NCBI GenBank assembly: GCA_025056255.1
Contig: JANWVT010000005.1
Span: 129,001-193,000 of the forward strand
Source of the DNA: Bernardetiaceae bacterium
GTDB lineage: Bacteria; Bacteroidota; Bacteroidia; Cytophagales; Thermoflexibacteraceae
Direction: 5' to 3'
Length of the DNA stretch: 64,000 nucleotides
Shown here: piece by piece, positions 1 through 64,000 of the stretch
How the letters are laid out: every line of letters starts with the position of its first letter
How positions within the stretch are numbered: position 1 is the first letter of the stretch
The notes under the pieces: model-generated
Told to the model about the DNA's origin: nothing
What the model saw: the letters and a program-made list of their open reading frames with translations, nothing else
The model's database searches: none
Program-made: the position numbers and the translations under genes

Positions 1-2
1 CT

Positions 3-1595
3 ATGCTCAATGACAAAACTAAGTTGCCCAATGTTATGTCTCAGCATCATAGTGCCTCGAGTCATAAGTTGCATTTGCGCAACCTTACTATTGATGACTA
101 CGACGACATGCTGGAAATCATGAATTTGGTGTACTCCAACATTGGCGACGGCATTTGGTCTAAGCAAGATATTGAGGTATTGTTAAAAATATTTCCCGAA
201 GGGCAAATTTGCATTGAAGACAATGGAAAGGTAGTTGCTTGTGCGCTGTGTATCATTGTTGACTACGACAAATTTGGCGACAACCACACCTATCGCCAAA
301 TTACGGGCAACTACAAGTTTACTACGCACGACGCCAAAAAAGGTAATGTGCTGTATGGCATTGACATATTTGTTCACCCCAATTTTCAAGGGCTTCGCTT
401 AGGGCGACGCCTCTACGATGCACGCAAAGAACTTTGCGAGCACCTTAATTTGAGGGCTATTATTGCCGGCGGACGCATTCCCGGCTACGCGCAGTATGCC
501 GATAAAATTACCCCCCGCGAGTACATTGAACTGGTGAAAAACAAAGAAATCTCAGACCCTATTCTTTCCTTCCAACTCAGCAACGACTTCCACGTCAAGA
601 AAGTACTAACCAACTATTTGCCCGGCGACAGCGAATCGAAAGCCTATGCTACACTATTGGAATGGAACAACATCTACTATCAAGATGAAAAAGAACCTAT
701 CATTGGGGGGCAAAAAGAATTTGTACGGCTGGGCGTGGTGCAATGGCAAATGCGCAATGTGCCTTCCCTGCAAGCACTGTTAGAAAATGCCGAGTTTTTT
801 ATTGATGCCGTAAGCGACTATAAGGCTGATTTTGTGCTTTTCCCCGAATTTTTCAATGCGCCGCTAATGGGGCTTTTCAACGAAGACACTGCCGCCAAAG
901 CCATCCGGAAACTGGCAAGCTATACCGAAGAATTGCGCGACAAGTTTGTAGAATATGCTGTTGCCTACAATATCAACATTATTGCAGGCAGCATGCCTCT
1001 TTATAACGATGGTGAGCTTTATAACGTGAGCTACCTCTGTCGCCGCGACGGTACTTGGGATGCACAATACAAACTCCACATCACCCCCGATGAAAAAAGC
1101 CACTGGGGCGTGCAAGGGGGTAGTAAGCTGCGCGTTTTCGACACAGATGTGTGCAAAATTGGCATTCTGATTTGCTACGATGTAGAGTTTCCTGAGCTCT
1201 CTCGCATATTGGCAGAGCAAGGTATGCAAATATTGTTTGTTCCGTTCTTGACCGATACCCAAAATGGCTACCATCGCGTAAGCAAATGCGCCCAAGCAAG
1301 AGCCATAGAAAACGAATGCTACGTGGCTATTGCTGGCAATGTGGGCAATTTGCCGCGTGTAAAGAATATGGACTTGAACTACGCCCAGTCTGCTGTGTTC
1401 TCCCCTTCCGACTTTGCTTTTCCTAACGATGCCATTGTAGCACAAGCAACTCCTAACGCCGAAACTACCATCATTGCCGATGTAGATTTGAGTTTGCTTA
1501 AAGAGCTACACACAGCCGGTAGTGTACGCAACCTAAAAGACCGCCGCAAAGATTTGTACGAAATTAAATGGTTCAATAAAAAACATCTTACCTGA
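3..1595 (+). CDS. GNAT acetyltransferase-nitrilase (carbon-nitrogen hydrolase) fusion protein
   Basis: A 530-residue protein with an N-terminal GNAT-like domain (about residues 22-190, with the acetyl-CoA loop region around FQGLRLGRRLYDAR) and a C-terminal nitrilase-superfamily domain (about 238-515). The hydrolase triad is visible: Glu282 in LFPEFF, Lys357 in YKLHITP and Cys391 in LICYDVEF. Two-domain proteins of this kind are a known family (B. subtilis YhcX-like). The amide or nitrile substrate and the acetyl acceptor are not known, so no substrate is assigned. The ATG lies two bases from the window edge and an internal ATG (MSQHH) is an alternative start. The stop is 3 bases from the stop of the convergent DUF2490 gene. 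Confidence 0.88.
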   Translation: MLNDKTKLPNVMSQHHSASSHKLHLRNLTIDDYDDMLEIMNLVYSNIGDGIWSKQDIEVLLKIFPEGQICIEDNGKVVACALCIIVDYDKFGDNHTYRQITGNYKFTTHDAKKGNVLYGIDIFVHPNFQGLRLGRRLYDARKELCEHLNLRAIIAGGRIPGYAQYADKITPREYIELVKNKEISDPILSFQLSNDFHVKKVLTNYLPGDSESKAYATLLEWNNIYYQDEKEPIIGGQKEFVRLGVVQWQMRNVPSLQALLENAEFFIDAVSDYKADFVLFPEFFNAPLMGLFNEDTAAKAIRKLASYTEELRDKFVEYAVAYNINIIAGSMPLYNDGELYNVSYLCRRDGTWDAQYKLHITPDEKSHWGVQGGSKLRVFDTDVCKIGILICYDVEFPELSRILAEQGMQILFVPFLTDTQNGYHRVSKCAQARAIENECYVAIAGNVGNLPRVKNMDLNYAQSAVFSPSDFAFPNDAIVAQATPNAETTIIADVDLSLLKELHTAGSVRNLKDRRKDLYEIKWFNKKHLT

Positions 1596-1598
1596 TGT

Positions 1599-2321
1599 CT
1601 AATCTTCTTTGATTTCAGGCTCCATGACTTTGCTGTTGCGCTTTTTAGGATCGAACATTTCTATGAAAATGCCAATTTGTAGGAAATCGGTACCCGTTTC
1701 GTCGTTGATGCGATAGTCGAACTGGTGCAAGTAGCCTATTTGTACAGATACTTCGGGCGAAAATCTTTTGGTTAAACTGAATGCCAAGCGGTTACGCTCA
1801 AAGTAGGGTTCGCGGTCGGTAAAAAACAACTCGTTAGTAACGCTCAACCAATACGGCTGATAACCTTTGTGTGTGTTGCCAAAGGGATAGGCTACTCCTG
1901 CTCGATACCGAAAACGATTGCGATAGCCGTTAGTAGTGAAGCGCATCTCCATTCTGTAGCGCTGTTCTATTTTTAATTTGCCTATGTATTGCATCAGCGA
2001 AAGGTGAGGCCATAGGCGTATTTCGCTATTGTTTTTAGGTCGTACAAAGTTACCTCCTTCCCTAAAAGTATCATATCTGCCAATGCCTATGCCAGTATAT
2101 ACGTTAGGATATGCTTTGTAGGTGAATCCTCCTTTGTATTCGTAATAATGAAAGTGGTCGTAAAAACGCAGCGAACGCAGTTGAGCCTCACCAAAAAGGC
2201 TGAGCCGTGTATGTAGCTCGTAGCGAATATTGATAGCATTCCAGCTACCCAACACACCGTCTTGGGCATTTGCGCCAAGACATAATATGAGCCACATCAT
2301 CACTACTAACCGGCTTTTCAT
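1599..2321 (-). CDS. DUF2490 family outer-membrane protein
   Basis: A 240-residue protein with a cleavable signal peptide ending near GANAQ, followed by alternating aromatic/polar strands (for example EIRLWPHLSL, KIEQRYRMEMRF, FRYRAGVAYPF) typical of an outer-membrane beta barrel. The pattern with an N-terminal WNAINIRYEL segment matches the DUF2490 family, common in Bacteroidota and without a known biochemical role. The start was set at MKSRLVV because this puts the signal peptide at the N terminus; an in-frame upstream start would add seven residues. On the minus strand a perfect -7 box TATTTTTG (2340-2347) lies just upstream, with a TTG 23 bases further out (2371-2373), a plausible but unproven promoter. 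Confidence 0.78.
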   Translation of the reverse strand: MKSRLVVMMWLILCLGANAQDGVLGSWNAINIRYELHTRLSLFGEAQLRSLRFYDHFHYYEYKGGFTYKAYPNVYTGIGIGRYDTFREGGNFVRPKNNSEIRLWPHLSLMQYIGKLKIEQRYRMEMRFTTNGYRNRFRYRAGVAYPFGNTHKGYQPYWLSVTNELFFTDREPYFERNRLAFSLTKRFSPEVSVQIGYLHQFDYRINDETGTDFLQIGIFIEMFDPKKRNSKVMEPEIKED

Positions 2322-2605
2322 AATAGAGCTTAAAGCCGGCAAAAATACTTCATCATGAAAACGATAAAAACAATACGAGCCATAACTGCCGTAACAACAT
2401 GCTGCTCACCATTAATAAAGCCAACCCAACTGTTCTAATGCTGAGCGGTCGTACCAAGGTAGTATCGAGCAAGGTAGGTTACTCTGCAATTCTAATAAAT
2501 TTAGCTTTGAACACAACCCCGAAAGGATTGAATGCCTCTCAGGGGTGGTGCTTTGTAGCTTGTATAACGATAGTGGCAAACAAACAAGGTCAATCCGCAC
2601 ATTAC

Positions 2606-3457
2606 TTAGCCTTGCCATACTCCAAACTTGCCAGCTTGGTAGTCGGCATAGGCTTGCCTAATTTCTGCCGGGCTATTCATCACAAAAGGACCCTGTGCTA
2701 CAATAGGTTCATTAAAAGGAAGAGCATGCCCAAAAATGAGCAAGGCAGGCTCTTGGCTACTCATGTGCAGGTGTGTACCCTGATGGGTAAACTCTACTAA
2801 TTGGCGCTGAGGCACGTACTGTCCGTTTATGGTAATGCTACCGCGCACGGTGTAGAGCAAAATGTTCCGCTCTGCACTCACCTCAGTGTGCCACTGGGCG
2901 CCGGGCTGAAGCTCTACAGTACACAAAAACAGGTCGGTTAATGGCTGGATAGCTCCGCGAAGCCCTTCGTGTACACCTGCAATCAGCTGCAGGTGCACTT
3001 TTTCGCCTACAATGCTCGTTGGAATGTCTTTTTTCTGCAAACCAATATAGTTAGGCTTGGTCATTTTAAGCCGAGCCGGCAAGTTGAGCCATAATTGCAA
3101 AATTTCCAGCTCTCCGCCAGAGCGCATAAACTCCTCTGAGGAGGTTTCGGCATGAATCAGTCCACTGCCGGCTGTCATCCATTGGATACCGCCCGCTTTG
3201 ATAATGCTGCGGAAACCTTGCGAGTCGCGGTGCATAATATCGCCCGCCACAATAAAGGTAACCGTTTCCATTCCTCGGTGTGGATGCGGACCAAAAGGAA
3301 GCCCACGATTGTCGGGTGGATACACCTGATAGCCATGATGGTTTAACAACAGAAAAGGGTCTATGTGTGACAGCGAAGCATTGGGCAAGGGAGAATACGT
3401 AATAAGGTCGGCAATAAGATGATATGCCGCAGCATGTATTTGCTTAATGATACGCAT
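2606..3457 (-). CDS. Pirin family protein
   Basis: A 283-residue bicupin of the pirin family. The N-terminal cupin carries the metal-binding signature GPHPHRGMETVTF and the second ligand pair GLIHAETS. The pirin C-terminal domain follows from about residue 170 (VSAERNILLYTVRG, LLIFGHALPFNEPIVAQGPFVMN). Pirins bind a single metal ion; some have quercetin dioxygenase activity and others act as redox-sensitive regulators, and the sequence does not say which applies. The ATG at 3457 was chosen over a TTG seven codons upstream because homologues begin close to this point. It ends 284 bases upstream of the DUF2490 start. Confidence 0.9.
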   Translation of the reverse strand: MRIIKQIHAAAYHLIADLITYSPLPNASLSHIDPFLLLNHHGYQVYPPDNRGLPFGPHPHRGMETVTFIVAGDIMHRDSQGFRSIIKAGGIQWMTAGSGLIHAETSSEEFMRSGGELEILQLWLNLPARLKMTKPNYIGLQKKDIPTSIVGEKVHLQLIAGVHEGLRGAIQPLTDLFLCTVELQPGAQWHTEVSAERNILLYTVRGSITINGQYVPQRQLVEFTHQGTHLHMSSQEPALLIFGHALPFNEPIVAQGPFVMNSPAEIRQAYADYQAGKFGVWQG

Positions 3458-3478
3458 AGAAAATTTAAGTTTCAACAA

Positions 3479-3935
3479 CTATTGTACTAACTATAAAAAA
3501 GCCACCAATGTTTGGGGATGATGATATAAACATAAATTCGCGCGGTCTGAATTATTCTTTATTCAAATTCGAAGATATATTTATGCAATATAAGTGAGCG
3601 CATTTACCAAGCTAAATTGGATTGGGTTCAAAGCAACCTGCCACTAAATCCGAAAGAATACAACCTACTGGGCTCACTTGGTTGCTACAATCATACGCTC
3701 AACAAGCACCAGACATGCCCAGCTGCCCAAGCTAAGCATTGAGCTATTTTGAGTCGTTTTTCAAAACTTTTACTACAAAACCTGCCAAGCGCTAATTTTT
3801 CTTGTATCGTATTTATTAAAAAGGCATAGCAGCCAATCACATCAAAGCAATTTAATGATTAGCTAAAAATTTTAAAAAAAAGAGAACCTACCCACATGCA
3901 GAGGTATTAAGCTATGAATAAAAAAACGAACTATT
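3479..3935. other. 457-base intergenic region with no recognised gene
   Basis: The divergent gap between pirin and gldN. It is AT-rich and must hold promoters for both genes, but I find no clear -33/-7 pair. On the plus strand a frame is open from 3551 to the TGA at 3740-3742, about 63 codons with reasonable-looking codons after 3596, but it has no ATG and its product (for example DWVQSNLPLNPKEYNLLGSL) resembles nothing I know. It may be a gene remnant or chance. Confidence 0.4.
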
Positions 3936-4787
3936 ATGAAAAACATTGTTGTTAGAAAAATCGCCTTATTTAGTGTGTGGATTGCTTCACTTTTTTCTGG
4001 GGCGGAAATGTTTGCACAAGAACGGGAAGAATTTGGTTATAATCAGCATTCTCTACGCCCTATTAAAACCTCAGACCAGTTGTTTAAAAAAACATTGTGG
4101 TACCTGATAGACTTGCGAGAGAAACAAAACAAGCCCTTAAACGCAAAAGGATACGAATTGACTGGCTTGCTAATAGAGGCAGTAAAACAAGGCTTATTGC
4201 GACCTTTTACAGATGATAATCTGAATGAAAGGCTTAGTTTAGACGAGTTTATGACTAGAATTACTAAACAAAAACCCACTCAAGAAGATGAGCTATTCCC
4301 AGACATGGGAGAAGATGATGATATGTGGAGTAATGAAACAGAGCAATCAACTACTAATGAACCTGTTTACTACTTGCCGGGTAAAGAGCTGTATCTCATA
4401 GAGCTTAAAGAAGATTTGATTTTCGACAAAAAGCGCTCGCGCATGTATCGCGATATCCAAACCATTAAGCTCATCCTGCCCGCAGAAGTCAATTTGACGG
4501 GAGTAGACAAGGAAATTGCTACATTTCTTTACAAAGAAGTGGTAGAAAACGTATTTAAAGATAACCCAAAAGCGATTTGGTTTAATAATAACAACCCTCG
4601 CGAACACCGGAACATGGCAGAAGCTTTCGACCTGCGACTTTTTAGCGCACATTTAACCAAGTATGAAAACGGAGAAGATGCAACTATTATGGATATTTTT
4701 AATGGTAGCCCAGAAGCTGCTATGTATGCTGCTTTGCAAATAGAGTATGCCTTACTGGAATTCGAAACCAACCTGTGGGAGAATTAA
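3936..4787 (+). CDS. gldN: GldN/PorN-like protein of the gliding-motility / type IX secretion machinery
   Basis: A 283-residue protein with a signal peptide (cleavage near AEMFAQ). The family hallmarks are present throughout: LRPIKTSDQLFKKTLWYLIDLREKQN near the N terminus, LFPDMGEDDD in a variable acidic linker, LIELKEDLIFDKKRSRMYRDIQ in the middle, and FKDNPKAIWFNN and LEFETNLWEN at the C terminus. In Flavobacterium and Porphyromonas, GldN/PorN binds the lipoprotein GldK/PorK and forms periplasmic rings of the type IX secretion system. The usual gldKLM genes are not next to it; neighbours are unrelated, so it could be a detached gldN or a paralogue. An intrinsic terminator follows. Confidence 0.85.
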   Translation: MKNIVVRKIALFSVWIASLFSGAEMFAQEREEFGYNQHSLRPIKTSDQLFKKTLWYLIDLREKQNKPLNAKGYELTGLLIEAVKQGLLRPFTDDNLNERLSLDEFMTRITKQKPTQEDELFPDMGEDDDMWSNETEQSTTNEPVYYLPGKELYLIELKEDLIFDKKRSRMYRDIQTIKLILPAEVNLTGVDKEIATFLYKEVVENVFKDNPKAIWFNNNNPREHRNMAEAFDLRLFSAHLTKYENGEDATIMDIFNGSPEAAMYAALQIEYALLEFETNLWEN

Positions 4788-4835
4788 GCACTGATGGGAG
4801 CTAACCATGTAAGCCACCTCCATCATTTGTAGCCA

Positions 4836-4863
4836 CCCGACCCTGCGTCGGGTTTTTATTTTT
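4836..4863 (+). terminator. Rho-independent terminator after gldN
   Basis: A perfect 6-bp stem CCCGAC / GTCGGG with the 5-base loop CCTGC, followed directly by TTTTTATTTTT. It lies 49 bases after the gldN stop codon on the same strand, as expected for the end of a monocistronic transcript. Confidence 0.85.
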
Positions 4864-5021
4864 ACCATTTCAAGTATGTGCACTGTTTGCAGTTGCTTTC
4901 ATCTTAGTTGTTCATCAGCAGCAACGCAAGCTGTATCATGATGACCACAAAGCAGGAAATTTGATTATCCGATGCTGTAACTTGGCTCTATGTAGTACAT
5001 TGTTTAAACCAATATGCTTCT

Positions 5022-6725
5022 ATGCCTGCACAAAAACTTTTTTCAGACAGCAAACGCAACCCCTCGCTACCTGTGATTGGTGTTTTCACTGCTTGCGACC
5101 CTCGTATAGATGAACAAGCACGCATTCGCGCGGGCAATATTGTGCGCATGGCTGCCGAGCAAATAGCCGACAGCATTGTACTCCCCGACCAAACGCCGGT
5201 GCCTGTTGTATACTCCGACTTATTGGTAGATGGCGAACAACAAGCCGATGCAGTAGCTGCTCAATTTAAAGCAGCAGGGGTAAATGTGATTGTATGTGTA
5301 CCAGACACCTGGTCTTTTCCACAACTCACCGTTATTTCACTGCTTGCACATTTTCCACCTGACACGCCGTTTAACTTTACCACCGGCAATAGCGGTCCGC
5401 GTCCGGGAGTGGTATTTACACATGCCACCGCAGGAGCTTTGGCGCAATCGGGCAGGTTAGTGCACATCAATGTAGGCAGTTGGGCAGACACAGGGCTTGA
5501 ACCCGTAATGACGCCACAGACCCGCCAAACCCTTATTGATTGGTGCTATGCAGCAGTTACCTACCAAGGCTTGAAAGGCAGGCGCGTAGTAGTATTTGGG
5601 CACGACTCCATGGGCATGGAAACAGCCCTGCCCCACATTGCCGCCACACGTAACTATTTTGGCTTAGAAATTACGCGGTTAGACATGAAACTGCTCGCCG
5701 ACATGCTCAACAAAAAGGCATATGACGCTGCCGAACTCAAGCACATGCGAAAATGGTTGCTGGAAGGTTCGCAAGGAGCAGAACTACCCACCCCACAAGA
5801 CTCGGACAATTTGGACAAAAGCCTCGCTTTATATCTGATTGTCCGCGACCTCATGCGCGATTTGAATGCCGTAGGCGGTGGTTTCATGAGTCAGTTAGAA
5901 TGGGGATCGGATGCTCGCGGCTTACCCCTACCCGTAGCTGATATTATGGAGTCGTTGTTTAATTCTACATTCGACCACAACGGCACCAAACCGGTTGTGC
6001 CATACGCCACAGAAGCCGACGTACAGGCATTGCTCACACAACTGTTTATGACTTGGCTCTCTGGTGGTAATCCCCCCTTGTTCATGGACTTCCGCAAGGT
6101 GTGGGAACCCCACGAAATCAAAGCACTAGCAGAAGTGCACGGAGTAACATTGCAAGGAAATACCAATTGGGAAGCCAAAGGATTTGTGGATGGTGTCAAT
6201 TCGGGTTCTGCTTCGTTTAACTGGGCAGGGCTGCCCGGCGAATCGGCAGAAGAGGTGCTCAAACGCATCTCTTTTCCTAAGGCAGTAGATTACTTTTCTT
6301 ACTTGGGCAACTCAGTACATTTTATTTCACCCGCGGGCATTCAGGGAATTGCCGCTCGAATGGCTTACAGTTCGCTTTCAGGAATGTTTTCTATGGTGTG
6401 GGATGAAGCAGAAACCATTTTGCCTCCAGAAAAATTAGCCAAAGCCATCTGCCAAACGGCTAATCCTACTTGGCCGCATACCTTCGTAATGCCTAAACAT
6501 GCCACCATGGCCGAATACAAGCATTATGCACCTGCTAATCATTTCCACATGACTTGGAACCTCAGCCGTGCACGCCTGCAATACTGGATGGACTTGGCTA
6601 ACGTGCTTTCCGTTACGCCATGGGCTGCTATGCCTGCTTTTGAGGAAGGCAAAGACCGCCCTGTGCCTTTGTTATATTTGATTAATGGCGGAGAAAATGC
6701 TACCAAATTGATGCGGAGAAAGTAA
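5022..6725 (+). CDS. L-fucose/D-arabinose isomerase-fold sugar isomerase
   Basis: A 567-residue ketol isomerase of the L-fucose isomerase family (E. coli FucI has 591). By alignment from memory, the residues that bind metal and act in catalysis are all present: Glu331 in PYATEAD, Asp356 in LFMDFRKVWEP and His509 in NHFHMTWN, matching FucI Glu337, Asp361 and His528. Overall similarity to FucI is modest, so the sugar is uncertain. The next gene, 10 bases downstream, is an AraB-type ribulokinase, which makes arabinose to ribulose conversion likelier than fucose. No araA, araD, fucose aldolase or sugar transporter lies nearby. Confidence 0.8.
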   Translation: MPAQKLFSDSKRNPSLPVIGVFTACDPRIDEQARIRAGNIVRMAAEQIADSIVLPDQTPVPVVYSDLLVDGEQQADAVAAQFKAAGVNVIVCVPDTWSFPQLTVISLLAHFPPDTPFNFTTGNSGPRPGVVFTHATAGALAQSGRLVHINVGSWADTGLEPVMTPQTRQTLIDWCYAAVTYQGLKGRRVVVFGHDSMGMETALPHIAATRNYFGLEITRLDMKLLADMLNKKAYDAAELKHMRKWLLEGSQGAELPTPQDSDNLDKSLALYLIVRDLMRDLNAVGGGFMSQLEWGSDARGLPLPVADIMESLFNSTFDHNGTKPVVPYATEADVQALLTQLFMTWLSGGNPPLFMDFRKVWEPHEIKALAEVHGVTLQGNTNWEAKGFVDGVNSGSASFNWAGLPGESAEEVLKRISFPKAVDYFSYLGNSVHFISPAGIQGIAARMAYSSLSGMFSMVWDEAETILPPEKLAKAICQTANPTWPHTFVMPKHATMAEYKHYAPANHFHMTWNLSRARLQYWMDLANVLSVTPWAAMPAFEEGKDRPVPLLYLINGGENATKLMRRK

Positions 6726-6735
6726 ATCGGCAACA

Positions 6736-8400
6736 ATGAAACAACCATTTGCATTAGGCTTTGATTTCGGCACAGCTTCTGTAAGGGCTTGCATCATAGA
6801 TGCCGATACAGGCGAAGCTGTTGCCAGTGCTGTTTGTCCTTATGGCAGTGGTGAAAATGGCACACTGTACGATGCCCGTCAACCGCTTTTAGCTCGGCAA
6901 TCGCCTTTGGACTATTTGGCAAGCATGGAAAAAGCCGGCGCTGAGGCAGTAGCCATATTCCGGCAAGCAGGCTATCAACCCAAACAAATAATTGGCATAG
7001 GTGTAGCTGCAACAGCCTCTACCCCTATTCCTGTAACAGAAAATTTGCAACCATTAGCAGCTTTGCCCCGCTTTGCTGATAATTTAAATGCTTATGCTTG
7101 GCTTTGGAAAGACCACACCGCTATTGAAGAAGCTCTACAAATTACGCAAATAGCTGCTCAACATCGTCCTGCATACTTAATGAAATGTGGCGGCAGCTAC
7201 TCTTCTGAGTGGTTTTGGTCGAAAATATGGCATTGCCTCCGCACCAGTCCTGAGGTATTTCATGCAGCCTACACTTGGGTAGAACAATCAGACTTTATTC
7301 CAGCTGTGTTGGCAGGTATTACCCATCACAAGCAACTCAAACGCAACGTGTGTGCCGCCGGACATAAAGCCATGTATGCCCCTGAATGGAACGGCTTGCC
7401 CGACAAGGCATTTCTAACTATGCTCAGTCCTGAATTGGCGGCTTTGCGCGAGCGTCTTTACGAAAAGGCTTATGACTATCGCCAAACTGCCGGCATACTT
7501 TGCACTCCATGGGCTACTAAGTTAGGACTACCCGCGGGAATCCCTATTGCCGTAGGTGCCATTGACGCGCATGTTGGCGCTATTGGAGCCGGGGTAGGCA
7601 AAGGAAAACTAGTCAAAATTATTGGCACTTCCACCTGCGACATCATGGCTTTTCCGCAAGCAGAAGCACCTAACGATTTTGCAGGCGTAGCAGGTTTGGT
7701 ACGCGACTCTGTCATTCCCGGCTACATTGGGCTGGAAGCTGGTCAGGCAGCAGTTGGCGATTTGCTCGACTGGTGGGTGAGACAAACCCTAAACAAAGAT
7801 GTTACCTACCATACCGTGCTTACCCAAAAGGCTGCTGCCCTCAAACCCGGACAAAGCGGCTTGCTTGCCTTAGACTGGAACAACGGAAACCGAAATATCT
7901 TAGCCGACCAGCAACTCACCGGTCTGCTGGTAGGGCAAACCTTAGCCACTACCGACTACGAAATTTATCGCGCGCTGATTGAAGCCACTGCTTTTGGTGC
8001 AAGAAAAATTACCGAACTCATCACCCGTCAAGGTATCCAAATAAACCAGATAGTCGCTACAGGTGGTATCGGACACAAAAATGAACTTTTCATGCAAATT
8101 TATGCCGATATATTGGGCTATCCTGTATACTTGGTAGATAACCCCCATACAGTAGCAATAGGAGCTGCTATTATGGGTGTTATAGCTGCCCAAGAAGTAC
8201 TTCACCCAGCAGCAACAATCGAAAAGTTAGCCGTTAGAGCAGGCAAAGTGTATAAACCTCAGCCCGAAGCACAAGCCATTTATGAACAGCTCTATCAGCT
8301 TTACAGCCAACTACACGAATCTTTCGGACGAAAAGGACACGTTGCTTCGCTTTATGAAATCATGAAAGCACTCCTTCGCATTAAGGAAAGCACTACATAG
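6736..8400 (+). CDS. araB: Ribulokinase (FGGY family, AraB type)
   Basis: A 554-residue FGGY carbohydrate kinase that phosphorylates ribulose to ribulose-5-phosphate with ATP. It aligns closely with E. coli AraB along its length: LGFDFGTASVRA at the N terminus, WLWKDHTAIEEA, GGSYSSEWFWSKI, CAAGHKAMY, then the ATPase core IIGTSTCDIM, IPGYIGLEAGQAAVGD and ATAFGARKI, and ATGGIGHKNELFMQI near the C terminus. The Asp of IDAHVGAIGAG is the expected catalytic base. It forms a two-gene operon with the upstream isomerase. AraB enzymes accept several ribuloses, so D- versus L-ribulose is not settled by sequence. Confidence 0.9.
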   Translation: MKQPFALGFDFGTASVRACIIDADTGEAVASAVCPYGSGENGTLYDARQPLLARQSPLDYLASMEKAGAEAVAIFRQAGYQPKQIIGIGVAATASTPIPVTENLQPLAALPRFADNLNAYAWLWKDHTAIEEALQITQIAAQHRPAYLMKCGGSYSSEWFWSKIWHCLRTSPEVFHAAYTWVEQSDFIPAVLAGITHHKQLKRNVCAAGHKAMYAPEWNGLPDKAFLTMLSPELAALRERLYEKAYDYRQTAGILCTPWATKLGLPAGIPIAVGAIDAHVGAIGAGVGKGKLVKIIGTSTCDIMAFPQAEAPNDFAGVAGLVRDSVIPGYIGLEAGQAAVGDLLDWWVRQTLNKDVTYHTVLTQKAAALKPGQSGLLALDWNNGNRNILADQQLTGLLVGQTLATTDYEIYRALIEATAFGARKITELITRQGIQINQIVATGGIGHKNELFMQIYADILGYPVYLVDNPHTVAIGAAIMGVIAAQEVLHPAATIEKLAVRAGKVYKPQPEAQAIYEQLYQLYSQLHESFGRKGHVASLYEIMKALLRIKESTT

Positions 8401-8802
8401 CACAGTTGTTGAACATATTTCAACGGGAATTATGTGATTAGATATTAGAAAAATTCAACTTCCATGCTTGGTTGAACGCTGTTGTTATTCTTCTCACTCG
8501 CTGTTGTTCGCGTTTTTATGAATAACCGCTGTGATGTAGCTTGTAATCCGGCAGCGTTGCAAAAAAAGTTCTTCTTCGAAAAACACCAAAGAGATGTTTC
8601 TTTACCATTGTTGCCATCTTTACGCCCCCTTAGCATACATCATCATTTGTTTGGGTTCAAGCAAACACTTGTGGGCAGGGCAATACGCACCGTGCTACTG
8701 TAACATACCTTGCATGAACAATAGCAATCTGGCAGGTTTGAGCAGCCTGTCATATTACTGCACAATCAAGGTTCTTTGAGATGCTGATATTGAATAGCAG
8801 TG
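8401..8802. other. 402-base convergent gap without a recognised gene
   Basis: The gap lies between the ends of the ribulokinase and DUF2400 genes. Short open frames exist on both strands (up to about 73 codons) but none has a recognisable product. A small hairpin GTTGAA-CATAT-TTCAAC sits shortly after the ribulokinase stop, without a T tract. I see nothing else that can be supported. Confidence 0.4.
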
Positions 8803-9597
8803 TTAGCTGTTTTCAGGCAGTTGATAGCCTTTTTCCGACAGCCCTATGCCAAACAAGGCAAAGTCGTACCGGACAGGGTCTTGCGGATTGAAGCGGCGCA
8901 AATTAGCAGTGAGTTCTAAGGCTGCCTGCCAATCGTTGCGCGGTCGCTTCAACAAACCTAATTTAGTAGCTACACGCGCCACGTGAACATCTAAGGGGCA
9001 AACTAACTGTGCTGGGCGAATTTGCTGCCAACAACCAAAGTCTACACCTGCTTCATCGCGGCGTACCATCCACCGCAAAAACATGTTCAGCCGCTTGCAA
9101 GCAGACTTTCGCTCTGGCGTGGCTATGTGCTTGCGCGTACGCCAAGGAGCCTCTTCCAAACTAAAAAAAAGCCGATGAAAGTAAATAAGCCCTTTTTCTA
9201 CAGTTGGGTCAGTGGGAGTCATGCCGTTGCTAAACGCAGTTTCTAAACTTTCGTAGCGCTCGTAGTACCAACGTAAAAAATGTACGAAATATAATAAATC
9301 AGTGCCATTGAAGGTGCGATGTACAAAATTTTGTAGAGCAGCCAACTCATCGGGCTGGTGATATAACACAAATCGGTAAGGAGCACCTCCCATTAGCGCA
9401 ACAATTTTTTCTGCACTGCGAACAATGGTTTGCCGCTGACCCCATGCCAAGATAGCAGCAAATAAGCCCGTGATTTCTCGGTCTTGCAGTTGCTTGAACC
9501 GATGTGGAATCTGAATAGGGTCGTGTGCGATAAAAGCAGGACGATTATAATAGGCAACTGCTCTATCGAGTAAGTCCTGCAAATCTACCTTGCGCAT
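8803..9597 (-). CDS. DUF2400 / TIGR02757 family protein
   Basis: A 264-residue protein of the TIGR02757 family, widespread in Bacteroidota and epsilonproteobacteria and of unknown function. Recognisable stretches are DPIQIPHRF, EITGLFAAILAWGQRQTI, LNMFLRWMVRRDEAGVDFGCW, LVCPLDVHVARVATKLGL and the C-terminal DPVRYDFALFGIG. The LRWMVR...PLDVHV...DPVRYDFAL pattern recalls the helical core of HhH-GPD DNA glycosylases; this is an inference from pattern, not a demonstrated activity. It follows the secreted-protein gene by 73 bases in the same direction and may be co-transcribed. Confidence 0.8.
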   Translation of the reverse strand: MRKVDLQDLLDRAVAYYNRPAFIAHDPIQIPHRFKQLQDREITGLFAAILAWGQRQTIVRSAEKIVALMGGAPYRFVLYHQPDELAALQNFVHRTFNGTDLLYFVHFLRWYYERYESLETAFSNGMTPTDPTVEKGLIYFHRLFFSLEEAPWRTRKHIATPERKSACKRLNMFLRWMVRRDEAGVDFGCWQQIRPAQLVCPLDVHVARVATKLGLLKRPRNDWQAALELTANLRRFNPQDPVRYDFALFGIGLSEKGYQLPENS

Positions 9598-9670
9598 AAG
9601 TGCTTTAACAATGCCTCCTCAAATGTATAGCAGGTTGAGTAAAATGAATTGAGCGCGCTATCAGCAGTAC

Positions 9671-11059
9671 TTACATTCCCACACGTACCAGTCTCAAGCT
9701 GCGGTATTCTCCTTTGGCGTTTTTGGCGGGATAGACCCAGCCGATGTCGCCGTTGGCATAGGTAAATAGGTCTTCGCTTTCCATAAAGTCCGTAGCAAGG
9801 CTTTCGGGCTTGCGCACCACCTCGCCGCGTGCATTGAGCAACACCCACTCACATCGCTGTTGGTTGCGGTCGCCCCAACGCGGGGTCTTAGCAGTAGGTT
9901 CTTTCTTCCAAATCATAAACAAATAGTCGCCTATCCATGCTGAACGGATAATGAGCGGATTTTTGTTAGTGTCGCGCTCTTCAATAACGGGCAACAATTT
10001 CCATGGATGTCTCATCGTTTTGCCGGAAATAATCAGCAGCCCGGGATAGTAAACGCCTGTTTTGCCGCGTTGTGAAAAACTGATGTAGTACTGGTTGTTT
10101 TTCAGGCTCAGGCTGCCCAACGTGCCGTAGGTAATGCCTTTTTGATTAGATGCCATTGGATGCACACAATTACCCGTAGGCGACCAATAGGGGAAATGGT
10201 TAAACTCAGTTTTGGTAGTATCGCCATATTTTGCCTTTTGTTCGGTAACACGGTGCAGCGAAATGCCTTCGGGGTAACCATCACCCAAAGCGGCAGTAAC
10301 AATGTGCCCGTCGTGGACTAACAAACGCTGGTCTAAACTGTGGCTAACGCCCCAATTCCAAATTACACGGAAATTACTGCCGTCTAAGTTCATTTGTACC
10401 AACATATCACCCTGATGAACGTCGCGCTTTTGTTCGTTGTCGCTCCATTCCTGCTGATGAGCAAAAATGAAGATGTACTTGTCCGCAGAGGCGACCAATC
10501 GGGCGCTGCCCCAATCCATCGGGGTGAATTTTGCACCCTTTTGGGTATATGGATGTACATGCCCGATGACTAACTGCTCAAAGAGTTGCTTCCACTGCTT
10601 GTCAAATCCGACGACCATCAGCGTATCGCCATAGGCAAGCCCAATGGCTGCCCCTGCACTGCTTTGGCAAAAACCTGCCAGCCGTGCGCGGGGAAACTTT
10701 TTGATGTCTTTGATAAACTGCCCGTTGGCAGCGATTCGAGAGATATGTACCTGCGGAATGTTTTGTTCAGATTGCCATGAAACCGACATTGCCGTTTTGT
10801 TTGGCTGCTTCGGTGTCGGCTTGGTAACCCAGTAAGACTGCCAAGCAATGAGCAGAGAGTTGTCCTTTTGCGGCACTGCTACGCAAACAGGATTCTTCTC
10901 TACTACGGAAGAGAACTCATCAAAAACATCGTCTAAGGGATAGGCAACAGGTGCAGGTAGTTGGATAGTGGTGGTTTTCCACTTTACCGCAGGCAGATTT
11001 TGAGCGGCAACAGCCCAAGGCAACAGGGCAGCCATCATCATTTTGACAAACCTCATCAT
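9671..11059 (-). CDS. Secreted protein of unknown function, possibly a beta propeller
   Basis: A 462-residue protein with a clear signal peptide (hydrophobic stretch ending LLPWAVAAQ). I do not recognise the family. The mature part is rich in short strands separated by Gly/Asn/Asp turns and repeated W/Y-x-G patterns (SLLIAWQSYWV, KYIFIFAHQQEW, HIVTAALGDGYPEG, YYISFSQRGKTGVYYPG, DYLFMIWKKEP), consistent with a beta propeller of roughly 50-70-residue blades. No catalytic motif is evident. Export to the periplasm or cell surface is likely. The ATG pair at the start leaves the exact first residue open. The next gene upstream ends 181 bases away. Confidence 0.65.
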   Translation of the reverse strand: MMRFVKMMMAALLPWAVAAQNLPAVKWKTTTIQLPAPVAYPLDDVFDEFSSVVEKNPVCVAVPQKDNSLLIAWQSYWVTKPTPKQPNKTAMSVSWQSEQNIPQVHISRIAANGQFIKDIKKFPRARLAGFCQSSAGAAIGLAYGDTLMVVGFDKQWKQLFEQLVIGHVHPYTQKGAKFTPMDWGSARLVASADKYIFIFAHQQEWSDNEQKRDVHQGDMLVQMNLDGSNFRVIWNWGVSHSLDQRLLVHDGHIVTAALGDGYPEGISLHRVTEQKAKYGDTTKTEFNHFPYWSPTGNCVHPMASNQKGITYGTLGSLSLKNNQYYISFSQRGKTGVYYPGLLIISGKTMRHPWKLLPVIEERDTNKNPLIIRSAWIGDYLFMIWKKEPTAKTPRWGDRNQQRCEWVLLNARGEVVRKPESLATDFMESEDLFTYANGDIGWVYPAKNAKGEYRSLRLVRVGM

Positions 11060-11240
11060 AAACCAAGAAAGTTGATTGACAAGGTTTAATACCGTTCGCA
11101 GGCAAATGTTCCCTCAACAGAAAAAAATCCATAGCAATGCCTTACGCATCTTTAGCGGAAGTATCATTTTAACTACGGTGTAGTTAGTTTTTAAATGCTC
11201 TGCAATAAAAGAAACAAGAGAGTGGCACTCCCCAGTTAGC

Positions 11241-13322
11241 CTATTCGTTGCGATTTTGGATAAGTCCTTTATAGTAAGCAACTTTTGCTGAGTCTCCTAA
11301 AAGTTGGTTTGTAGCAATTAGGTTTTGTAGCAATTCTGCTGTTTTATACTTGCTGAAAGCTTTCTCAAATGCTTCATTAGCGCGCTTGTAGTCTTTCATG
11401 CGGAAGTAACAATTGCCCAATCCATTTTGTACATAGTAATCACCTGCCCTAATAGAATCAGCCTTAGCAAAGTACTCTACCGCCTTATCATATTTTTTTA
11501 TCATCAGATGAGAAATACCTAAGTCTCGATTAATATAAAACTTGCCAATTTCAGAAGTCATATGAGGCATGGCAGCTTCAAATAAAGAAATAGCACGCCG
11601 GTAGTTTCTAACATCAAAAAATACTTCTCCGATATGTTTGTAAACATACCCTAACGAGGGATAATATATTTTCACACGTTTAAGTGTGTAATTATTCCAT
11701 GATAATTCAATATGGTCAGTCTTAAACTCATTAAAGCTTTCATTAAAATAATATGATGCAAAACGTAATCCATTTTCAAGGGCATGTTCTGCTTGCTCCA
11801 AATCTCCTTTTAAAAGGAATAAATGCCCTTTCTTTATCCAATAAAAAGGGTCTAATGAATCTAACTTAGTCATATTATTCGCATACTTTTCAGCCGTTGC
11901 AATTGATATCGGATCTCTTTTGATAATAGCTTTTTCATAGGCTGCAGCAAGTAAAAATCTATTAAGAAAAACACTATTAGGACTAACCTTTTCGTCTATT
12001 GAACAAAGGGTAATAATATCTTTCCATGCTGGCACCCTAGCATAGCTTTTATGAATAAAAAATATCAGTAAAGCCGCAGTAGCTATTGAGGTAATTATCT
12101 TTCTCAAAAATACAGACGATTTTACAGTAAACAACTTGACCACAAAGGCTCCTAAAAACAAACACCACCCCCATGACATAGTAAATGCTAAGCGCTCACC
12201 CATGGCATTAACAAAAGGAATAATTACATGAGAGAATATAGATAAGCCTGCCAAATAACATAGTAAACCATATGCACCCACATCCTTTGATTTAAAATTT
12301 TTAAAAATGTAATACCCTATCGTAAGGTAGCCCATTACAGTTAGTATAGCTTTCCAGTGCCAAATTTCTACAAAAGGTATATCATCGTAGAAATATGAGA
12401 AGGTAAGTTGATAAGGAAATAACATCAGTTGCAAATATTTACCATTGATATACAAAATAGTCCCCCACTTTTTGCTCCAAGTTTCAATAAGTAATAATGG
12501 ATTTTGTGCATGTGTAATAGGAGTCCATGGTAAAGATTCATTTGCCAAAACTAAGTGGCGAACTAACATGAAAATGGCAAAGCCTACTAAGAAAGGTATT
12601 GTGTTTTTTAAAATATCAGCTACTCGCAAAGAAGAGAAAAAATAGTAGGTTAGTGGTATAATGCCCAAAAAAACAACTGCAGTTTCCTTAGAAAAAAGCC
12701 CTAATGGATAAAAAATAGCTGCAAAATACTTATACTTCACGTTTCCAGTCTTGATATGTCGTGCAACATTATAAAGTGCACAAATGGCGAAAAATAAGGA
12801 TAAAAGTTCATCTCTACTTTTGAGATTACACACCACCTCCGTATGAATGGGATGTATAGTAAAAATGATGCTGCTTAATAAAGCGATATATCTTCTTTGC
12901 TGACCTAACAAAAGAATAAGTGTATGATAACTAAAAACACAAAGCAGTGTATAAAAAATAAGTTGAGTCCAATGAAAACCAGCAGGCTCCAATCCAAACA
13001 GTTCATAGTCCAAAGCAAAGCTAATCATTGTTAGAGGGCGGTATGCTTCAATAGCATAGTTCATCGTTGTATCACCTTTCCACAAAGTGGTTTTCAAAAG
13101 ATGTGGGATGCCTTCTACTCCTTTGTGTACAAATGAGTTATCTACTATTGCTCGACTATCATCAAATACAAATCCAAGCTGTCCTACGCGATGATAAATG
13201 CCAAGACATAAACCAATAATTAATAAAACAGCTGATAAGTTGTAATGTTGAGAAATTTTAGAGCGCAACAACAATAACCAATTGTTCATAAATTCAACAA
13301 TAGTATGATAAATGTTAGGCAA
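11241..13322 (-). CDS. Tmtc-like polytopic membrane protein with C-terminal TPRs
   Basis: A 693-residue protein. The first 430 residues hold about ten membrane segments with the Tmtc/GT-C glycosyltransferase-like features FVFDDSRAIVDN in the first periplasmic loop and TIHPIHTEVVCNLKSRDELL. The last 220 residues are TPR helices (EQAEHALENGL, YRRAISLFEAAMP, YDKAVEYFAKAD, YKRANEAFEKAF). GT-C proteins move sugars from lipid-linked donors to proteins; that activity is inferred only from the fold. The gene is visibly AT-richer than its neighbours: three 60-base lines counted by hand give 32-37% GC against 45% for one in mtaB. MNNWLL at 13289 is an alternative start. It follows mtaB by 53 bases. Confidence 0.72.
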   Translation of the reverse strand: MPNIYHTIVEFMNNWLLLLRSKISQHYNLSAVLLIIGLCLGIYHRVGQLGFVFDDSRAIVDNSFVHKGVEGIPHLLKTTLWKGDTTMNYAIEAYRPLTMISFALDYELFGLEPAGFHWTQLIFYTLLCVFSYHTLILLLGQQRRYIALLSSIIFTIHPIHTEVVCNLKSRDELLSLFFAICALYNVARHIKTGNVKYKYFAAIFYPLGLFSKETAVVFLGIIPLTYYFFSSLRVADILKNTIPFLVGFAIFMLVRHLVLANESLPWTPITHAQNPLLLIETWSKKWGTILYINGKYLQLMLFPYQLTFSYFYDDIPFVEIWHWKAILTVMGYLTIGYYIFKNFKSKDVGAYGLLCYLAGLSIFSHVIIPFVNAMGERLAFTMSWGWCLFLGAFVVKLFTVKSSVFLRKIITSIATAALLIFFIHKSYARVPAWKDIITLCSIDEKVSPNSVFLNRFLLAAAYEKAIIKRDPISIATAEKYANNMTKLDSLDPFYWIKKGHLFLLKGDLEQAEHALENGLRFASYYFNESFNEFKTDHIELSWNNYTLKRVKIYYPSLGYVYKHIGEVFFDVRNYRRAISLFEAAMPHMTSEIGKFYINRDLGISHLMIKKYDKAVEYFAKADSIRAGDYYVQNGLGNCYFRMKDYKRANEAFEKAFSKYKTAELLQNLIATNQLLGDSAKVAYYKGLIQNRNE

Positions 13323-13375
13323 AGATCAGTTTTAGAATTTAAACAAGTCTCTAAAAAGTTTTTGACATGTAGCAT

Positions 13376-14701
13376 TTATACCTTTTCCCACACAAGCTCT
13401 GGTTCAGTTACTTCCATGTAGCCTTCGGGATTAATGCCGGTCATTTGTACAGTTTTCAGTTCGCCAACGAGCAAAGGGTCGTATTTAGCAGCTACGCGTA
13501 CATAGTTTTCTGTAAACCCATACATCATGCCATTCTCTACGTCGTTTTCGAACAATACAACTGCTTGTTTGCCGATATTTTGTTCGTAGAAATAGCGGCG
13601 CTTTTTGTCGGAGAGGATGTGGAGCATGCGCGAACGTTCGGCACGAATTTTCTCTGGAACGCGCCCTTGCATAGTAGCCGCTGGCGTATTGATGCGTTCC
13701 GAATAAGTAAACACATGCAAGTAAGACACATCTAATTCGTTGAGGAACTGATAGGTTTGCAAGAAGTCTTCGTCTGTTTCGCCAGGAAAACCGACAATTA
13801 CATCTACGCCAATACAGCAGTTAGGCATTAACTCCTTAATTTTTGCTACGCGCTCGGCGTAAAGTTCTCGGCGATAGCGACGACGCATCAGCCCTAAAAT
13901 CTTATTGCTGCCCGACTGCAAGGGAACGTGAAAGTGTGGCACAAACTTTTGAGACTGCGCCACAAAGCTAATAATTTCATCGGTGAGCAGGTTAGGTTCG
14001 ATGGAAGAGATGCGAAAGCGTTCAATGCCATCTATCTGTTCTAATTGGCGAATCAGTTCAATGAACCGATATTGGCGCTTGCCGTTAATAATGCCATAGT
14101 CGCCTGTATTTACCCCTGTTAGCACTATTTCTCTCACTTCGCCTGAGGCAGCAATTTCACGAGCTTTGGCAAGAATGTTTTCGGGGGTATCGCTGCGGCT
14201 TGCTCCGCGTGCCAGTGGGATGGTACAAAAAGAGCAATTGTAATTGCAACCGTCTTGTACTTTCAGAAAGGTGCGGGTGCGGTCGCCATAGGAGTAAGCA
14301 GCGTGAAACTGTTGGTTTACACGTGCAATGTCGCCTGCAAATATTTGTGGGGCAGCAGGGCGTACGAATCCATCGAGTAGTTCTATTAGCTGGAACTTTT
14401 CTGCTGCACCCAACACAGCATCTACACCGGGTATTTCGGCAATTTCACGGGGCTTGAGCTGGGCATAGCAACCTATTACTGCTACGTATCCGTCAGGAGA
14501 AATTTTACGCGCCTCTTTAACTATTTTGCGGCATTTTTTATCTGCATTTTCTGTAACAGAGCAAGTGTTGATAATGAAAATATCTGGAGAGTCAGTAAAA
14601 TCTACTTTTTGGTAACCGCGTTGCTCAAACAAGCGAGCAATAGTAGAAGTTTCTGAATAGTTCAACTTGCAACCCAGTGTGTAAAAAGCTACTTTTTTCA
14701 T
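13376..14701 (-). CDS. mtaB: tRNA (N6-threonylcarbamoyladenosine-37) methylthiotransferase MtaB
   Basis: A 441-residue radical-SAM methylthiotransferase that converts t6A37 to ms2t6A in tRNAs reading ANN codons. The N-terminal UPF0004 domain has Cys residues in TLGCKLN, NTCSVT and GCYAQ for the auxiliary 4Fe-4S cluster. The radical-SAM core carries CNYNCSFCTIP, and a TRAM-like domain closes the C terminus. GCKLN rather than GCQMN points to MtaB rather than MiaB or RimO. The start was put at MKKVAFYTLGCK (14701); the longer open frame upstream would run through the greA promoter region and has no homologous sequence. Confidence 0.92.
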   Translation of the reverse strand: MKKVAFYTLGCKLNYSETSTIARLFEQRGYQKVDFTDSPDIFIINTCSVTENADKKCRKIVKEARKISPDGYVAVIGCYAQLKPREIAEIPGVDAVLGAAEKFQLIELLDGFVRPAAPQIFAGDIARVNQQFHAAYSYGDRTRTFLKVQDGCNYNCSFCTIPLARGASRSDTPENILAKAREIAASGEVREIVLTGVNTGDYGIINGKRQYRFIELIRQLEQIDGIERFRISSIEPNLLTDEIISFVAQSQKFVPHFHVPLQSGSNKILGLMRRRYRRELYAERVAKIKELMPNCCIGVDVIVGFPGETDEDFLQTYQFLNELDVSYLHVFTYSERINTPAATMQGRVPEKIRAERSRMLHILSDKKRRYFYEQNIGKQAVVLFENDVENGMMYGFTENYVRVAAKYDPLLVGELKTVQMTGINPEGYMEVTEPELVWEKV

Positions 14702-14702
14702 A

Positions 14703-14733
14703 TTGCAAATTTCGATAATAATTTGTAGTTTTG
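14703..14733 (+). promoter_or_regulatory. Bacteroidota-type promoter of greA
   Basis: TTG at 14703-14705 and TAGTTTTG at 14726-14733, separated by 20 bases, match the -33 TTG / -7 TAnnTTTG consensus used by the primary sigma factor of Bacteroidota at the preferred spacing. Transcription would begin near 14740, giving greA a leader of about 90 bases that contains the hairpin at 14751-14790. Confidence 0.65.
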
Positions 14734-14750
14734 CATAAGTTGATATGTTC

Positions 14751-14790
14751 AATAACGGTTTCCGGAGCGGTAAGCCGTTATTATTTTTTT
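14751..14790 (+). terminator. Terminator-like hairpin in the greA leader (possible attenuator)
   Basis: The 8-bp stem AATAACGG / CCGTTATT (14751-14758 and 14775-14782) with a 16-base loop is followed by A and seven T (14784-14790), a classic intrinsic-terminator shape on the plus strand. No plus-strand gene lies upstream, since mtaB points the other way. The only transcript it can stop is the one starting at the promoter 14703-14733, some 40 bases before the greA start codon. It cannot serve mtaB because the T tract is on the wrong side. Confidence 0.65.
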
Positions 14791-14828
14791 CTACCACATC
14801 ATTATCCATTTTATAATAGAGTGAAAAT

Positions 14829-15296
14829 ATGCCAACGTATTACACAGCCGAAGGCTTACAGAAGCTGAAGGATGAACTGCACGAGTTGCGCACAAAGGGA
14901 CGTGCGGAAATTGCTCGGCAAATTGCCGAAGCGCGCGACAAGGGAGATTTGAGCGAAAATGCCGAATATGACGCGGCAAAAGATGCTCAAGGCTTGTTAG
15001 AGCTTAAAATATCCAAATTGGAAGAGTTGATAGCACAAGCTCGTGTCATAGACGAATCCATGATTGATACCTCTAAGGTTTCTATTTTGTCGAAGGTAAA
15101 AATCAAAAACAAAGCCAACGGACAACTCATGGAATACACGTTAGTATCGGAAGAAGAAGCAGATTTGAAATCGGGCAAGATATCGGTCAAATCGCCGATA
15201 GGGCAAGGATTACTGGGCAAAAAACAAGGAGAAACCGCTCAGGTAACTACACCACGCGGCAAAGTTGAGTTCGAAATTTTGGAAATTAGCCGCTGA
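14829..15296 (+). CDS. greA: Transcription elongation factor GreA
   Basis: A 155-residue GreA/GreB-family factor that rescues backtracked RNA polymerase by stimulating transcript cleavage. The N-terminal coiled coil (residues 8-75) carries the tip motif GDLSENAEYDAAKDAQ with the acidic pair needed for Mg2+ coordination in the polymerase channel. The C-terminal FKBP-like domain ends SPIGQGLLGKKQGETAQVTTPRG. Length is normal for GreA. It is the first gene of an operon with DUF502 (2 bases downstream) and radC, and its leader holds a possible attenuator. Confidence 0.95.
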   Translation: MPTYYTAEGLQKLKDELHELRTKGRAEIARQIAEARDKGDLSENAEYDAAKDAQGLLELKISKLEELIAQARVIDESMIDTSKVSILSKVKIKNKANGQLMEYTLVSEEEADLKSGKISVKSPIGQGLLGKKQGETAQVTTPRGKVEFEILEISR

Positions 15297-15298
15297 AA

Positions 15299-15877
15299 TT
15301 GAACAGCCTGCTTAAATATTTTTTCAGAGGGCTGCTGTTAGTAGTACCCATTGTACTGACAGTAGCTACTCTGGTTTTCATTTTCAATTGGTTAGACAGC
15401 ATGTTGCCCCTTAGCGTACGCGGGGTGGGGTTTTTCATCATTATTTTTGGCATTTCCCTAATTGGGTTGCTCACTTCTAAGCTCAAACTGTTGCAACCTT
15501 TTGTAAAATGGTTTGAAAATACGCTTGCTGAATTGCCAGTTGTGGGCTTGTTATACAGTTCGTTCAAAGAATTGGTGGCAGGTATTGTGGGCGAACAGCA
15601 AAAATTTACCCATCCGGTATTGGTTCGTTTAAACGCCGAAAATGAAGTGTTCCGCATCGGATTTATTACCCAACACGACCTCACACATGTAGGAATTGAT
15701 GAGCTGGTAGCAGTATTTTTTCCTCATTCCTACAACATTTCCGGCAATTTGTACTTAGTGCCTCGTAAAAATATTCAACCTCTGCCTGCACAAGGAGCCG
15801 AGACCATGCGTTTTCTTATGTCGGGTGGCGTAGTAGAGCTGAATCCTCATCGCGAAGAGACATCACAATCATCTTGA
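15299..15877 (+). CDS. DUF502 family inner-membrane protein
   Basis: A 192-residue DUF502 protein. Two membrane segments are visible (about residues 8-30 and 42-62: FRGLLLVVPIVLTVATLVFIF and VGFFIIIFGISLIGLL), then a soluble domain with the family pattern PVVGLLYSSFKELVAGIVG, RIGFITQHDL, VAVFFPHSYNISGNLYLVPR and MRFLMSGGVV. Function is unknown. The start is a TTG two bases after the greA stop; no ATG or GTG precedes the first membrane helix in frame, so translational coupling to greA is likely. Confidence 0.85.
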   Translation: MNSLLKYFFRGLLLVVPIVLTVATLVFIFNWLDSMLPLSVRGVGFFIIIFGISLIGLLTSKLKLLQPFVKWFENTLAELPVVGLLYSSFKELVAGIVGEQQKFTHPVLVRLNAENEVFRIGFITQHDLTHVGIDELVAVFFPHSYNISGNLYLVPRKNIQPLPAQGAETMRFLMSGGVVELNPHREETSQSS

Positions 15878-15886
15878 CTGGTCAGC

Positions 15887-16582
15887 ATGAAGGACGATTT
15901 TACTCCAATAAAAAAATGGGCAGAAGACGACCGTCCGCGCGAAAAGCTCCTATTAAAAGGAAAAGATGCGCTTTCTGATGCAGAGTTAATTGCAATTTTG
16001 TTAGGCTCAGGCACTACCTCTATCTCAGCTGTAGACTTAGCCAAACAAATATTAGCTGCTGCCGACCATAGCCTTTACAACCTTGCCAAGTTTTCCATTC
16101 AAGATTTGCAGCAATTTAAAGGCATCGGACAAGCCAAAGCAGTAACGCTTGCTGCTGCCTTAGAATTGGGCAGAAGGCGCAAAACTGCTGAAATACCCAA
16201 GCGTACACGCATCCGTTCTTCACAAGACACTTATAACCTCATTAGTCCTTATTTGGCTGATTTGCAACATGAAACATTCTGGGTGATACTGCTCAATCGC
16301 GCCAATGAAGTTATCCGAATACTCAATATTAGCCGTGGAGGCATAGCGGGCACCGTAGCAGACCCGAAAATAATATTCAAAGCTGCTCTCGAACATTTAG
16401 CAAGCAGTATCATACTTGTCCATAATCATCCTTCGGGCAATACCATGCCTAGCCAAGCCGATATAGCACTTACCCACAAAATAGTAGCTGCTGGTACAGT
16501 ACTCGACATAGCAGTGCTCGACCATCTGATTTACACCGACAGCGGCTATTTTAGCTTTCAAGACAAAAACATGATGCATTAG
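15887..16582 (+). CDS. radC: RadC/YeeS family JAMM-domain protein
   Basis: A 231-residue RadC-family protein. The N-terminal helix-hairpin-helix part (residues 10-95, SDAELIAILLGSGT, FKGIGQAKAVTLAAALELGRR) precedes a JAMM/MPN metallo-domain with its zinc signature HNHPSGNTMPSQAD (residues about 183-196) preceded by the conserved LNRANEVI. The family was once linked to DNA repair, but a direct repair role has not held up and its substrate is unknown. The start is 9 bases after the DUF502 stop. Its stop codon abuts that of the convergent nucleoside phosphorylase gene with no bases between. Confidence 0.92.
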   Translation: MKDDFTPIKKWAEDDRPREKLLLKGKDALSDAELIAILLGSGTTSISAVDLAKQILAAADHSLYNLAKFSIQDLQQFKGIGQAKAVTLAAALELGRRRKTAEIPKRTRIRSSQDTYNLISPYLADLQHETFWVILLNRANEVIRILNISRGGIAGTVADPKIIFKAALEHLASSIILVHNHPSGNTMPSQADIALTHKIVAAGTVLDIAVLDHLIYTDSGYFSFQDKNMMH

Positions 16583-17407
16583 TCAGCCAATTTCAATTTG
16601 TTGCAACATGCCTACTATCAGTTGTTCTAATTTCGGCTCTGCTCGTTGAGCTGCCTCCAGTACATCTTGCAAGGTTATTTTTTGAATTTTTCCGGGAGCA
16701 CACAAATCTGTAATCACTGATACAGCAAAAACAGGCAGTTGCATGTGTCGCGCTGTAATAACCTCTGGCACAGTGGACATGCCTACTGCATCTGCTCCCA
16801 TGATGCTCAGCATCCGATATTCAGCAGGCGTTTCTAAATTAGGTCCGGGAACACTGGCATACACGCCTTTGTGAAGGGGAATATTTCTTTCACGACCTAC
16901 TTTTTCGGCAAGTGCAATCAGTTCAGGGTCGTAAGGCTGGCTCATATCTGGGAATCGCTCGCCCAGCTCTGCAATGTTAGCCCCTCGCAAGGGATTATCT
17001 GGATGTAAGTTGATGTGGTCGTTGATAATCATTAAGTCGCTCAGACCGAAGTTGGGATGCAACCCCCCAGCAGCATTAGAGACAAACAATTGCCTAATTC
17101 CCAGCAGCTTCATTACCCTTACCGGAAAAACGACTTGGTGCATAGAGTAGCCCTCGTAGTAGTGTAGCCTGCCTTGCATCATCACTACTGGGTGAGAAGC
17201 AATAGTGCCAAACAACAGCCTACCGGGGTGCGCCTCAACAGTAGATATCGGGAAATAAGGCACTTCTGCATAGCTAATGCTACAGCTAATTTCCATACTG
17301 TTAGCCAGGCCACTCAGCCCAGTACCACAAATAATACCCGTTAGACAAGGGGCATCGGTGATACGACGGATATAATTGGCTGCTTCTTGAATTTGCTGAA
17401 ATGTCAT
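16583..17407 (-). CDS. punA: Purine nucleoside phosphorylase (trimeric type I)
   Basis: A 274-residue trimeric-type purine nucleoside phosphorylase, cleaving purine (deoxy)nucleosides with phosphate to base and (deoxy)ribose-1-phosphate. Motifs: IICGTGLSGLA (phosphate loop, usually GSGLG, here Thr for Ser), AHPGRLLFG, MQGRLHYYEGY, VSNAAGGLHP, and SVPGPNLETPAEYRML with the base-binding Glu. The base-contacting position that is Asn243 in the human enzyme reads Asp here (VSVITDLC). The human enzyme uses Asn there for 6-oxopurines and the N243D change broadens it to adenosine, so adenosine use is possible but not shown. It is divergent from the dihydroorotase-like gene. Confidence 0.9.
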   Translation of the reverse strand: MTFQQIQEAANYIRRITDAPCLTGIICGTGLSGLANSMEISCSISYAEVPYFPISTVEAHPGRLLFGTIASHPVVMMQGRLHYYEGYSMHQVVFPVRVMKLLGIRQLFVSNAAGGLHPNFGLSDLMIINDHINLHPDNPLRGANIAELGERFPDMSQPYDPELIALAEKVGRERNIPLHKGVYASVPGPNLETPAEYRMLSIMGADAVGMSTVPEVITARHMQLPVFAVSVITDLCAPGKIQKITLQDVLEAAQRAEPKLEQLIVGMLQQIEIG

Positions 17408-17426
17408 CTGGTTTTATGTATTTTTG
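17392..17426 (+). promoter_or_regulatory. Candidate promoter for the dihydroorotase-like gene
   Basis: TTTG at 17392-17395 and a perfect -7 box TATTTTTG at 17419-17426, 23 bases apart, which is at the long end for this promoter class. Transcription would begin near 17433, 16 bases before the ATG at 17449. The -33 element lies inside the start of the divergent phosphorylase gene. Confidence 0.45.
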
Positions 17427-17448
17427 CGCAATTTGTCGGCTGCCACCC

Positions 17449-18753
17449 ATGAAAAAAATTTTGTTCAACAATATTACAATAATAGACGAAAACTCGCCTT
17501 TTCATCGTCAAAAAACTGATGTTTTAATTGTGGGAGGAAAAATTGCTGCTATTGGCGAAAATGCCAACCAAGCCGAAGATACTATAAGGGTGGTTGCCGA
17601 AGGACTTATGCTTTCTCCCGGCTGGGTAGATATGCGCAGCCTGTGCGGTCAGCCCGGTTATGAGCATCGCGAAACGCTGCAAAGCCTTTCTGCTGCTGCT
17701 GCTGCTGGCGGTTTTACCGATGTAGCGCTGATGCCCAACACCTCTCCGCCTATCCAAACTGCCGATGCTGTGGCAGCTGTTAAACATTTTCGCAGTTCCT
17801 TCCCGGTTGCTTTGCATCCCATAGCTGCTGCTTCTGCCGACATCAAAGGCGAGGACATGAGCGAACTCTTAGATTTGCACCATGCCGGCGCCATTGCTTT
17901 TTCCGACGGCACTCAAACCATTTACAAAACAAGCCTGATTATTAAAATTTTGCTTTATTTGAAGCAATTCGATGGCTTGTTCATCAACGTGCCCAACGAA
18001 AAAAGTTTAGCACAATATGGGCAAATGCACGAAGGTGTGCAAAGTACTTTATTAGGGCTACGAGGCATCCCTTCTTTGGCAGAAGAAATGGGCATCAGGC
18101 AGCATCTGCAACTACTCACCTACACAGGTGGAAAATTGCATTTTTCCTGTATTAGTTCTGCTGCTGGCGTAGAGCTAATTCGGTGCGCCAAAGCAGAAGG
18201 ATTTGCCGTTACTGCCGATGTGGCAAGCTATCATTTAGCATGTACTGATGAAGACTTGGACGGATTTGACACTAACTTGAAAGTAATGCCCCCGCTGCGT
18301 ACCGCCGCTGACCAACAGGCATTGCTCGCTGGTATTGCCGATGGCACCATAGATGCACTGGTGTCTAATCATATTCCCTTAGATCCAGAAGCTAAGTTGT
18401 TGGAGTTTGATTTGGCAGAATTCGGCATGATTAATTTGCAGACTCATTTTGCTATTGTCAATTCTTTTGGGAACTGTTCTCCTGAAAAAATAGTCCAACT
18501 ACTTGCTACCCAGCCGCGCCATATTTTAGGTTTACCGCCCATTAGCATCCACCCCAACAGCCCTGCTCATCTGACTGTTTTTCACCCTTCGGAAACGTGG
18601 GAGTTCACCCCCAATACAAACCTCTCACTATCAGCTAACTCTCCATTTTTTGGCAGGCAATTCACAGGACGCGTATACGGCACTCTGCGCGACGGAAAAA
18701 TATACTGGCAACCGACATTAACACTAAGCAGGTTATTACGTAGTGGAGAGTAG
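17449..18753 (+). CDS. Dihydroorotase-like amidohydrolase lacking metal ligands (PyrC'-type)
   Basis: A 434-residue protein of the dihydroorotase branch of the amidohydrolase superfamily. The frame of a DHOase is present (ILFNNITIIDENSPF, SPGWVDMR, GQPGYEHRETL, FDTNLKVMPPLRT, NPNSPAHLTVFHP-like C terminus). The HxH metal site, normally in DxHVHxREPG, reads DMRSLCGQPG here, and the catalytic Asp of the usual TDHAPH reads SNHIPL. The active site therefore looks dead. Such metal-less homologues (P. aeruginosa PyrC') are structural partners of aspartate transcarbamoylase; that role is an inference. The ATG at 17449 is preferred over the longer frame because it fits homologues and follows the candidate promoter. 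Confidence 0.82.
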   Translation: MKKILFNNITIIDENSPFHRQKTDVLIVGGKIAAIGENANQAEDTIRVVAEGLMLSPGWVDMRSLCGQPGYEHRETLQSLSAAAAAGGFTDVALMPNTSPPIQTADAVAAVKHFRSSFPVALHPIAAASADIKGEDMSELLDLHHAGAIAFSDGTQTIYKTSLIIKILLYLKQFDGLFINVPNEKSLAQYGQMHEGVQSTLLGLRGIPSLAEEMGIRQHLQLLTYTGGKLHFSCISSAAGVELIRCAKAEGFAVTADVASYHLACTDEDLDGFDTNLKVMPPLRTAADQQALLAGIADGTIDALVSNHIPLDPEAKLLEFDLAEFGMINLQTHFAIVNSFGNCSPEKIVQLLATQPRHILGLPPISIHPNSPAHLTVFHPSETWEFTPNTNLSLSANSPFFGRQFTGRVYGTLRDGKIYWQPTLTLSRLLRSGE

Positions 18754-18781
18754 TAACCACTAACTTTAACCTGCCAAAAAC

Positions 18782-19563
18782 ATGAAAAATTTTCCTGTCT
18801 TCTTTTTCATACCAGTAGCATTGCTGGTTGCTTCTTGTGCCGTTGTTCGCCAAGACGAGGTGGGTATCAAACGCACCTTAGGGCGGCTAAACAACCAAGT
18901 ATTGCCCCCGGCGTAGTTGGTTTCAATCCGTTTATCAGTACTGTCATTAAAATTCCTATTCGCACGGTCAACAAAGAAATCAACGCCGACCTTCCCTCCA
19001 AAGAAGGGCTAACAATTGCTTCAGAAATTTCCATCTTGTACCGCGTAGACCCTGCTAAAACACCTGAAATACTGCAACAAGTAGGGCTAAACTACGACAA
19101 CGCGCTTATTTTACCCGTGTTTCGTTCTGCCGCAGCCGATATTACCGCTCGCTATTTTGCCAAAGATATGCACTCTGGCGAACGCGACCAGATAGAAAAA
19201 GCCATTCGGCAACGCATGATGAGTGAACTCAGCGAACGCGGCTTTATCATTGAAGCTGTGCTTATGAAAAGCATCCGATTGCCGCAGGGACTGGCCAGAG
19301 CCATTGAAGAAAAGTTGGAAGCTGAACAAGACGCTCAGCGCATGAAATTTGTTTTAGAGCGAGAACAACTGGAAGCACAGCGTAAAAAAATAGAAGCTGA
19401 AGGCGAACGCGATGCCCAAAGAATCATCAGTGAAGGGTTGAACCCGCTGATAATCAGCTTTAAAACTATTGAGGCTTTTCGCATGCTTGCTAACTCGCCC
19501 AACACCAAAATCATTATTACTGACGGAAAGACGCCGCTGCTCATTCAAACTGAGAAGCAGTAA
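18782..19563 (+). pseudogene. Prohibitin-family (SPFH) lipoprotein, interrupted by a one-base frameshift
   Basis: The ATG at 18782 opens a frame beginning MKNFPVFFF with a lipoprotein signal (LLVASCAVV) and running to VGIKRTLGRLNNQVLPP, but it ends at TAG 18914-18916 after 44 codons. The homology continues without loss in another frame from VVGFNPFISTVIKIP to the stop at 19561-19563. One extra C in the run of five C at 18905-18909 would read LPPGVVGFNP and restore a protein of about 260 residues: an SPFH domain (residues 25-190) and a coiled coil (195-235). SPFH proteins form membrane-associated oligomers. Either a real mutation, a slippage site or a homopolymer sequencing error would explain it. 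It follows the dihydroorotase-like gene by 28 bases. Confidence 0.8.
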
Positions 19564-19890
19564 GCACCACAGTTTACTCAAAGATATAAAAGCCAATAGC
19601 TTTGTCCTGCACAATACAATTTTTATCCGAACTCATACAACACTATTTAACCTTTGGAAAGTTTGCAACAATCAGTCTGATAGCCGAAAATTGATTGGCT
19701 TGCATTGTTAAAACCCTCATGCACCGTTGACCCAGCAGCACAACTGCTTGGAAAAGTAATCATTTGGCTGCTTCTTTCTCGTTTTCAACTATAAGTAGCT
19801 GGGCTCATGCTCCACTATTTGCATTTCAAATGCATCCGTTCAAATTCGTTTGTGTATTGAACAAATCACCTCTTTTGCAGTTTTAACTGT
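19564..19890 (+). other. 327-base gap upstream of the VWA gene
   Basis: No coding frame of interest. It contains a short palindrome GCATTT-C-AAATGC at 19821-19833 about 60 bases before the VWA start codon, which could be an operator but has no support beyond its symmetry. No clear -33/-7 pair was found. Confidence 0.35.
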
Positions 19891-21555
19891 ATGATGACTG
19901 CCTACGAGCTCGAGCAGGAATTCAATAATTTCATTGAATTCGGCAATGTATTCGACAAAGCCATTCGCACATTTTTAGTGCATTACATTCACGCACGCCT
20001 CAGTGGCACTCCTATCAGCAACTATCGCTTACAAAGCTTGCTACAAAATCAGCAAAGCAAATATTTTGACTATTTACAAATTTCATTGGACAAAATACTC
20101 GGGTTTTCCTTAATCAGAGAAGTGTGTGAAGGGCATCCTCAACTAACTCGACAAATTATTGAAGATGTGTTAAAATGGATGCGAGAAGCTGACAAAAAAA
20201 TTGCTGCTAAAAATCCATACCAGCAAGAAAATGATATGTTTGAGGCTTGGAGCCATAAACCTACCCATTTGTGGGTAAACAGTTGGTATGTATTGATTAA
20301 TTTTTTGGCAAGTACCTACACGCGAGAAGAATTAGATAAGGATTTTTATGCTGCTAAGTTTAAGGCTTTGCTTGCTGACCCAGCAATCTTGCAACTGACT
20401 ACCCCTGCCAACGGGCAGCACTCTTTTCCAGAGGAAAAATCACCCTTAGACGTGCTGATTGATGACTTGTTAGCACAGTGGAATGCACTCTTAACCGCTA
20501 AAAACCTCCAGTATTACATGGAGGAAATGGATAAAGCTCGCGAAGAATTTACAACACTACTTCATAAAAAAGTAGAAGAATTTCACAAATTGATGACGCT
20601 GATTAATCCATTTGCAATGGAAATCAGCAATTTTTGGGATATGAGCCGCAGCCTTTGGAAAGATAAAGGCTTTAATGTATTAGACCACTACCAACAATTG
20701 CTAGCTAATGAAAAAGCCATCCAAGAACTTACCGACCTACTTGGACGCATGCGCGAAGCACAAACCGAAGTGGAAGAAGAAATTTTCCGCGAAGTGATTG
20801 TCCACAAAGAACCACAAATTAATTGGCAGTTAAAATCGGAAATTGGGGGCATCCATGGCAGCAACAACCTAAGCCATGTGTTGCCCTCAGAATGGGCGTT
20901 GCTGGGAAACCCGCTTACCGAACCACTTTTTTTGCAAAAATATGCTGACAGAAGCCTAATGAGCTACCGATTTCAAGGACATCAGTGGGTGCACAGCGAC
21001 AAAGTATCTTTCACAACACATCGCCGTGAAAAACGCAAAGAAAAAGGACCGTTCATTCTATGCATTGACACCAGTGGCAGCATGGATGGACTACCTTCTC
21101 AAATTGCCAAAGTATTGTGTTTTGCCATAATGAAAATGGCTGCCAAAGAGCACCGCAAATGTTACTTAATTTCCTTTTCTATTGGCATTAAAACAATCAA
21201 TTTACTAAACATAGCTGAAAGTATAGACAAAATAGTAGACTTTTTGAGCATGTCTTTCGACGGCGGCACCGATATCACACCCGCACTTTCAGAGGCACTG
21301 AACATGTTGCAAACTGCCGACTATAAAGACGCCGATGTAATGATGGTATCCGACTTTGTGATGTTCGATATTCGCGAAGATTTGCTGCACCGCATCAGAA
21401 AGGAACAAGCGCGGGGAACGAAATTTCACAGCCTTACCCTTTCTTCCAAACCCAACCTGCAAGTAGTTGCCCAATTCGACAACTACTGGGTGTATGACCC
21501 TCAGGAGCGCAACATCATGCGCCGCCTGTGGAACGATATCCGCCAATTGCAATAA
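19891..21555 (+). CDS. VWA-domain protein of the ViaA/CoxE-like family
   Basis: A 554-residue protein. A long helical N-terminal region (residues 1-340) precedes a von Willebrand factor A domain with an intact MIDAS site: DTSGSMDG (about residue 393), the Thr in FDGGTDIT and the Asp in VMMVSDFVMFD. This layout matches ViaA, which works with the MoxR-type AAA+ ATPase RavA, or CoxE, which works with CoxD. No MoxR/RavA gene is adjacent or anywhere in the window, so its ATPase partner would have to be encoded elsewhere. It appears monocistronic. Confidence 0.78.
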   Translation: MMTAYELEQEFNNFIEFGNVFDKAIRTFLVHYIHARLSGTPISNYRLQSLLQNQQSKYFDYLQISLDKILGFSLIREVCEGHPQLTRQIIEDVLKWMREADKKIAAKNPYQQENDMFEAWSHKPTHLWVNSWYVLINFLASTYTREELDKDFYAAKFKALLADPAILQLTTPANGQHSFPEEKSPLDVLIDDLLAQWNALLTAKNLQYYMEEMDKAREEFTTLLHKKVEEFHKLMTLINPFAMEISNFWDMSRSLWKDKGFNVLDHYQQLLANEKAIQELTDLLGRMREAQTEVEEEIFREVIVHKEPQINWQLKSEIGGIHGSNNLSHVLPSEWALLGNPLTEPLFLQKYADRSLMSYRFQGHQWVHSDKVSFTTHRREKRKEKGPFILCIDTSGSMDGLPSQIAKVLCFAIMKMAAKEHRKCYLISFSIGIKTINLLNIAESIDKIVDFLSMSFDGGTDITPALSEALNMLQTADYKDADVMMVSDFVMFDIREDLLHRIRKEQARGTKFHSLTLSSKPNLQVVAQFDNYWVYDPQERNIMRRLWNDIRQLQ

Positions 21556-21720
21556 GTTGCGCCCTCACGCGGCTTTTTTGCATATTTGTTAACAATCAAA
21601 GGCGATTTTTTAATTTTTGTCAACTAATTAACAAAACCTACATCGGTACTAAATAAAAGCAGGAATTTTCCCAAATTTGCGTTCATCATCTTTCATACGA
21701 ACGTGATAGGTAAACCTGTT

Positions 21721-22692
21721 ATGAAAAATATAGCAGTCTTCACCTCCGGTGGAGACGCTCCGGGTATGAACGCCTGCATTCGCGCAGTAGTCAGAGGGGC
21801 ACTGCATCACAATGTCAATGTATTTGGCATTTACCGCGGCTACAACGGCATGATAAATGGCGATATTCACCCACTTACTTCTCAATCGGTAAGCAATATC
21901 ATTCAGCGAGCAGGCACGATTCTCAAGTCGGCGCGCAGTGCAGAGTTTCGCACCAAAGAAGGGCGCAAAAAAGCATATGAGCAATTGCGCGCACATGGTA
22001 TTGAAGGATTGGTTGCTATTGGTGGAAACGGTACTTTTACTGGAGCACAGATTTTTTATGAAGAGTATGGCATCCCTACCGTAGGCGCACCGGGCACCAT
22101 TGATAATGATTTGTATGGCACAGATTTTACTATTGGCTTCGACACAGCTGTAAACACTGCTCTGAATGCCATAGATAAAATCCGCGATACCGCAGACTCG
22201 CACGACCGGGTATTTTTTATTGAAGTAATGGGGCGCAACTCTGGCTACATTGCCTTGCGCTCTGCCATTGGAGGCGGTGCTGAAATGGCAATTATTCCCG
22301 AAAAACCCAACAGCTTAGATGAAATCATTGAAAAACTCAAAACAGGCTGGGGACGCGCTAAGCGTTCTTACATCGTTGTAGTAGCCGAAGGGCAGCAACC
22401 GGGCAACGCCACAGAAATTGCACAAAAAGTAAAAAAAGAAATACCCGACTTAGACGTGCGCGTTTCTACTTTGGGGCATATCCAGCGTGGAGGCTCGCCC
22501 TCTGCTGTTGACCGCGTGATTGCCAGTCGCATTGGGTTAGCTGCTGTTGAAGCACTACTGAGTGGTAAAAGCGGCATCATGGTAGGCATTGTCAACGGAC
22601 GTATCAAATACACGCCTTTCAAAGAAACCTTTAAGCAAAAAAATGAGCAAATAGCAGAAATGATTAGGCTAGTAGAGGTATTGAGTAAATAA
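21721..22692 (+). CDS. pfkA: 6-phosphofructokinase (ATP-dependent type)
   Basis: A 323-residue phosphofructokinase, phosphorylating fructose-6-phosphate in glycolysis. Visible: VFTSGGDAPGMNACIR (nucleotide loop), GTILKSARSAEF, the active-site segment GTIDNDLYGTD with the catalytic Asp, MGRNSGYIA and HIQRGGSPSAVDR. In the GGDG loop the Asp that helps bind Mg-ATP in E. coli (Asp103) reads Asn (AIGGNGTFTGA), while the following Gly, which separates ATP- from PPi-users, is kept, so ATP is the expected donor. The Asn may be lineage-typical. The ATG at 21721 fits the family; a GTG at 21703 would add six residues unlike homologues. Confidence 0.92.
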   Translation: MKNIAVFTSGGDAPGMNACIRAVVRGALHHNVNVFGIYRGYNGMINGDIHPLTSQSVSNIIQRAGTILKSARSAEFRTKEGRKKAYEQLRAHGIEGLVAIGGNGTFTGAQIFYEEYGIPTVGAPGTIDNDLYGTDFTIGFDTAVNTALNAIDKIRDTADSHDRVFFIEVMGRNSGYIALRSAIGGGAEMAIIPEKPNSLDEIIEKLKTGWGRAKRSYIVVVAEGQQPGNATEIAQKVKKEIPDLDVRVSTLGHIQRGGSPSAVDRVIASRIGLAAVEALLSGKSGIMVGIVNGRIKYTPFKETFKQKNEQIAEMIRLVEVLSK

Positions 22693-22806
22693 TTTTTGGG
22701 CTAAAACGCTTGACAAATATCACTGTTACCCTAAGCAACAGTAAAACCCAGTGGCTTGCCTTCTGCTTAACAGGGCAAGGCATAGGAGCACCCAATATGC
22801 AAACTT

Positions 22807-24372
22807 TTGCAAACCATTAGCAGCAGCAAGGGGTTGTTGATAGAAAACAATAAACCCGTGCAGCGAACTCCCTGTCAGATAGTGTGGTTGAAGCGCGACT
22901 TGCGCCTGCGCGACCATGCGCCTCTGCAAGCAGCAGTTGCTACAGGTTTGCCAACTTTGCTTTGCTTTTGCTTTGAACCTTCTTACATGCACTGCCCTGA
23001 AAGCGATGTGCGTCACTGGCGCTTTATTAGGCAGTGCTTAGACGATTTGCAACAACAGCTGAAACCCTTTCACATTCCCTTGTATGTTTTTTATGGCGAA
23101 GTGATAGAGGTTTTCGAGCAACTTGCCGATTTTTTAGATATTCGCTTCTTGTATTCTTATCAAGAAACGAATCTGCAGATTACTTTTGAGCGCGACAAGG
23201 CTGTAAAAAAATTTTGCCAATCAAAAGGCATAGTATGGAAAGAATTCCCTTCAAATGGCATTGTTCGTGGACTAAAAAACCGACAAGGCTGGGTTGAGGA
23301 ATGGCAGCGCCGCATGGAAGCTGCACAGCATACAGCAGATTTACGAGCATTGCATCCGCTCATGCTGCCTCAAGAGTGGCAGCCGCTGTGCCGCACGCAA
23401 CAGTTGCCCGAAGCTATTTTAAAAAATGACAAAAATTTTCAACCCGGAGGGGAAACCAATGCTTGGCGCTATGCAGAGAGTTTTTTCCGCGAGCGCGCTG
23501 CAAACTACAGTCGGCATATGTCCAAACCTGAGGAGAGTCGCCGCAGTTGCAGCCGCCTCTCTCCCTACCTCGCTTATGGCGCATTAAGCATTAGGCAACT
23601 ATATCAGATTGCCAAAAAACAAGAAGCAAACGGCATGATGCCGCTGCAAATGCGAAATTTTCAAGCAAGACTTTGGTGGCATTGCCATTATATTCAAAAA
23701 TTTGAAATGGAATGTCGCATGGAGTCGGCGTGTATCAATCGTGCTCATCAAAAATTTGCTAAACCTATCATACCTGCCTACTTAGAAGCATGGCAAAAGG
23801 GCACTACAGGCTTTCCATTAGTAGATGCCTGTATGCGGGCTGTTGCAGCCACAGGCTATCTCAACTTTCGGATGCGGGCAATGTTAGTATCGGTACTGAC
23901 CCATACCCTATGGCAAGATTGGCAGCCCGGGGCTGTACATTTGGCAAGGCTATTCCTCGACTTTGAACCGGGTATTCACTATCCGCAGTTTCAGATGCAA
24001 AGCTTTGCTATTGGGCATCATTTTCTTAGGATTTACCACCCTGTTAAGCAATCTTACGAACACGACCCGCAAGGCAACTTTATTCGCAAATGGGTACCAG
24101 AGCTCCAACATGTGCCCGCTCCACTCATCCACGAGCCTTGGAAAATGACTGCCATGGAACAGCAGTTTTACAAGTGCCGCATAGGCGCAGACTATCCCTT
24201 TCCATTGGTTAATCATCAGCAAGCAGCCACCAAAGCACGCCTGTGGCAAAAGGCAATGGAGCAAGACCCAGAGGTAAAAGCCGAAAACGAGCGAATTGTC
24301 AAAAAATTAAGCAATCCGAAGGCTGAAATGAAACACATTCCAGCTTTAGCTACCCCTATGCGCAAACAATAA
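22807..24372 (+). CDS. Cryptochrome/photolyase family flavoprotein
   Basis: A 521-residue protein with an N-terminal photolyase alpha/beta domain (WLKRDLRLRDHAPL, residues 27-150) and a C-terminal FAD-binding helical domain (GGETNAWRYAESFF, SRLSPYLAYGALSIRQLYQ, GTTGFPLVDACMRAVAATGYLNFRMRAML). The tail IYHPVKQSYEHDPQGNFIRKWVPEL fits the family. It could be a CPD or (6-4) photolyase, using blue light to repair UV damage, or a signalling cryptochrome. The stretch before it (FQMQSFAIGHHFLRIYHP) differs from the GTTGINTxRIYNP-like form I recall in related bacterial proteins. No ATG precedes the Rossmann fold: the frame begins at TTG 22807, with other TTG and a GTG start possible, so the N terminus is uncertain. 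Confidence 0.85.
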   Translation: MQTISSSKGLLIENNKPVQRTPCQIVWLKRDLRLRDHAPLQAAVATGLPTLLCFCFEPSYMHCPESDVRHWRFIRQCLDDLQQQLKPFHIPLYVFYGEVIEVFEQLADFLDIRFLYSYQETNLQITFERDKAVKKFCQSKGIVWKEFPSNGIVRGLKNRQGWVEEWQRRMEAAQHTADLRALHPLMLPQEWQPLCRTQQLPEAILKNDKNFQPGGETNAWRYAESFFRERAANYSRHMSKPEESRRSCSRLSPYLAYGALSIRQLYQIAKKQEANGMMPLQMRNFQARLWWHCHYIQKFEMECRMESACINRAHQKFAKPIIPAYLEAWQKGTTGFPLVDACMRAVAATGYLNFRMRAMLVSVLTHTLWQDWQPGAVHLARLFLDFEPGIHYPQFQMQSFAIGHHFLRIYHPVKQSYEHDPQGNFIRKWVPELQHVPAPLIHEPWKMTAMEQQFYKCRIGADYPFPLVNHQQAATKARLWQKAMEQDPEVKAENERIVKKLSNPKAEMKHIPALATPMRKQ

Positions 24373-24425
24373 AACTGAGCGACTATCTGTATGCGTTATG
24401 AGATAAACATTGGAAAAATTCAATT

Positions 24426-24572
24426 TTGCACGCCGCCGTTGTGCTGGTCGTATCTACTGCCTTTGTTGGTAAGGATGCAAGCAACAACCAACCTGTCATG
24501 AGCGAGCATGCACACCCCGACATAGGCGGCACGGCAAATTTTATTTACAAGCAATGGATTGTAAAGTTGTGA
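24426..24572 (+). pseudogene. Possible remnant of a small exported protein
   Basis: Within the 318-base gap 24373-24690. A TTG-started frame of 48 codons begins with a signal-like stretch (HAAVVLVVSTAFVG) and continues SEHAHPDIGGTANFIYKQWIV before a TGA. In another frame, from about 24570 to past 24690, runs FVSTPNELSKPTGAFTNTM. The two pieces in this order faintly recall the start and end of a Bacteroidota TonB C-terminal domain (PxxGGxxxFxxW ... SSPNELxxxALxxxxxMP), as if one gene had been broken by indels. The resemblance is weak and no ATG exists, so chance is a real alternative. Confidence 0.25.
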
Positions 24573-24690
24573 CTACATCATTTTGCAATACAAAAGCAAC
24601 GACTTTGTAAGCACCCCAAACGAGCTCTCAAAACCTACTGGGGCATTCACAAACACCATGTTGCCAACCTGTTCATCAACTAAACAGCAT

Positions 24691-25767
24691 TTATTCTTCT
24701 ACCCAATCTGCAATGAATAGGTTGGTATCGCGGGTACCGTTGTTATTGCGGTTGCTACTGAAAATAAATTTTTTACCATCGGGAGAGAACATTGGGAAAG
24801 AGTCAAAAACACCGTCGTAAGTAACTTGCTCCAATTGTTTGGTTTCCAAATCAATCATGTAAATATTGAACTGAAACCCCCTTGGGGAGGCATGATTGGA
24901 ACTGAACAAAATTTTTTTACCAGAAGGATGGAAAAAAGGAGCCCAGTTGGCTTTGCCTAAGTGAGTAATTTGTTGCAGGTCTGAGCCGTCGGCATTGCAA
25001 ATAAAAATTTCCATTTCGGTGGGCTGCACAAGTCCCTTTTTGAGTAGCTCTTTGTATTCTTTGATTTGCTCAGGCGTTTTGGGTCTGGAGGCGCGGAAGA
25101 CAATTTTAGAGCCATCGGGCGAGAAAAAAGCCCCTCCGTCGTATCCTAAGTCTTTGGTGATGCGTTTGGGTTTGCTGCCATCTATGTTCATTACCCACAG
25201 GTCTAGGTCGCCGGAGCGCATCGAGGTAAATACGATTTTATCTCCTTTGGGCGAAACAGTAGCCTCTGCGTCGTATCCTTTATGTTTAGTTAATTTTTTT
25301 ATGATATTGCCTTTTAAATCGGCAACAAAAATATCGTAGTCGGGATGTATTTGCCACACATATTTTCCTCCATTGCGTGGTGGCACGGCAGGGCAAGCCT
25401 TTCCTCCCAAATGAGTGGAAGCATACAAAATAGTGGTGTCTCCCGGCAAGAAATACGAGCAGGTAGTTCGCCCGTGCGAGGTACTAATCATCTGCGGGCG
25501 ATTGGTCGACATATCGCCTTGGCGCAAGTCGAAGTAAAAAATTTGGTCGCACTCTAAGCCCCAGTTCTTAAAATTAGACTGAAAGACAATTTTCTGACCA
25601 TCGAAACTAAAGTAGGCTTCGGCGTTATCGCCTCCAAAAGTGAGTTGCCGAATGTTTCGGAGATGTTTTTCTTGCGGATAGCGCAGGCTATCTGTTTGGT
25701 TGGATTGAGCGTGTAGGTACCAAGAGCCAAAAGTGGCTATCAAAAGGATGGTTTTGAAAATTTTCAT
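24691..25767 (-). CDS. Exported PD40/TolB-like beta-propeller protein
   Basis: A 358-residue protein with a signal peptide (ILLIATFGSWYLHAQ) and successive PD40/WD40-like TolB repeats, each with an S/P-DG-K-I-VF-S core: SFDGQKIVFQS, SPKGDKIVFTSMR, SPDGSKIVFRASR, HPSGKKILFSSN, SPDGKKFIFSSN. This is a six-bladed propeller likely located in the periplasm. TolB-like propellers bind partner proteins or peptides; no enzyme domain is fused here. It is not next to a tolA/pal gene. The start at MKIFKTI places the signal peptide at the N terminus. It is divergent from ftsX. Confidence 0.82.
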   Translation of the reverse strand: MKIFKTILLIATFGSWYLHAQSNQTDSLRYPQEKHLRNIRQLTFGGDNAEAYFSFDGQKIVFQSNFKNWGLECDQIFYFDLRQGDMSTNRPQMISTSHGRTTCSYFLPGDTTILYASTHLGGKACPAVPPRNGGKYVWQIHPDYDIFVADLKGNIIKKLTKHKGYDAEATVSPKGDKIVFTSMRSGDLDLWVMNIDGSKPKRITKDLGYDGGAFFSPDGSKIVFRASRPKTPEQIKEYKELLKKGLVQPTEMEIFICNADGSDLQQITHLGKANWAPFFHPSGKKILFSSNHASPRGFQFNIYMIDLETKQLEQVTYDGVFDSFPMFSPDGKKFIFSSNRNNNGTRDTNLFIADWVEE

Positions 25768-25774
25768 CTGATAA

Positions 25775-25805
25775 TTGTGTGTCATAAAACTGTAAACTTA
25801 TTTTG
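25775..25805 (+). promoter_or_regulatory. Candidate promoter of the ftsX operon
   Basis: TTG at 25775-25777 and TTATTTTG at 25798-25805, spaced by 20 bases; the -7 box has one mismatch to TAnnTTTG. Transcription would begin near 25812, about 25 bases before the ftsX ATG at 25837. Confidence 0.4.
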
Positions 25806-25836
25806 TTGAAATGATGATTTGTATCCCAAACGCACG

Positions 25837-26754
25837 ATGGCAAAGTCCGATTTTCAACAACTGCTTTCTTCTAATTATTCTTCAAAAGTAGGGAGCTACC
25901 CCAGCCGAAACATCATTATTAGTATTACAGCAGCCTTATTACTTATTGGCGCTTTTTTACTGTTTGCTATCCATACTAATAAGCTCACAAAAGTAATACA
26001 GTCCAACATAGAAGTTCAGGTATTGTTAGAAAATGACTTAGCCCCTGCCGATAGCCTTCAAGTATTATATTTTTTAACTTCGCAGCCCTATATTGTGAAA
26101 AAAAACGGCAAGCCACAGATTAGATATGTTTCCAAAGAGGAAGCCCTTCGGCAACTTTCACAAAGTCTGAAAGAAGACGTGTTATCTAATTCATTAGATA
26201 ATCCTCTGCGCAACTACTATCTCATCAACATTCTTCCTGAGTATCATCGAGAAAATAAGCTCAGCCAAATTAAAGCCGAACTAGAAGAACAGCCCGGCAT
26301 TTTTGAAGTGTCCTACTCCATCATTGCCATTGAAAAAATCAACCAGAATATTCGCATCATAGGCGTGGTGGTTTTCTCATTAGTAGGTTTGTTGATTGTT
26401 TTAACAGCATTTTTGGTACACAATGCTATTCGCTTGGCATTATATGCACAGCGTTTTACTATCAGAAGCATGCAGTTAGTAGGAGCAACAGAAAATTTTA
26501 TTAAAAAGCCTTTTGTTTTGCGTGCAGCTTTCCATGGCGTTGTAAGTGGGCTGATAGCTTCCTTGATACTTATCACTGGGCTGCTGTGGTTGTATGAGGT
26601 ATTACCTGATTTCAAACAAGTAGAAGATTGGTTTGCTACCATTGTAATATGCTTATCTTTGCTGCTATTAGGCATGTTAGTAGCTGCTATTAGCGCTTTC
26701 TTTGCCGTAAGTAAATATCTGAATCGCTCTTTGGACGAGCTATACAAAAATTAA
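25837..26754 (+). CDS. ftsX: Cell-division protein FtsX
   Basis: A 305-residue FtsX-family permease, which with the ATPase FtsE couples cell division to activation of peptidoglycan hydrolases. It has a first membrane helix near residues 25-45 (IISITAALLLIGAFLLFAI), a periplasmic domain of about 120 residues, and three C-terminal helices (IIGVVVFSLVGLLIVLTAFL, VVSGLIASLILITGLLWL, IVICLSLLLLGMLVAAI). The ATG at 25837 (MAKSDFQQ) was preferred over a TTG six codons upstream. ftsE is not adjacent, which is usual in Bacteroidota. It heads the ftsX-DUF3098-uppP block. Confidence 0.9.
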   Translation: MAKSDFQQLLSSNYSSKVGSYPSRNIIISITAALLLIGAFLLFAIHTNKLTKVIQSNIEVQVLLENDLAPADSLQVLYFLTSQPYIVKKNGKPQIRYVSKEEALRQLSQSLKEDVLSNSLDNPLRNYYLINILPEYHRENKLSQIKAELEEQPGIFEVSYSIIAIEKINQNIRIIGVVVFSLVGLLIVLTAFLVHNAIRLALYAQRFTIRSMQLVGATENFIKKPFVLRAAFHGVVSGLIASLILITGLLWLYEVLPDFKQVEDWFATIVICLSLLLLGMLVAAISAFFAVSKYLNRSLDELYKN

Positions 26755-26771
26755 ATTGGAAAGACTATTTT

Positions 26772-26984
26772 ATGAGACAACAACAGGGTTTTGCCTTCGG
26801 TAAACAAAATTATCTGCTGATGTTAACAGGGTTGGGCTTTATTATTTTAGGTTTTTTGCTAATGGCATTAGACCAAGAGCCATTTGGTTTTGGTGTGCTA
26901 GGGCTAACGGTGGGTCCTATTACCGTTTTAAGTGGCTTTGCCATTGAATTTTTTGCCATTATGATGAAGTCAAAATCCAAATGA
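26772..26984 (+). CDS. DUF3098 family small membrane protein
   Basis: A 70-residue protein with two hydrophobic helices (YLLMLTGLGFIILGFLLMA and VLGLTVGPITVLSGFAIEFFAIM). The FGKQNYLLMLTGLGFIILGFLLM stretch and its place between ftsX and uppP identify DUF3098, a Bacteroidota family always found in this context and of unknown function. Its stop overlaps the uppP start by four bases (ATGA). Confidence 0.85.
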   Translation: MRQQQGFAFGKQNYLLMLTGLGFIILGFLLMALDQEPFGFGVLGLTVGPITVLSGFAIEFFAIMMKSKSK

Positions 26985-27781
26985 GCATCTGGGAAGCTAT
27001 TTTACTGGGCATTATTCAAGGTTTGACAGAATTTTTGCCTATTAGCAGCAGTGGACACATAGAGCTTGGTAAGTTTTTGTCGGGAGCACAATTGGAAGAG
27101 CATTTGCTCTTTTCTGTTGTAATGCATGTAGCCACAGCTTGCAGTACGCTGGTGATATTTCGCAAAGAAGTTGGCAGGTTAGTAGTAGGGCTGTTGCAAT
27201 TGCGCTTTAATGATGAAACCCAATTAGCTGCCCACATTTTAATTTCTATGATTCCTGTGGGCATTGTGGGTGTTTTTTTTAAACAACAGATTGAATTTCT
27301 TTTCGAAGGACAAATCACACTGGTAGCTTGCATGCTGATGTGCACCGGTTTGTTGCTATTGTTTGCACATTACTTTCAACCTAAACGTCGGAGCGAAATG
27401 TCTTTCGGGAAAGCCTTTCTGATAGGCGTTGCTCAGGCTATTGCCATTTTACCCGGAATTTCACGTTCTGGTGCTACTATTGCTGCTGCACTGCTATTAG
27501 GAATAAAGCGCGAACAAGCTGCACCCTTTTCCTTTTTAATGGTACTGCCGCCTATTCTCGGAGCAGCTTTGCTAGAAACGAAAGACTATTTAACATCAGC
27601 CGAACCTATGTCCATACCTGCCAATGTGCTACTGGGAGGCTTTATAGCAGCATTTGTAGTGGGTATGTTTGCCTGTAAAGCCATGATACAGTTGGTACGA
27701 AACAGTAAGCTGATATATTTCGCCATATACTGCCTAACAGTAGGGGCTTTTTTTTTAATTTATCATCTGCTTACACATTAA
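26981..27781 (+). CDS. uppP: Undecaprenyl-diphosphatase UppP/BacA
   Basis: A 266-residue integral membrane phosphatase that recycles undecaprenyl diphosphate for cell-wall synthesis. Both family signatures are intact: GLTEFLPISSSGHIELGKFL (residues about 14-33) and LPGISRSGATIAAALLLGI (about 158-176), with around eight membrane helices. Translation is coupled to DUF3098 by the ATGA overlap. In many Bacteroidota truB follows; here a penicillin acylase gene does, 42 bases downstream. Confidence 0.95.
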   Translation: MSIWEAILLGIIQGLTEFLPISSSGHIELGKFLSGAQLEEHLLFSVVMHVATACSTLVIFRKEVGRLVVGLLQLRFNDETQLAAHILISMIPVGIVGVFFKQQIEFLFEGQITLVACMLMCTGLLLLFAHYFQPKRRSEMSFGKAFLIGVAQAIAILPGISRSGATIAAALLLGIKREQAAPFSFLMVLPPILGAALLETKDYLTSAEPMSIPANVLLGGFIAAFVVGMFACKAMIQLVRNSKLIYFAIYCLTVGAFFLIYHLLTH

Positions 27782-27823
27782 CGTACAAAACGACAAGGTG
27801 CTTTTGTTGAAGCATTAAGAAAA

Positions 27824-30289
27824 ATGAAAAAGCTGAAAATAGCCCTAATTGCACTAATTACCTTGATAGTTGCTCTTGCCGCAGGACTGTACGCTTGGCT
27901 GTGGAGCACGCGCCCGGCAATGAACGGTTCTTTAGACCTTGTGGCATTACAAGATACTGTGGAAGTGCAGTTTGATGAATTCGGTATTCCGCACATATAT
28001 GCCCGTTATGAAACAGATGCCTACTACGCACTCGGGTATGTGCATGCACAAGAACGCCTGTTTCAAATGGAAATGATGCGCCGGCTGGCAGCCGGTAGGT
28101 TGTCGGAGATTTTAGGCGCCGAGATGGTAGAAACCGACCGCTTTTTTCGCACTATTGGATTAGCCCAAGCCGCTCAAAGAAGTGCACAAACGCACTTTGC
28201 TTCCATAGACAAACCTTGGAAAAAAGCTGCACTTGCCTACCTACAAGGAGTGAACAACTTCGTTGACCACGGTGCTACCCCGCCTGAATTTGTATTACTG
28301 GGTATCCCTAAAACTCATTACACACCCGAAGATTTTTACCTGATGCATGGCTACATGGCTTTCAGCTTTGCACAAGCTTTTCGCACCGACCCCTTGCTGG
28401 ACAAACTGAATCGCCAGTTAGGAGAGGCATATATCAAAGAGTTTTCACTTAACTTCGACACTGCTGTTACTAAAATACCAGTTTATTTGCCAGACAATAC
28501 TACCTTCAACAAAACTATCCAAACAGCTACTACGCAAAATACATCAAATAGATTTTCCGCTGCTAACGAGTCGTTTATCCAAATAGCTCATTTGGTCAAT
28601 CGCATCGAGGCACAGTTTCCTTTGTTGCAAGGTAGCAATGGCTGGGTAATTGCACCGGCGCGTTCTAAAAGCGGAAAAGTGATTCTGGCGAACGATACCC
28701 ACATTGGCTATGCACAACCTTCGGTTTGGTTTGAGGCACATATCAGTTACCCGGGACTCAATTTCTACGGCAACTACTTAGCCGGCTTCCCCTTTGCCGT
28801 TTTAGGACATTCGCCCGATAGCGGCTGGGGGCTTACTATGTTTGAAAATGATGATATTGATTTTTATCGTCTTAAACCCATTGACAGTCAGCATGTTGAA
28901 ATAGACGGCAAGCCATATGCCCTGCAGACTCGCCGAGAAGTGATTCAGGTGAAAAATGCTGAACCGGTTTCATTTGAAGTAAAAACAAGTCCTTTCGGAG
29001 TTGTTTTAAACGATGTGTTGAAACCTATTAACTCAACCCTGCACTATGTAAGCCAAGATGCACCTGTTGCTATGTGGTGGACGCTGCATCAGTTTCCTAC
29101 TAACTGCTTAGAAGCTGTTTACATCCTGACACGTGCCAAGAATTTGGAGCAAGCACAAGTAGGGGTTGCCATGCTCGATGTGCCGGGACTGAACGTTATG
29201 TATGGCGATGCAACAGGAAACATTGCTTGGTGGGCAAGCGGTAAGTTGCCACAACGCCCCCCTTCAGTACACCCCGAGTTTATATTGGACGGTTCTACCC
29301 TACAATCTTTGCCGCAAGGATATCATCCGTTTGAAGAAAATCCTAAAAGTATCAATCCTCCCTCAGGTTTTGTTTACTCTGCCAACAACCAGCCCGAGGC
29401 AGTCAACAACTATTTGCAACCCGGTTATTATTTGGCAAACGACCGGGCTGACTACATTATGGCTTATCTGAACAACAGTAGCCAATGGAGCGCTGAGGAG
29501 GTAGCTCAAATGGCATTAGATGTAAAATCAGCGCAGGCTGTTCGCAACATACAGCTGATAGCCAGTCAATTAGCTACTGAGACTCTTTCCTCTGACGAGC
29601 AGAAAGCGCTCTCTTTGCTCCAAGCATGGAATGGTGAGCATTCGCTCGATGCCATAGCTCCGGTTATCTACTACAAGCTGTTGCACTACCTCCATGTAGG
29701 CATATTTGAAGATGAAGTAGGCATCGACGACATGAAAATTTTGATTCACACACACTTTTTTTACAGAAGCTTAGCCAAAATTATCAACAACCCTGAATCA
29801 AAATGGTGGGATAACGTTGGCACCCCTGTGAAGGAAACGCGTCAACAGATAATTGCCGATGCTTTTAAAAAAACCATAGCAGCGCTAATAGAGCAGTTTG
29901 GCACCAACGATATGGCGCAATGGCAATGGCGCAAAGTACACACTATTGAGCACATACATCCTATTGGGCGCAATCGACTTTTCAGAAGCCTCTTCAACGT
30001 AGGACCTTTCCCAGTAGTGGGAGGCAAAGAAGTTATCAACAATATTTCCTTTATCATTACAGGTAGCGGGCAATATCCTGCTACCTTCGGGCCTGCCATG
30101 CGTCGCATCATTGACTTTGCCAACCCGCTTCACTCGCGAAGCATATTGCCTACTGGTGAATCAGGGCATTTTATGAGCAAGCACTATTGCGACCAAGCCG
30201 AAATGTACAACACTGGTCAATATCGTTTCCAAAGAATGGAAAAAGCCGATATTGAAGCAAATAGCATCGGAAAGTTGATGCTCTACTGA
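27824..30289 (+). CDS. Penicillin acylase family N-terminal-nucleophile amidase
   Basis: An 821-residue precursor of the penicillin G acylase / AHL acylase family with an N-terminal membrane or signal segment (IALIALITLIVALAAGLYAWL). After the alpha chain (YARYETDAYYALGYVHAQERLFQMEMMRR) the autocleavage site is Gly270-Ser271 in LLQGSNGWVIAP; Ser271 becomes the catalytic N-terminal nucleophile of the beta chain. The beta chain keeps ANDTHIGY and the pattern HPIGRNRLF...GSGQYPATFGPAMRRI. Family members cleave side-chain amides from penicillins, acyl-homoserine lactones or similar molecules; this one's substrate cannot be told. The protein would act in the periplasm. Confidence 0.9.
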   Translation: MKKLKIALIALITLIVALAAGLYAWLWSTRPAMNGSLDLVALQDTVEVQFDEFGIPHIYARYETDAYYALGYVHAQERLFQMEMMRRLAAGRLSEILGAEMVETDRFFRTIGLAQAAQRSAQTHFASIDKPWKKAALAYLQGVNNFVDHGATPPEFVLLGIPKTHYTPEDFYLMHGYMAFSFAQAFRTDPLLDKLNRQLGEAYIKEFSLNFDTAVTKIPVYLPDNTTFNKTIQTATTQNTSNRFSAANESFIQIAHLVNRIEAQFPLLQGSNGWVIAPARSKSGKVILANDTHIGYAQPSVWFEAHISYPGLNFYGNYLAGFPFAVLGHSPDSGWGLTMFENDDIDFYRLKPIDSQHVEIDGKPYALQTRREVIQVKNAEPVSFEVKTSPFGVVLNDVLKPINSTLHYVSQDAPVAMWWTLHQFPTNCLEAVYILTRAKNLEQAQVGVAMLDVPGLNVMYGDATGNIAWWASGKLPQRPPSVHPEFILDGSTLQSLPQGYHPFEENPKSINPPSGFVYSANNQPEAVNNYLQPGYYLANDRADYIMAYLNNSSQWSAEEVAQMALDVKSAQAVRNIQLIASQLATETLSSDEQKALSLLQAWNGEHSLDAIAPVIYYKLLHYLHVGIFEDEVGIDDMKILIHTHFFYRSLAKIINNPESKWWDNVGTPVKETRQQIIADAFKKTIAALIEQFGTNDMAQWQWRKVHTIEHIHPIGRNRLFRSLFNVGPFPVVGGKEVINNISFIITGSGQYPATFGPAMRRIIDFANPLHSRSILPTGESGHFMSKHYCDQAEMYNTGQYRFQRMEKADIEANSIGKLMLY

Positions 30290-30629
30290 TGCGCACGTTG
30301 CTTTTCGGCAGCAAGTTGCTGTTTAAGAATGGTGTTTGAGTAGGTGTTGCGCCATGTAAAAAGCCCAACCAGTTTTTAACACCTAATTGGGCTAAACAGA
30401 TAACTTTTGCTGTTTGTAAGACCAAACTGGCAAAACAGCATTTCTGAAAATGCACAATTTGTTTATACTCGCTTGACAAGCAAGTGTTTACAAGTCAAAA
30501 AAGGAGCTTTAATTGAAAAAAGCAGAGTTGAAAGACCCTGCCATAAACATTTGGATAGTCAGCTTGCAACGGCAGGTGCAGCGGAACATGTAAACTGTAT
30601 TTTTCAGATACTTACGTATACTCACATTA
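30290..30629. other. 340-base convergent gap
   Basis: This gap lies between the ends of the acylase gene and the AAA+ gene. Apart from the terminator-like hairpin at 30357-30393 it contains a palindrome CAGCAA-G-TTGCTG near 30310 and no convincing coding frame. Confidence 0.4.
30357..30393 (-). terminator. Terminator-like hairpin, minus strand, after the AAA+ gene
   Basis: On the minus strand a perfect 7-bp stem AGCCCAA / TTGGGCT (30387-30393 and 30362-30368) with an 18-base loop is followed by TTTTAC, so a run of five U including the stem end. It is about 240 bases past the AAA+ stop codon; the long distance and large loop lower confidence. Confidence 0.4.
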
Positions 30630-33257
30630 TTATCTGAAACCAATTTTTCGTTGTCCTAATAGCGACTCTTCATCAGAATTAACATTTTGCATATCGCTGA
30701 GAATAACTGTTTGCAGAGCTTCTTGGGTGCGAGCACTGCGGTCGAGCGTGGTCATGCGCAAATGTTGTTTGCGAATGACTTCGCTGATGAATTTGCGAAC
30801 CGAGCGAGCATTACCAAAGTATTTGTCTCGTTTTTCATGCATCAGCTGCAGCTGACGGCGCAGGTAAGCTTGTGTTTCTGCATCTGCCAAGTGTAAATTT
30901 TCGGCTGCCAGCATGGCAGTAGCTATCTGATAAAGCTCATCTACGGTGTAGTCGGGAAAAATCATAGTTTTGTCGAAACGCGACTTTAACCCCGGATTGG
31001 ACTCTATAAATCGGTCCATATTTTCCGGATAGCCGGCTACAATTACAATAAATTCACCGCGCCGGTCTTCCATTTGTTTCAGAATGGTTTCTAATGCTTC
31101 GTGTCCGAAGTCGTTACCGAAACCGGAGGAAGCAAGCGCATAGGCTTCATCAACAAATAACACCCCCCCTATGGCTTCGTCTATTTTTTCTTTGGTTTTT
31201 AGAGCTGTTTGTCCTACAAATCCCGCTACAAGCGATTGGCGGTCGCACTCTACAAGTTGCCCACGCTCCAAAATGCCTAATGCTTTGTAAATTTTGGCAA
31301 TAATGCGAGCTACTGTTGTCTTTCCTGTGCCGGGATTGCCTTTGAAAACGGCATGCAACGAAAACCGATTGAGAATGTCTCGTCCCGTTTCGCGATAGAA
31401 GCGAACCAGTTTAATCAGTTCATGAATTTGATTTTTGATTTCCGTAAGCCCAATCATGCTATTGAGCTCTGCCAGTGCTTCTTCAAGCAATACCGAGTCT
31501 TCTTGGATGTCGGGAAGCAGTTTGGCATCATTCTGAAAAATACGTTGCACATCTGCCAATTCTACGGTTTGCAACATTTCATGGGTAACTTCCGTGTGCT
31601 CTTTTTGTCGCATTACGCGAAGCCCCATGTTCATTTTAGCTTCGTCTACCAGTGAATTGACTAAGCGGGCGTTGCCAAAAGTACGGTCTCGGCTACGAAA
31701 CTTTTCAACAACTTTTTTGTAGAGAAAATCGAATGCCTCTTTGGTAAATTTGATTTGGCGTTGTTCGGCAGCTATTTCTATCAGTTTAAGCATTTCTTGG
31801 GGCATGTAGTCGGGGAAGTCGAAATACATGCCAAAGCGCGATTTCAACCCTGGATTGGTATCTAAAAAAATGTCCATTTCTTTAGGATAGCCTGCCACAA
31901 TAATGGCAATATCGCCCGGACCATCGGACATTTCTTTCACCAATGTTTCTATTACCTCATGTCCATAATCTTTGGTGTCTTCTGGGTTGCGCACCAGTGC
32001 GTAGGCTTCATCAATAAATAAAATACCTCCGCGTGCCTTATCAATGAGTTCTTTTACTTTGGGGGCTGTTTGACCGATGTACTGCCCCACTAACTCTGCT
32101 CTGCCTACTTCATGTACACGACCGTTGGATAGCAATCCCAAGTTTTTGTATATTTTACCAAGCATTTTAGCAATGGTAGTTTTACCAGTACCGGGGTTGC
32201 CTTTAAAAACAGCATGTAGGTTAATTTTTTTATCTTCATCGAAGCCTCTACTTTTGCGGAGTTGTAAAAATTTGAGGTAGTGAATGTAGTCGTGAATGCG
32301 GGTTTTGATTTTCTGCAAACCAACTAGGTTATCTAAGCGTTGCAAAACGGCTTCTAATGGCTCGTCAGCATCTTCATTGTTGAAAGCTTGTTGGGGGGGA
32401 TGGATATCGTGGCTGCGCAGCAACGGACTTTCGCCTCTGATGTAGCTGTCGCCAGTAGAAAAGGGCACCACTGCTACTAAGTGGTCCATAAAAATAACTT
32501 CCAGCGTATATTTATCGGGATACCATGAGCCGCGCGTATCGCTACCCCAACCGGTAGTAATAGTTACGCTATCTTCTTCTGGATTAACGCGACGCAGTTC
32601 GGTAGTAACGCCTTTAAGTTGTGCGGCATCGTTGTAAAAATGGAAGAACAGCTCGCAATACCACGAACTGCTCTGTAAGTTCTGGAAGGTAAATTCTGCC
32701 CAAATGTAGCGGGTATCTTTGGCATCAAATTGTGTGTAGTAAACGCGGTCTTCGGGGTTCACACCTTTGTTAGGTCCTTCGTAGAGGCGAATGCGTTCAA
32801 TTTCGAAATAGGGATTTTCTGTATCGGATACTGGTCCGCCATTTTCAATGTAGAATTTCTTTTTTCCCACTATCTCATCGTCTATGCTGGCTTCCCATTG
32901 GTAGTCGCCTCGGGTCCAGAAAACGCCGGGGGTTTGATTGCCCCAGCCTTCGCGCACCATTACGATATTGTCTTCTGCCGAAACGCGGTAATTGTCTAAC
33001 CTAATTTCGCATACTTCTTCGCGCTTGTTTTTATCGGTGAGCCGATAGCAGCGAATAACAATGTTGCATTCCCAATCTTCCTCATCAAAAAGTTTATTGT
33101 AAAAAGACAGTTCGCAGTACAAATAAGTAGTTTCTATATTTTCAAAGACTGTGCGGTATTTCTTCTTCCCGTCGGCAAGCCACTCGGTAGAGCTGTAAAC
33201 CTTTAAGTCTTTGAACTTATAGTTTTTATCCAACGTTTTTTTGCTTCTGAAAATCAT
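30630..33257 (-). CDS. Tandem CbbX/SpoVK-type AAA+ ATPase with duplicated N-terminal domain
   Basis: An 875-residue protein made of two doublets. Residues about 35-140 and 170-275 are two copies of a beta-rich domain sharing the pattern W/Y-C-E-x-F near the start and GWG-x-x-T-x-G-x-W near the end (REGWGNQTPGVFW; TTGWGSDTRGSWY). Two CbbX-like AAA+ modules follow, each with Walker A GNPGTGKTT (about residues 350 and 636), Walker B ILFIDEAYAL / VLFVDEAYAL (about 409 and 695), an arginine-bearing NPGLKSRF, and a FGNAR sensor motif. Both ATPase sites look active. CbbX remodels Rubisco and SpoVK acts in sporulation, neither of which applies here, so the client is unknown. A -7-like TATTTTTG lies at 33313-33320 without a -33 partner. 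Confidence 0.85.
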   Translation of the reverse strand: MIFRSKKTLDKNYKFKDLKVYSSTEWLADGKKKYRTVFENIETTYLYCELSFYNKLFDEEDWECNIVIRCYRLTDKNKREEVCEIRLDNYRVSAEDNIVMVREGWGNQTPGVFWTRGDYQWEASIDDEIVGKKKFYIENGGPVSDTENPYFEIERIRLYEGPNKGVNPEDRVYYTQFDAKDTRYIWAEFTFQNLQSSSWYCELFFHFYNDAAQLKGVTTELRRVNPEEDSVTITTGWGSDTRGSWYPDKYTLEVIFMDHLVAVVPFSTGDSYIRGESPLLRSHDIHPPQQAFNNEDADEPLEAVLQRLDNLVGLQKIKTRIHDYIHYLKFLQLRKSRGFDEDKKINLHAVFKGNPGTGKTTIAKMLGKIYKNLGLLSNGRVHEVGRAELVGQYIGQTAPKVKELIDKARGGILFIDEAYALVRNPEDTKDYGHEVIETLVKEMSDGPGDIAIIVAGYPKEMDIFLDTNPGLKSRFGMYFDFPDYMPQEMLKLIEIAAEQRQIKFTKEAFDFLYKKVVEKFRSRDRTFGNARLVNSLVDEAKMNMGLRVMRQKEHTEVTHEMLQTVELADVQRIFQNDAKLLPDIQEDSVLLEEALAELNSMIGLTEIKNQIHELIKLVRFYRETGRDILNRFSLHAVFKGNPGTGKTTVARIIAKIYKALGILERGQLVECDRQSLVAGFVGQTALKTKEKIDEAIGGVLFVDEAYALASSGFGNDFGHEALETILKQMEDRRGEFIVIVAGYPENMDRFIESNPGLKSRFDKTMIFPDYTVDELYQIATAMLAAENLHLADAETQAYLRRQLQLMHEKRDKYFGNARSVRKFISEVIRKQHLRMTTLDRSARTQEALQTVILSDMQNVNSDEESLLGQRKIGFR

Positions 33258-33372
33258 TGCCTTACTGTCCGGTTGAAAAAAACAATTGCAGTAAATATTA
33301 CCGAAATGTACGCAAAAATATTGATAGTTTTACTGCTACCAGCCCATGGATAAAATTCCTGATTGGGTTGCA

Positions 33373-33954
33373 TTATAAATGAAATCCTGCCCGTACAACC
33401 CAAGGACTTGCATAGGGTGAACGCAACTGATTCCAAGAAAAATTATAGAGCACCGTTAGGTTAAAGGCAGCACGGCGCCCCATGGGTTGGCTGTAGCCGC
33501 CACCTAGAAAAGTGCCCGGCACCCAGCCTCTCCGCACTTCGCCTACCAGTTGGTCGAAATAGGCTACATTTAAATTTTCGTACTCTGCATGGGCAAAAAA
33601 TGGTGAAGAAGCAAAGGGAAAAAAGCGCCCAAACACACGCCCGCCATAGATGCTGTTGGCGGTAGTGTTAAAGCCACGGAAATTGAAACGGATGTATTGA
33701 TAAGTGGCACCCACTCCTACTTGCAACTGCGGGGTAGCCTGATAAAAAACCAGTGGCGATACGTCTATGAATGTTACGTTGCCAAACTGAAAACTAAAAT
33801 TGCCGCCAAACCGAACGCGGTCTATCAAGCGCTGCTCTTCTGCCGGTAACGAAGATTTTCGCGGCGCAAAAGTACTGTCATTTTGTGCTTTGGCATAGTA
33901 AACTGCAAAAATGAGCAAAATGACAATGAGAATATTTCGCAGGGTGTGTTGCAT
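33373..33954 (-). CDS. Small outer-membrane beta-barrel protein
   Basis: A 193-residue protein with a signal peptide (NILIVILLIFAVYYAKAQ). The mature part has amphipathic strands (VRFGGNFSFQFGNVTFIDVSP, LQVGVGATYQYIRFNF, SIYGGRVFGRFFPF, FFAHAEYENLNVAYFD) and a C-terminal strand ending AGFHL, typical of an outer-membrane barrel of eight or so strands. No closer family is recognised. The ATG at 33954 gives the signal peptide; the longer frame overlaps the end of the upstream peptidase gene, which lies 58 bases away. Confidence 0.72.
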   Translation of the reverse strand: MQHTLRNILIVILLIFAVYYAKAQNDSTFAPRKSSLPAEEQRLIDRVRFGGNFSFQFGNVTFIDVSPLVFYQATPQLQVGVGATYQYIRFNFRGFNTTANSIYGGRVFGRFFPFASSPFFAHAEYENLNVAYFDQLVGEVRRGWVPGTFLGGGYSQPMGRRAAFNLTVLYNFSWNQLRSPYASPWVVRAGFHL

Positions 33955-34012
33955 AAAACTGGAACTGTTCAATCTCGATAACTGATACGCAATTTCAAAC
34001 AAGTCAGTTGCT

Positions 34013-35371
34013 TTAAGGCTGTACATGTTGCACTTTTCGTGGAATTAATATCCATTCTTTTTGTCTGCCATCTAAATATTGCACTTTCCCATCTTGTCGG
34101 AAAACAGCAGGTTGTTCGAGCATAATGCGCAATTCTTTGTTTTGCCATTCAGCAATGGGCACTCTTACGTTGAGCTCAATAGCGTATGCGGTATTAGGAC
34201 GAATCGGGTACTCGCCTGTGCCGGGAACATGCACCTGATTGTCCCACATGCCAATAGCAGGTCCGGCAGCGTGCCCATGCAACCCTAATGCGTGTGAATA
34301 TATCTGTGCCTGAATACCCTCTTTCTTAGCTTGTTCCAGTGCAAGTTTGAGAATCTCGTTGCCAGTTCTGCCAGTTTTAAAATGCGAAGTGAGAATGTCT
34401 TGTGCGCGATTGCCAACCGATAGTGTTTTTTTTAGGTAATCTGGCATATCGGTTTCGCCGGGTCTCAGCACATATGCCATCTGCTGGGTGTCGGTGTGCA
34501 TGCCTACGTACTCAAAGCCTAAGTCGATATGCAGCACATCGCCGGGCATAATCACGGTTTGCCCGTCTGGACGAGCAGAAAAGGCATAGAGCGGCTGGTC
34601 TGGTCGCTGAACGTCCACTGTTGGGTGAAACCATGCTTGTAATGTCAGTGCTGCCATGCGTTCGCGATACCACCATACTACCTCGTTGGTAGTAGTTACG
34701 CCGGGTTGAATAACGCTTTCAGACAGTCCTTCGGCAATGATAGTGTGAGCAATGCGGTTGGCTTGCTCAAAAACCATCAGTTCTGTTGGTGTGCGGGTCT
34801 CCAACCAATTAACTGCCAAGCGCTCTGCCGAAACTACTCTGTTTTTAAATGGCTCTGGCAAGCGGCTCATGAAGTTTTCATATTCTGTATGGCTGATACC
34901 ATCGGCATGAGCAAAGGTTTCCGAATAGTTCAAGCCAATTCGTTGAGGGTTGCGCTCTTGTATGAGTTGTATCAGGCGTTTCCACTGGTCAGGCTCTTGT
35001 TCTGGCGTCCAAGCCGCTTTAAACAACTCACCAACGTTGTAGCGTGCTACAGCCAACAGTTCCAGTCCTTGTGTTGTTCCTCGGTCATAAATGAACAAAA
35101 TGGTTTTCCGCCTTGCAGAAAGCCAAGTAGCTGGCAACATAGTGCGCATCACGGGGTCTTCGTTGTATTCTTCGGCTATCAGCAGCCAAAGGTCTATGCC
35201 ATTTTCGCGCATCAAAGTGGGCAAGAGTGTTTCCATGCGCTCTTTTAAAATCTGGTCGCGCAGGGCAGCGCGTTCTTGCAGCGATAAGATGCGAGGCATA
35301 TGGCTTTGGGCTACCAAACTGAGAGGTGCCCCGCAAATAAGCATTATCAGAACAAGGAAATTTCTCAACAT
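34013..35371 (-). CDS. Exported M24 family metallopeptidase (Xaa-Pro aminopeptidase-like)
   Basis: A 452-residue protein with a signal peptide (LVLIMLICGAPLSLVAQ), an N-terminal creatinase-like domain (residues 30-190) and a C-terminal pita-bread domain. The metal ligands of the M24 family are present in order: Asp in LHIDLGFEY, Asp in HTDTQQMAY, His in SHALGLHGHAAGP, Glu in AIELNVR and Glu in IMLEQPAVF. It would remove N-terminal residues next to proline or act as a related dipeptidase, in the periplasm. The start at MLRNFLVL was chosen for the signal peptide. Confidence 0.88.
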   Translation of the reverse strand: MLRNFLVLIMLICGAPLSLVAQSHMPRILSLQERAALRDQILKERMETLLPTLMRENGIDLWLLIAEEYNEDPVMRTMLPATWLSARRKTILFIYDRGTTQGLELLAVARYNVGELFKAAWTPEQEPDQWKRLIQLIQERNPQRIGLNYSETFAHADGISHTEYENFMSRLPEPFKNRVVSAERLAVNWLETRTPTELMVFEQANRIAHTIIAEGLSESVIQPGVTTTNEVVWWYRERMAALTLQAWFHPTVDVQRPDQPLYAFSARPDGQTVIMPGDVLHIDLGFEYVGMHTDTQQMAYVLRPGETDMPDYLKKTLSVGNRAQDILTSHFKTGRTGNEILKLALEQAKKEGIQAQIYSHALGLHGHAAGPAIGMWDNQVHVPGTGEYPIRPNTAYAIELNVRVPIAEWQNKELRIMLEQPAVFRQDGKVQYLDGRQKEWILIPRKVQHVQP

Positions 35372-35445
35372 ATCTGAAATAAAATTGCTGTTTGCCAGCA
35401 ATATATGCCAACAAACAGCAATCAGCAAAGAGCAAATGATAAAAG

Positions 35446-35871
35446 TTATTGCTTTACTTCTACGTTCCCTTTCAAGGTCAGCACCGCAGTACCGCCCTCA
35501 ACATTTGCCGTAATGCTTACTGTTTTGTTAAAAGCCCCTACAGCCGCAGCGTTGAAAGTGGCTTTAATTTCAGCAGATTCACCTGGCGCAATAGGTTCTT
35601 TAGGCCAACTGGGTACTGTACAGCCACAAGAACCCACCGCACTGGTAATCACCAGCGGCACTTTTCCTACGTTCTTAAACTTAAAAGTAGCTGTAACAGG
35701 CTGATTTTGAGGGATATTACCGAAATCGTGAGTGGTTTTATCCCATTGGAAAGCAGCTAAGTTATTGTTTTGGGCAACTGTTTTGCTTCCCGCATTTGAG
35801 GTAGTTTGCGAAAAAGCCACAAAAGCCACTAAAAGAGCAAAGGCGAAAGTAAGAAACAAATGTTTTCTCAT
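35446..35871 (-). CDS. DUF1573 family exported protein
   Basis: A 141-residue protein with a signal peptide (LFLTFAFALLVAFVAFSQT) and one DUF1573 domain, an Ig-like ASH fold: WDKTTHDFGNIPQNQPVTATFKFKNVGKVPLVI, then the hallmark SCGCTVPSWPKEPIAPGESAEI. Function is unknown; these small secreted proteins are abundant in Bacteroidota. It lies 74 bases upstream of the peptidase gene on the same strand and is divergent from the sensor kinase. Confidence 0.9.
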   Translation of the reverse strand: MRKHLFLTFAFALLVAFVAFSQTTSNAGSKTVAQNNNLAAFQWDKTTHDFGNIPQNQPVTATFKFKNVGKVPLVITSAVGSCGCTVPSWPKEPIAPGESAEIKATFNAAAVGAFNKTVSITANVEGGTAVLTLKGNVEVKQ

Positions 35872-35964
35872 AGCATTTTGAGTTTATGTATCTTTTTGCA
35901 AATAAACGATAAGCCGTGCAATATTTGCGTTAATGAATTGATAAGGTTTGTTAATGACTTGTTA

Positions 35965-37260
35965 ATGCAACGTACTACTATTCGCCGCCTAATCATTCTG
36001 GCTACTTTAAGCATTTGTGGCATCATTGTTACGCAAATTTATTGGGTCAGTAATGCTTTCAACCTCAGAGAGAAGCAGTTAGACCAAAGCATCCACATTG
36101 CATTGCAAACTGTTGCCGAGCAAATTGCTGCTTATAACAAAAGTACCTTGCCTATTGCCGATGTAGTCAACCAAGTAGCTTCCGACTATTTTATCGTCAA
36201 CGTAAACGATGTGATAGATGTCAACATTCTTGAATTGTATCTTAAACGCGAATTTGGAAAACGAAACTTACAACTCGACTTTGAATATGGCATCTATGAC
36301 TGCACCACAGATAAAATGATGTACGGCAGCTACATTCGCATGCGCAATACGCCGCCTCATGAACAAGCAACTATAGTCATCAGTCGCGAATTGCCCAAAT
36401 ACGACAAGTTTATTTACTATTTTGGTGTAAGTTTTCCACAAAAAAAGCGATATCTACTCTACGACATGCGCTTGTGGATATTTTCTTCATCTATGATTCT
36501 CCTGTTGGTGTTATTTTTTGCCTATGCAATGTATGTTATTTTGGCACAGCGCCGTTTGGCAGAGATTCAAAAAGATTTTGTAGATAACATGACGCACGAA
36601 TTCCAAACCCCTATCTCCACTATTCACATTGCTGCCGACGTATTGCTCACTCCAGACATTATAAAACAACCAGAACGCTTGCACCGCTATGCGCAAATTA
36701 TCAAAAAGGAAGCCCAAAGGTTGCACAAGCAAGTAGAAAGCATTTTACAAGCCAGTCGCGCCGAGCGAATTGGGCTCACCCTGCAAAAAGAAAACCTTAA
36801 CTTGAATGAACTGATTATAGAAACAGTACAGTATTTTCAACTGCAACTCAAAGAAAAAGGGCGGGAAGCGGTTATTCAAACTCACCTACCCAGTGAAAAC
36901 ATAATAATCAACGCCGACGGTAGCCACCTTACCAATTTGATAATCAACTTATTAGATAATGCTGTTAAATACTCTGGCACTGGTCCGCACATCAACATTC
37001 GCCTTTTTGCCCACAATGGGCAGCTATGCCTACAAGTAGCTGATAACGGACCTGGCATTCCTGAAAAGTACCGGCGGAAAATATTTCATAAGTTTTATCG
37101 CATTCCAACAGGCAACTTGCACAATGTAAAGGGTTTCGGACTGGGTTTGCACTATGTACAAAATGTGGTAAAAGCCCATGGTTGGCAAATACGACTTGTT
37201 TGTCCGCCGGCAGGAGGCAGTATCTTTGAAGTGCTCATTCCCAATTATCAACGCATCTAA
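35965..37260 (+). CDS. Two-component sensor histidine kinase
   Basis: A 431-residue membrane kinase. A first membrane helix (residues 6-28, LIILATLSICGIIVTQIYWVS) and a second (about 172-195, WIFSSSMILLLVLFFAYAMYV) flank a sensor domain of about 140 residues. The phospho-acceptor His lies in DNMTHEFQTPISTIHIAA, and the ATPase domain has the N box LIINLLDNAVKYSG, G1 VADNGPGIPEKY and G2 VKGFGLGLHYV. The ATG at 35965 (MQRTTIRR) is preferred; the frame upstream runs into the DUF1573 promoter region. The cognate regulator follows 11 bases downstream. Confidence 0.93.
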   Translation: MQRTTIRRLIILATLSICGIIVTQIYWVSNAFNLREKQLDQSIHIALQTVAEQIAAYNKSTLPIADVVNQVASDYFIVNVNDVIDVNILELYLKREFGKRNLQLDFEYGIYDCTTDKMMYGSYIRMRNTPPHEQATIVISRELPKYDKFIYYFGVSFPQKKRYLLYDMRLWIFSSSMILLLVLFFAYAMYVILAQRRLAEIQKDFVDNMTHEFQTPISTIHIAADVLLTPDIIKQPERLHRYAQIIKKEAQRLHKQVESILQASRAERIGLTLQKENLNLNELIIETVQYFQLQLKEKGREAVIQTHLPSENIIINADGSHLTNLIINLLDNAVKYSGTGPHINIRLFAHNGQLCLQVADNGPGIPEKYRRKIFHKFYRIPTGNLHNVKGFGLGLHYVQNVVKAHGWQIRLVCPPAGGSIFEVLIPNYQRI

Positions 37261-37271
37261 CCTTAAAGACT

Positions 37272-37970
37272 ATGTATACTGCTCGTGTTTTATATGTGGA
37301 AGATGACCTGAGCTTAGCTTTTGTAACTATTGATAATTTGGAAATGCGCGGTTACCAAGTAATTCATTGCCAAGATGGCAAAACAGCCTTAACAGCTTTT
37401 AAAGCTCAACAGCCCGACATTTGTGTTTTAGATGTTATGCTGCCCGATTTAGATGGATTTACCCTTGCCAAAGCAATCAGACAGTTGAGCGTAGAAATAC
37501 CCATTATTTTTCTGACCTCTAAGTCGCAAAAAGAAGATAAAATTTACGGGCTCAAACTCGGCGCTGACGATTATCTTACCAAGCCCTTCAGCATTGAAGA
37601 ATTAGACCTAAAAATGCAAGTATTCTTGAAGCGAAGCAAAGTTAGTTTGTCATCGATAAATGAAAAACAATACGTTAGGCTTGGTAGCTACTTGTTCGAT
37701 GTAGATAACTTGTTGTTGATTCACGGCGAGGAGAAACAGTCGCTAACCAAGCGCGAAGCCGATTTATTGGCGTTGTTTTGTCGCCACAAGGGCAACGTAC
37801 TGAAACGCGAAGATATTTTGCGAGAAATATGGGGAACAGATGACTATTTTGCTGGGCGTAGTTTAGATGTATTTATTTCTCGCTTGCGCAAATACCTCAA
37901 AGCCGATGAGCGCATTGCCATTGAAAACCTGCACGGCATAGGTTTTAAGTTGGTTCTGCCTAATGTTTAA
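37272..37970 (+). CDS. OmpR-family response regulator
   Basis: A 232-residue regulator. The receiver domain (residues 4-120) has the acidic pair in YVEDD, the phospho-acceptor Asp in VLDVMLPD and the Lys in YLTKPFS. The OmpR-type winged helix (about 135-230) includes LTKREADLLALFCRHKGNVLKREDIL and GRSLDVFISRLRKYL. It pairs with the upstream sensor kinase. Targets are unknown. The last four bases overlap the end of the convergent FkbM gene. Confidence 0.94.
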   Translation: MYTARVLYVEDDLSLAFVTIDNLEMRGYQVIHCQDGKTALTAFKAQQPDICVLDVMLPDLDGFTLAKAIRQLSVEIPIIFLTSKSQKEDKIYGLKLGADDYLTKPFSIEELDLKMQVFLKRSKVSLSSINEKQYVRLGSYLFDVDNLLLIHGEEKQSLTKREADLLALFCRHKGNVLKREDILREIWGTDDYFAGRSLDVFISRLRKYLKADERIAIENLHGIGFKLVLPNV

Positions 37971-38677
37971 TGGTTGGCTCTACGCCATATTGTGTCTTTC
38001 AACTGAGCCTTTCGGCGTTTCCAAGCAAGTTTTATATCTGTGAAATGGAGCCGCCAGCGGTCAGCAGCCGTAATGGCAAATAATCCTTTGCGAATATATA
38101 CACTGTCGCTATCATCTTTGTACCACAGTTGGTAGCCATTTTGTTGCATCCAAGTAGTAATCTCGTTTATGAAGGGATTGATGTAGCGCTTGCCGTGGGT
38201 TTCTACTGAAATAACAGCCGGACGGCTTTTCATATATTTGAGCACGTACCACTCACAACCTTCAATATCAATACTCAACAAATCAATTGTTCCGTCGTCT
38301 ATGCTGTCGAATCGCTTAGCAGGAACGGTAAACTTATCGGCATCTTGTTTTTGGTAAGCATCGTTTACCAGTGCAGGACTACTATCTAATGCACTTGCAA
38401 AGGTAGAAGCAGCCCGATTGATTAATTCTATACTGCCTTCGTGGTCATAAATGGCTACGGCATGAAGCGTAATAGCATACTTATTGCCAAAGTATTGCCG
38501 AATAGCCTCTATACAGTGGGGGTCTGCCTCTACTAATGTTGTTCGGATGCCTTGCTTGATGTAATCCAAAATATTGGAAGTTTCGGGCAAATACACTCCC
38601 ACCTCGGCTACATGCTGAGGCTGAAATCCTTTACGGCTGAGACGGCGATAGATAAGCTTGTTTTCGGAAAGATTCAT
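37967..38677 (-). CDS. FkbM family methyltransferase
   Basis: A 236-residue SAM-dependent methyltransferase of the FkbM type: VAEVGVYLPETSNILDYIKQG at the SAM-binding start, TTLVEADPHCIEAI (acidic SAM-ribose contact), TLHAVAIYDHEGSIEL and IDLLSIDIEGCEWYVLKYM. Such enzymes O-methylate sugars or lipids, often in surface polysaccharide synthesis, but no polysaccharide genes are adjacent. MNLSENK (38677) was chosen as start. A perfect -7 box TAGCTTTG lies 8 bases upstream at 38686-38693 with a TTG 24 bases further out, too far for confidence. Confidence 0.82.
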   Translation of the reverse strand: MNLSENKLIYRRLSRKGFQPQHVAEVGVYLPETSNILDYIKQGIRTTLVEADPHCIEAIRQYFGNKYAITLHAVAIYDHEGSIELINRAASTFASALDSSPALVNDAYQKQDADKFTVPAKRFDSIDDGTIDLLSIDIEGCEWYVLKYMKSRPAVISVETHGKRYINPFINEITTWMQQNGYQLWYKDDSDSVYIRKGLFAITAADRWRLHFTDIKLAWKRRKAQLKDTIWRRANH

Positions 38678-38763
38678 AACAACAACAAAGCTATAATAAA
38701 AAAAGGTTGCCTGCACCCAACAGATGAGACAACCCGAAACACTACGAAATCAGATACTACAAA

Positions 38764-41700
38764 TTATATGGCAATCCATTTAGACAAGCGATAAGTAAGC
38801 CTGTCTGCGAGGAAATACATTACAGGAACTACTACCAGCGTTAAGAAGGTGGAAAAGGTGAGTCCATAAACCACCGTCCAAGCCATCGGACCCCAGAAGT
38901 CGGCATTTTGACCGCCCCAGTAAATGTCAGGATTAAAATGCGAATACAGCCCGAAAAAGTCCACGTTTAAGCCAATGGCTAAGGGAATGAGCCCTAATAC
39001 TGTGGTGATAGCGGTAAGCAACACAGGACGCAAGCGCATGAAACCTGCCTGAACAAGGGCTTCACGTACCTCGTCGGCATCTAAGCGAGCCTCTTCGGGC
39101 AGCCCTAAGGCTCGTTTACGATTGGCAATGAGCTGATTAGCACAGTCTATTAGCACAATAGCGTTGTTTACTACTACACCTGCCAAAGAAATAATGCCGA
39201 TACCGGTCATAATCACTACAAAGTCGGCGCGGGTAATAGCCAGTCCTAAAAACACACCAATGAGGCTAAACGGCACCGTTGCCATTACTAACAGTGGCTG
39301 GGTGAGTGAATTGAATTGCGACACCAAAATCAGGAAAATGAGCGCCAGCGCTACAAGCATGGCATTCAACAAGAAGGCAATAGACTTGGCTTGCTCTTCT
39401 TGTTCACCAGTAAATTTGAAGCTATAGCCCGGTGGCAGCGTGTAGTCGGCAAGTACTTCTTTCACCTGCGCCACTACTTCGTTGGCATTGTAGCCTTCGG
39501 TAACATTAGAAACCAAGGTTACCAGTCGCTCGTTGTTTTTATGCTTAATGGCACCAAAAGAAGAGGTATATTGCATAGAAGCAACTGCTGAAACAGGGAT
39601 TTGGCTAAAACGCCCTTTGTTGTCGCGGAAGGTAATTTTTTGGTCGTTCAAGCGAGAAAGGTTGTAGCGGATATTGTCGCTCACGCGCAAGTTGATTGGG
39701 TAATCGTCTTTGCCATCTTTGATTTTTGAAATTTCTTTTCCGTAGATGGCTGTGCGCATGTTCATGGCAAGCATCGAGGTGGAAATGCCTAAACGCTGTG
39801 CCTTGGCGCGGTCAATTTGTAAAATTAGCTCTGGCTTGCCAACATCGATGCCAAGTTTTAACCCGTCTATGCCCGCAATGTTGCTCTTTTCTATCAGGTC
39901 TTTCATTTTCTCAGCTTCTCTGATAAGAGTTAAGTAATCAGCACCAATGATTTCTATGTTGATAGGCGCCCCTACCGGTGGTCCGGTTTTTTGTGCATCG
40001 GTTACAATTTTCAGCCCCGGAATGTTTTTCGCCATTTCGCTGAGTTTGCGCTGTATCTGACGAGTATCAATACCTCCTCGCTCTGAGTATTCTACAAAAT
40101 TGATAGTGATTTTACTTTTGTGTGGGGTTACAGAGTTGCCCTGAGAAAAGTCTTTAGGACTGTTTGTTCCCTCGCCCACGTTGGTAACAATGGCTTTTAC
40201 AGCCTTTGCATAAGGACGCAGCACCTCATATACTTTTTTTTCTACTTCTTCGGTTAGCCGATTAGTGGTGCTGACGTCTGTACCCAAAGGCGCTTCAATG
40301 TACATGTATACAATAGCGGGTTCGGTGTTAGGGAAGAAATCAACCATGGGCTTGCCAGCAAAATAAATCGCCATTCCGGAGATCATCAGCACTACACTAC
40401 CCAAGAGAAATGATAGTGGACGAAGGCGTCCTTTCAAAGCAAACCGAATGGTGTTTTTATACAACACCTCTAACTTGGTTAGTAGCACATCTTGAAACCA
40501 ACGAGAAGCTGGGCGAAAAAAGAACACATTGATAAGGGTGAGCAAGCCAAGCGTCACAAAAATATTGCCCCAAGAGTAGGTATCGGCAAGCAAATAAGCA
40601 GGAACAGACAAAATAAAACTCAAAGCAGCAAACCGCACGAGAGGTTTGGCAGGGGTCTGTTCTCGTTCCAACTTCATGAAAGTAGCTGCCACTACTGGGT
40701 TAATCACTAAGCCGACAAATAAAGAGGCAGAAAGCACTACAATGAGTGTAATAGGCAAAAATTTCATGAACTCGCCTACCAAACCACCCCAAAACATCAG
40801 CGGAAGAAAAGCTGCCAAAGTGGTCATAGTAGAGGTGATGATGGGAATAGCCACCTCGCCTACCCCTTGTATAGCTGCCTGTAGGCGCGTTTTGCCTTCT
40901 TCCATTAGTCGGTAGGTATTTTCTATTACTACAATAGCATTGTCCACCAACATGCCCAGCGCCAACACCAGCGAAAAGAGAATCATGATGTTGATAGTAG
41001 CACCTATAAAGCTCAGAATGCTAAAAGAGAGCAGCATGGACAGGGGAATGGCAATGCCTACAAACATGGCATTGCGCAAACCCATGAAGAACAGCAACAC
41101 CCCTACAACCAAAATCATCCCAAAGATGATGCTGTTTTCAAGGTTGCTGATTTGCTCCTTCATGCGGTCAGCCTGGTTGTTGGTCAAAATAATATTCAAG
41201 TTGGCGGGTAATGCTCCGGATAGCTTTGCATCGGTTAATATTTTTTGGATTTTGGCATCAGCTTCAATGAGGTTTTCTTTGTTTCGCTTGATAACGTTGA
41301 GCGAAACTACTGGTTGTCCGCCTTTCCGCAGAAAATCTTGTGTAGCTAAGCGGGCATAGCTTTTGCGTTCGATGTAGCTGTCTTTTACTTCGGCAACATC
41401 TTTCAAATACACTACGTTTTGGTCTTCTGCTTTTACAATTATATCGGCTATTTCGGCTGCCGTTTTAAATTCTCCTGAAATGCGCATCGAGCGCCGATAG
41501 CCATCGGTAAGTACTTCGCCGCCTGATATGGTTACGTTTTCGGCGCGTACTGCATTTTCAATATCGGAAAAAGTAATGCGACGCGCCTCCATTTTGTAGA
41601 TGTCGGCATTAATTTGAATTTCACGGTCTAATGCCCCCGTAATATCTACTCGTGAAACTTCGGGCAAGGCTTCAAAGGCGTCTTCCAAATATTGCGCATA

Positions 41701-42195
41701 TTTTTTTAGCTGCGCCATTTCAAAGTCGCCCGAAAGATTGACCGTTACGATGGGCACCTCCGACAAATCTACTTCTAAAACGGTGGGGTCTTGGTCTAAG
41801 TCGCTGGGTAGTTCGCGCTTAGCTTTGTCAACTGCATCTTTTACGTCTTGCAGCGCTTTTGAAATTTGTACTTTCTCGCTAAACTCAATCACAACAACCG
41901 ATACGTCTTGGGCAGAAGTAGAGGTAATTTTTTTTACTCCTTTCAGCCCTTTGAGTTCTTTTTCAATAGGTCGTGTAACGAGGTTTTCAATATCGGCAGG
42001 TGAGTTGCCGGGATAAACTGTATTGACGTAAACAGTTGGAAACACTATTTCGGGAAATGACTCTTTGGGCATGTTGTTGTAGGAAATCAGCCCAAACAGC
42101 ACAATAATAAAAGTGAGAATGAAAACACTGGTTCGGTTTTTAATAGCAAGAGTACTGAGCCCAAACTCGCGTTGAATATCTTTTTTTTCTTCCAT
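38764..42195 (-). CDS. RND family efflux transporter, inner-membrane permease
   Basis: A 1143-residue RND permease that exports substrates across both membranes with proton antiport. It shows the usual twelve-helix, two-porter-domain plan: FGLSTLAIKNRTSVFILTFIIVLFGL (TM1), LVLALGMLVDNAIVVIENTYRLMEEG (TM4), and GIISLAGVVVNNAIVLIDCANQL (TM10). TM4 has VDN instead of the VDD of AcrB, as in many non-proteobacterial RND pumps. An extra pair of hydrophobic stretches (residues about 530-580) sits between the halves. It is the last gene of the TetR-TolC-MFP-RND operon. The substrate is not predictable from sequence. Confidence 0.94.
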   Translation of the reverse strand: MEEKKDIQREFGLSTLAIKNRTSVFILTFIIVLFGLISYNNMPKESFPEIVFPTVYVNTVYPGNSPADIENLVTRPIEKELKGLKGVKKITSTSAQDVSVVVIEFSEKVQISKALQDVKDAVDKAKRELPSDLDQDPTVLEVDLSEVPIVTVNLSGDFEMAQLKKYAQYLEDAFEALPEVSRVDITGALDREIQINADIYKMEARRITFSDIENAVRAENVTISGGEVLTDGYRRSMRISGEFKTAAEIADIIVKAEDQNVVYLKDVAEVKDSYIERKSYARLATQDFLRKGGQPVVSLNVIKRNKENLIEADAKIQKILTDAKLSGALPANLNIILTNNQADRMKEQISNLENSIIFGMILVVGVLLFFMGLRNAMFVGIAIPLSMLLSFSILSFIGATINIMILFSLVLALGMLVDNAIVVIENTYRLMEEGKTRLQAAIQGVGEVAIPIITSTMTTLAAFLPLMFWGGLVGEFMKFLPITLIVVLSASLFVGLVINPVVAATFMKLEREQTPAKPLVRFAALSFILSVPAYLLADTYSWGNIFVTLGLLTLINVFFFRPASRWFQDVLLTKLEVLYKNTIRFALKGRLRPLSFLLGSVVLMISGMAIYFAGKPMVDFFPNTEPAIVYMYIEAPLGTDVSTTNRLTEEVEKKVYEVLRPYAKAVKAIVTNVGEGTNSPKDFSQGNSVTPHKSKITINFVEYSERGGIDTRQIQRKLSEMAKNIPGLKIVTDAQKTGPPVGAPINIEIIGADYLTLIREAEKMKDLIEKSNIAGIDGLKLGIDVGKPELILQIDRAKAQRLGISTSMLAMNMRTAIYGKEISKIKDGKDDYPINLRVSDNIRYNLSRLNDQKITFRDNKGRFSQIPVSAVASMQYTSSFGAIKHKNNERLVTLVSNVTEGYNANEVVAQVKEVLADYTLPPGYSFKFTGEQEEQAKSIAFLLNAMLVALALIFLILVSQFNSLTQPLLVMATVPFSLIGVFLGLAITRADFVVIMTGIGIISLAGVVVNNAIVLIDCANQLIANRKRALGLPEEARLDADEVREALVQAGFMRLRPVLLTAITTVLGLIPLAIGLNVDFFGLYSHFNPDIYWGGQNADFWGPMAWTVVYGLTFSTFLTLVVVPVMYFLADRLTYRLSKWIAI

Positions 42196-42210
42196 AGGTG
42201 CACAATTATT

Positions 42211-43371
42211 TTAGCGTACTTGCTGAGCTACTTTGTTGTTGCTTACCTCTACTTCATCGCCGTTTACTACCTCGTTGTACCCTTTGGTGATGATTAGGTC
42301 TCCGGCTTGGATACCGGCTTCAACAAGGGTTTTACCAGCATACGATTTTCCGGTCGTAATCACCACCCGCTCTACTATTTGCTTACCGTCTTTGTTGCGT
42401 AGCACATAAACAAACTGCTCGCCATTAGCCGATTGCTGAATCAAGTGAGAAGGCAATACCAGTGCATCTTTGCGGAAGAAGTCTCTGATTTTGACTACTG
42501 CCAACGAATTGGGCTTGAGAATACCATCTGGATTGGAAGTGCGCATCTGTATCTTAAAAGTGCGGTTGGTTGGATTGATGTACTGTCCCACCATGTGTAT
42601 TTTCAGAGACATTTCTTTTCCTAAGGCAGGAAAAGAAACCAGTACCTCATCGCCACGTTTAACAGCAGTGGCATACACTTCCGACACATCGGCATTAATT
42701 TCTACCTGAGCAATATTGACGATGCGTCCCATGGGTACTGCCGGATTAGCCATTTCGCCTACATTTTGGGTGAGGTCTTCTACCATGCCATCAATAGGTG
42801 CTTTTACAATAGCTTTATTGAGTTGGGTTTTAGCAGTGGCAAGTGTTTTCTCCAAAGCCTCCATATTGTTTTTGGCTTGTAGATATTGCACCTCAGAGCC
42901 TATTTTTTGGTTCCATAAATTGGCTTGCCTTTCGTAAACTGTGCGAGCCAATTCTAAACGAGTTTCTATTTCAGCAATGTTTTTGCGGATGCTCTCGGCG
43001 TCTATTTCAGCAATGGGCTGTCCTTTGCGCACCATATCGCCTACTTGTACGTATCGTTTAATGATAACACCGGCAATTTCGGGGGCAATCATCACGTTTT
43101 GTTCAGAGGCTACGTTGCCCTGCACCTCCACATAGTGAGCGAAATCTTGTACGGATAGCGGCTCGGCTTCTACCAATTTTTTAGCTGCCGCTGTTGGGCT
43201 AATTTGCGCTATTTCGGCTTCCAAAGCTGCAATTTCAGCTTTGATTTGGGCTGCTTGCTTTTTTAACTCCGAGAGGCGCTTGCGTTTGCCCTCAACAGAG
43301 TTGTCAACAGATTTATTACAAGCGCTTACCGCAAACAGAGCGATAAACACAAAAGCATAGTACTTAGTCAT
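42211..43371 (-). CDS. RND efflux periplasmic adaptor (membrane fusion lipoprotein)
   Basis: A 386-residue adaptor. It has a lipoprotein signal (VFIALFAVSACNKS), a charged coiled coil (about residues 28-60, KRLSELKKQAAQIKAEI), a lipoyl/barrel-sandwich domain (VEVQGNVASEQNVMIAPEIAGVI, KAPIDGMVED), an alpha hairpin (ETRLELARTVYERQANLWNQ) and the beta-barrel part (NADVSEVYATAVKRGDEV). It would bridge the RND permease and the TolC channel. The start MTKYYAF is 15 bases closer to the permease than the longest frame would imply and gives a proper lipobox. The permease starts 15 bases downstream. Confidence 0.93.
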   Translation of the reverse strand: MTKYYAFVFIALFAVSACNKSVDNSVEGKRKRLSELKKQAAQIKAEIAALEAEIAQISPTAAAKKLVEAEPLSVQDFAHYVEVQGNVASEQNVMIAPEIAGVIIKRYVQVGDMVRKGQPIAEIDAESIRKNIAEIETRLELARTVYERQANLWNQKIGSEVQYLQAKNNMEALEKTLATAKTQLNKAIVKAPIDGMVEDLTQNVGEMANPAVPMGRIVNIAQVEINADVSEVYATAVKRGDEVLVSFPALGKEMSLKIHMVGQYINPTNRTFKIQMRTSNPDGILKPNSLAVVKIRDFFRKDALVLPSHLIQQSANGEQFVYVLRNKDGKQIVERVVITTGKSYAGKTLVEAGIQAGDLIITKGYNEVVNGDEVEVSNNKVAQQVR

Positions 43372-43401
43372 AATGATATAGCATGATGTGGGGGTTGTCA
43401 A

Positions 43402-44787
43402 TTATTTTAGCAATCTACCTTTAGCTTTGTCTAAATCTACTTTGGCAATCAAGGCTTCGTACAGTGCGTTGTAGTAACTTGTTTCAGCCTGTTTATAATC
43501 GTTTTCCGCATTGATGACTTCTAAATTGGAGCCTACCCCTTCTTTGTATTTGATGCGGCTGATGCGCGCCACCTCTGCGGCTAATTCCATGTTTTTCCGC
43601 TGTGTATTCAGATTGTCTAATGCATTGGCAAGAGCTGTTTGGGCTTGTTGTTGCTCTAAGTCAATACTGCGGCGCAAGTTGAGCATGGTATTTTCTGTTT
43701 TAATCAGTTCTAAGCGGCTTCGCTGAATGAGGTAGTGGCGCCGCATGCCATCAAAAATGGGAATGCTCAGCGTAATGCCTACGTTACCAAAACCATTCCA
43801 TCGACTGAATTTGAACAGATCGCTTCCATTAGAAGGACCCGTTAAGCCACCGTATTGAAAAGTAGCTGACAGTCGGGGCAGATATCCTAATTTGTCGCGC
43901 TTGATGGCAAGAATGTTCAGTTCACGTTGGGTTTCTAAGATGCTGTACTCGGGGCGTTGCCGGTAGTCGAAACTATCTTGTGCTTGCGCTTGCAGCAACA
44001 ATGCATCAGGATTGATTTGTTGCAGCGTTTCGCCAAGTGTAATTTCATCGGTTTGTTGCAAACCCATTTGAAACTTGAGAAACGATTTGCTCATTTCAAT
44101 TAAGCGGGCTACTCGCTGCTTTTCGGTTTTTAAGTTATTGAAATTTACTTCCAACCTATCTACATCCATTTTCTCAACAAAACCATTGGCATACATGGCT
44201 TTGGTTTCATTGAGCAAGGCTTCTACGCGCTGTACGTTGGCGTCTATCAACTTCATGCGCTCTTGGGCAATCAGCAGCCCATAGTAGGCTTTGGTAACTG
44301 CTTCAGCAATTTCCACCTTGCTGCGGGTCAGGTTCCGCTCAGCAAGTTGTGCATACACAGTAGCAGCGCGCAAGCCCAGAAACCAAGTAGCATCAAAAAT
44401 CATCTGACTGGCAGAAACGGCTGCATTGCCCTGAAACGGCGGCTGAAACGGCAATGCCACAAACTCACCCGCTGGCGCATTAGGATTGACAAACTGTGCC
44501 GGCACAAAAGCTACGGTCAGTTTGTAGTTGTGTGCCATTGAACTTCCAGCATTAATTTGCGGCAACCCATCGGCACGGGTAATCCCTATCTGTGCCTTAG
44601 CAATCTCCAAATCCGCTTGGGAATTGGCAACCGATAGCGAGTGGTTAATAGCATACTCTATACACTGCGCCAAAGTGTAATTCTGCAAAACCACTTTTTC
44701 AGGATTATTACCTGCCGAAAAAGCACTTTGTGCAACTACTAACGGCAGAATAGACAAAATAAATCCAAAGGTGAGAAAGGCTCTCAT
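43402..44787 (-). CDS. TolC-like outer-membrane efflux channel
   Basis: A 461-residue outer membrane efflux protein with a signal peptide (LTFGFILSILPLVVAQ). Two OEP repeats are visible, each with long helices: YTLAQCIEYAINHSLSVANSQADLEIAKAQIG and KSKVEIAEAV in the first half, and QRPEYSILETQRELNILAIKRDKLGYLP and SNLEVINAENDYKQAETSYYNALYEAL in the second. It provides the outer-membrane duct of the pump. Its start overlaps the end of the TetR gene by four bases. Confidence 0.93.
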   Translation of the reverse strand: MRAFLTFGFILSILPLVVAQSAFSAGNNPEKVVLQNYTLAQCIEYAINHSLSVANSQADLEIAKAQIGITRADGLPQINAGSSMAHNYKLTVAFVPAQFVNPNAPAGEFVALPFQPPFQGNAAVSASQMIFDATWFLGLRAATVYAQLAERNLTRSKVEIAEAVTKAYYGLLIAQERMKLIDANVQRVEALLNETKAMYANGFVEKMDVDRLEVNFNNLKTEKQRVARLIEMSKSFLKFQMGLQQTDEITLGETLQQINPDALLLQAQAQDSFDYRQRPEYSILETQRELNILAIKRDKLGYLPRLSATFQYGGLTGPSNGSDLFKFSRWNGFGNVGITLSIPIFDGMRRHYLIQRSRLELIKTENTMLNLRRSIDLEQQQAQTALANALDNLNTQRKNMELAAEVARISRIKYKEGVGSNLEVINAENDYKQAETSYYNALYEALIAKVDLDKAKGRLLK

Positions 44788-45455
44788 GAAAACGACGGTT
44801 GAGTAAGTTTCTCGTTTTGATAATACATTTGACGATATTGTATCAGTTTAGAATACCCTTTCAACGTAACAATGCCGTGGATGAAATGGTCAAAAAATGC
44901 CCATTGTACGTCCATTACATTGTATTTGTCAAAAGGGAATAAAGTGGGGTCAAAACCTAATTGTACTTGCTCTACGCGCATTTTAGCAAGTACCTCTACG
45001 TTGAGCTCTTTGCGGAAGTAGCCCTCTTCTATCCCGCGATGCAGCAGCTTGATAAGAGCGCCTAAGAAATACTGCTCCTTAAAGTTTTTGTACACGCTCC
45101 ATGCCTTAGGATGATATTTCTGTAAGTCAAACACCACTACCGGATTAACTGTGCGAATCATTTTTTTGACTTGCTCAGCACCCAGTAACATTTCTTCAAT
45201 GGCGTCTTTGGCTTGGGTAGCAATAGCTTCAAAGGCACGCATGTCCTCAGAGAGCATTTCATGAACCATCACACTCACCAAATCATCCTTGTCGGCATAG
45301 TACTGATAGATAGTTTTCTTAGAAACACCCGCCTTTCGCGCAATATCGTCCATACTTACGCTGCGAATGCCATAGGCGTGAAAGAGTTGGTCGGCTTCTC
45401 GTAATATGCGTTCTTTCAGTTCCAAAGTGTTGCTTTTTAGTTCAAGAACGCGCAA
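44784..45455 (-). CDS. TetR family regulator of the RND efflux operon
   Basis: A 223-residue TetR/AcrR-type repressor. The N-terminal helix-turn-helix (residues about 15-65) reads RILREADQLFHAYGIRSVSMDDIARKAGVSKKTIYQYYADKDDL. The C-terminal ligand-binding domain is divergent, as usual. The gene is the first of the efflux operon and overlaps tolC by four bases (ATGA type), so regulator and pump are made from one message, which suggests autoregulation. The stop of the membrane-protein gene upstream is 18 bases away, so the transcript may begin further up. Confidence 0.92.
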   Translation of the reverse strand: MRVLELKSNTLELKERILREADQLFHAYGIRSVSMDDIARKAGVSKKTIYQYYADKDDLVSVMVHEMLSEDMRAFEAIATQAKDAIEEMLLGAEQVKKMIRTVNPVVVFDLQKYHPKAWSVYKNFKEQYFLGALIKLLHRGIEEGYFRKELNVEVLAKMRVEQVQLGFDPTLFPFDKYNVMDVQWAFFDHFIHGIVTLKGYSKLIQYRQMYYQNEKLTQPSFS

Positions 45456-45473
45456 AACTATGGAAACTTTTAA

Positions 45474-46910
45474 TCACTTCAAAGTTTCCATAGGATATTT
45501 TTGCAAAGAATCCACCTTTACAGCTTTTAGCCCAAAATAGGCAGCAAAGTAGTGGTTGTTTCCGTCGCCAGGGGCATACCCGTATAAATCCTGATGGAAA
45601 ATAAGCTCCATAGGGTGCCGAACAGGAGGTATCAAAACAGTATCTTGATATTGCATCGCCCGATAGCGCTGCATAATATTTACTCGTTGCTGATATTCCG
45701 AGCGATATGCGTATGCATCGCCATTGAGCAATACCTTCCAAGCCAACCCGACCTTTGTATTAGCTGAAAAAATCTTACCTGCAATAAAAAGAAGCATGGC
45801 GACTATCAGAAAACCGGGCAGTTTATCAAATGAGAATTTATACCGCAGCCACAGATGCTGTACCGTTGCCAATGCAATGGCAAATACAGAAAACAACCAC
45901 CACAGGTAGGCAATATTTTCAATGCGCTTGGGGATGTAAAGGTCGCGGTTGAACAGCAAATAGGCTGCCAAAATGGCAATAATAATAGCAACACTAACAG
46001 ATAAAAGCAGTAACAAACTTCGCTTATGTGCAAAAACAAATGTACTTGTTTGTTTTGCCCAGTCGCTCATAATAGGCAGCAACAGAAACAAAGCAGCAAG
46101 TAGCGGCAGGTTCTTAAACCAGCCCAAAACATAGGGCATGTGCATTTGCAAACCCTTCATAAGTAAGTCCCACTGAGGGCACAAACGCATCACGCTATGG
46201 CTACGGGGCGAATCGGACAGAGCTATTTGTAAAAAAATACCTGCCAGCATAACAACAAGGCTAAGAGCTGCCCACTGCCATCGGCTATTTTTGCGTTGAA
46301 CTAACACAACCAACAAAGCAGCCGTCAATATAAAAGTCGGGAGAACCACTACTTCATTGGTTCCTGCCTGTAAAAAGGCTAATACTATTATGCCGGGCAT
46401 TGCATACCTGCTACTATTTTGCCTGAAAAGTTGCGGCAGCAGCGAGAGATACAGCAACTGCCAACAGATGGCAATACAATAAGTCGCGCCTGAAGAATAC
46501 CAGTAGAATAAATCAACCGTAGAACGAATATAAGCCAGAAAAAAAGTCATGAACACTGCCCATGCTACCCATCGCTCACTTTTTGCCAGATAGTTTCCGG
46601 TGATGTTACTAATAAATACCCATAGGCTAAAACCAAAAAATGACAGCAGAAATAAAGCCGTCAGCCCGTACCACTCCGGCAAACGATAGCCAAGCGGATT
46701 GAGCCAATGGAAAAAGGCAGCTACAAAACGGCCGTTCCATGTTTTAAGATAATAAGGAATAAACCCTGCGCCGAACTGCTGTATATGAACAGCAATACCG
46801 TAGTCATCTATATAAGCCGGTACAGTATAGTAGCAGAGCAACAAAAACGGCAGGATTGCCGCTGCTCCACCTACCAGTACAATCAAACGAAATATTTTTA
46901 TGGAATCCAC
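45474..46910 (-). CDS. Polytopic membrane protein, DUF6056/GT-C-like
   Basis: A 478-residue protein with about ten membrane helices. After TM1 it has PAYIDDYGIAVHIQQFG and TWNGRFVAAFFHWLNP, the acidic-pair and WNGRF pattern of DUF6056-type proteins related to GT-C glycosyltransferases. A short soluble C-terminal tail contains HPMELIFHQDLYGYAPGDGN. Enzyme activity is an inference from the loop motif only. It could contribute to surface glycan assembly. On the minus strand a -7 box TAAATTTG occurs at 47024-47031, about 110 bases upstream, without a well-spaced -33. It may share a transcript with the efflux operon downstream. Confidence 0.65.
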   Translation of the reverse strand: MDSIKIFRLIVLVGGAAAILPFLLLCYYTVPAYIDDYGIAVHIQQFGAGFIPYYLKTWNGRFVAAFFHWLNPLGYRLPEWYGLTALFLLSFFGFSLWVFISNITGNYLAKSERWVAWAVFMTFFLAYIRSTVDLFYWYSSGATYCIAICWQLLYLSLLPQLFRQNSSRYAMPGIIVLAFLQAGTNEVVVLPTFILTAALLVVLVQRKNSRWQWAALSLVVMLAGIFLQIALSDSPRSHSVMRLCPQWDLLMKGLQMHMPYVLGWFKNLPLLAALFLLLPIMSDWAKQTSTFVFAHKRSLLLLLSVSVAIIIAILAAYLLFNRDLYIPKRIENIAYLWWLFSVFAIALATVQHLWLRYKFSFDKLPGFLIVAMLLFIAGKIFSANTKVGLAWKVLLNGDAYAYRSEYQQRVNIMQRYRAMQYQDTVLIPPVRHPMELIFHQDLYGYAPGDGNNHYFAAYFGLKAVKVDSLQKYPMETLK

Positions 46911-47128
46911 TTTTGAAGATTTGTAATTTACAAGATATGGTCATCCGATGCTTTTGTATAGAGGCTGTCTTCGCTTAATGGTAAAAAGTAATAATTTTCA
47001 AAAACAGAGCCAAGATGGATAGGCAAATTTATGGCAACCTGTATAGCAAACATTCCTGCTGTATTGCACTTTGCCGAGCGACTATTCTTCATCAAAATAC
47101 AATTGCACTTGCATCGTAACTTTGCAAT

Positions 47129-47752
47129 ATGAAAGCTATATCTGCACAACACGAAACATTGTTGCCTGTAATGGAAGCATTTTATACCATACAGGGCGAG
47201 GGACATTGGCAAGGGCATGCAGCTTATTTTATCCGGTTAGGCGGGTGCGACGTAGGATGCGTTTGGTGCGATGTAAAAGAATCATGGGATGCTGAGGCAC
47301 ATCCAAAAGTGCCTGTTGCTCAGTTAGTAAACCAAGCGCTGCAACACCCCGCCCGCATTGCTGTCGTTACCGGCGGCGAACCATTGATGCACAATTTAGA
47401 CGACCTAACAGCTGCTCTGCGGGCTGCCGGCTTTCGCACTCATATAGAAACCTCTGGCACGCATCCGCTCTCTGGTACGTGGGACTGGGTTTGTTTTTCT
47501 CCTAAAAAATTTATGAAGCCTCAGCCCAACATTTATGCCCATGCCAACGAACTCAAAGTGATTATTTACCATAAAAGTGATTTCGATTTTGCTGAACAAT
47601 TTGCTGCACAGATGCCCGCCGGCTGTCGTTTATTATTACAACCCGAGTGGGAAAAATCAGTGCAAATGATGCCTTTAATAGTAGACTATGTAAAAAAATA
47701 TCCAAAGTGGCAAATTTCGTTACAAACACACAAATTTATGGCTATTCCATAG
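47129..47752 (+). CDS. queE: 7-carboxy-7-deazaguanine synthase QueE
   Basis: A 207-residue radical-SAM enzyme that converts 6-carboxy-tetrahydropterin to 7-carboxy-7-deazaguanine in the queuosine pathway. It has FYTIQGEGHWQGHAAYFIRLGGCDVGCVWCDVKESW, giving the Cx3Cx2C cluster site, then VVTGGEPLMHNL and the SGTHPLSG loop. The C terminus LQTHKFMAIP is typical. Other queuosine genes are not adjacent. A -7 box TAACTTTG (47117-47124) ends five bases before the ATG, so if it is used the message would be almost leaderless. Confidence 0.93.
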   Translation: MKAISAQHETLLPVMEAFYTIQGEGHWQGHAAYFIRLGGCDVGCVWCDVKESWDAEAHPKVPVAQLVNQALQHPARIAVVTGGEPLMHNLDDLTAALRAAGFRTHIETSGTHPLSGTWDWVCFSPKKFMKPQPNIYAHANELKVIIYHKSDFDFAEQFAAQMPAGCRLLLQPEWEKSVQMMPLIVDYVKKYPKWQISLQTHKFMAIP

Positions 47753-47919
47753 GCTATGTTTTTGATAATCAGATAATCACGCTAAAATGTAAAAAAAATT
47801 CCTACCGCTTCTCAATTTGCCAACAGATTAGATCGTTATAGTCTGGTAAAATTTTTTCAGGTCTGTGCATTATAGCCGATTAGTTAACTGCTCTTTTAGA
47901 ACAAACCGTTTGAAACTGC

Positions 47920-48738
47920 ATGAATCAACTCTTCAATATCAGCGGTAAAAGAGGCATCATTACCGGTGCAACAGGCGTAATTAGCCAAACAATATGCCAC
48001 TATTTGGCATCGGAAGGGGTGCACCTGATTTTAATAGGGCGCGACGATAGCAAGTTAGCCAACCTGAAAGCAGAACTAATGCGCTATCCGGTAGAAATAT
48101 CAACTTATTGTTGCGATGTAACCAAAGAAGCACAAGTAAAAACTACGTTTGAGACTATTGCACAGCAGGTAGGTGCTGTTGATTTTCTCATCAATGCAGC
48201 GGGAGGCAACATGCCACAGGGCATTGTAGAAGGCAACTTTTTTGATGCCTCGATGCCGGGCTTTGCAGAAGTGATGCAACTAAACCTGATGGGCTCTGTT
48301 TACCCTTGTAAATACTTTGGCTTGTGCGCCTCTGCCGAGCGGACAAAAAAAACTTCCTGTATCATCAATTTTTCTTCCGTTTCGGCTTACAGACCGCTAA
48401 CAAAAGTGGCAGCATATGCCGCTGCAAAGGCTGCTGTTCATAATTTCACCCAGTGGTTAGCAGTAAATCTACAAAAAGACAACCCGGGCATGTACAGAGT
48501 AAACACTGTTGTGCCGGGCTTTTTACTAACTCATCAAAACAGAAGATTGCTGACCCATGAAGATGGTAGCCTCACTGAACGCGGTCAAAAAGTAATGGCA
48601 CATATTCCATTTGGCAGGTTTGCACAACCAGACGAGCTAACAGGTGCCATCCATTTTCTCCTTTCCGATGCAGCTTCCTACGTAAACGGAGCAGCTATTG
48701 TAATTGACGGTGGACTTTTGGCTTATGCAGGTATATGA
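47920..48738 (+). CDS. SDR-type D-fructuronate reductase / D-mannonate oxidoreductase (predicted)
   Basis: A 272-residue short-chain dehydrogenase. The cofactor loop is TGATGVISQTI, close to the TGGGGVLx form found in SDR-type fructuronate reductases rather than the usual TGxxxGIG. The catalytic residues are Ser in INFSSVSAY and the Tyr-Lys pair in AYAAAK; NAAGGNMPQG fits the NAAG motif. The C terminus is normal (GAAIVIDGGLLAYAGI). Its place as first gene of the uronate operon, overlapping uxuA by four bases, suggests it reduces D-fructuronate to D-mannonate in place of the long-chain UxuB. The assignment rests on context more than on sequence. Confidence 0.8.
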   Translation: MNQLFNISGKRGIITGATGVISQTICHYLASEGVHLILIGRDDSKLANLKAELMRYPVEISTYCCDVTKEAQVKTTFETIAQQVGAVDFLINAAGGNMPQGIVEGNFFDASMPGFAEVMQLNLMGSVYPCKYFGLCASAERTKKTSCIINFSSVSAYRPLTKVAAYAAAKAAVHNFTQWLAVNLQKDNPGMYRVNTVVPGFLLTHQNRRLLTHEDGSLTERGQKVMAHIPFGRFAQPDELTGAIHFLLSDAASYVNGAAIVIDGGLLAYAGI

Positions 48739-49898
48739 AAAACAATATCGAATTTGAATACTCTTTTCGCTGGTTTGGTGAAAATGACCCCGTTAAACTA
48801 CACGAAATCAAGCAAGCCGGGGCTACACATATTGTAACGGCATTGCACCACGTGCCTAACGGGCAAGTATGGCAAGAGCGTGACATTGTGAAGCGCAAAC
48901 AGTTGATTGAAAACAATGGCTTGAAATGGACTACCGTAGAAAGCGTACCTGTACACGAAGCCATCAAATATGGCGGTCCGGAACGCGACTCCCTGATTCA
49001 CAACTACATACAAACTATTGAAGCATTGGCAAAACACGGCATTAAAACCATTACCTACAATTTTATGCCTGTGTTAGACTGGACCCGCACCGACTTGGAA
49101 TATCCTGCTGATAACGGTGGAGATTGTTTAGCATTTTTTTGGAGCGACATCTGCTACTTCGACCTTTTAGTGCTGCAACGGCTTAACGCCGAAAAAGACT
49201 ACCCTGCAGAAATCGTCCAAAAACTACCCAAAAAAACAGCAGCAGAAGAAGAAAAACTCATCAGAACTATCATTAGAGGCTTGCCGGGTAGCGAAGAATC
49301 TTATTCGCTTGCTACTTTTAAAAAACAGCTAAGCCTGTACAAAAACATTGATGCAAGCCGTTTGCGCCAAAATCACCTTTACTTTCTTTCCCAAGTAGCA
49401 CCTGTTGCACACGACTGTGGCGTAAAACTCGCTTTGCACCCCGACGACCCACCCACATCGCTGTTTGGGCTGCCCCGCATTGCCGGTTCGCAATACGACT
49501 TTGATTTTATTTTTGAACAAGTCAACAATCCAGCAGTTGGCTTGTGCTTTTGCACAGGTTCGTTAGGAGCCAACCCCTCGCTGCAAGTAGAAGCGCTGGC
49601 AGAAAGATATGCCGAAAAAATACACTTTTTGCATCTGAGAAATGTACATGCCGACAAAAACGGCTTCATTGAAAGCGATTTACTCAAAGGGCGCGTCAAT
49701 ATAGCCAAAGTAATCAAAGCGGTGATGAAAAAACAGACAGGGAGCATTCCTGTGCGCCCCGACCACGGGCACCGCATTTTATACGATTTGGAAGCCCCCA
49801 AGTCCAACCCCGGCTATACGCTATTGGGAAGATTGAAAAGCCTCGCCGAAATTAAGGGAATTATCTACGGACTGAACCATGCCGACGACGCCCTATGA
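48735..49898 (+). CDS. uxuA: D-mannonate dehydratase
   Basis: A 387-residue UxuA that dehydrates D-mannonate to 2-keto-3-deoxygluconate. Family features are EYSFRWFGENDPVKLHEIKQAGATHIVTALHHVPNGQVW at the N terminus, YNFMPVLDWTRTDL, LALHPDDPPTSLFGLPRI with metal-binding His, LCFCTGSLGANP, FLHLRNVHAD and RPDHGHRILYD. Length matches E. coli UxuA (394). It overlaps both neighbours by four bases (ATGA), a sign of tight translational coupling. Confidence 0.95.
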   Translation: MKNNIEFEYSFRWFGENDPVKLHEIKQAGATHIVTALHHVPNGQVWQERDIVKRKQLIENNGLKWTTVESVPVHEAIKYGGPERDSLIHNYIQTIEALAKHGIKTITYNFMPVLDWTRTDLEYPADNGGDCLAFFWSDICYFDLLVLQRLNAEKDYPAEIVQKLPKKTAAEEEKLIRTIIRGLPGSEESYSLATFKKQLSLYKNIDASRLRQNHLYFLSQVAPVAHDCGVKLALHPDDPPTSLFGLPRIAGSQYDFDFIFEQVNNPAVGLCFCTGSLGANPSLQVEALAERYAEKIHFLHLRNVHADKNGFIESDLLKGRVNIAKVIKAVMKKQTGSIPVRPDHGHRILYDLEAPKSNPGYTLLGRLKSLAEIKGIIYGLNHADDAL

Positions 49899-51319
49899 AA
49901 AAAAATCCGATTACTGATGCTGATTTTTTATTAGATACAGCGGCAGCCCGAGAACTCTACCATCAGTATGCTGCCCGCATGCCCATTGTAGATTATCACA
50001 ATCATTTAAATCCTGCCCTCATTGCTAATAACCACCGGTTTGAATCTATTGCACAACTGTGGCTAGCAGGCGACCACTACAAATGGCGAGCCTTGCGAAC
50101 CCTTGGCGTATCAGAAAAATATCTTTCGGGAGAGGCAAGCGACTACGAAAAGTTTCAAATATGGTGTAAAAATTTACCTTTTTTAATAGGAAATCCGCTT
50201 TACCATTGGTCTCACATAGAGCTTGCTAGGTATTTCGACCTACATATGCCTATTTCAGAAAAAACTGCCAACGAGATTTACCGTATTGTATCCGAAAAGT
50301 TACAAACCGAACATTACACTACACACGGTATTTTCAGCCGATTTAACTTGCGCGTTTGCTGCACTACCGACGACCCAACCGACTCTTTGGAATATCACGC
50401 TCAAACTCAGCAAAAAAGGCTACCATTTTTGCTGCTGCCCAGTTTTCGCCCCGACAATGCTCTGATTTACAAAAATCATCAATCTTTTCGGCAATACATG
50501 GAAAGACTCGCCACTGCGGCAGCATCTAACATCCAAAATTTAGATGATGTAAAGTCTGCTCTTGCCAAAAGAATTGACTACTTCGATGCAATGGGCTGCC
50601 GCACTGCCGACCATGGCTTGCTCTACCTACCCACTGCACCGGAGGAAACACAACTGAATTCTGCTGAAAAAATTTTCCAAAAAATGATGAGCGGCAAGCC
50701 CGTTTCGCAACAAGAAAAAGATGCTTATTTATACGACTTGTTGCTATTCTTGTGCGAACAATACGCTCAGAAAGGCTGGGTACAGCAGTTTCACTTAGGT
50801 GCTAAAAGAAATAACAACGAGCGCGCTTTCCAACAACTGGGGGCAGATACCGGCTACGATTCCATAGGTGCATATGCACAAGTGAATGCGCTTAACGACT
50901 TTTTAAATACCTTAGACAAAAAAGATGCTCTTGCCAAAACCATTATTTACAATCTCAATCCCAAAGAAAGTGCAGCTTTTGCAGCTACCTGTGGCAACTT
51001 CCATCGAGAAGGCATCAAGGGTTTTGTACAGTGGGGTGCCCCTTGGTGGTTTTTAGACCAAAAGCATCATATTGAAGAATATTTCAACATCCTTGCCCAC
51101 ATTGGTGTGATGAGCGTTTCAATTGGCATGCTGACCGATAGCCGGAGCTTTATGTCGCTGCCAAGACATGAGTACTATCGCCGTTTGCTGTGCCGTACCT
51201 TGGGGCGCTGGATAGAAGAAGGCTTAGTGGCTAACGATATGGATACGAATGGCGAAATTGTTTGCAATATTTGCTACTACAATGTGTGTCGTTTTTTTAA
51301 TTTCCCAGTTCAGCCATAA
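49895..51319 (+). CDS. uxaC: Uronate isomerase (glucuronate/galacturonate isomerase)
   Basis: A 474-residue UxaC of the amidohydrolase superfamily, converting D-glucuronate to D-fructuronate (or galacturonate to tagaturonate). Visible: IVDYHNHLNP, the metal-binding HxH; LRTLGVSEKYLSGEA; TTDDPTDSLEYH with the conserved Asp pair; LPSFRPDNA; DYFDAMGCRTADHGL; and QFHLGAKRNNNERAF. It ends with the typical GMLTDSRSFMSLPRHEYYRRLLC. The substrate in this operon is likely glucuronate, since the downstream enzymes are of the mannonate branch and no tagaturonate or altronate genes are present. Confidence 0.95.
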   Translation: MKKNPITDADFLLDTAAARELYHQYAARMPIVDYHNHLNPALIANNHRFESIAQLWLAGDHYKWRALRTLGVSEKYLSGEASDYEKFQIWCKNLPFLIGNPLYHWSHIELARYFDLHMPISEKTANEIYRIVSEKLQTEHYTTHGIFSRFNLRVCCTTDDPTDSLEYHAQTQQKRLPFLLLPSFRPDNALIYKNHQSFRQYMERLATAAASNIQNLDDVKSALAKRIDYFDAMGCRTADHGLLYLPTAPEETQLNSAEKIFQKMMSGKPVSQQEKDAYLYDLLLFLCEQYAQKGWVQQFHLGAKRNNNERAFQQLGADTGYDSIGAYAQVNALNDFLNTLDKKDALAKTIIYNLNPKESAAFAATCGNFHREGIKGFVQWGAPWWFLDQKHHIEEYFNILAHIGVMSVSIGMLTDSRSFMSLPRHEYYRRLLCRTLGRWIEEGLVANDMDTNGEIVCNICYYNVCRFFNFPVQP

Positions 51320-51328
51320 ATTTTAACT

Positions 51329-52351
51329 ATGCAAAATTCACCTATTGCCTTTATAGGAGAACTACTGCTGCGGCTAAGCGCTCCTGACGGCTTACTACTG
51401 CGCCAATCGCAACACTTGCAAATGTATGTGGGCGGTGCTGAAGCCAATGTGGCAATTGCACTGGCACAGTGGGGGATTGCTACTACCTTTATTTCAGCTT
51501 TGCCTGACAATGACTTAGGCGAACTCGTATTGGAACACTTACGCAAATATGGCGTTGACACACAATACATTATCAGGCATGGTCAACGGCTGGGGCTGTA
51601 TTTCTACGAAGCCGGCGAAGGGCTGCGTTCGGGGAAAGTGCTCTACGACCGCCAACATTCAGCTTTTGCACAAGCCCTTCCTAAGCACTATCCAGCAAAT
51701 GCCCTGCAACAAGCAAGTTGGTTACACTGCACAGGCATTACCCCTGTTATCTCTGAACAAGCAGCACAAACCTTGCTGTGGGCAACAGAGCAATGCTGCC
51801 ATCGAGGCATTCCCATTTCTATTGACCTGAATCTTAGAAAATCGCTATGGAACCCTACCATGCATCTTCCTATTTTCGAGCAGCTTCTTTCGCGAGTAGA
51901 TGTGGTTGTAGCCGACTTAACCGCATTAGCTCATATGGCAGCTATTGAGGTAGATAGCCGAATATTTACCGACGACCCTTTGGTGTATCGCAATGCTGCC
52001 GATCAATTTTTTGAGCGATACCCAAACACGCGTTTGATAGCTTTCAGCATTCGGGAAGTAACAAGCAGCCGCGCTTTTAAGATGCAATATCTCATTTGCA
52101 CGCCAAACGATTACTTTCAATCTGCTGTTTTTCAGATAGAAAATGCTATTGAGCGAATTGGCGCTGGAGATGCTGCCACAGCAGCCATCATTTATGCTCT
52201 TTTGCAAGGCTTTTCATACGAAAAAACTGCTAACTTGGCAGCAGCCGCCTCTGCTATGAAACATGCTATCAAAGGCGACCAGTTGCTCAGTTCCATTGCA
52301 GAAATTACCGCATTAGCAGAAGGCAACATCCATTTTTCCATTAAAAGATAA
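51329..52351 (+). CDS. kdgK: 2-keto-3-deoxygluconate kinase (PfkB family)
   Basis: A 340-residue PfkB-type sugar kinase. It has FIGELLLRLSAPDGLLL at the start, MYVGGAEANVAIALAQWG with the ligand-binding GG, and the C-terminal signature IERIGAGDAATAAIIYALL whose Asp is the catalytic base; the usual GAGDxFxAG is slightly changed. Phosphorylation of 2-keto-3-deoxygluconate to KDPG is inferred from family and from its position between uxaC and kdgA. It starts 9 bases after uxaC. Confidence 0.9.
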   Translation: MQNSPIAFIGELLLRLSAPDGLLLRQSQHLQMYVGGAEANVAIALAQWGIATTFISALPDNDLGELVLEHLRKYGVDTQYIIRHGQRLGLYFYEAGEGLRSGKVLYDRQHSAFAQALPKHYPANALQQASWLHCTGITPVISEQAAQTLLWATEQCCHRGIPISIDLNLRKSLWNPTMHLPIFEQLLSRVDVVVADLTALAHMAAIEVDSRIFTDDPLVYRNAADQFFERYPNTRLIAFSIREVTSSRAFKMQYLICTPNDYFQSAVFQIENAIERIGAGDAATAAIIYALLQGFSYEKTANLAAAASAMKHAIKGDQLLSSIAEITALAEGNIHFSIKR

Positions 52352-52353
52352 AA

Positions 52354-53010
52354 ATGAACGAATTTGTCAAAAAACTTCACCAGCAAAAAGTATTGCCACT
52401 GTTTACCCCCGAGGATGTGGATTTTGCAAAAAAAATTATTGAACAGTGTGCCATTTTTGAACTATCTATCATAGAGCTTACGCTCCGCCACCCAAAAGCT
52501 TTGCACATTACCGAACAACTGATTCACTGGGCAAATACCGAAAACTTACCTGTTATGATTGGAGCAGGCACTGTAATAGACGAGCAAACAGCCACCGAAG
52601 CTATCAATGCAGGGGTGGGCTTTTGTGTATCTCCTTGCATAGTGCCAGCCGTAATACACAAGGTTATAGAACATCATATTCCCATTTTGCCGGGCTGTTT
52701 TACGCCTACCGAGATGTTGCAAGCTTATCAGATGGGTGCTTCGGTATTGAAAATTTTTCCAGCACAACAGTTTTCGCCTGCCATTGTGAAGTCTGTTTTA
52801 GCACCTCTGCCTTTTCTGCCCCTTATGCCAAGCGGTGGAGTAACATTAGAGGCTGCCAATATTGGCGCGTGGCTCCATGCAGGTTGCATAGCCGTTAGCA
52901 TGGGTAGCGCTCTGATTGGCGAACAAGCTCTAAAAAATAAGCAGATAGCTCCTATTATAGCCAATTTGCAAAAATTGAAAGATATTTTGCATGAAAATTT
53001 CAACCATTAA
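52354..53010 (+). CDS. kdgA: KDPG aldolase (2-dehydro-3-deoxyphosphogluconate aldolase)
   Basis: A 218-residue class I aldolase that splits KDPG into pyruvate and glyceraldehyde-3-phosphate. The three landmarks are present: IIELTLRHPKAL with the catalytic Glu, LPGCFTPTEM with the Thr, and VLKIFPAQQ with the Schiff-base Lys. SGGVTLEAAN and AVSMGSALI form the phosphate site. It is two bases after kdgK; its last 20 bases overlap the start of the binding-protein gene. Confidence 0.94.
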   Translation: MNEFVKKLHQQKVLPLFTPEDVDFAKKIIEQCAIFELSIIELTLRHPKALHITEQLIHWANTENLPVMIGAGTVIDEQTATEAINAGVGFCVSPCIVPAVIHKVIEHHIPILPGCFTPTEMLQAYQMGASVLKIFPAQQFSPAIVKSVLAPLPFLPLMPSGGVTLEAANIGAWLHAGCIAVSMGSALIGEQALKNKQIAPIIANLQKLKDILHENFNH

Positions 53011-53989
53011 GAAGCAAATACACCCATTTTTTCTGCTTTGTGCCTTCATGGCTGCCTGTACGCCTCAGGAACACAAACGCACCCTTATTATTGCGCACGG
53101 GCTTAACACCTCCCATCCGGTACACAAAGCATTGGAAGTATTTGCCCAGCAAATCGAGCAAAAGTCTGCGGGAAACATGCATGCGCGTATTTACCCCGCT
53201 CAGCAGTTAGGAACAGAGCGTGAAACCTTAGAATTGCTGCAATTAGGTGCTATTTCTGCTACAAAAGTTTCCTCAGCAGTGCTAGAAAATTTTTCGCCCA
53301 CTTTCGCTGTTTTTTCGGTTCCTTATTTGTTTCATCCCTCCGACAATTTGTACGAGGCACTACATCAACCTGCCTGCAAAGAAGTATTGCAAACATTAGA
53401 GAGCGCCGCTATGGTGGGCTTGTGCTATTTCAGCGCCGGATTCAGGCACGTGTATACCCGCAACCGCCCAGTTATTACTCCCCAAGATTTAAAAGGACTC
53501 AAGATACGCGTTATGGAGAGCAACTCTTCTATTCGCTTATTTCAGCAATTAGGCGCTGCCCCTACTCCCATCTCTTGGGGGGAGTTGTACACTGCCCTGC
53601 AGCAAAATGTAGTAGAAGCAGCTGAAAACAATCCGCCGAGTTATTTGTATTCGCGTCATTTTGAGGTTTGTCCGCATTATTTTCTCACCTATCATCTTTG
53701 CTTACCCGATGTGTTAGTGTTTTCAAAAAGAGTATGGGATCAATTACAACCAGAAGAACAACTGATTATTAAAGAGGCTGCTGCCGAAGCTGCTAAGTTT
53801 CAATTTGCGTTTTGGAACCAGACCGAACAGGCCATCTTGGAAGAGTTGCGAGGAAAAAACGTACAAATCAAATCCATAGATATTCAACCATTTATTAGCC
53901 AAACAAAAGGCTTTGCCGAAGAACATCTTTCCGGAGAAGCATTGATTTTCTACGAAAAGATTAACCAATATCGCCATGAAAGCCCTTAA
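52991..53989 (+). CDS. dctP: TRAP transporter substrate-binding lipoprotein (DctP family)
   Basis: A 332-residue extracytoplasmic solute receptor. The N terminus has a hydrophobic stretch and lipobox (LCAFMAAC), so it is probably membrane-anchored rather than free. DctP features are QIEQKSAGNMHARIYPAQQLGTERE, the carboxylate-binding Arg in LKGLKIRVMES, the hinge GAAPTPISWGELYTALQQNVVEAAENN and FSKRVWDQLQPEEQ. As carboxylates are the typical ligands and the operon is for uronates, a hexuronate is the expected ligand. It overlaps kdgA by 20 and dctQ by 14 bases. Confidence 0.92.
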   Translation: MKISTIKKQIHPFFLLCAFMAACTPQEHKRTLIIAHGLNTSHPVHKALEVFAQQIEQKSAGNMHARIYPAQQLGTERETLELLQLGAISATKVSSAVLENFSPTFAVFSVPYLFHPSDNLYEALHQPACKEVLQTLESAAMVGLCYFSAGFRHVYTRNRPVITPQDLKGLKIRVMESNSSIRLFQQLGAAPTPISWGELYTALQQNVVEAAENNPPSYLYSRHFEVCPHYFLTYHLCLPDVLVFSKRVWDQLQPEEQLIIKEAAAEAAKFQFAFWNQTEQAILEELRGKNVQIKSIDIQPFISQTKGFAEEHLSGEALIFYEKINQYRHESP

Positions 53990-54449
53990 ACAACTACTCG
54001 ACCAGGCGCATGTGTTTGCCATGAACACGCTGTTTGTGAGCTTAGTAGTCATCATTTTTGTTCAAATACTGATGCGCTATGTGTTTAAAAATCCTTTGGT
54101 TGTTACCGAAGAACTGTCTAGGTTTGTCCTGATTTACCTGTGCATGATTGGCGCAAGTTATGTAAGTGGCAGGCGCGCCCACCTGTCTATTGAAATTTTA
54201 AAAAACCACCACCATTTTGCTCGATATTCGGCACTTATTACCGAAGTTATTAAGTTTGTTTTCATTACCTTAGTAATGGTAGCAGGCGGATATTACCTGA
54301 ACCGAAACGTGTACTGGCTCAATCAGACCTCAGCAGTTTTAAGAATTCCCTTGTTTTATGTGTATCTGATAATACCTGTTTGCGGCGTACTGATGTTGAT
54401 TTATTGCACTATCAACATCATTGCTGTTGTCAGAAATGAAAAAATTTAA
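53976..54449 (+). CDS. dctQ: TRAP transporter small membrane subunit (DctQ)
   Basis: A 157-residue four-helix membrane protein (LFVSLVVIIFVQILMRYVF, ELSRFVLIYLCMIGASYVSGRRAHLSIEIL, VIKFVFITLVMVAGGYYL, FYVYLIIPVCGVLMLIYC). The EELSRFVLIYLCMIGASYVSGRRAHLSI stretch is diagnostic of DctQ. It forms the membrane unit with DctM. It overlaps dctP and lies 3 bases before dctM. Confidence 0.93.
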   Translation: MKALKQLLDQAHVFAMNTLFVSLVVIIFVQILMRYVFKNPLVVTEELSRFVLIYLCMIGASYVSGRRAHLSIEILKNHHHFARYSALITEVIKFVFITLVMVAGGYYLNRNVYWLNQTSAVLRIPLFYVYLIIPVCGVLMLIYCTINIIAVVRNEKI

Positions 54450-54452
54450 AAC

Positions 54453-55721
54453 ATGGAGTACGTTATTTTGCTCATTTTCGTACTAATGCTCGCTATTGGG
54501 TTGCCGGTTGTTTTTACATTGGGCATAACAGCAGTATTGTTGTTGTTGTTATACTTACAAGCCGACATCGCCTTGGCTGCTATAGCCCAACGTATGGTAA
54601 CAGCCATGGATAGTTTCTCGCTCATGGCAATACCGTTCTTTATTTTAGCAGGCAACCTGATGAACTTAGGCGACATTGCACAAAGAATTATCCGCTTAGC
54701 CAATTGTTTTGTCGGTTTTTTACCCGGAGGAGCACTAATGGTAAATGTGGTTGCCAATATGATTTTTGGCTCCATTTCAGGCTCGGCGGTAGCCTCTGCA
54801 TCGGCTATTGGTGCAATGATGCGGGAGGAGTTGGAACAAAAAAACTATTTGCCTGCACTATCTGCTGCTGTTAATGCGGCTGCTAGTACAACAGGGCTCA
54901 TCATTCCTCCCAGTAATGTACTGATTGTATATTCGTTAGCTAGCGGTTCGGTGAGTATTAGCCAATTATTTTTAGCAGGCTACCTGCCCGGGCTACTCGT
55001 AGGGTGTTGTTTACTGGCATTTTTACTTGTTGTGGGGCAGCTACGCCAATATCCTACTATTCCATTTCCGGGATTTGGTATGGCATTTCGCTACCTATTA
55101 CATGCCTTGCCAGCGCTACTAATGATTGTGTTGGTAATGGGAGGCATACTACTGGGCATTTTTACCGCCACAGAAGCCTCCGTAATTGCAGTGGTGTATG
55201 CTGCTGGACTGTCTTATTACTATGCTCGCCCCAGTTGGGCAGCATATGCCCGTGTGATTACGCACTCTGCCGTAGTTACCGGACAAGTAACTTTCCTCAT
55301 TGCAGCCTCTATGGCATTGAGCTGGTCAATCAATATTGCCAACCTGCCAGAGACGATTCATGAGCTCATACGCACATTTACGCAGGACAAATTAACTTTT
55401 CTGCTGATAATTAACATTTTGTTGCTGTTAATTGGCATTTTTATGGACATGACGCCTGCCATATTAGTTTTCACGCCTATTTTCCTGCCAATAGTATTGC
55501 AACTGGGCATCAATCCCATTCATTTTGGTATTGTGATGATAACCAATTTGTGCATTGGGCTTTGCACACCTCCTGTGGGAACAGTGCTGTTTGTTAGTGC
55601 CGGAACGTTTCGCACCGATGCCGTTAGCATGGTCAAACAATTGTTGCCTATTTACGGCGTTTTACTGGTGGCACTGCTGCTAATTACACTGTTTCCTCAA
55701 ATTTCTCTGGCGCTGTTGTAA
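54453..55721 (+). CDS. dctM: TRAP transporter large permease (DctM)
   Basis: A 422-residue permease with about 12 membrane helices: LIFVLMLAIGLPVVFTLGITAVLLLLLYL, FSLMAIPFFILAGNLMNLG, FLPGGALMVNVVANMIFGSISGSAVASASAIGAMM, AAASTTGLIIPPSNVLIVYS, and FTPIFLPIVLQLGINPIHFGIVMITNLCIGLCTPPVGTVLF. These are all DctM hallmarks. With DctP and DctQ it makes a sodium- or proton-driven tripartite importer. It ends the uronate operon and converges with the LolC/E gene, 11 bases away. Confidence 0.94.
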   Translation: MEYVILLIFVLMLAIGLPVVFTLGITAVLLLLLYLQADIALAAIAQRMVTAMDSFSLMAIPFFILAGNLMNLGDIAQRIIRLANCFVGFLPGGALMVNVVANMIFGSISGSAVASASAIGAMMREELEQKNYLPALSAAVNAAASTTGLIIPPSNVLIVYSLASGSVSISQLFLAGYLPGLLVGCCLLAFLLVVGQLRQYPTIPFPGFGMAFRYLLHALPALLMIVLVMGGILLGIFTATEASVIAVVYAAGLSYYYARPSWAAYARVITHSAVVTGQVTFLIAASMALSWSINIANLPETIHELIRTFTQDKLTFLLIINILLLLIGIFMDMTPAILVFTPIFLPIVLQLGINPIHFGIVMITNLCIGLCTPPVGTVLFVSAGTFRTDAVSMVKQLLPIYGVLLVALLLITLFPQISLALL

Positions 55722-55732
55722 GCGAGCCTGTT

Positions 55733-56962
55733 TCAACGTATTTCCGAAACGCTCACTGCTGCTGCACGGCGGGCAGGTACATAAGAAGCCAATCCGGTAA
55801 TGATCAGTACCAGTAAGCCAATATAGAGAAAGTCAGTCCATTGCATTTGCACGGGGTAGGCTTGAATCACCGAAGATTGAATACCTAAGGAAACCAATCC
55901 AAACCGTGTTTGCAGAAAACAAACCACAAAACCAAATGCCATTCCTGCCAGAGCCCCCAGCCAAGCAATGAAAAATCCTTCAGTGAGGAAAATGCGCCTT
56001 ATCAACTCATGAGAAGCCCCCATAGCTGCCAGTACAGCCAAGTCGTGCCGCTTTTCAATAGCTAACATGCTGAGCGTGAAGAAAATGTTGAAAGAAGCTA
56101 TTGCCAAAACAAAAGCGAGGGCTACAAAAACAAACAATTTTTCTATCCGAATAGCCCGCATGATACTTTCCTGTTGCTCTTCGCTGTTTTTTACTTGCAG
56201 CCCATAAGCATCAACTATTTTGCGAAGAGTATTTTGAACAGTGGAGAGGTCAGCTGTTTCTCTAAGTTTGATTTCAATAGCAGTGCGCCGATTGTGATAT
56301 TGCATCAAATCTTGCGCCCATTCAATAGGCACTAATACATAGCTTTGGTCAAATTGTTGCTCAATAGCCAATGTGCCACTAGGCAAAATGATGCGTTGTT
56401 CAAAATTTTGAGAAGGGTCTGCCATGTTAACCGGTCGGTCTTTTCGTGGATACCAAAATACCAATGGCTCCATTTCATCGCCTAAGTTGATGCTCAACTG
56501 CATTTGCACCCCAATACCTAAGATGGCACGTGGAGTGTTATGTTGCCAAAGTGCGAAATTGCCTCCTACCAACTTGTCTCGAATAGGATATTGCTGGTCG
56601 AAATTGGCGGATACTCCTTTGAGTTTTACTACTAACTGAGCGTCTTTGTATCGCAACAAGGCATCGTCGGCTACCACTTCTGTAATAGCTTGTACGCCAT
56701 CTATCTGAGCAATGCGGGCAAGCATGGCAGTATCGGCGGGAAAAGATTTGCCTTTTACAGGCGTAATTTCAAGGTCTGCATGATAAGTGGCATATAGGCT
56801 ACGGGTAAAATGCTCCAATCCGTTAAAAACCGACAAAACAATCACCATAGCAGCCGTACCCACTGCCACCCCTGCTACCGAAATGGCAGAAATGATATTG
56901 ATAAAATTTTTTTTCTTTTTGTAAAACAGATAGCGACGGGCTATAAAACCAGCAACATTCAT
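55733..56962 (-). CDS. LolC/LolE-type ABC transporter permease
   Basis: A 409-residue membrane protein of the MacB/FtsX class. It opens FIARRYLFYKKKKNFINIISAISVAGVAVGTAAMVIVLSVFNGLEHF, the typical lipoprotein-releasing permease start, then a periplasmic MacB-like domain of about 220 residues and three C-terminal helices (FVALAFVLAIASFNIFFTLSML, FIAWLGALAGMAFGFVVCF, IGLLVLIITGLASYVPARRAA). It would extract lipoproteins toward the outer membrane with a LolD-type ATPase not found here. The ATG at 56962 overlaps the bioF stop (ATGA), so translation is coupled. Confidence 0.9.
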   Translation of the reverse strand: MNVAGFIARRYLFYKKKKNFINIISAISVAGVAVGTAAMVIVLSVFNGLEHFTRSLYATYHADLEITPVKGKSFPADTAMLARIAQIDGVQAITEVVADDALLRYKDAQLVVKLKGVSANFDQQYPIRDKLVGGNFALWQHNTPRAILGIGVQMQLSINLGDEMEPLVFWYPRKDRPVNMADPSQNFEQRIILPSGTLAIEQQFDQSYVLVPIEWAQDLMQYHNRRTAIEIKLRETADLSTVQNTLRKIVDAYGLQVKNSEEQQESIMRAIRIEKLFVFVALAFVLAIASFNIFFTLSMLAIEKRHDLAVLAAMGASHELIRRIFLTEGFFIAWLGALAGMAFGFVVCFLQTRFGLVSLGIQSSVIQAYPVQMQWTDFLYIGLLVLIITGLASYVPARRAAAVSVSEIR

Positions 56963-58116
56963 GAAAAAAAGCGAGCAATAGCTTGAACAAGACTGTCTAT
57001 TTCTAATTTGGTATTGAAAGCGTGCAAACAAATACGCAATCGCTCGGCTCCTGCAGCAACTGTGGGGGCAAGAATAGGCATGGCCAAACAACCAGCTCCT
57101 GCCAAACTGGCAGCAAGGGCTTTACAACGCGCATTGCCGGGTACTACTATTGCCTGAATTGGACTTTGATTGCAAATCAGTTGCACGTCAGCTGGTAGGT
57201 ACAAGCCTGTAACCGCCTCATGATAGTAAGCCACTACCTCCCGCAGCTTATCAACCAACTCTGGATGTTGTGCCAAATAATCAAAAGCAGTTGCAATACT
57301 TACCAAAGTGTGGTCGGGCAGGGCAGTGCTAAAAATAAACGGTCTGGCAAAGTTGACCAAGTAGTCAATCAGTTGCTGCTCGCCTACAATGCAAGCGCCA
57401 TGAGCCCCTATTGCCTTGCCAAATGTGTACACCCGCGCCAAGCAATGCCGATGCACCCCCAGTGAACAGGCAATTCCGTTGCCAAGATTGCCAAAAATGC
57501 CCGTGCTGTGGGCTTCGTCTATCAACAAGTAGGCATTGTAAGCTTGGCAGAGGGCTACTATATCAGCTAGAACAGCGTTGTCCCCGTCCATAGAATACAC
57601 CGACTCGGTAACAACAAACACACAACCATTTGTATGTGTGTGGCAAGCCGTTTGTAATTTGCGCTCTAAGTCTGCCAAGTTATTGTGTAAAAAAGGCTTT
57701 CGGTCAGCCAAACTAAGGCGATAACCTTCGCGCAGGCTGGCGTGTATTAGCTCATCATACAAAATCAAGTCGCCTTTTTGTGCCAGCGCAGCTATCAATG
57801 CCATGTTGGCTACATATCCTGAATTAAACAACAAAGCTGCCTGTCCGTCAAATATTTGAGCAAGCTTTTGTTCCAGTTGCATAGCTAACGAGCTGTTCCC
57901 GGAAAGTAGGCGCGAGCCAGTAGCCCCTAACCTTGGCGAAGGCAAGGCGGCATAGCGCTGCGCTACCCAAGCAGCCAGTTCAGCCGACCGAGCAAAACCC
58001 AAATAATCATTAGAAAAAAAATCGGCACCTGCCTGCTCCGCCTTTAAACAGCGCAAGTTGCCTGCTTGCATCCGCTTGTTCAGCTGTTCCTTTATGCGCT
58101 CATGGATAGACATCAC
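56959..58116 (-). CDS. bioF: 8-amino-7-oxononanoate synthase-type alpha-oxoamine synthase
   Basis: A 385-residue PLP enzyme of the alpha-oxoamine synthase family. It has DFFSNDYLGFARS, GATGSRLLSGNSSLAMQLEQKLA, LLFNSGYVANMALI, ESVYSMDGDNAVLADIV, DEAHSTGIFG and the PLP-lysine motif TFGKAIGAHGACIVG. Length and the SNDYLGF start favour BioF (pimeloyl-ACP plus L-alanine, biotin synthesis). Serine palmitoyltransferase and KBL are the alternatives. No other biotin gene lies nearby, so the step is not confirmed by context. It is the first gene of a transcript continuing into the LolC/E-like gene. Confidence 0.85.
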   Translation of the reverse strand: MMSIHERIKEQLNKRMQAGNLRCLKAEQAGADFFSNDYLGFARSAELAAWVAQRYAALPSPRLGATGSRLLSGNSSLAMQLEQKLAQIFDGQAALLFNSGYVANMALIAALAQKGDLILYDELIHASLREGYRLSLADRKPFLHNNLADLERKLQTACHTHTNGCVFVVTESVYSMDGDNAVLADIVALCQAYNAYLLIDEAHSTGIFGNLGNGIACSLGVHRHCLARVYTFGKAIGAHGACIVGEQQLIDYLVNFARPFIFSTALPDHTLVSIATAFDYLAQHPELVDKLREVVAYYHEAVTGLYLPADVQLICNQSPIQAIVVPGNARCKALAASLAGAGCLAMPILAPTVAAGAERLRICLHAFNTKLEIDSLVQAIARFFS

Positions 58117-58247
58117 TTCTCAAAATTGCACGATATTTTCTAAATTCGGTAGCAAATTTGCCCTAAACAAGCCAGAAAGATAGTAGCATGAAACTTTGCA
58201 ACAACAAAGCAGGTTAAAAGTAATATAGAAATAAAGCTGTAAACAGA

Positions 58248-59528
58248 ATGAACACAAGTATAGCAAAGAAAGCACTTACAGGGTTGGTGGCAATAGCTTT
58301 GTGGGTTTGTGAAGCCGCATATGCCTCTTACATCCTGATTCCGATGGACTACAAACAACAAAATCACCTGAAAGCCTACGGCATTACGTACTGGGTGCTA
58401 CAGCAAGGAGCAGAGGCTGAATGGCTACTGAACTACCGAGGGGGCAGCTTCATGTTCAAATACGCGCAAAAATTTGAAAACGAACTCATCATTCGCGGTG
58501 TTAGCTACGAGGTAATTTCCGATGCACAAGCCGTGCGCATCAAAGAAGAAATTGCACATCCAGAAGCCAATATGGATGTAATGAAATTAGAAGTAGCCCC
58601 TAAAATTGCTGTTTACTCTCCTAAAACCAAACAACCATGGGATGATGCGGTAACCTTGGTACTCACCTATGCCGAAATTCCCTACGATGTTATCTTCGAC
58701 GAGGAAGTAATGGATGGCATGTTGCCTAAGTATGACTGGCTACATCTGCATCACGAAGATTTTACAGGACAGTACGGCAAATTTTATCGGAATTTTAGCG
58801 GACAACCATGGTACCAAGAACAACAACGCGAGTTTGAAGAAATTGCCCGCAAATATGGCTTCAAGAAAGTCTCGCAACTCAAACTTGCCGTAGTACGCAA
58901 AATACGCGACTACTGCGCCGGCGGAGGCTTTTTGTTTGCCATGTGTTCAGCTACCGACACCTACGACATAGCACTTGCCGCCCATAATACCGACATATGC
59001 GATGTTGTTTACGATGGCGACCCCTACGACCCAGCCGCCAACAGTAAGTTAGACTACTCCCAAACATTAGCCTTTAAAGATTTTCGCGTCATTTTAGACC
59101 CCTACGACGTAGAATATTCCAACATAGACAATCAAATGGGCGAACGCGGACTAACCGAACGAAATGACTACTTCCGCCTATTCCAATTCTCGGCCAAGTG
59201 GGACCCCATCCCTACTATGCTCACCCAAAATCATGAATTAAACATTAAAGGATTCATGGGACAAACCACCGGCTTTAAAAAACGACTGATTAAATCTGAC
59301 GTATTAATTTTGGCTGAAACCAAAAGTTGTGATGAAGCCCGCTACATCCATAATACATTTGGCAAAGGCACATGGACATTTTACGGTGGACACGACCCAG
59401 AAGACTATCAGCATTTTGTTGGCGAAGAACCCACCGATTTGAACCTACATCCCAACTCGCCGGGCTATCGCCTGATACTGAATAACATCCTGTTTCCGGC
59501 GGCTAAAAAGAAAAAACAAAAAACCTGA
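58248..59528 (+). CDS. Conserved exported protein with class I amidotransferase-like features
   Basis: A 426-residue protein with a signal peptide (LVAIALWVCEAAYA) and then SYILIPMDYKQQNHLKAYGITYWVL. Homologues in Bacteroidota, as I recall, are often labelled 'asparagine synthetase B', a name for which I see no support here: there is no Ntn nucleophile or ATP-pyrophosphatase loop. In the middle, DYCAGGGFLFAMCSATDTYD looks like the nucleophile elbow of class I amidotransferase-like folds (ThuA, BPL_N), and GGHDPEDYQHF near the C terminus could supply the His. This is an inference. A basic tail ends the protein. It is divergent from bioF. Confidence 0.7.
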   Translation: MNTSIAKKALTGLVAIALWVCEAAYASYILIPMDYKQQNHLKAYGITYWVLQQGAEAEWLLNYRGGSFMFKYAQKFENELIIRGVSYEVISDAQAVRIKEEIAHPEANMDVMKLEVAPKIAVYSPKTKQPWDDAVTLVLTYAEIPYDVIFDEEVMDGMLPKYDWLHLHHEDFTGQYGKFYRNFSGQPWYQEQQREFEEIARKYGFKKVSQLKLAVVRKIRDYCAGGGFLFAMCSATDTYDIALAAHNTDICDVVYDGDPYDPAANSKLDYSQTLAFKDFRVILDPYDVEYSNIDNQMGERGLTERNDYFRLFQFSAKWDPIPTMLTQNHELNIKGFMGQTTGFKKRLIKSDVLILAETKSCDEARYIHNTFGKGTWTFYGGHDPEDYQHFVGEEPTDLNLHPNSPGYRLILNNILFPAAKKKKQKT

Positions 59529-59689
59529 GCGGTCAATGAAAGCACCTGAAATCTTGAAAATTTCCAACACAATTGATAATTTAACAACGCAATTAAACAT
59601 GCAGTTACTTGCGGTCTTTAATATTTAAGGAACGCATTTTATGCATAACCTATCTTTAAACCAACAACATACCTCTTTTACCCAATACT

Positions 59690-60949
59690 ATGGATTCATT
59701 AACTACATTCGGCTATACCAAAGATGGTAAAGTCTATTTAAAAGGGTATTTTGATTTTCCCGACCGCGAAATTGGTGTGGTCAAAGAAAGTGAAGAAGCT
59801 AGCCTCCAGTACTTTGTTAAACGATTCGAGCTTGCTGCCAACAAAGTAAAAGAACTCGCCCAAGCTGTTGCTACCAGCACCAACAAAGGGTCTTACCTGA
59901 TGAAGTTGATTCACATGCGCACCTACTTGGCAGCATTCAACGGATTAGGTGACTTTCCGGCTTTGTTTCGCCAATTAGATGAACTGGAAAAAGAAATACG
60001 CGATTACATCCACCAAAATCGCATTAAAAACCATGAAATTAAACTGGGGCTACTCAAAGAAGCTGAAACGCTTAGCCAAGGCAACAACTGGAATGTTTTC
60101 ACCAAAAAGTTCAAAGAGTTAAAACTTCGCTGGATTAAAACAGGCAGCACCTTTGAAGAAGAGGAAGAAAAATTTAATGAAGCCTTTGATAAATATTATA
60201 ACACCTTTTTTGAACGAAAAGCACAGTTCTTCGAACAGCGAAAAGCCTTAATGGAAAAGCGGAGAATTCGGTATGAAGAACTCTTGGCTGCTATGGCAAA
60301 AATAAACGCCGAAATGCCCGACAATGCCCAACAAGAAATGACTCGCTTGCAAAAACAATGGAAAGTGGTTGGTAAAATTAATGCGCGCTTCTACAAAGAG
60401 CTCACCAAAAAAATGAACCAAGAAGTCAAAATTTTTAATGAAAAGCTCAAAAAAATACAAGAGCGCATTCAAGCCAATCCCATTGAGCGCAAAAAAGAAC
60501 TCTGCGAAAAGGTGGAAAATATGCTGCGAACCGATGCCCCTTTGCAAATTGCCCTTGTCAAAAGCATTCAAGCAGAATGGAAACGTTTGGGCAAGCTCAA
60601 GCATCCTATGGACAAAGACTACAACACTCGATTCAAAATTGCTTGCAACGAAATTTTTGAAACCTTTTTTCTCGACCAAGCTGCCAAAGCCAAATACGAA
60701 CACTTCCATGAAAAGACCCGTTTTGAGCAGCTCAAAATCAAAATTCGCTTGCTCAAAGACTCTATCCGAGAAGATGAGCAAGTTCTCAACCAGTTGAATG
60801 CACGCGATGGCTACCCGGGCAGACGCCTTGCAGGAAAAACTGAAAATACAGCGCCCATTGATATGGAAAAGCTCAACCAAATTAACAAGCTCAAGACTAA
60901 GCAGCGCATTCTGAAAAAATTACAAGCGCAGCTAATGTCTAATTATTGA
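59690..60949 (+). CDS. DUF349 repeat protein
   Basis: A 419-residue, highly charged, largely coiled-coil protein of the DUF349 family. Repeats about 70 residues long share the pattern W-K-x-x-G: NNWNVFTKKFKELKLRWIKTGST, QEMTRLQKQWKVVGKINARFYKEL and ALVKSIQAEWKRLGKLKHPMDKDYNTRFKIACNEIFETFF. No membrane segment or catalytic motif is present. Function is unknown in Bacteroidota. The ATG at 59690 is the first in frame; 161 bases separate it from the previous gene. Confidence 0.88.
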   Translation: MDSLTTFGYTKDGKVYLKGYFDFPDREIGVVKESEEASLQYFVKRFELAANKVKELAQAVATSTNKGSYLMKLIHMRTYLAAFNGLGDFPALFRQLDELEKEIRDYIHQNRIKNHEIKLGLLKEAETLSQGNNWNVFTKKFKELKLRWIKTGSTFEEEEEKFNEAFDKYYNTFFERKAQFFEQRKALMEKRRIRYEELLAAMAKINAEMPDNAQQEMTRLQKQWKVVGKINARFYKELTKKMNQEVKIFNEKLKKIQERIQANPIERKKELCEKVENMLRTDAPLQIALVKSIQAEWKRLGKLKHPMDKDYNTRFKIACNEIFETFFLDQAAKAKYEHFHEKTRFEQLKIKIRLLKDSIREDEQVLNQLNARDGYPGRRLAGKTENTAPIDMEKLNQINKLKTKQRILKKLQAQLMSNY

Positions 60950-61043
60950 GATTTGCGCGATTTTTGCTAAAAATTTATTGCCAACTAAGGAACATTTAAA
61001 CTCATTATATTGTTACCGTTCACGAAAAATAATCCATAACGCT

Positions 61044-61265
61044 ATGTATTGGACATTAGAATTAGCCTCTTACCTCGAAGACGCTCCTTGGCCTGCAACA
61101 AAGGAAGAGTTAATTGATTACTCTGTGCGCTCTGGTGCACCATTGGAAGTGGTGGAAAATCTTCAAGAGTTGGAAGACGATGGACAGCCCTACGAAAGCA
61201 TTGAAGAAATATGGCCAGACTATCCGACCAAGGAAGATTTTCTGTTTAACGACGACGAGTACTAA
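61044..61265 (+). CDS. DUF2795 family small acidic protein
   Basis: A 73-residue acidic protein, MYWTLELASYLEDAPWPATKEELIDYSVRSGAPLEVVENLQEL in outline, ending in DYPTKEDFLFNDDEY. This is the DUF2795 core (LEDAPWPATKEELI ... GAP) widespread in Bacteroidota with no known function. The ATG at 61044 fits homologues; the longer frame upstream lacks support. A strong terminator follows 22 bases after the stop. Confidence 0.9.
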   Translation: MYWTLELASYLEDAPWPATKEELIDYSVRSGAPLEVVENLQELEDDGQPYESIEEIWPDYPTKEDFLFNDDEY

Positions 61266-61287
61266 AAGCTATCTTACCTTCTTGTAA

Positions 61288-61322
61288 AAACGGCAGCCTG
61301 TACGGTTCTGCCGTTTCTTTTT
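61288..61322 (+). terminator. Rho-independent terminator after the DUF2795 gene
   Basis: A perfect 9-bp stem AAACGGCAG / CTGCCGTTT (61288-61296 and 61308-61316) with an 11-base loop, followed by C and five T. It closes the transcript of the DUF2795 gene, possibly together with DUF349. Confidence 0.9.
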
Positions 61323-61348
61323 ACTATCATTAGCCATAATTTTGATTC

Positions 61349-61855
61349 ATGAACACTCCCTTTGCAGATTTACCTGAAACAGCCCGTGTATGGCTTTACG
61401 CTGCTAATCGTGCTTTTACAGCCCAAGAGGAAACGATTGTTTGCCAGTTGTTGCAAAAATTTGTAGCAGCGTGGAACAGTCATGGAAAAAGCCTTGTTGC
61501 CAGAGCAGAAGTGCTTCATCACCAAATAATTGCCTTTGCCGTAGACACTGCTAAAACCCCTCCCTCAGGATGCGCTATTGACAAGTCCGTTGCACTGCTT
61601 CGACATTTGGAAAATCAGCTTGACGTAACCCTTCTGGACGGAGGACGTGTGTTTTACCAAAGCGGCGAACAGCTGGTAGCGCTTCCATTGATGCAGGTAA
61701 AAACGGCTATTGCAAAAAATGTGATTTGTGCCAATACACTTGTACTCAACACGCAAGCTGCTAGCGTAAAAGAAGTACGAGAAAAGCTATTTATTCATGC
61801 TGCCCACTCATGGATGGCACGCTATTTTGCAGCTACCCATCATGCACAAGGATAG
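61349..61855 (+). CDS. Bacteroidota protein of unknown function, family often misnamed 'ABC transporter ATPase'
   Basis: A 168-residue protein with the family outline FADLPETARVWLYAANRAFTAQEE, FVAAWNSHGKSLVARAEVLH, PPSGCAIDKSVALL and C-terminal HSWMARYF. Database homologues carry the name 'ABC transporter ATPase', but there is no Walker A, Walker B or signature motif here, so that name is not used. No function is known. It is soluble and compact. The start lies 27 bases past the preceding terminator. Confidence 0.8.
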   Translation: MNTPFADLPETARVWLYAANRAFTAQEETIVCQLLQKFVAAWNSHGKSLVARAEVLHHQIIAFAVDTAKTPPSGCAIDKSVALLRHLENQLDVTLLDGGRVFYQSGEQLVALPLMQVKTAIAKNVICANTLVLNTQAASVKEVREKLFIHAAHSWMARYFAATHHAQG

Positions 61856-61887
61856 AACCTCTATATGCAAAAGTACTGAGCAAAAAG

Positions 61888-62766
61888 TCACACAAACAAG
61901 TAGTAAGCAGCTAACAAATCAAACGCAACGTGATTGTCTAATTCATCGAACTGATAGTGGTACTGGATACCTTTGGGGCGTCCTCCAAAACTAAGCAAAG
62001 GAAAATACTGCTGCAAAATAGACAGGCGCCCGGCAAAAGTAGCACCTACGTCGCCCCAAAGCAGCAGTTCGGTTCGGTCCTTTTCTAAACCAAGCTCTGT
62101 GAGGGCAAAGAGCACATAATAAAGCAAATCCTCTGGCGTATCGAACTGATAAGAATTGAGTAAGTGCAGATTCCCCGTTCGGAAAAAAGCAATGGTTAAG
62201 TGATTGCGATTAACAAACAAATGCAGGTAGCGATAGTCTAACTTTTCGGGCATAGAGTGCAAGCCCAACAAAATAGCATCGCTAACATGTGCATGCCGCA
62301 GTGTAGATAGGGGATAAAGCCCTGCTACGAGGCTTGCTATTTCTTTGTTAAAAGCAAAAACATTAACTAGGTTAAAAGCAGGATGCTGCCAAAATGATAT
62401 TGCTGCTTTCTCAGTGTTTAAACTGAGGTGTAAATTAAGTAAATCATGGGGCAAATCGGTGCTGAACAACTCGATAGGTACTTGCACATAACCTAATTCA
62501 GGCTCTAAAATAGCGATTTGTTGCCAATAGCCAGCACCAAGAAAGGCATGTTCGGCTACGAGCTGTTGCCACACTTCCTGTATAGGCAAGAATTTGGAAA
62601 AGCCAAAGCGCTCGTAGTAAACCAACATTTTGTCGCCTACATGAAAAGCGACAGCCTCGATAATGCTGCCATGCAACTTAAAACACAGAGCATACTGCCC
62701 AATATGCTCTGTGTTGAAAGCAGCACTACGCAGTTGCAATAAGGAATGAAAAGCATTTTTTTCCAA
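61888..62766 (-). CDS. DUF3822 family protein
   Basis: A 292-residue Bacteroidota protein of the DUF3822 family (ELGYVQVPIELFSTDLPHDLLNLHLSL, YRYLHLFVNRNHLTIAFFRTGNLHLLNSYQFDTPEDLLYYVLFALTELGL, GRLSILQQYFPLLSFGGRP). The alternating strands resemble a degenerate ASKHA (actin-like) fold of the PilM/FtsA kind; this is structural inference only. In other members of the phylum the gene sits near coaD-like or rsmD-like genes, which are not seen here. It follows the gene at 62786-63400 by 19 bases on the same strand. Confidence 0.75.
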   Translation of the reverse strand: MEKNAFHSLLQLRSAAFNTEHIGQYALCFKLHGSIIEAVAFHVGDKMLVYYERFGFSKFLPIQEVWQQLVAEHAFLGAGYWQQIAILEPELGYVQVPIELFSTDLPHDLLNLHLSLNTEKAAISFWQHPAFNLVNVFAFNKEIASLVAGLYPLSTLRHAHVSDAILLGLHSMPEKLDYRYLHLFVNRNHLTIAFFRTGNLHLLNSYQFDTPEDLLYYVLFALTELGLEKDRTELLLWGDVGATFAGRLSILQQYFPLLSFGGRPKGIQYHYQFDELDNHVAFDLLAAYYLFV

Positions 62767-62785
62767 AACAATTCCAATTTATGAA

Positions 62786-63400
62786 TTAGTCTTCCCAGTT
62801 TCCTGTTGTAGATACTTCTTCCAATGAACCAAAGCGCAAAAAGCGGCGCTTGCGGTTTGGGTGATTTTCTTTCCGCGTTTTGTCGAAAGGATATGGGTCT
62901 ACAACTTCTATTACATCTACTTTGGTTTTATTTTTCTGCTCCAATTTGCCTACATACATTTTAAATTGTTTGTTAGGGTCGTTGTAGCCGGGTACCCAGC
63001 TAAACTTTTCTAAGTCGAAGTTAGGATACTTACTTGCTGGGAAGAGATAGTCTTTTACTCTTTCTTTGCGGAGGGTATCATAAGTAACGCGAATGCTATC
63101 CCCCAAGTAAGCTTTGTCGGGCGGGCGCTGAATAATAGTTTCTTTTTTCTCTACGATGGGGATAACTCCCTCTGCAATGAAAGCACGCAAGGTATCCCAA
63201 CTACCTGTGTAACGCCCGTTTACCAAAAAAAACCATTTTTGTACTTCGCGAATTTCTTTGAGGCGCTCAATCACGGCGGCTTCCCGTGCCTTGATTTCAC
63301 GGTCTTCATCCACCTTGCTCTTGATGCCTGCATAAAGGAAATACGCCAATGTTGCAATTACTGGCAACATAAGAATAGTAAAAATCTGAGTCTTCTTCAT
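62786..63400 (-). CDS. Single-pass membrane protein of unknown function
   Basis: A 204-residue protein with one N-terminal membrane helix (IFTILMLPVIATLAYFLYAGI) and an extracytoplasmic domain. The first part is charged and helical (DEDREIKAREAAVIERLKEIREVQKWFF), followed by NGRYTGSWDTLRAFIAEGVIPIV and a C-terminal basic region KENHPNRKRRFLRFGSLEEV. The helix-plus-GRYTGSWDTL pattern recalls pseudopilin-like or other conserved hypothetical proteins of Bacteroidota, but I do not recognise a named family. It probably forms an operon with the DUF3822 gene. Confidence 0.7.
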   Translation of the reverse strand: MKKTQIFTILMLPVIATLAYFLYAGIKSKVDEDREIKAREAAVIERLKEIREVQKWFFLVNGRYTGSWDTLRAFIAEGVIPIVEKKETIIQRPPDKAYLGDSIRVTYDTLRKERVKDYLFPASKYPNFDLEKFSWVPGYNDPNKQFKMYVGKLEQKNKTKVDVIEVVDPYPFDKTRKENHPNRKRRFLRFGSLEEVSTTGNWED

Positions 63401-63515
63401 ATCGTTTTAAATGGGAAGGAGTTTTCTTTGCATCGCAATTATAGCATTTTCGCACAAATCCTATTGCACTATCGTCAAAAAAGTGCATAAATATAAACGT
63501 TGTTAGCTAATAATT

Positions 63516-64000
63516 TTATACTTGGGTAATTTGTTGCCAAGCTGCTGGAAGGGAATCTACAATATCACCTGCTTTCATTGCGGGTTGAGAAAGTTTTGCT
63601 GCTGCCAAATCGCCTGCCAGTCCGTGCAAAAAAACGCCTAAAACGGCTGCTGTTTCCGCAGGATAGTTTTGTGCCAATAGAGCAGTCAAAATACCAGTTA
63701 GCACGTCGCCACTGCCGCCGGTAGCCATGCCGGGATTTCCAGTAGCATTAAAATAGCTGATGCCGTTGGGAGTGGTAATGCAAGTGTGTGCTCCTTTCAG
63801 TACAACAATGCACCGGTATTTACTGCTCAGCCTGAGTTGCCATTCGTGTCGTGCAAAATCTGTTGTTGCTACTCCTACTAATCGTTCGAACTCTTTGGGA
63901 TGTGGTGTGAGAATGCTTCCCGCAGGTATTTGCTCCCACCAGTGGGGATTTTTGGCAAGTAAATTCAGAGCGTCGGCATCCCAGACCATTGGAGGCAGAT
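63516..64000 (-). CDS. nnr: NAD(P)H-hydrate dehydratase domain of a bifunctional Nnr protein (partial)
   Basis: The 3' part of a gene that runs off the window end. The 161 codons present encode the end of a ribokinase-like CARKD/YjeF C-terminal domain: PMVWDADALNLL, SILTPHPKEFERLVG, IVVLKGAHTCITTPNGISYFN and NPGMATGGSGDVLTGILTALLAQ with the ATP/ADP-binding GSGD. This domain dehydrates the S-form of NAD(P)H hydrate using ATP or ADP. The full protein usually has an N-terminal epimerase domain, which would be outside. The open frame has no start needed at 63989: codons LPP continue beyond it to 64000. Confidence 0.9.
   Translation of the reverse strand, partial: LPPMVWDADALNLLAKNPHWWEQIPAGSILTPHPKEFERLVGVATTDFARHEWQLRLSSKYRCIVVLKGAHTCITTPNGISYFNATGNPGMATGGSGDVLTGILTALLAQNYPAETAAVLGVFLHGLAGDLAAAKLSQPAMKAGDIVDSLPAAWQQITQV

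Follow-up and report, generated by a model that had tools for sequence, protein, structure and literature searches.

Gene and domain layout

The window analysed here, a stretch of 64,000 nucleotides from a Bernardetiaceae contig (JANWVT010000005.1), carries an open reading frame, P0001, whose product begins with a pair of homologous beta-sandwich domains, continues with two AAA+ modules of the CbbX/SpoVK type, each with a lid, and ends in a short tail (Table 1). A double duplication, of the N-terminal domain and of the ATPase, had been proposed in the original prediction and was borne out by hhalign, AlphaFold2, Pfam, NCBIfam and the CbbX structures. Conservation was read from 70 aligned rows, which include near-duplicates and in some cases one genome fetched twice; thinning at 80% identity left 42 rows. 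The full-length structure model is a monomer with a pTM of 0.39, and the stacking of the rings is therefore not predicted by it. A literature search returned no study of this architecture among its best-ranked results.

Table 1. Features of the P0001 protein with their positions in the window.
Feature	Residues	Position	Strand	Evidence
Whole-protein ORF P0001	875 aa + stop	30630..33257	minus	ATG start; matched in 13/13 family genomes
Beta-sandwich copy 1, with GWGNQTPGVFW	12-139	32841..33224	minus	hhalign to copy 2; model; profile A5 E 3.0e-41 (copy itself in profile)
Beta-sandwich copy 2, with GWGSDTRGSW	146-270	32448..32822	minus	hhalign; model; profile A5 E 5.7e-41 (copy itself in profile)
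Linker, variable, disordered	~283-300	32358..32411	minus	pLDDT <50 at 283-296; mean conservation 0.287 over 276-305
AAA1 module with lid	305-575	31533..32345	minus	TIGR02881 266 bits; CbbX structure E 1.8e-48
AAA1 Walker A	353-361	32175..32201	minus	K359 and T360 in 70/70
AAA1 pore-loop-1 candidate	Y393-I394-G395	32073..32081	minus	Y 56/F 14, I 70, G 70 of 70; aligned with YIG of CbbX
AAA1 Walker B	411-417	32007..32027	minus	D416 and E417 in 70/70
AAA2 module with lid	592-858	30684..31484	minus	TIGR02881 271 bits; CbbX and EccA1 structures
AAA2 Walker A	640-648	31314..31340	minus	K646 and T647 in 70/70
AAA2 pore-loop-1 candidate	F680-V681-G682	31212..31220	minus	F 35/Y 32/W 2/H 1; G 70/70
AAA2 Walker B	698-704	31146..31166	minus	D703 and E704 in 70/70
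C-terminal tail, disordered	859-875	30633..30683	minus	pLDDT <50 at 861-875; columns 860-871 <=40% conserved (42 thinned rows)
[ILVM]-G-F motif (IGF here)	872-874	30636..30644	minus	69/70 rows; 42/42 thinned rows

Beta-sandwich pair

Profiles of the two copies, built from seven rows each, were aligned by hhalign with a probability of 97.9 (E 5.3e-13, 117 columns, 23% identity), and AlphaFold2 with 11 sequences predicted eight strands in each copy (mean pLDDT 81.8, pTM 0.65). The beta region extends from about residue 12 to 270 and not over residues 35-275, as had first been assigned. A GWGxxTxGxW motif was said to end both copies; it fits copy 2, but the version in copy 1 is one residue longer, and over 17 beta copies invariance was limited to the second G of GWG, the later G and the final W.

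The domain had been described as unknown, and the domain-database check likewise found no characterised family above cut-off. On the beta region, Pfam returned GAD-like only (E 0.11) and PHROGs remained below cut-off (E 0.22), while the 17-row profile, searched up to an E of 1, found nothing among PDB sequences and residues 1-280 had no TPR match. A secreted-looking relative was matched by PapC_N (4.3e-5) and DUF3859 (0.0022), both below their cut-offs. Foldseek returned generic Ig-like sandwiches (RbmA, protein 4.2, transglutaminases), as did the viral structure library. VIA listed AlkC with a Z of 11.2 and the Wzt carbohydrate-binding domain with a Z of 10.7 (rmsd 2.7, 109 of 143 residues aligned), a score that unrelated sandwiches reach alike. 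Since these matches are generic, no function for the beta domain follows from them.

With the 17-row profile, 45/198 genomes of the class were positive for the beta domain, and all 45 also matched the full protein. Apart from one stand-alone doublet and two weak fragments, the copies in these genomes sit in pairs within open frames of 603-935 aa; within the sampled class, which we take to be Bacteroidia from the placement of Bernardetiaceae, the domain hardly occurs outside this ATPase. The stand-alone doublet, 368 aa long, is encoded at L108 (open frame from 9564, G276:C95), and its genome codes for the full protein as well. Elsewhere in the phylum, outside this class, the domain was found in secreted-looking 279-aa doublets, in a 674-aa protein and in proteins of about 1281-1354 aa. 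Two copies each were present in the secreted-looking proteins of L121-L123 and L145:8615-10636; signal peptides of the secreted-looking proteins were judged by eye.

AAA+ modules and naming

Two stretches of the protein each were hit by Pfam AAA, by AAA_lid_6 and by the three top-scoring NCBIfam models. Crystal structures of CbbX aligned to both modules (E about 2e-48 for AAA1 and 2e-50 for AAA2), and a fold search with AAA1 placed CbbX on top (VIA Z 27.2 to 3syl, rmsd 4.5, 274 aligned, 35% identity). The sensor-1 GY that marks the SpoVK/CbbX/EccA clade was found in all 70 rows (G456-Y457 and G742-Y743), and so were the conserved Asn (N468/N754) and the invariant Arg six residues further on (R474/R760). 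R531/R818, assigned by sequence as the sensor-2 arginine expected of the clade, were equally invariant (70/70). In the clade, the first arginine finger is expected four residues beyond the Asn (PMC10659427); at that position here (472/758) Lys prevails (61 and 58 of 70) where CbbX has Arg, a point against the reading preferred below.

Walker, sensor and arginine positions were unchanged in 70/70 rows, in agreement with the original prediction that both ATPase modules, the second included, are intact. Conservation of the catalytic and pore-loop positions in both suggests that both sites are probably active. Cdc48/p97 chains aligned across both modules with a Z of about 17 and an rmsd of about 24, an alignment that is silent on the relative placement of the modules. 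Two active modules in one chain, together with the paired domain, had also been read as suggesting a dedicated machine. Tandem CbbX modules occur elsewhere, in beta-helix-CbbX2 proteins of Streptomyces and in other Bacteroidota proteins, and are not special in themselves. Three-module CbbX proteins were found in other Bacteroidota genomes. L159 and L160 encode proteins of about 1117-1120 aa that begin with a zinc-ribbon-like part and have three CbbX Walker A motifs. On a Bacteroides finegoldii plasmid (L234:3128-4798), a single CbbX module comes after a membrane-anchor-like N-terminus and a middle region reminiscent, by eye, of TerB.

The SpoVK model TIGR02881 scored 523.4 bits on the whole protein and passed its cut-off of 422.95 because two modules, of 271.1 and 266.2 bits, are summed. 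CbbX (TIGR02880, 438.1 bits) and EccA (TIGR03922, 424.5 bits) did not reach their cut-offs of 459.25 and 466.65. None of the names SpoVK, CbbX and EccA should be given to the protein, and a database label such as 'stage V sporulation protein K' would mislead for proteins of this kind. The defence ATPase IetA was considered and rejected, with partial AAA matches in PADLOC (best 63.3 bits) and 51.9 bits vs 510 for the NCBIfam IteA model.

History and related architectures

Proteins from other classes of the phylum share the beta domain in another arrangement, here called TPR-like-beta-CbbX3; the three inspected, from the group of about 1281-1354 aa, have a TPR-like start, one beta copy and three CbbX modules, and Pfam TPR matches in the two scanned were below the curated cut-offs. 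The third module of one such protein (L142:7418-11320) reads GNDGTGKTT and MIDNF; the latter means that the Walker B Glu is lost, and modules 1 and 2 look intact.

In a tree of 55 modules, AAA1 fell together with the first module of the TPR-like-beta-CbbX3 proteins, short of full support (98/71), and AAA2 with the second (100/99), which indicates that the duplication of the AAA module is old. The motif rule behind the tree recovered a single module of the two in L012, L034, L119 and L233, left out one of the three in L143 and L159, and missed L161 and L162 altogether; the branch of the CbbX row is very long, and deep splits have weak support.

Single-module versions lacking AAA1 occur in five genomes and retain the beta pair, AAA2 and the tail. 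Those of L112, L155, L156 and L157 fall inside the AAA2 clade, the tree being drawn without the fifth version (G146), and by this position they appear to have lost AAA1.

C-terminal tail

Sequence and length vary around the [ILVM]-G-F motif, hereafter phi-G-F, and the motif itself hardly does. Phi was present in 70, G in 69 and F in 70 of the 70 rows, with Met at phi in 5/70; the exception, L040, reads IRF and is removed by thinning at 80%. Between the invariant D855 and phi lie 12-19 residues, and 0-17 follow F. Within the last 15 residues, phi-G-F was found in 42/45 targets vs 8/554 neighbouring ORFs, an enrichment that serves as a yardstick only, as the 45 targets are homologues.

The motif is kept in the five single-AAA versions and was also found in two distant proteins of family f126. 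It did not end the three TPR-like-beta-CbbX3 proteins inspected, nor was it present in eight CbbX-like proteins that have no beta pair (L159-L162, L164, L165, L233, L234). L163 (G211), a 351-aa protein that starts like a membrane anchor and whose one CbbX module is placed beside the AAA2 clade, ends in LIGYTN.

Distribution and neighbourhood

The protein's own genome has one copy; two other matches are weak and cover the AAA part, one of them lying in ClpX. Within the order, 60/194 genomes matched at E 1e-40, three of them in the AAA part only, leaving 57 carriers. Within the class, 74/295 matched at E 1e-60, with eight counted as AAA only. Outside the family, identity was 48-60% in the near-full-length matches. 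A scan of named genomes yielded 11 loci, assigned to Bernardetiaceae (two), an uncultured Cytophagales (one), unplaced Bacteroidetes (five), Ignavibacteriales (two) and a bin labelled Draconibacterium (one). None of 228 matching plasmid records and none of 11 matching phages was covered over 80% of the query, the best 15 of 228 and the best 10 of 11, respectively, starting at residue 241 or later.

Neighbourhoods were compared over 46 loci with 747 crude ORFs of >=70 aa joined at 50% coverage, a set from which small or fast-changing genes could escape. The direct neighbours differ between loci, and no conserved operon was found: no other gene family was present in >4 of the 46 loci, the largest other clusters comprising 4 loci. 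The upstream 217-aa gene (33373-34026) falls in a cluster that spans three loci, which seem to be those of the genus. The protein is thus conserved without synteny, and the earlier statement that no Rubisco, sporulation or type VII secretion gene lies nearby to explain it is supported as far as Rubisco is concerned and in that no informative conserved neighbour turned up among the 46 loci.

Proposed function

The original prediction of a dedicated remodelling machine is upheld as far as an AAA+ remodeller with two apparently active modules and a paired domain as its probable client-binding part is concerned, but it overlooked the tail, whose near-invariant phi-G-F is the best clue to the partner. 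The reading we lean towards, with somewhat more confidence than doubt, is a cytosolic hexameric double-ring AAA+ remodelase of the SpoVK/CbbX/EccA clade, in which the beta pair would capture a client and the tails would dock a partner. The tandem beta-sandwich pair would take up a dedicated client, and two stacked rings with intact sites and mostly aromatic-hydrophobic-glycine pore loops would pull it as Cdc48 does. Flexible tails, one per subunit, would carry [ILVM]-G-F beyond the second ring and could attach the stack to a partner that offers hydrophobic pockets. ClpP would be the most likely named partner; alternatively, the tails may bind another partner or the neighbouring subunit, as in free HslU. 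Capture, threading and docking are proposed as the likeliest mechanism because SpoVK, CbbX and EccA form a clade whose characterised members act as dedicated chaperones and differ in their recruiting N-termini (PMC10659427). As one-AAA versions exist, a second ring is not essential, and the tail might play a structural part inside the hexamer.

A non-proteolytic dedicated chaperone comes a little short of an even chance. As in the pairs SpoVK-MurG and CbbX-Rubisco, it would activate or assemble one enzyme or envelope complex, and its tail would bind within the hexamer or to a partner other than a protease. Characterised members of the clade act in this way, and the clade authors report having found no peptidase links (PMC10659427). 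The C-terminal tail of free HslU sits in the cleft to the neighbouring subunit (PMC4106860), and L163, the relative with the membrane-anchor-like start, has IGY instead of the motif. However, an exact phi-G-F amid variable flanks and spacing resembles a docking peptide more than a packed tail, and its absence from the eight CbbX-like proteins inspected that have no beta pair also speaks against this reading.

A ClpP unfoldase, docked on ClpP by the phi-G-F of its tails and unfolding clients into that peptidase, is rather unlikely in our view. Clp ATPases are described as using flexible loops with (L/I/V)-G-(F/L), which fit hydrophobic pockets of ClpP (PMC8745299; PMC9035409). The IGF of the window fits this docking tripeptide, and the Met found at phi in 5/70 rows lies outside the published set. 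The own genome has one ClpP match and a ClpX loop reading RPIGFG, and the tail of L005 reads KRPIGF. However, the docking motif of ClpX is located in the large AAA domain (PMC9035409) and a linear IGF peptide has very little activity on ClpP (PMC8745299), whereas phi-G-F lies here on a C-terminal tail and not in a loop of the large AAA domain. Three residues are also weak grounds for a named partner, and the HslU-like protein of the own genome has an internal MGF. ClpP is near-universal (188/194 genomes of the order), so co-occurrence and ClpP copy number are uninformative; the six genomes with no ClpP match include two carriers, G005 and G088, which are both incomplete (89 and 75%). If ClpP were the partner, a further kind of bacterial ClpP unfoldase might be at hand, a double-ring CbbX-clade ATPase of Bacteroidota that docks by its C-terminal tail and has its clients chosen by a tandem beta-sandwich. 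It would be convergent with HslU-HslV, where the peptidase is docked by a C-terminal tail whose Phe matters (PMC4106860); we regard such a kind as doubtful.

A partnership with the proteasome-like peptidase Anbu or with HslV is very improbable. At L091 (7750-8514), an Anbu-like gene lies 29 bases downstream of the orthologue on the same strand, probably by chance; an NCBIfam search of its product named no family, and from its N-terminus we take it to belong to Anbu. This one neighbour had suggested Anbu as a general partner, but co-occurrence ruled it out, Anbu being present in 19/57 carriers vs 55/194 of all genomes (Fisher p 0.21), and neither the own genome nor three others of the genus had a match to the Anbu-like protein. 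The own genome encodes a protein of proteasome fold whose size is HslV-like (open frame of 196 aa), but the HslU-like protein of that genome, named by sequence reading, has its own C-terminal tail, which ends in HYIL.

A Rubisco activase or type VII secretion ATPase proper is hardly credible: CbbX and EccA1 are the best solved homologues, but the protein stays below both cut-offs even with two modules summed, it has no TPR match in residues 1-280, and RuBisCO_large (PF00016) was matched in 1/13 genomes of the family and not in the own genome (G000), as the original prediction's remark on missing Rubisco would have it.

The searches turned up no study of this protein, which is well conserved in many Bacteroidota and carries a testable partner motif. 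A ClpP link, if true, would place a peptidase beside a clade thought purely chaperone-like and give the Clp system an extra unfoldase. Even if ClpP plays no part, a near-invariant tail motif and a near-exclusive domain make the hunt for client and partner direct.

Comparison with known systems

CbbX, the activase of red-type Rubisco (3syk/3syl/3zuh), shares the AAA module with its lid and the YIG pore loop, but has one module and no beta pair, and the genome of this protein has no Rubisco. SpoVK of B. subtilis, the MurG chaperone and the highest-scoring NCBIfam model, shares the GY of the clade and also its Asn, here mostly with Lys four residues on, and differs in a short N-terminal domain, described as three strands and a helix (PMC10659427). 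In EccA of type VII secretion, a CbbX-like module likewise stands behind an N-terminal interaction domain; its N-termini are TPRs or a beta-helix (PMC10659427), whereas a beta-sandwich pair is found here.

The TPR-like-beta-CbbX3 proteins found here have the same beta domain, but a third module stands where the tail would be, and the three inspected have no phi-G-F end. ClpX, ClpA and ClpC, which work with ClpP, share the phi-G-F tripeptide and belong to another AAA clade; in the present protein the motif lies on the C-terminal tail. In Cdc48/p97, all of the matches listed start at residue 285 or later, outside the N-terminal part, but the likeness is one of layout as well: an N-terminal part is followed by two AAA modules per chain, and the sequence match runs over both.
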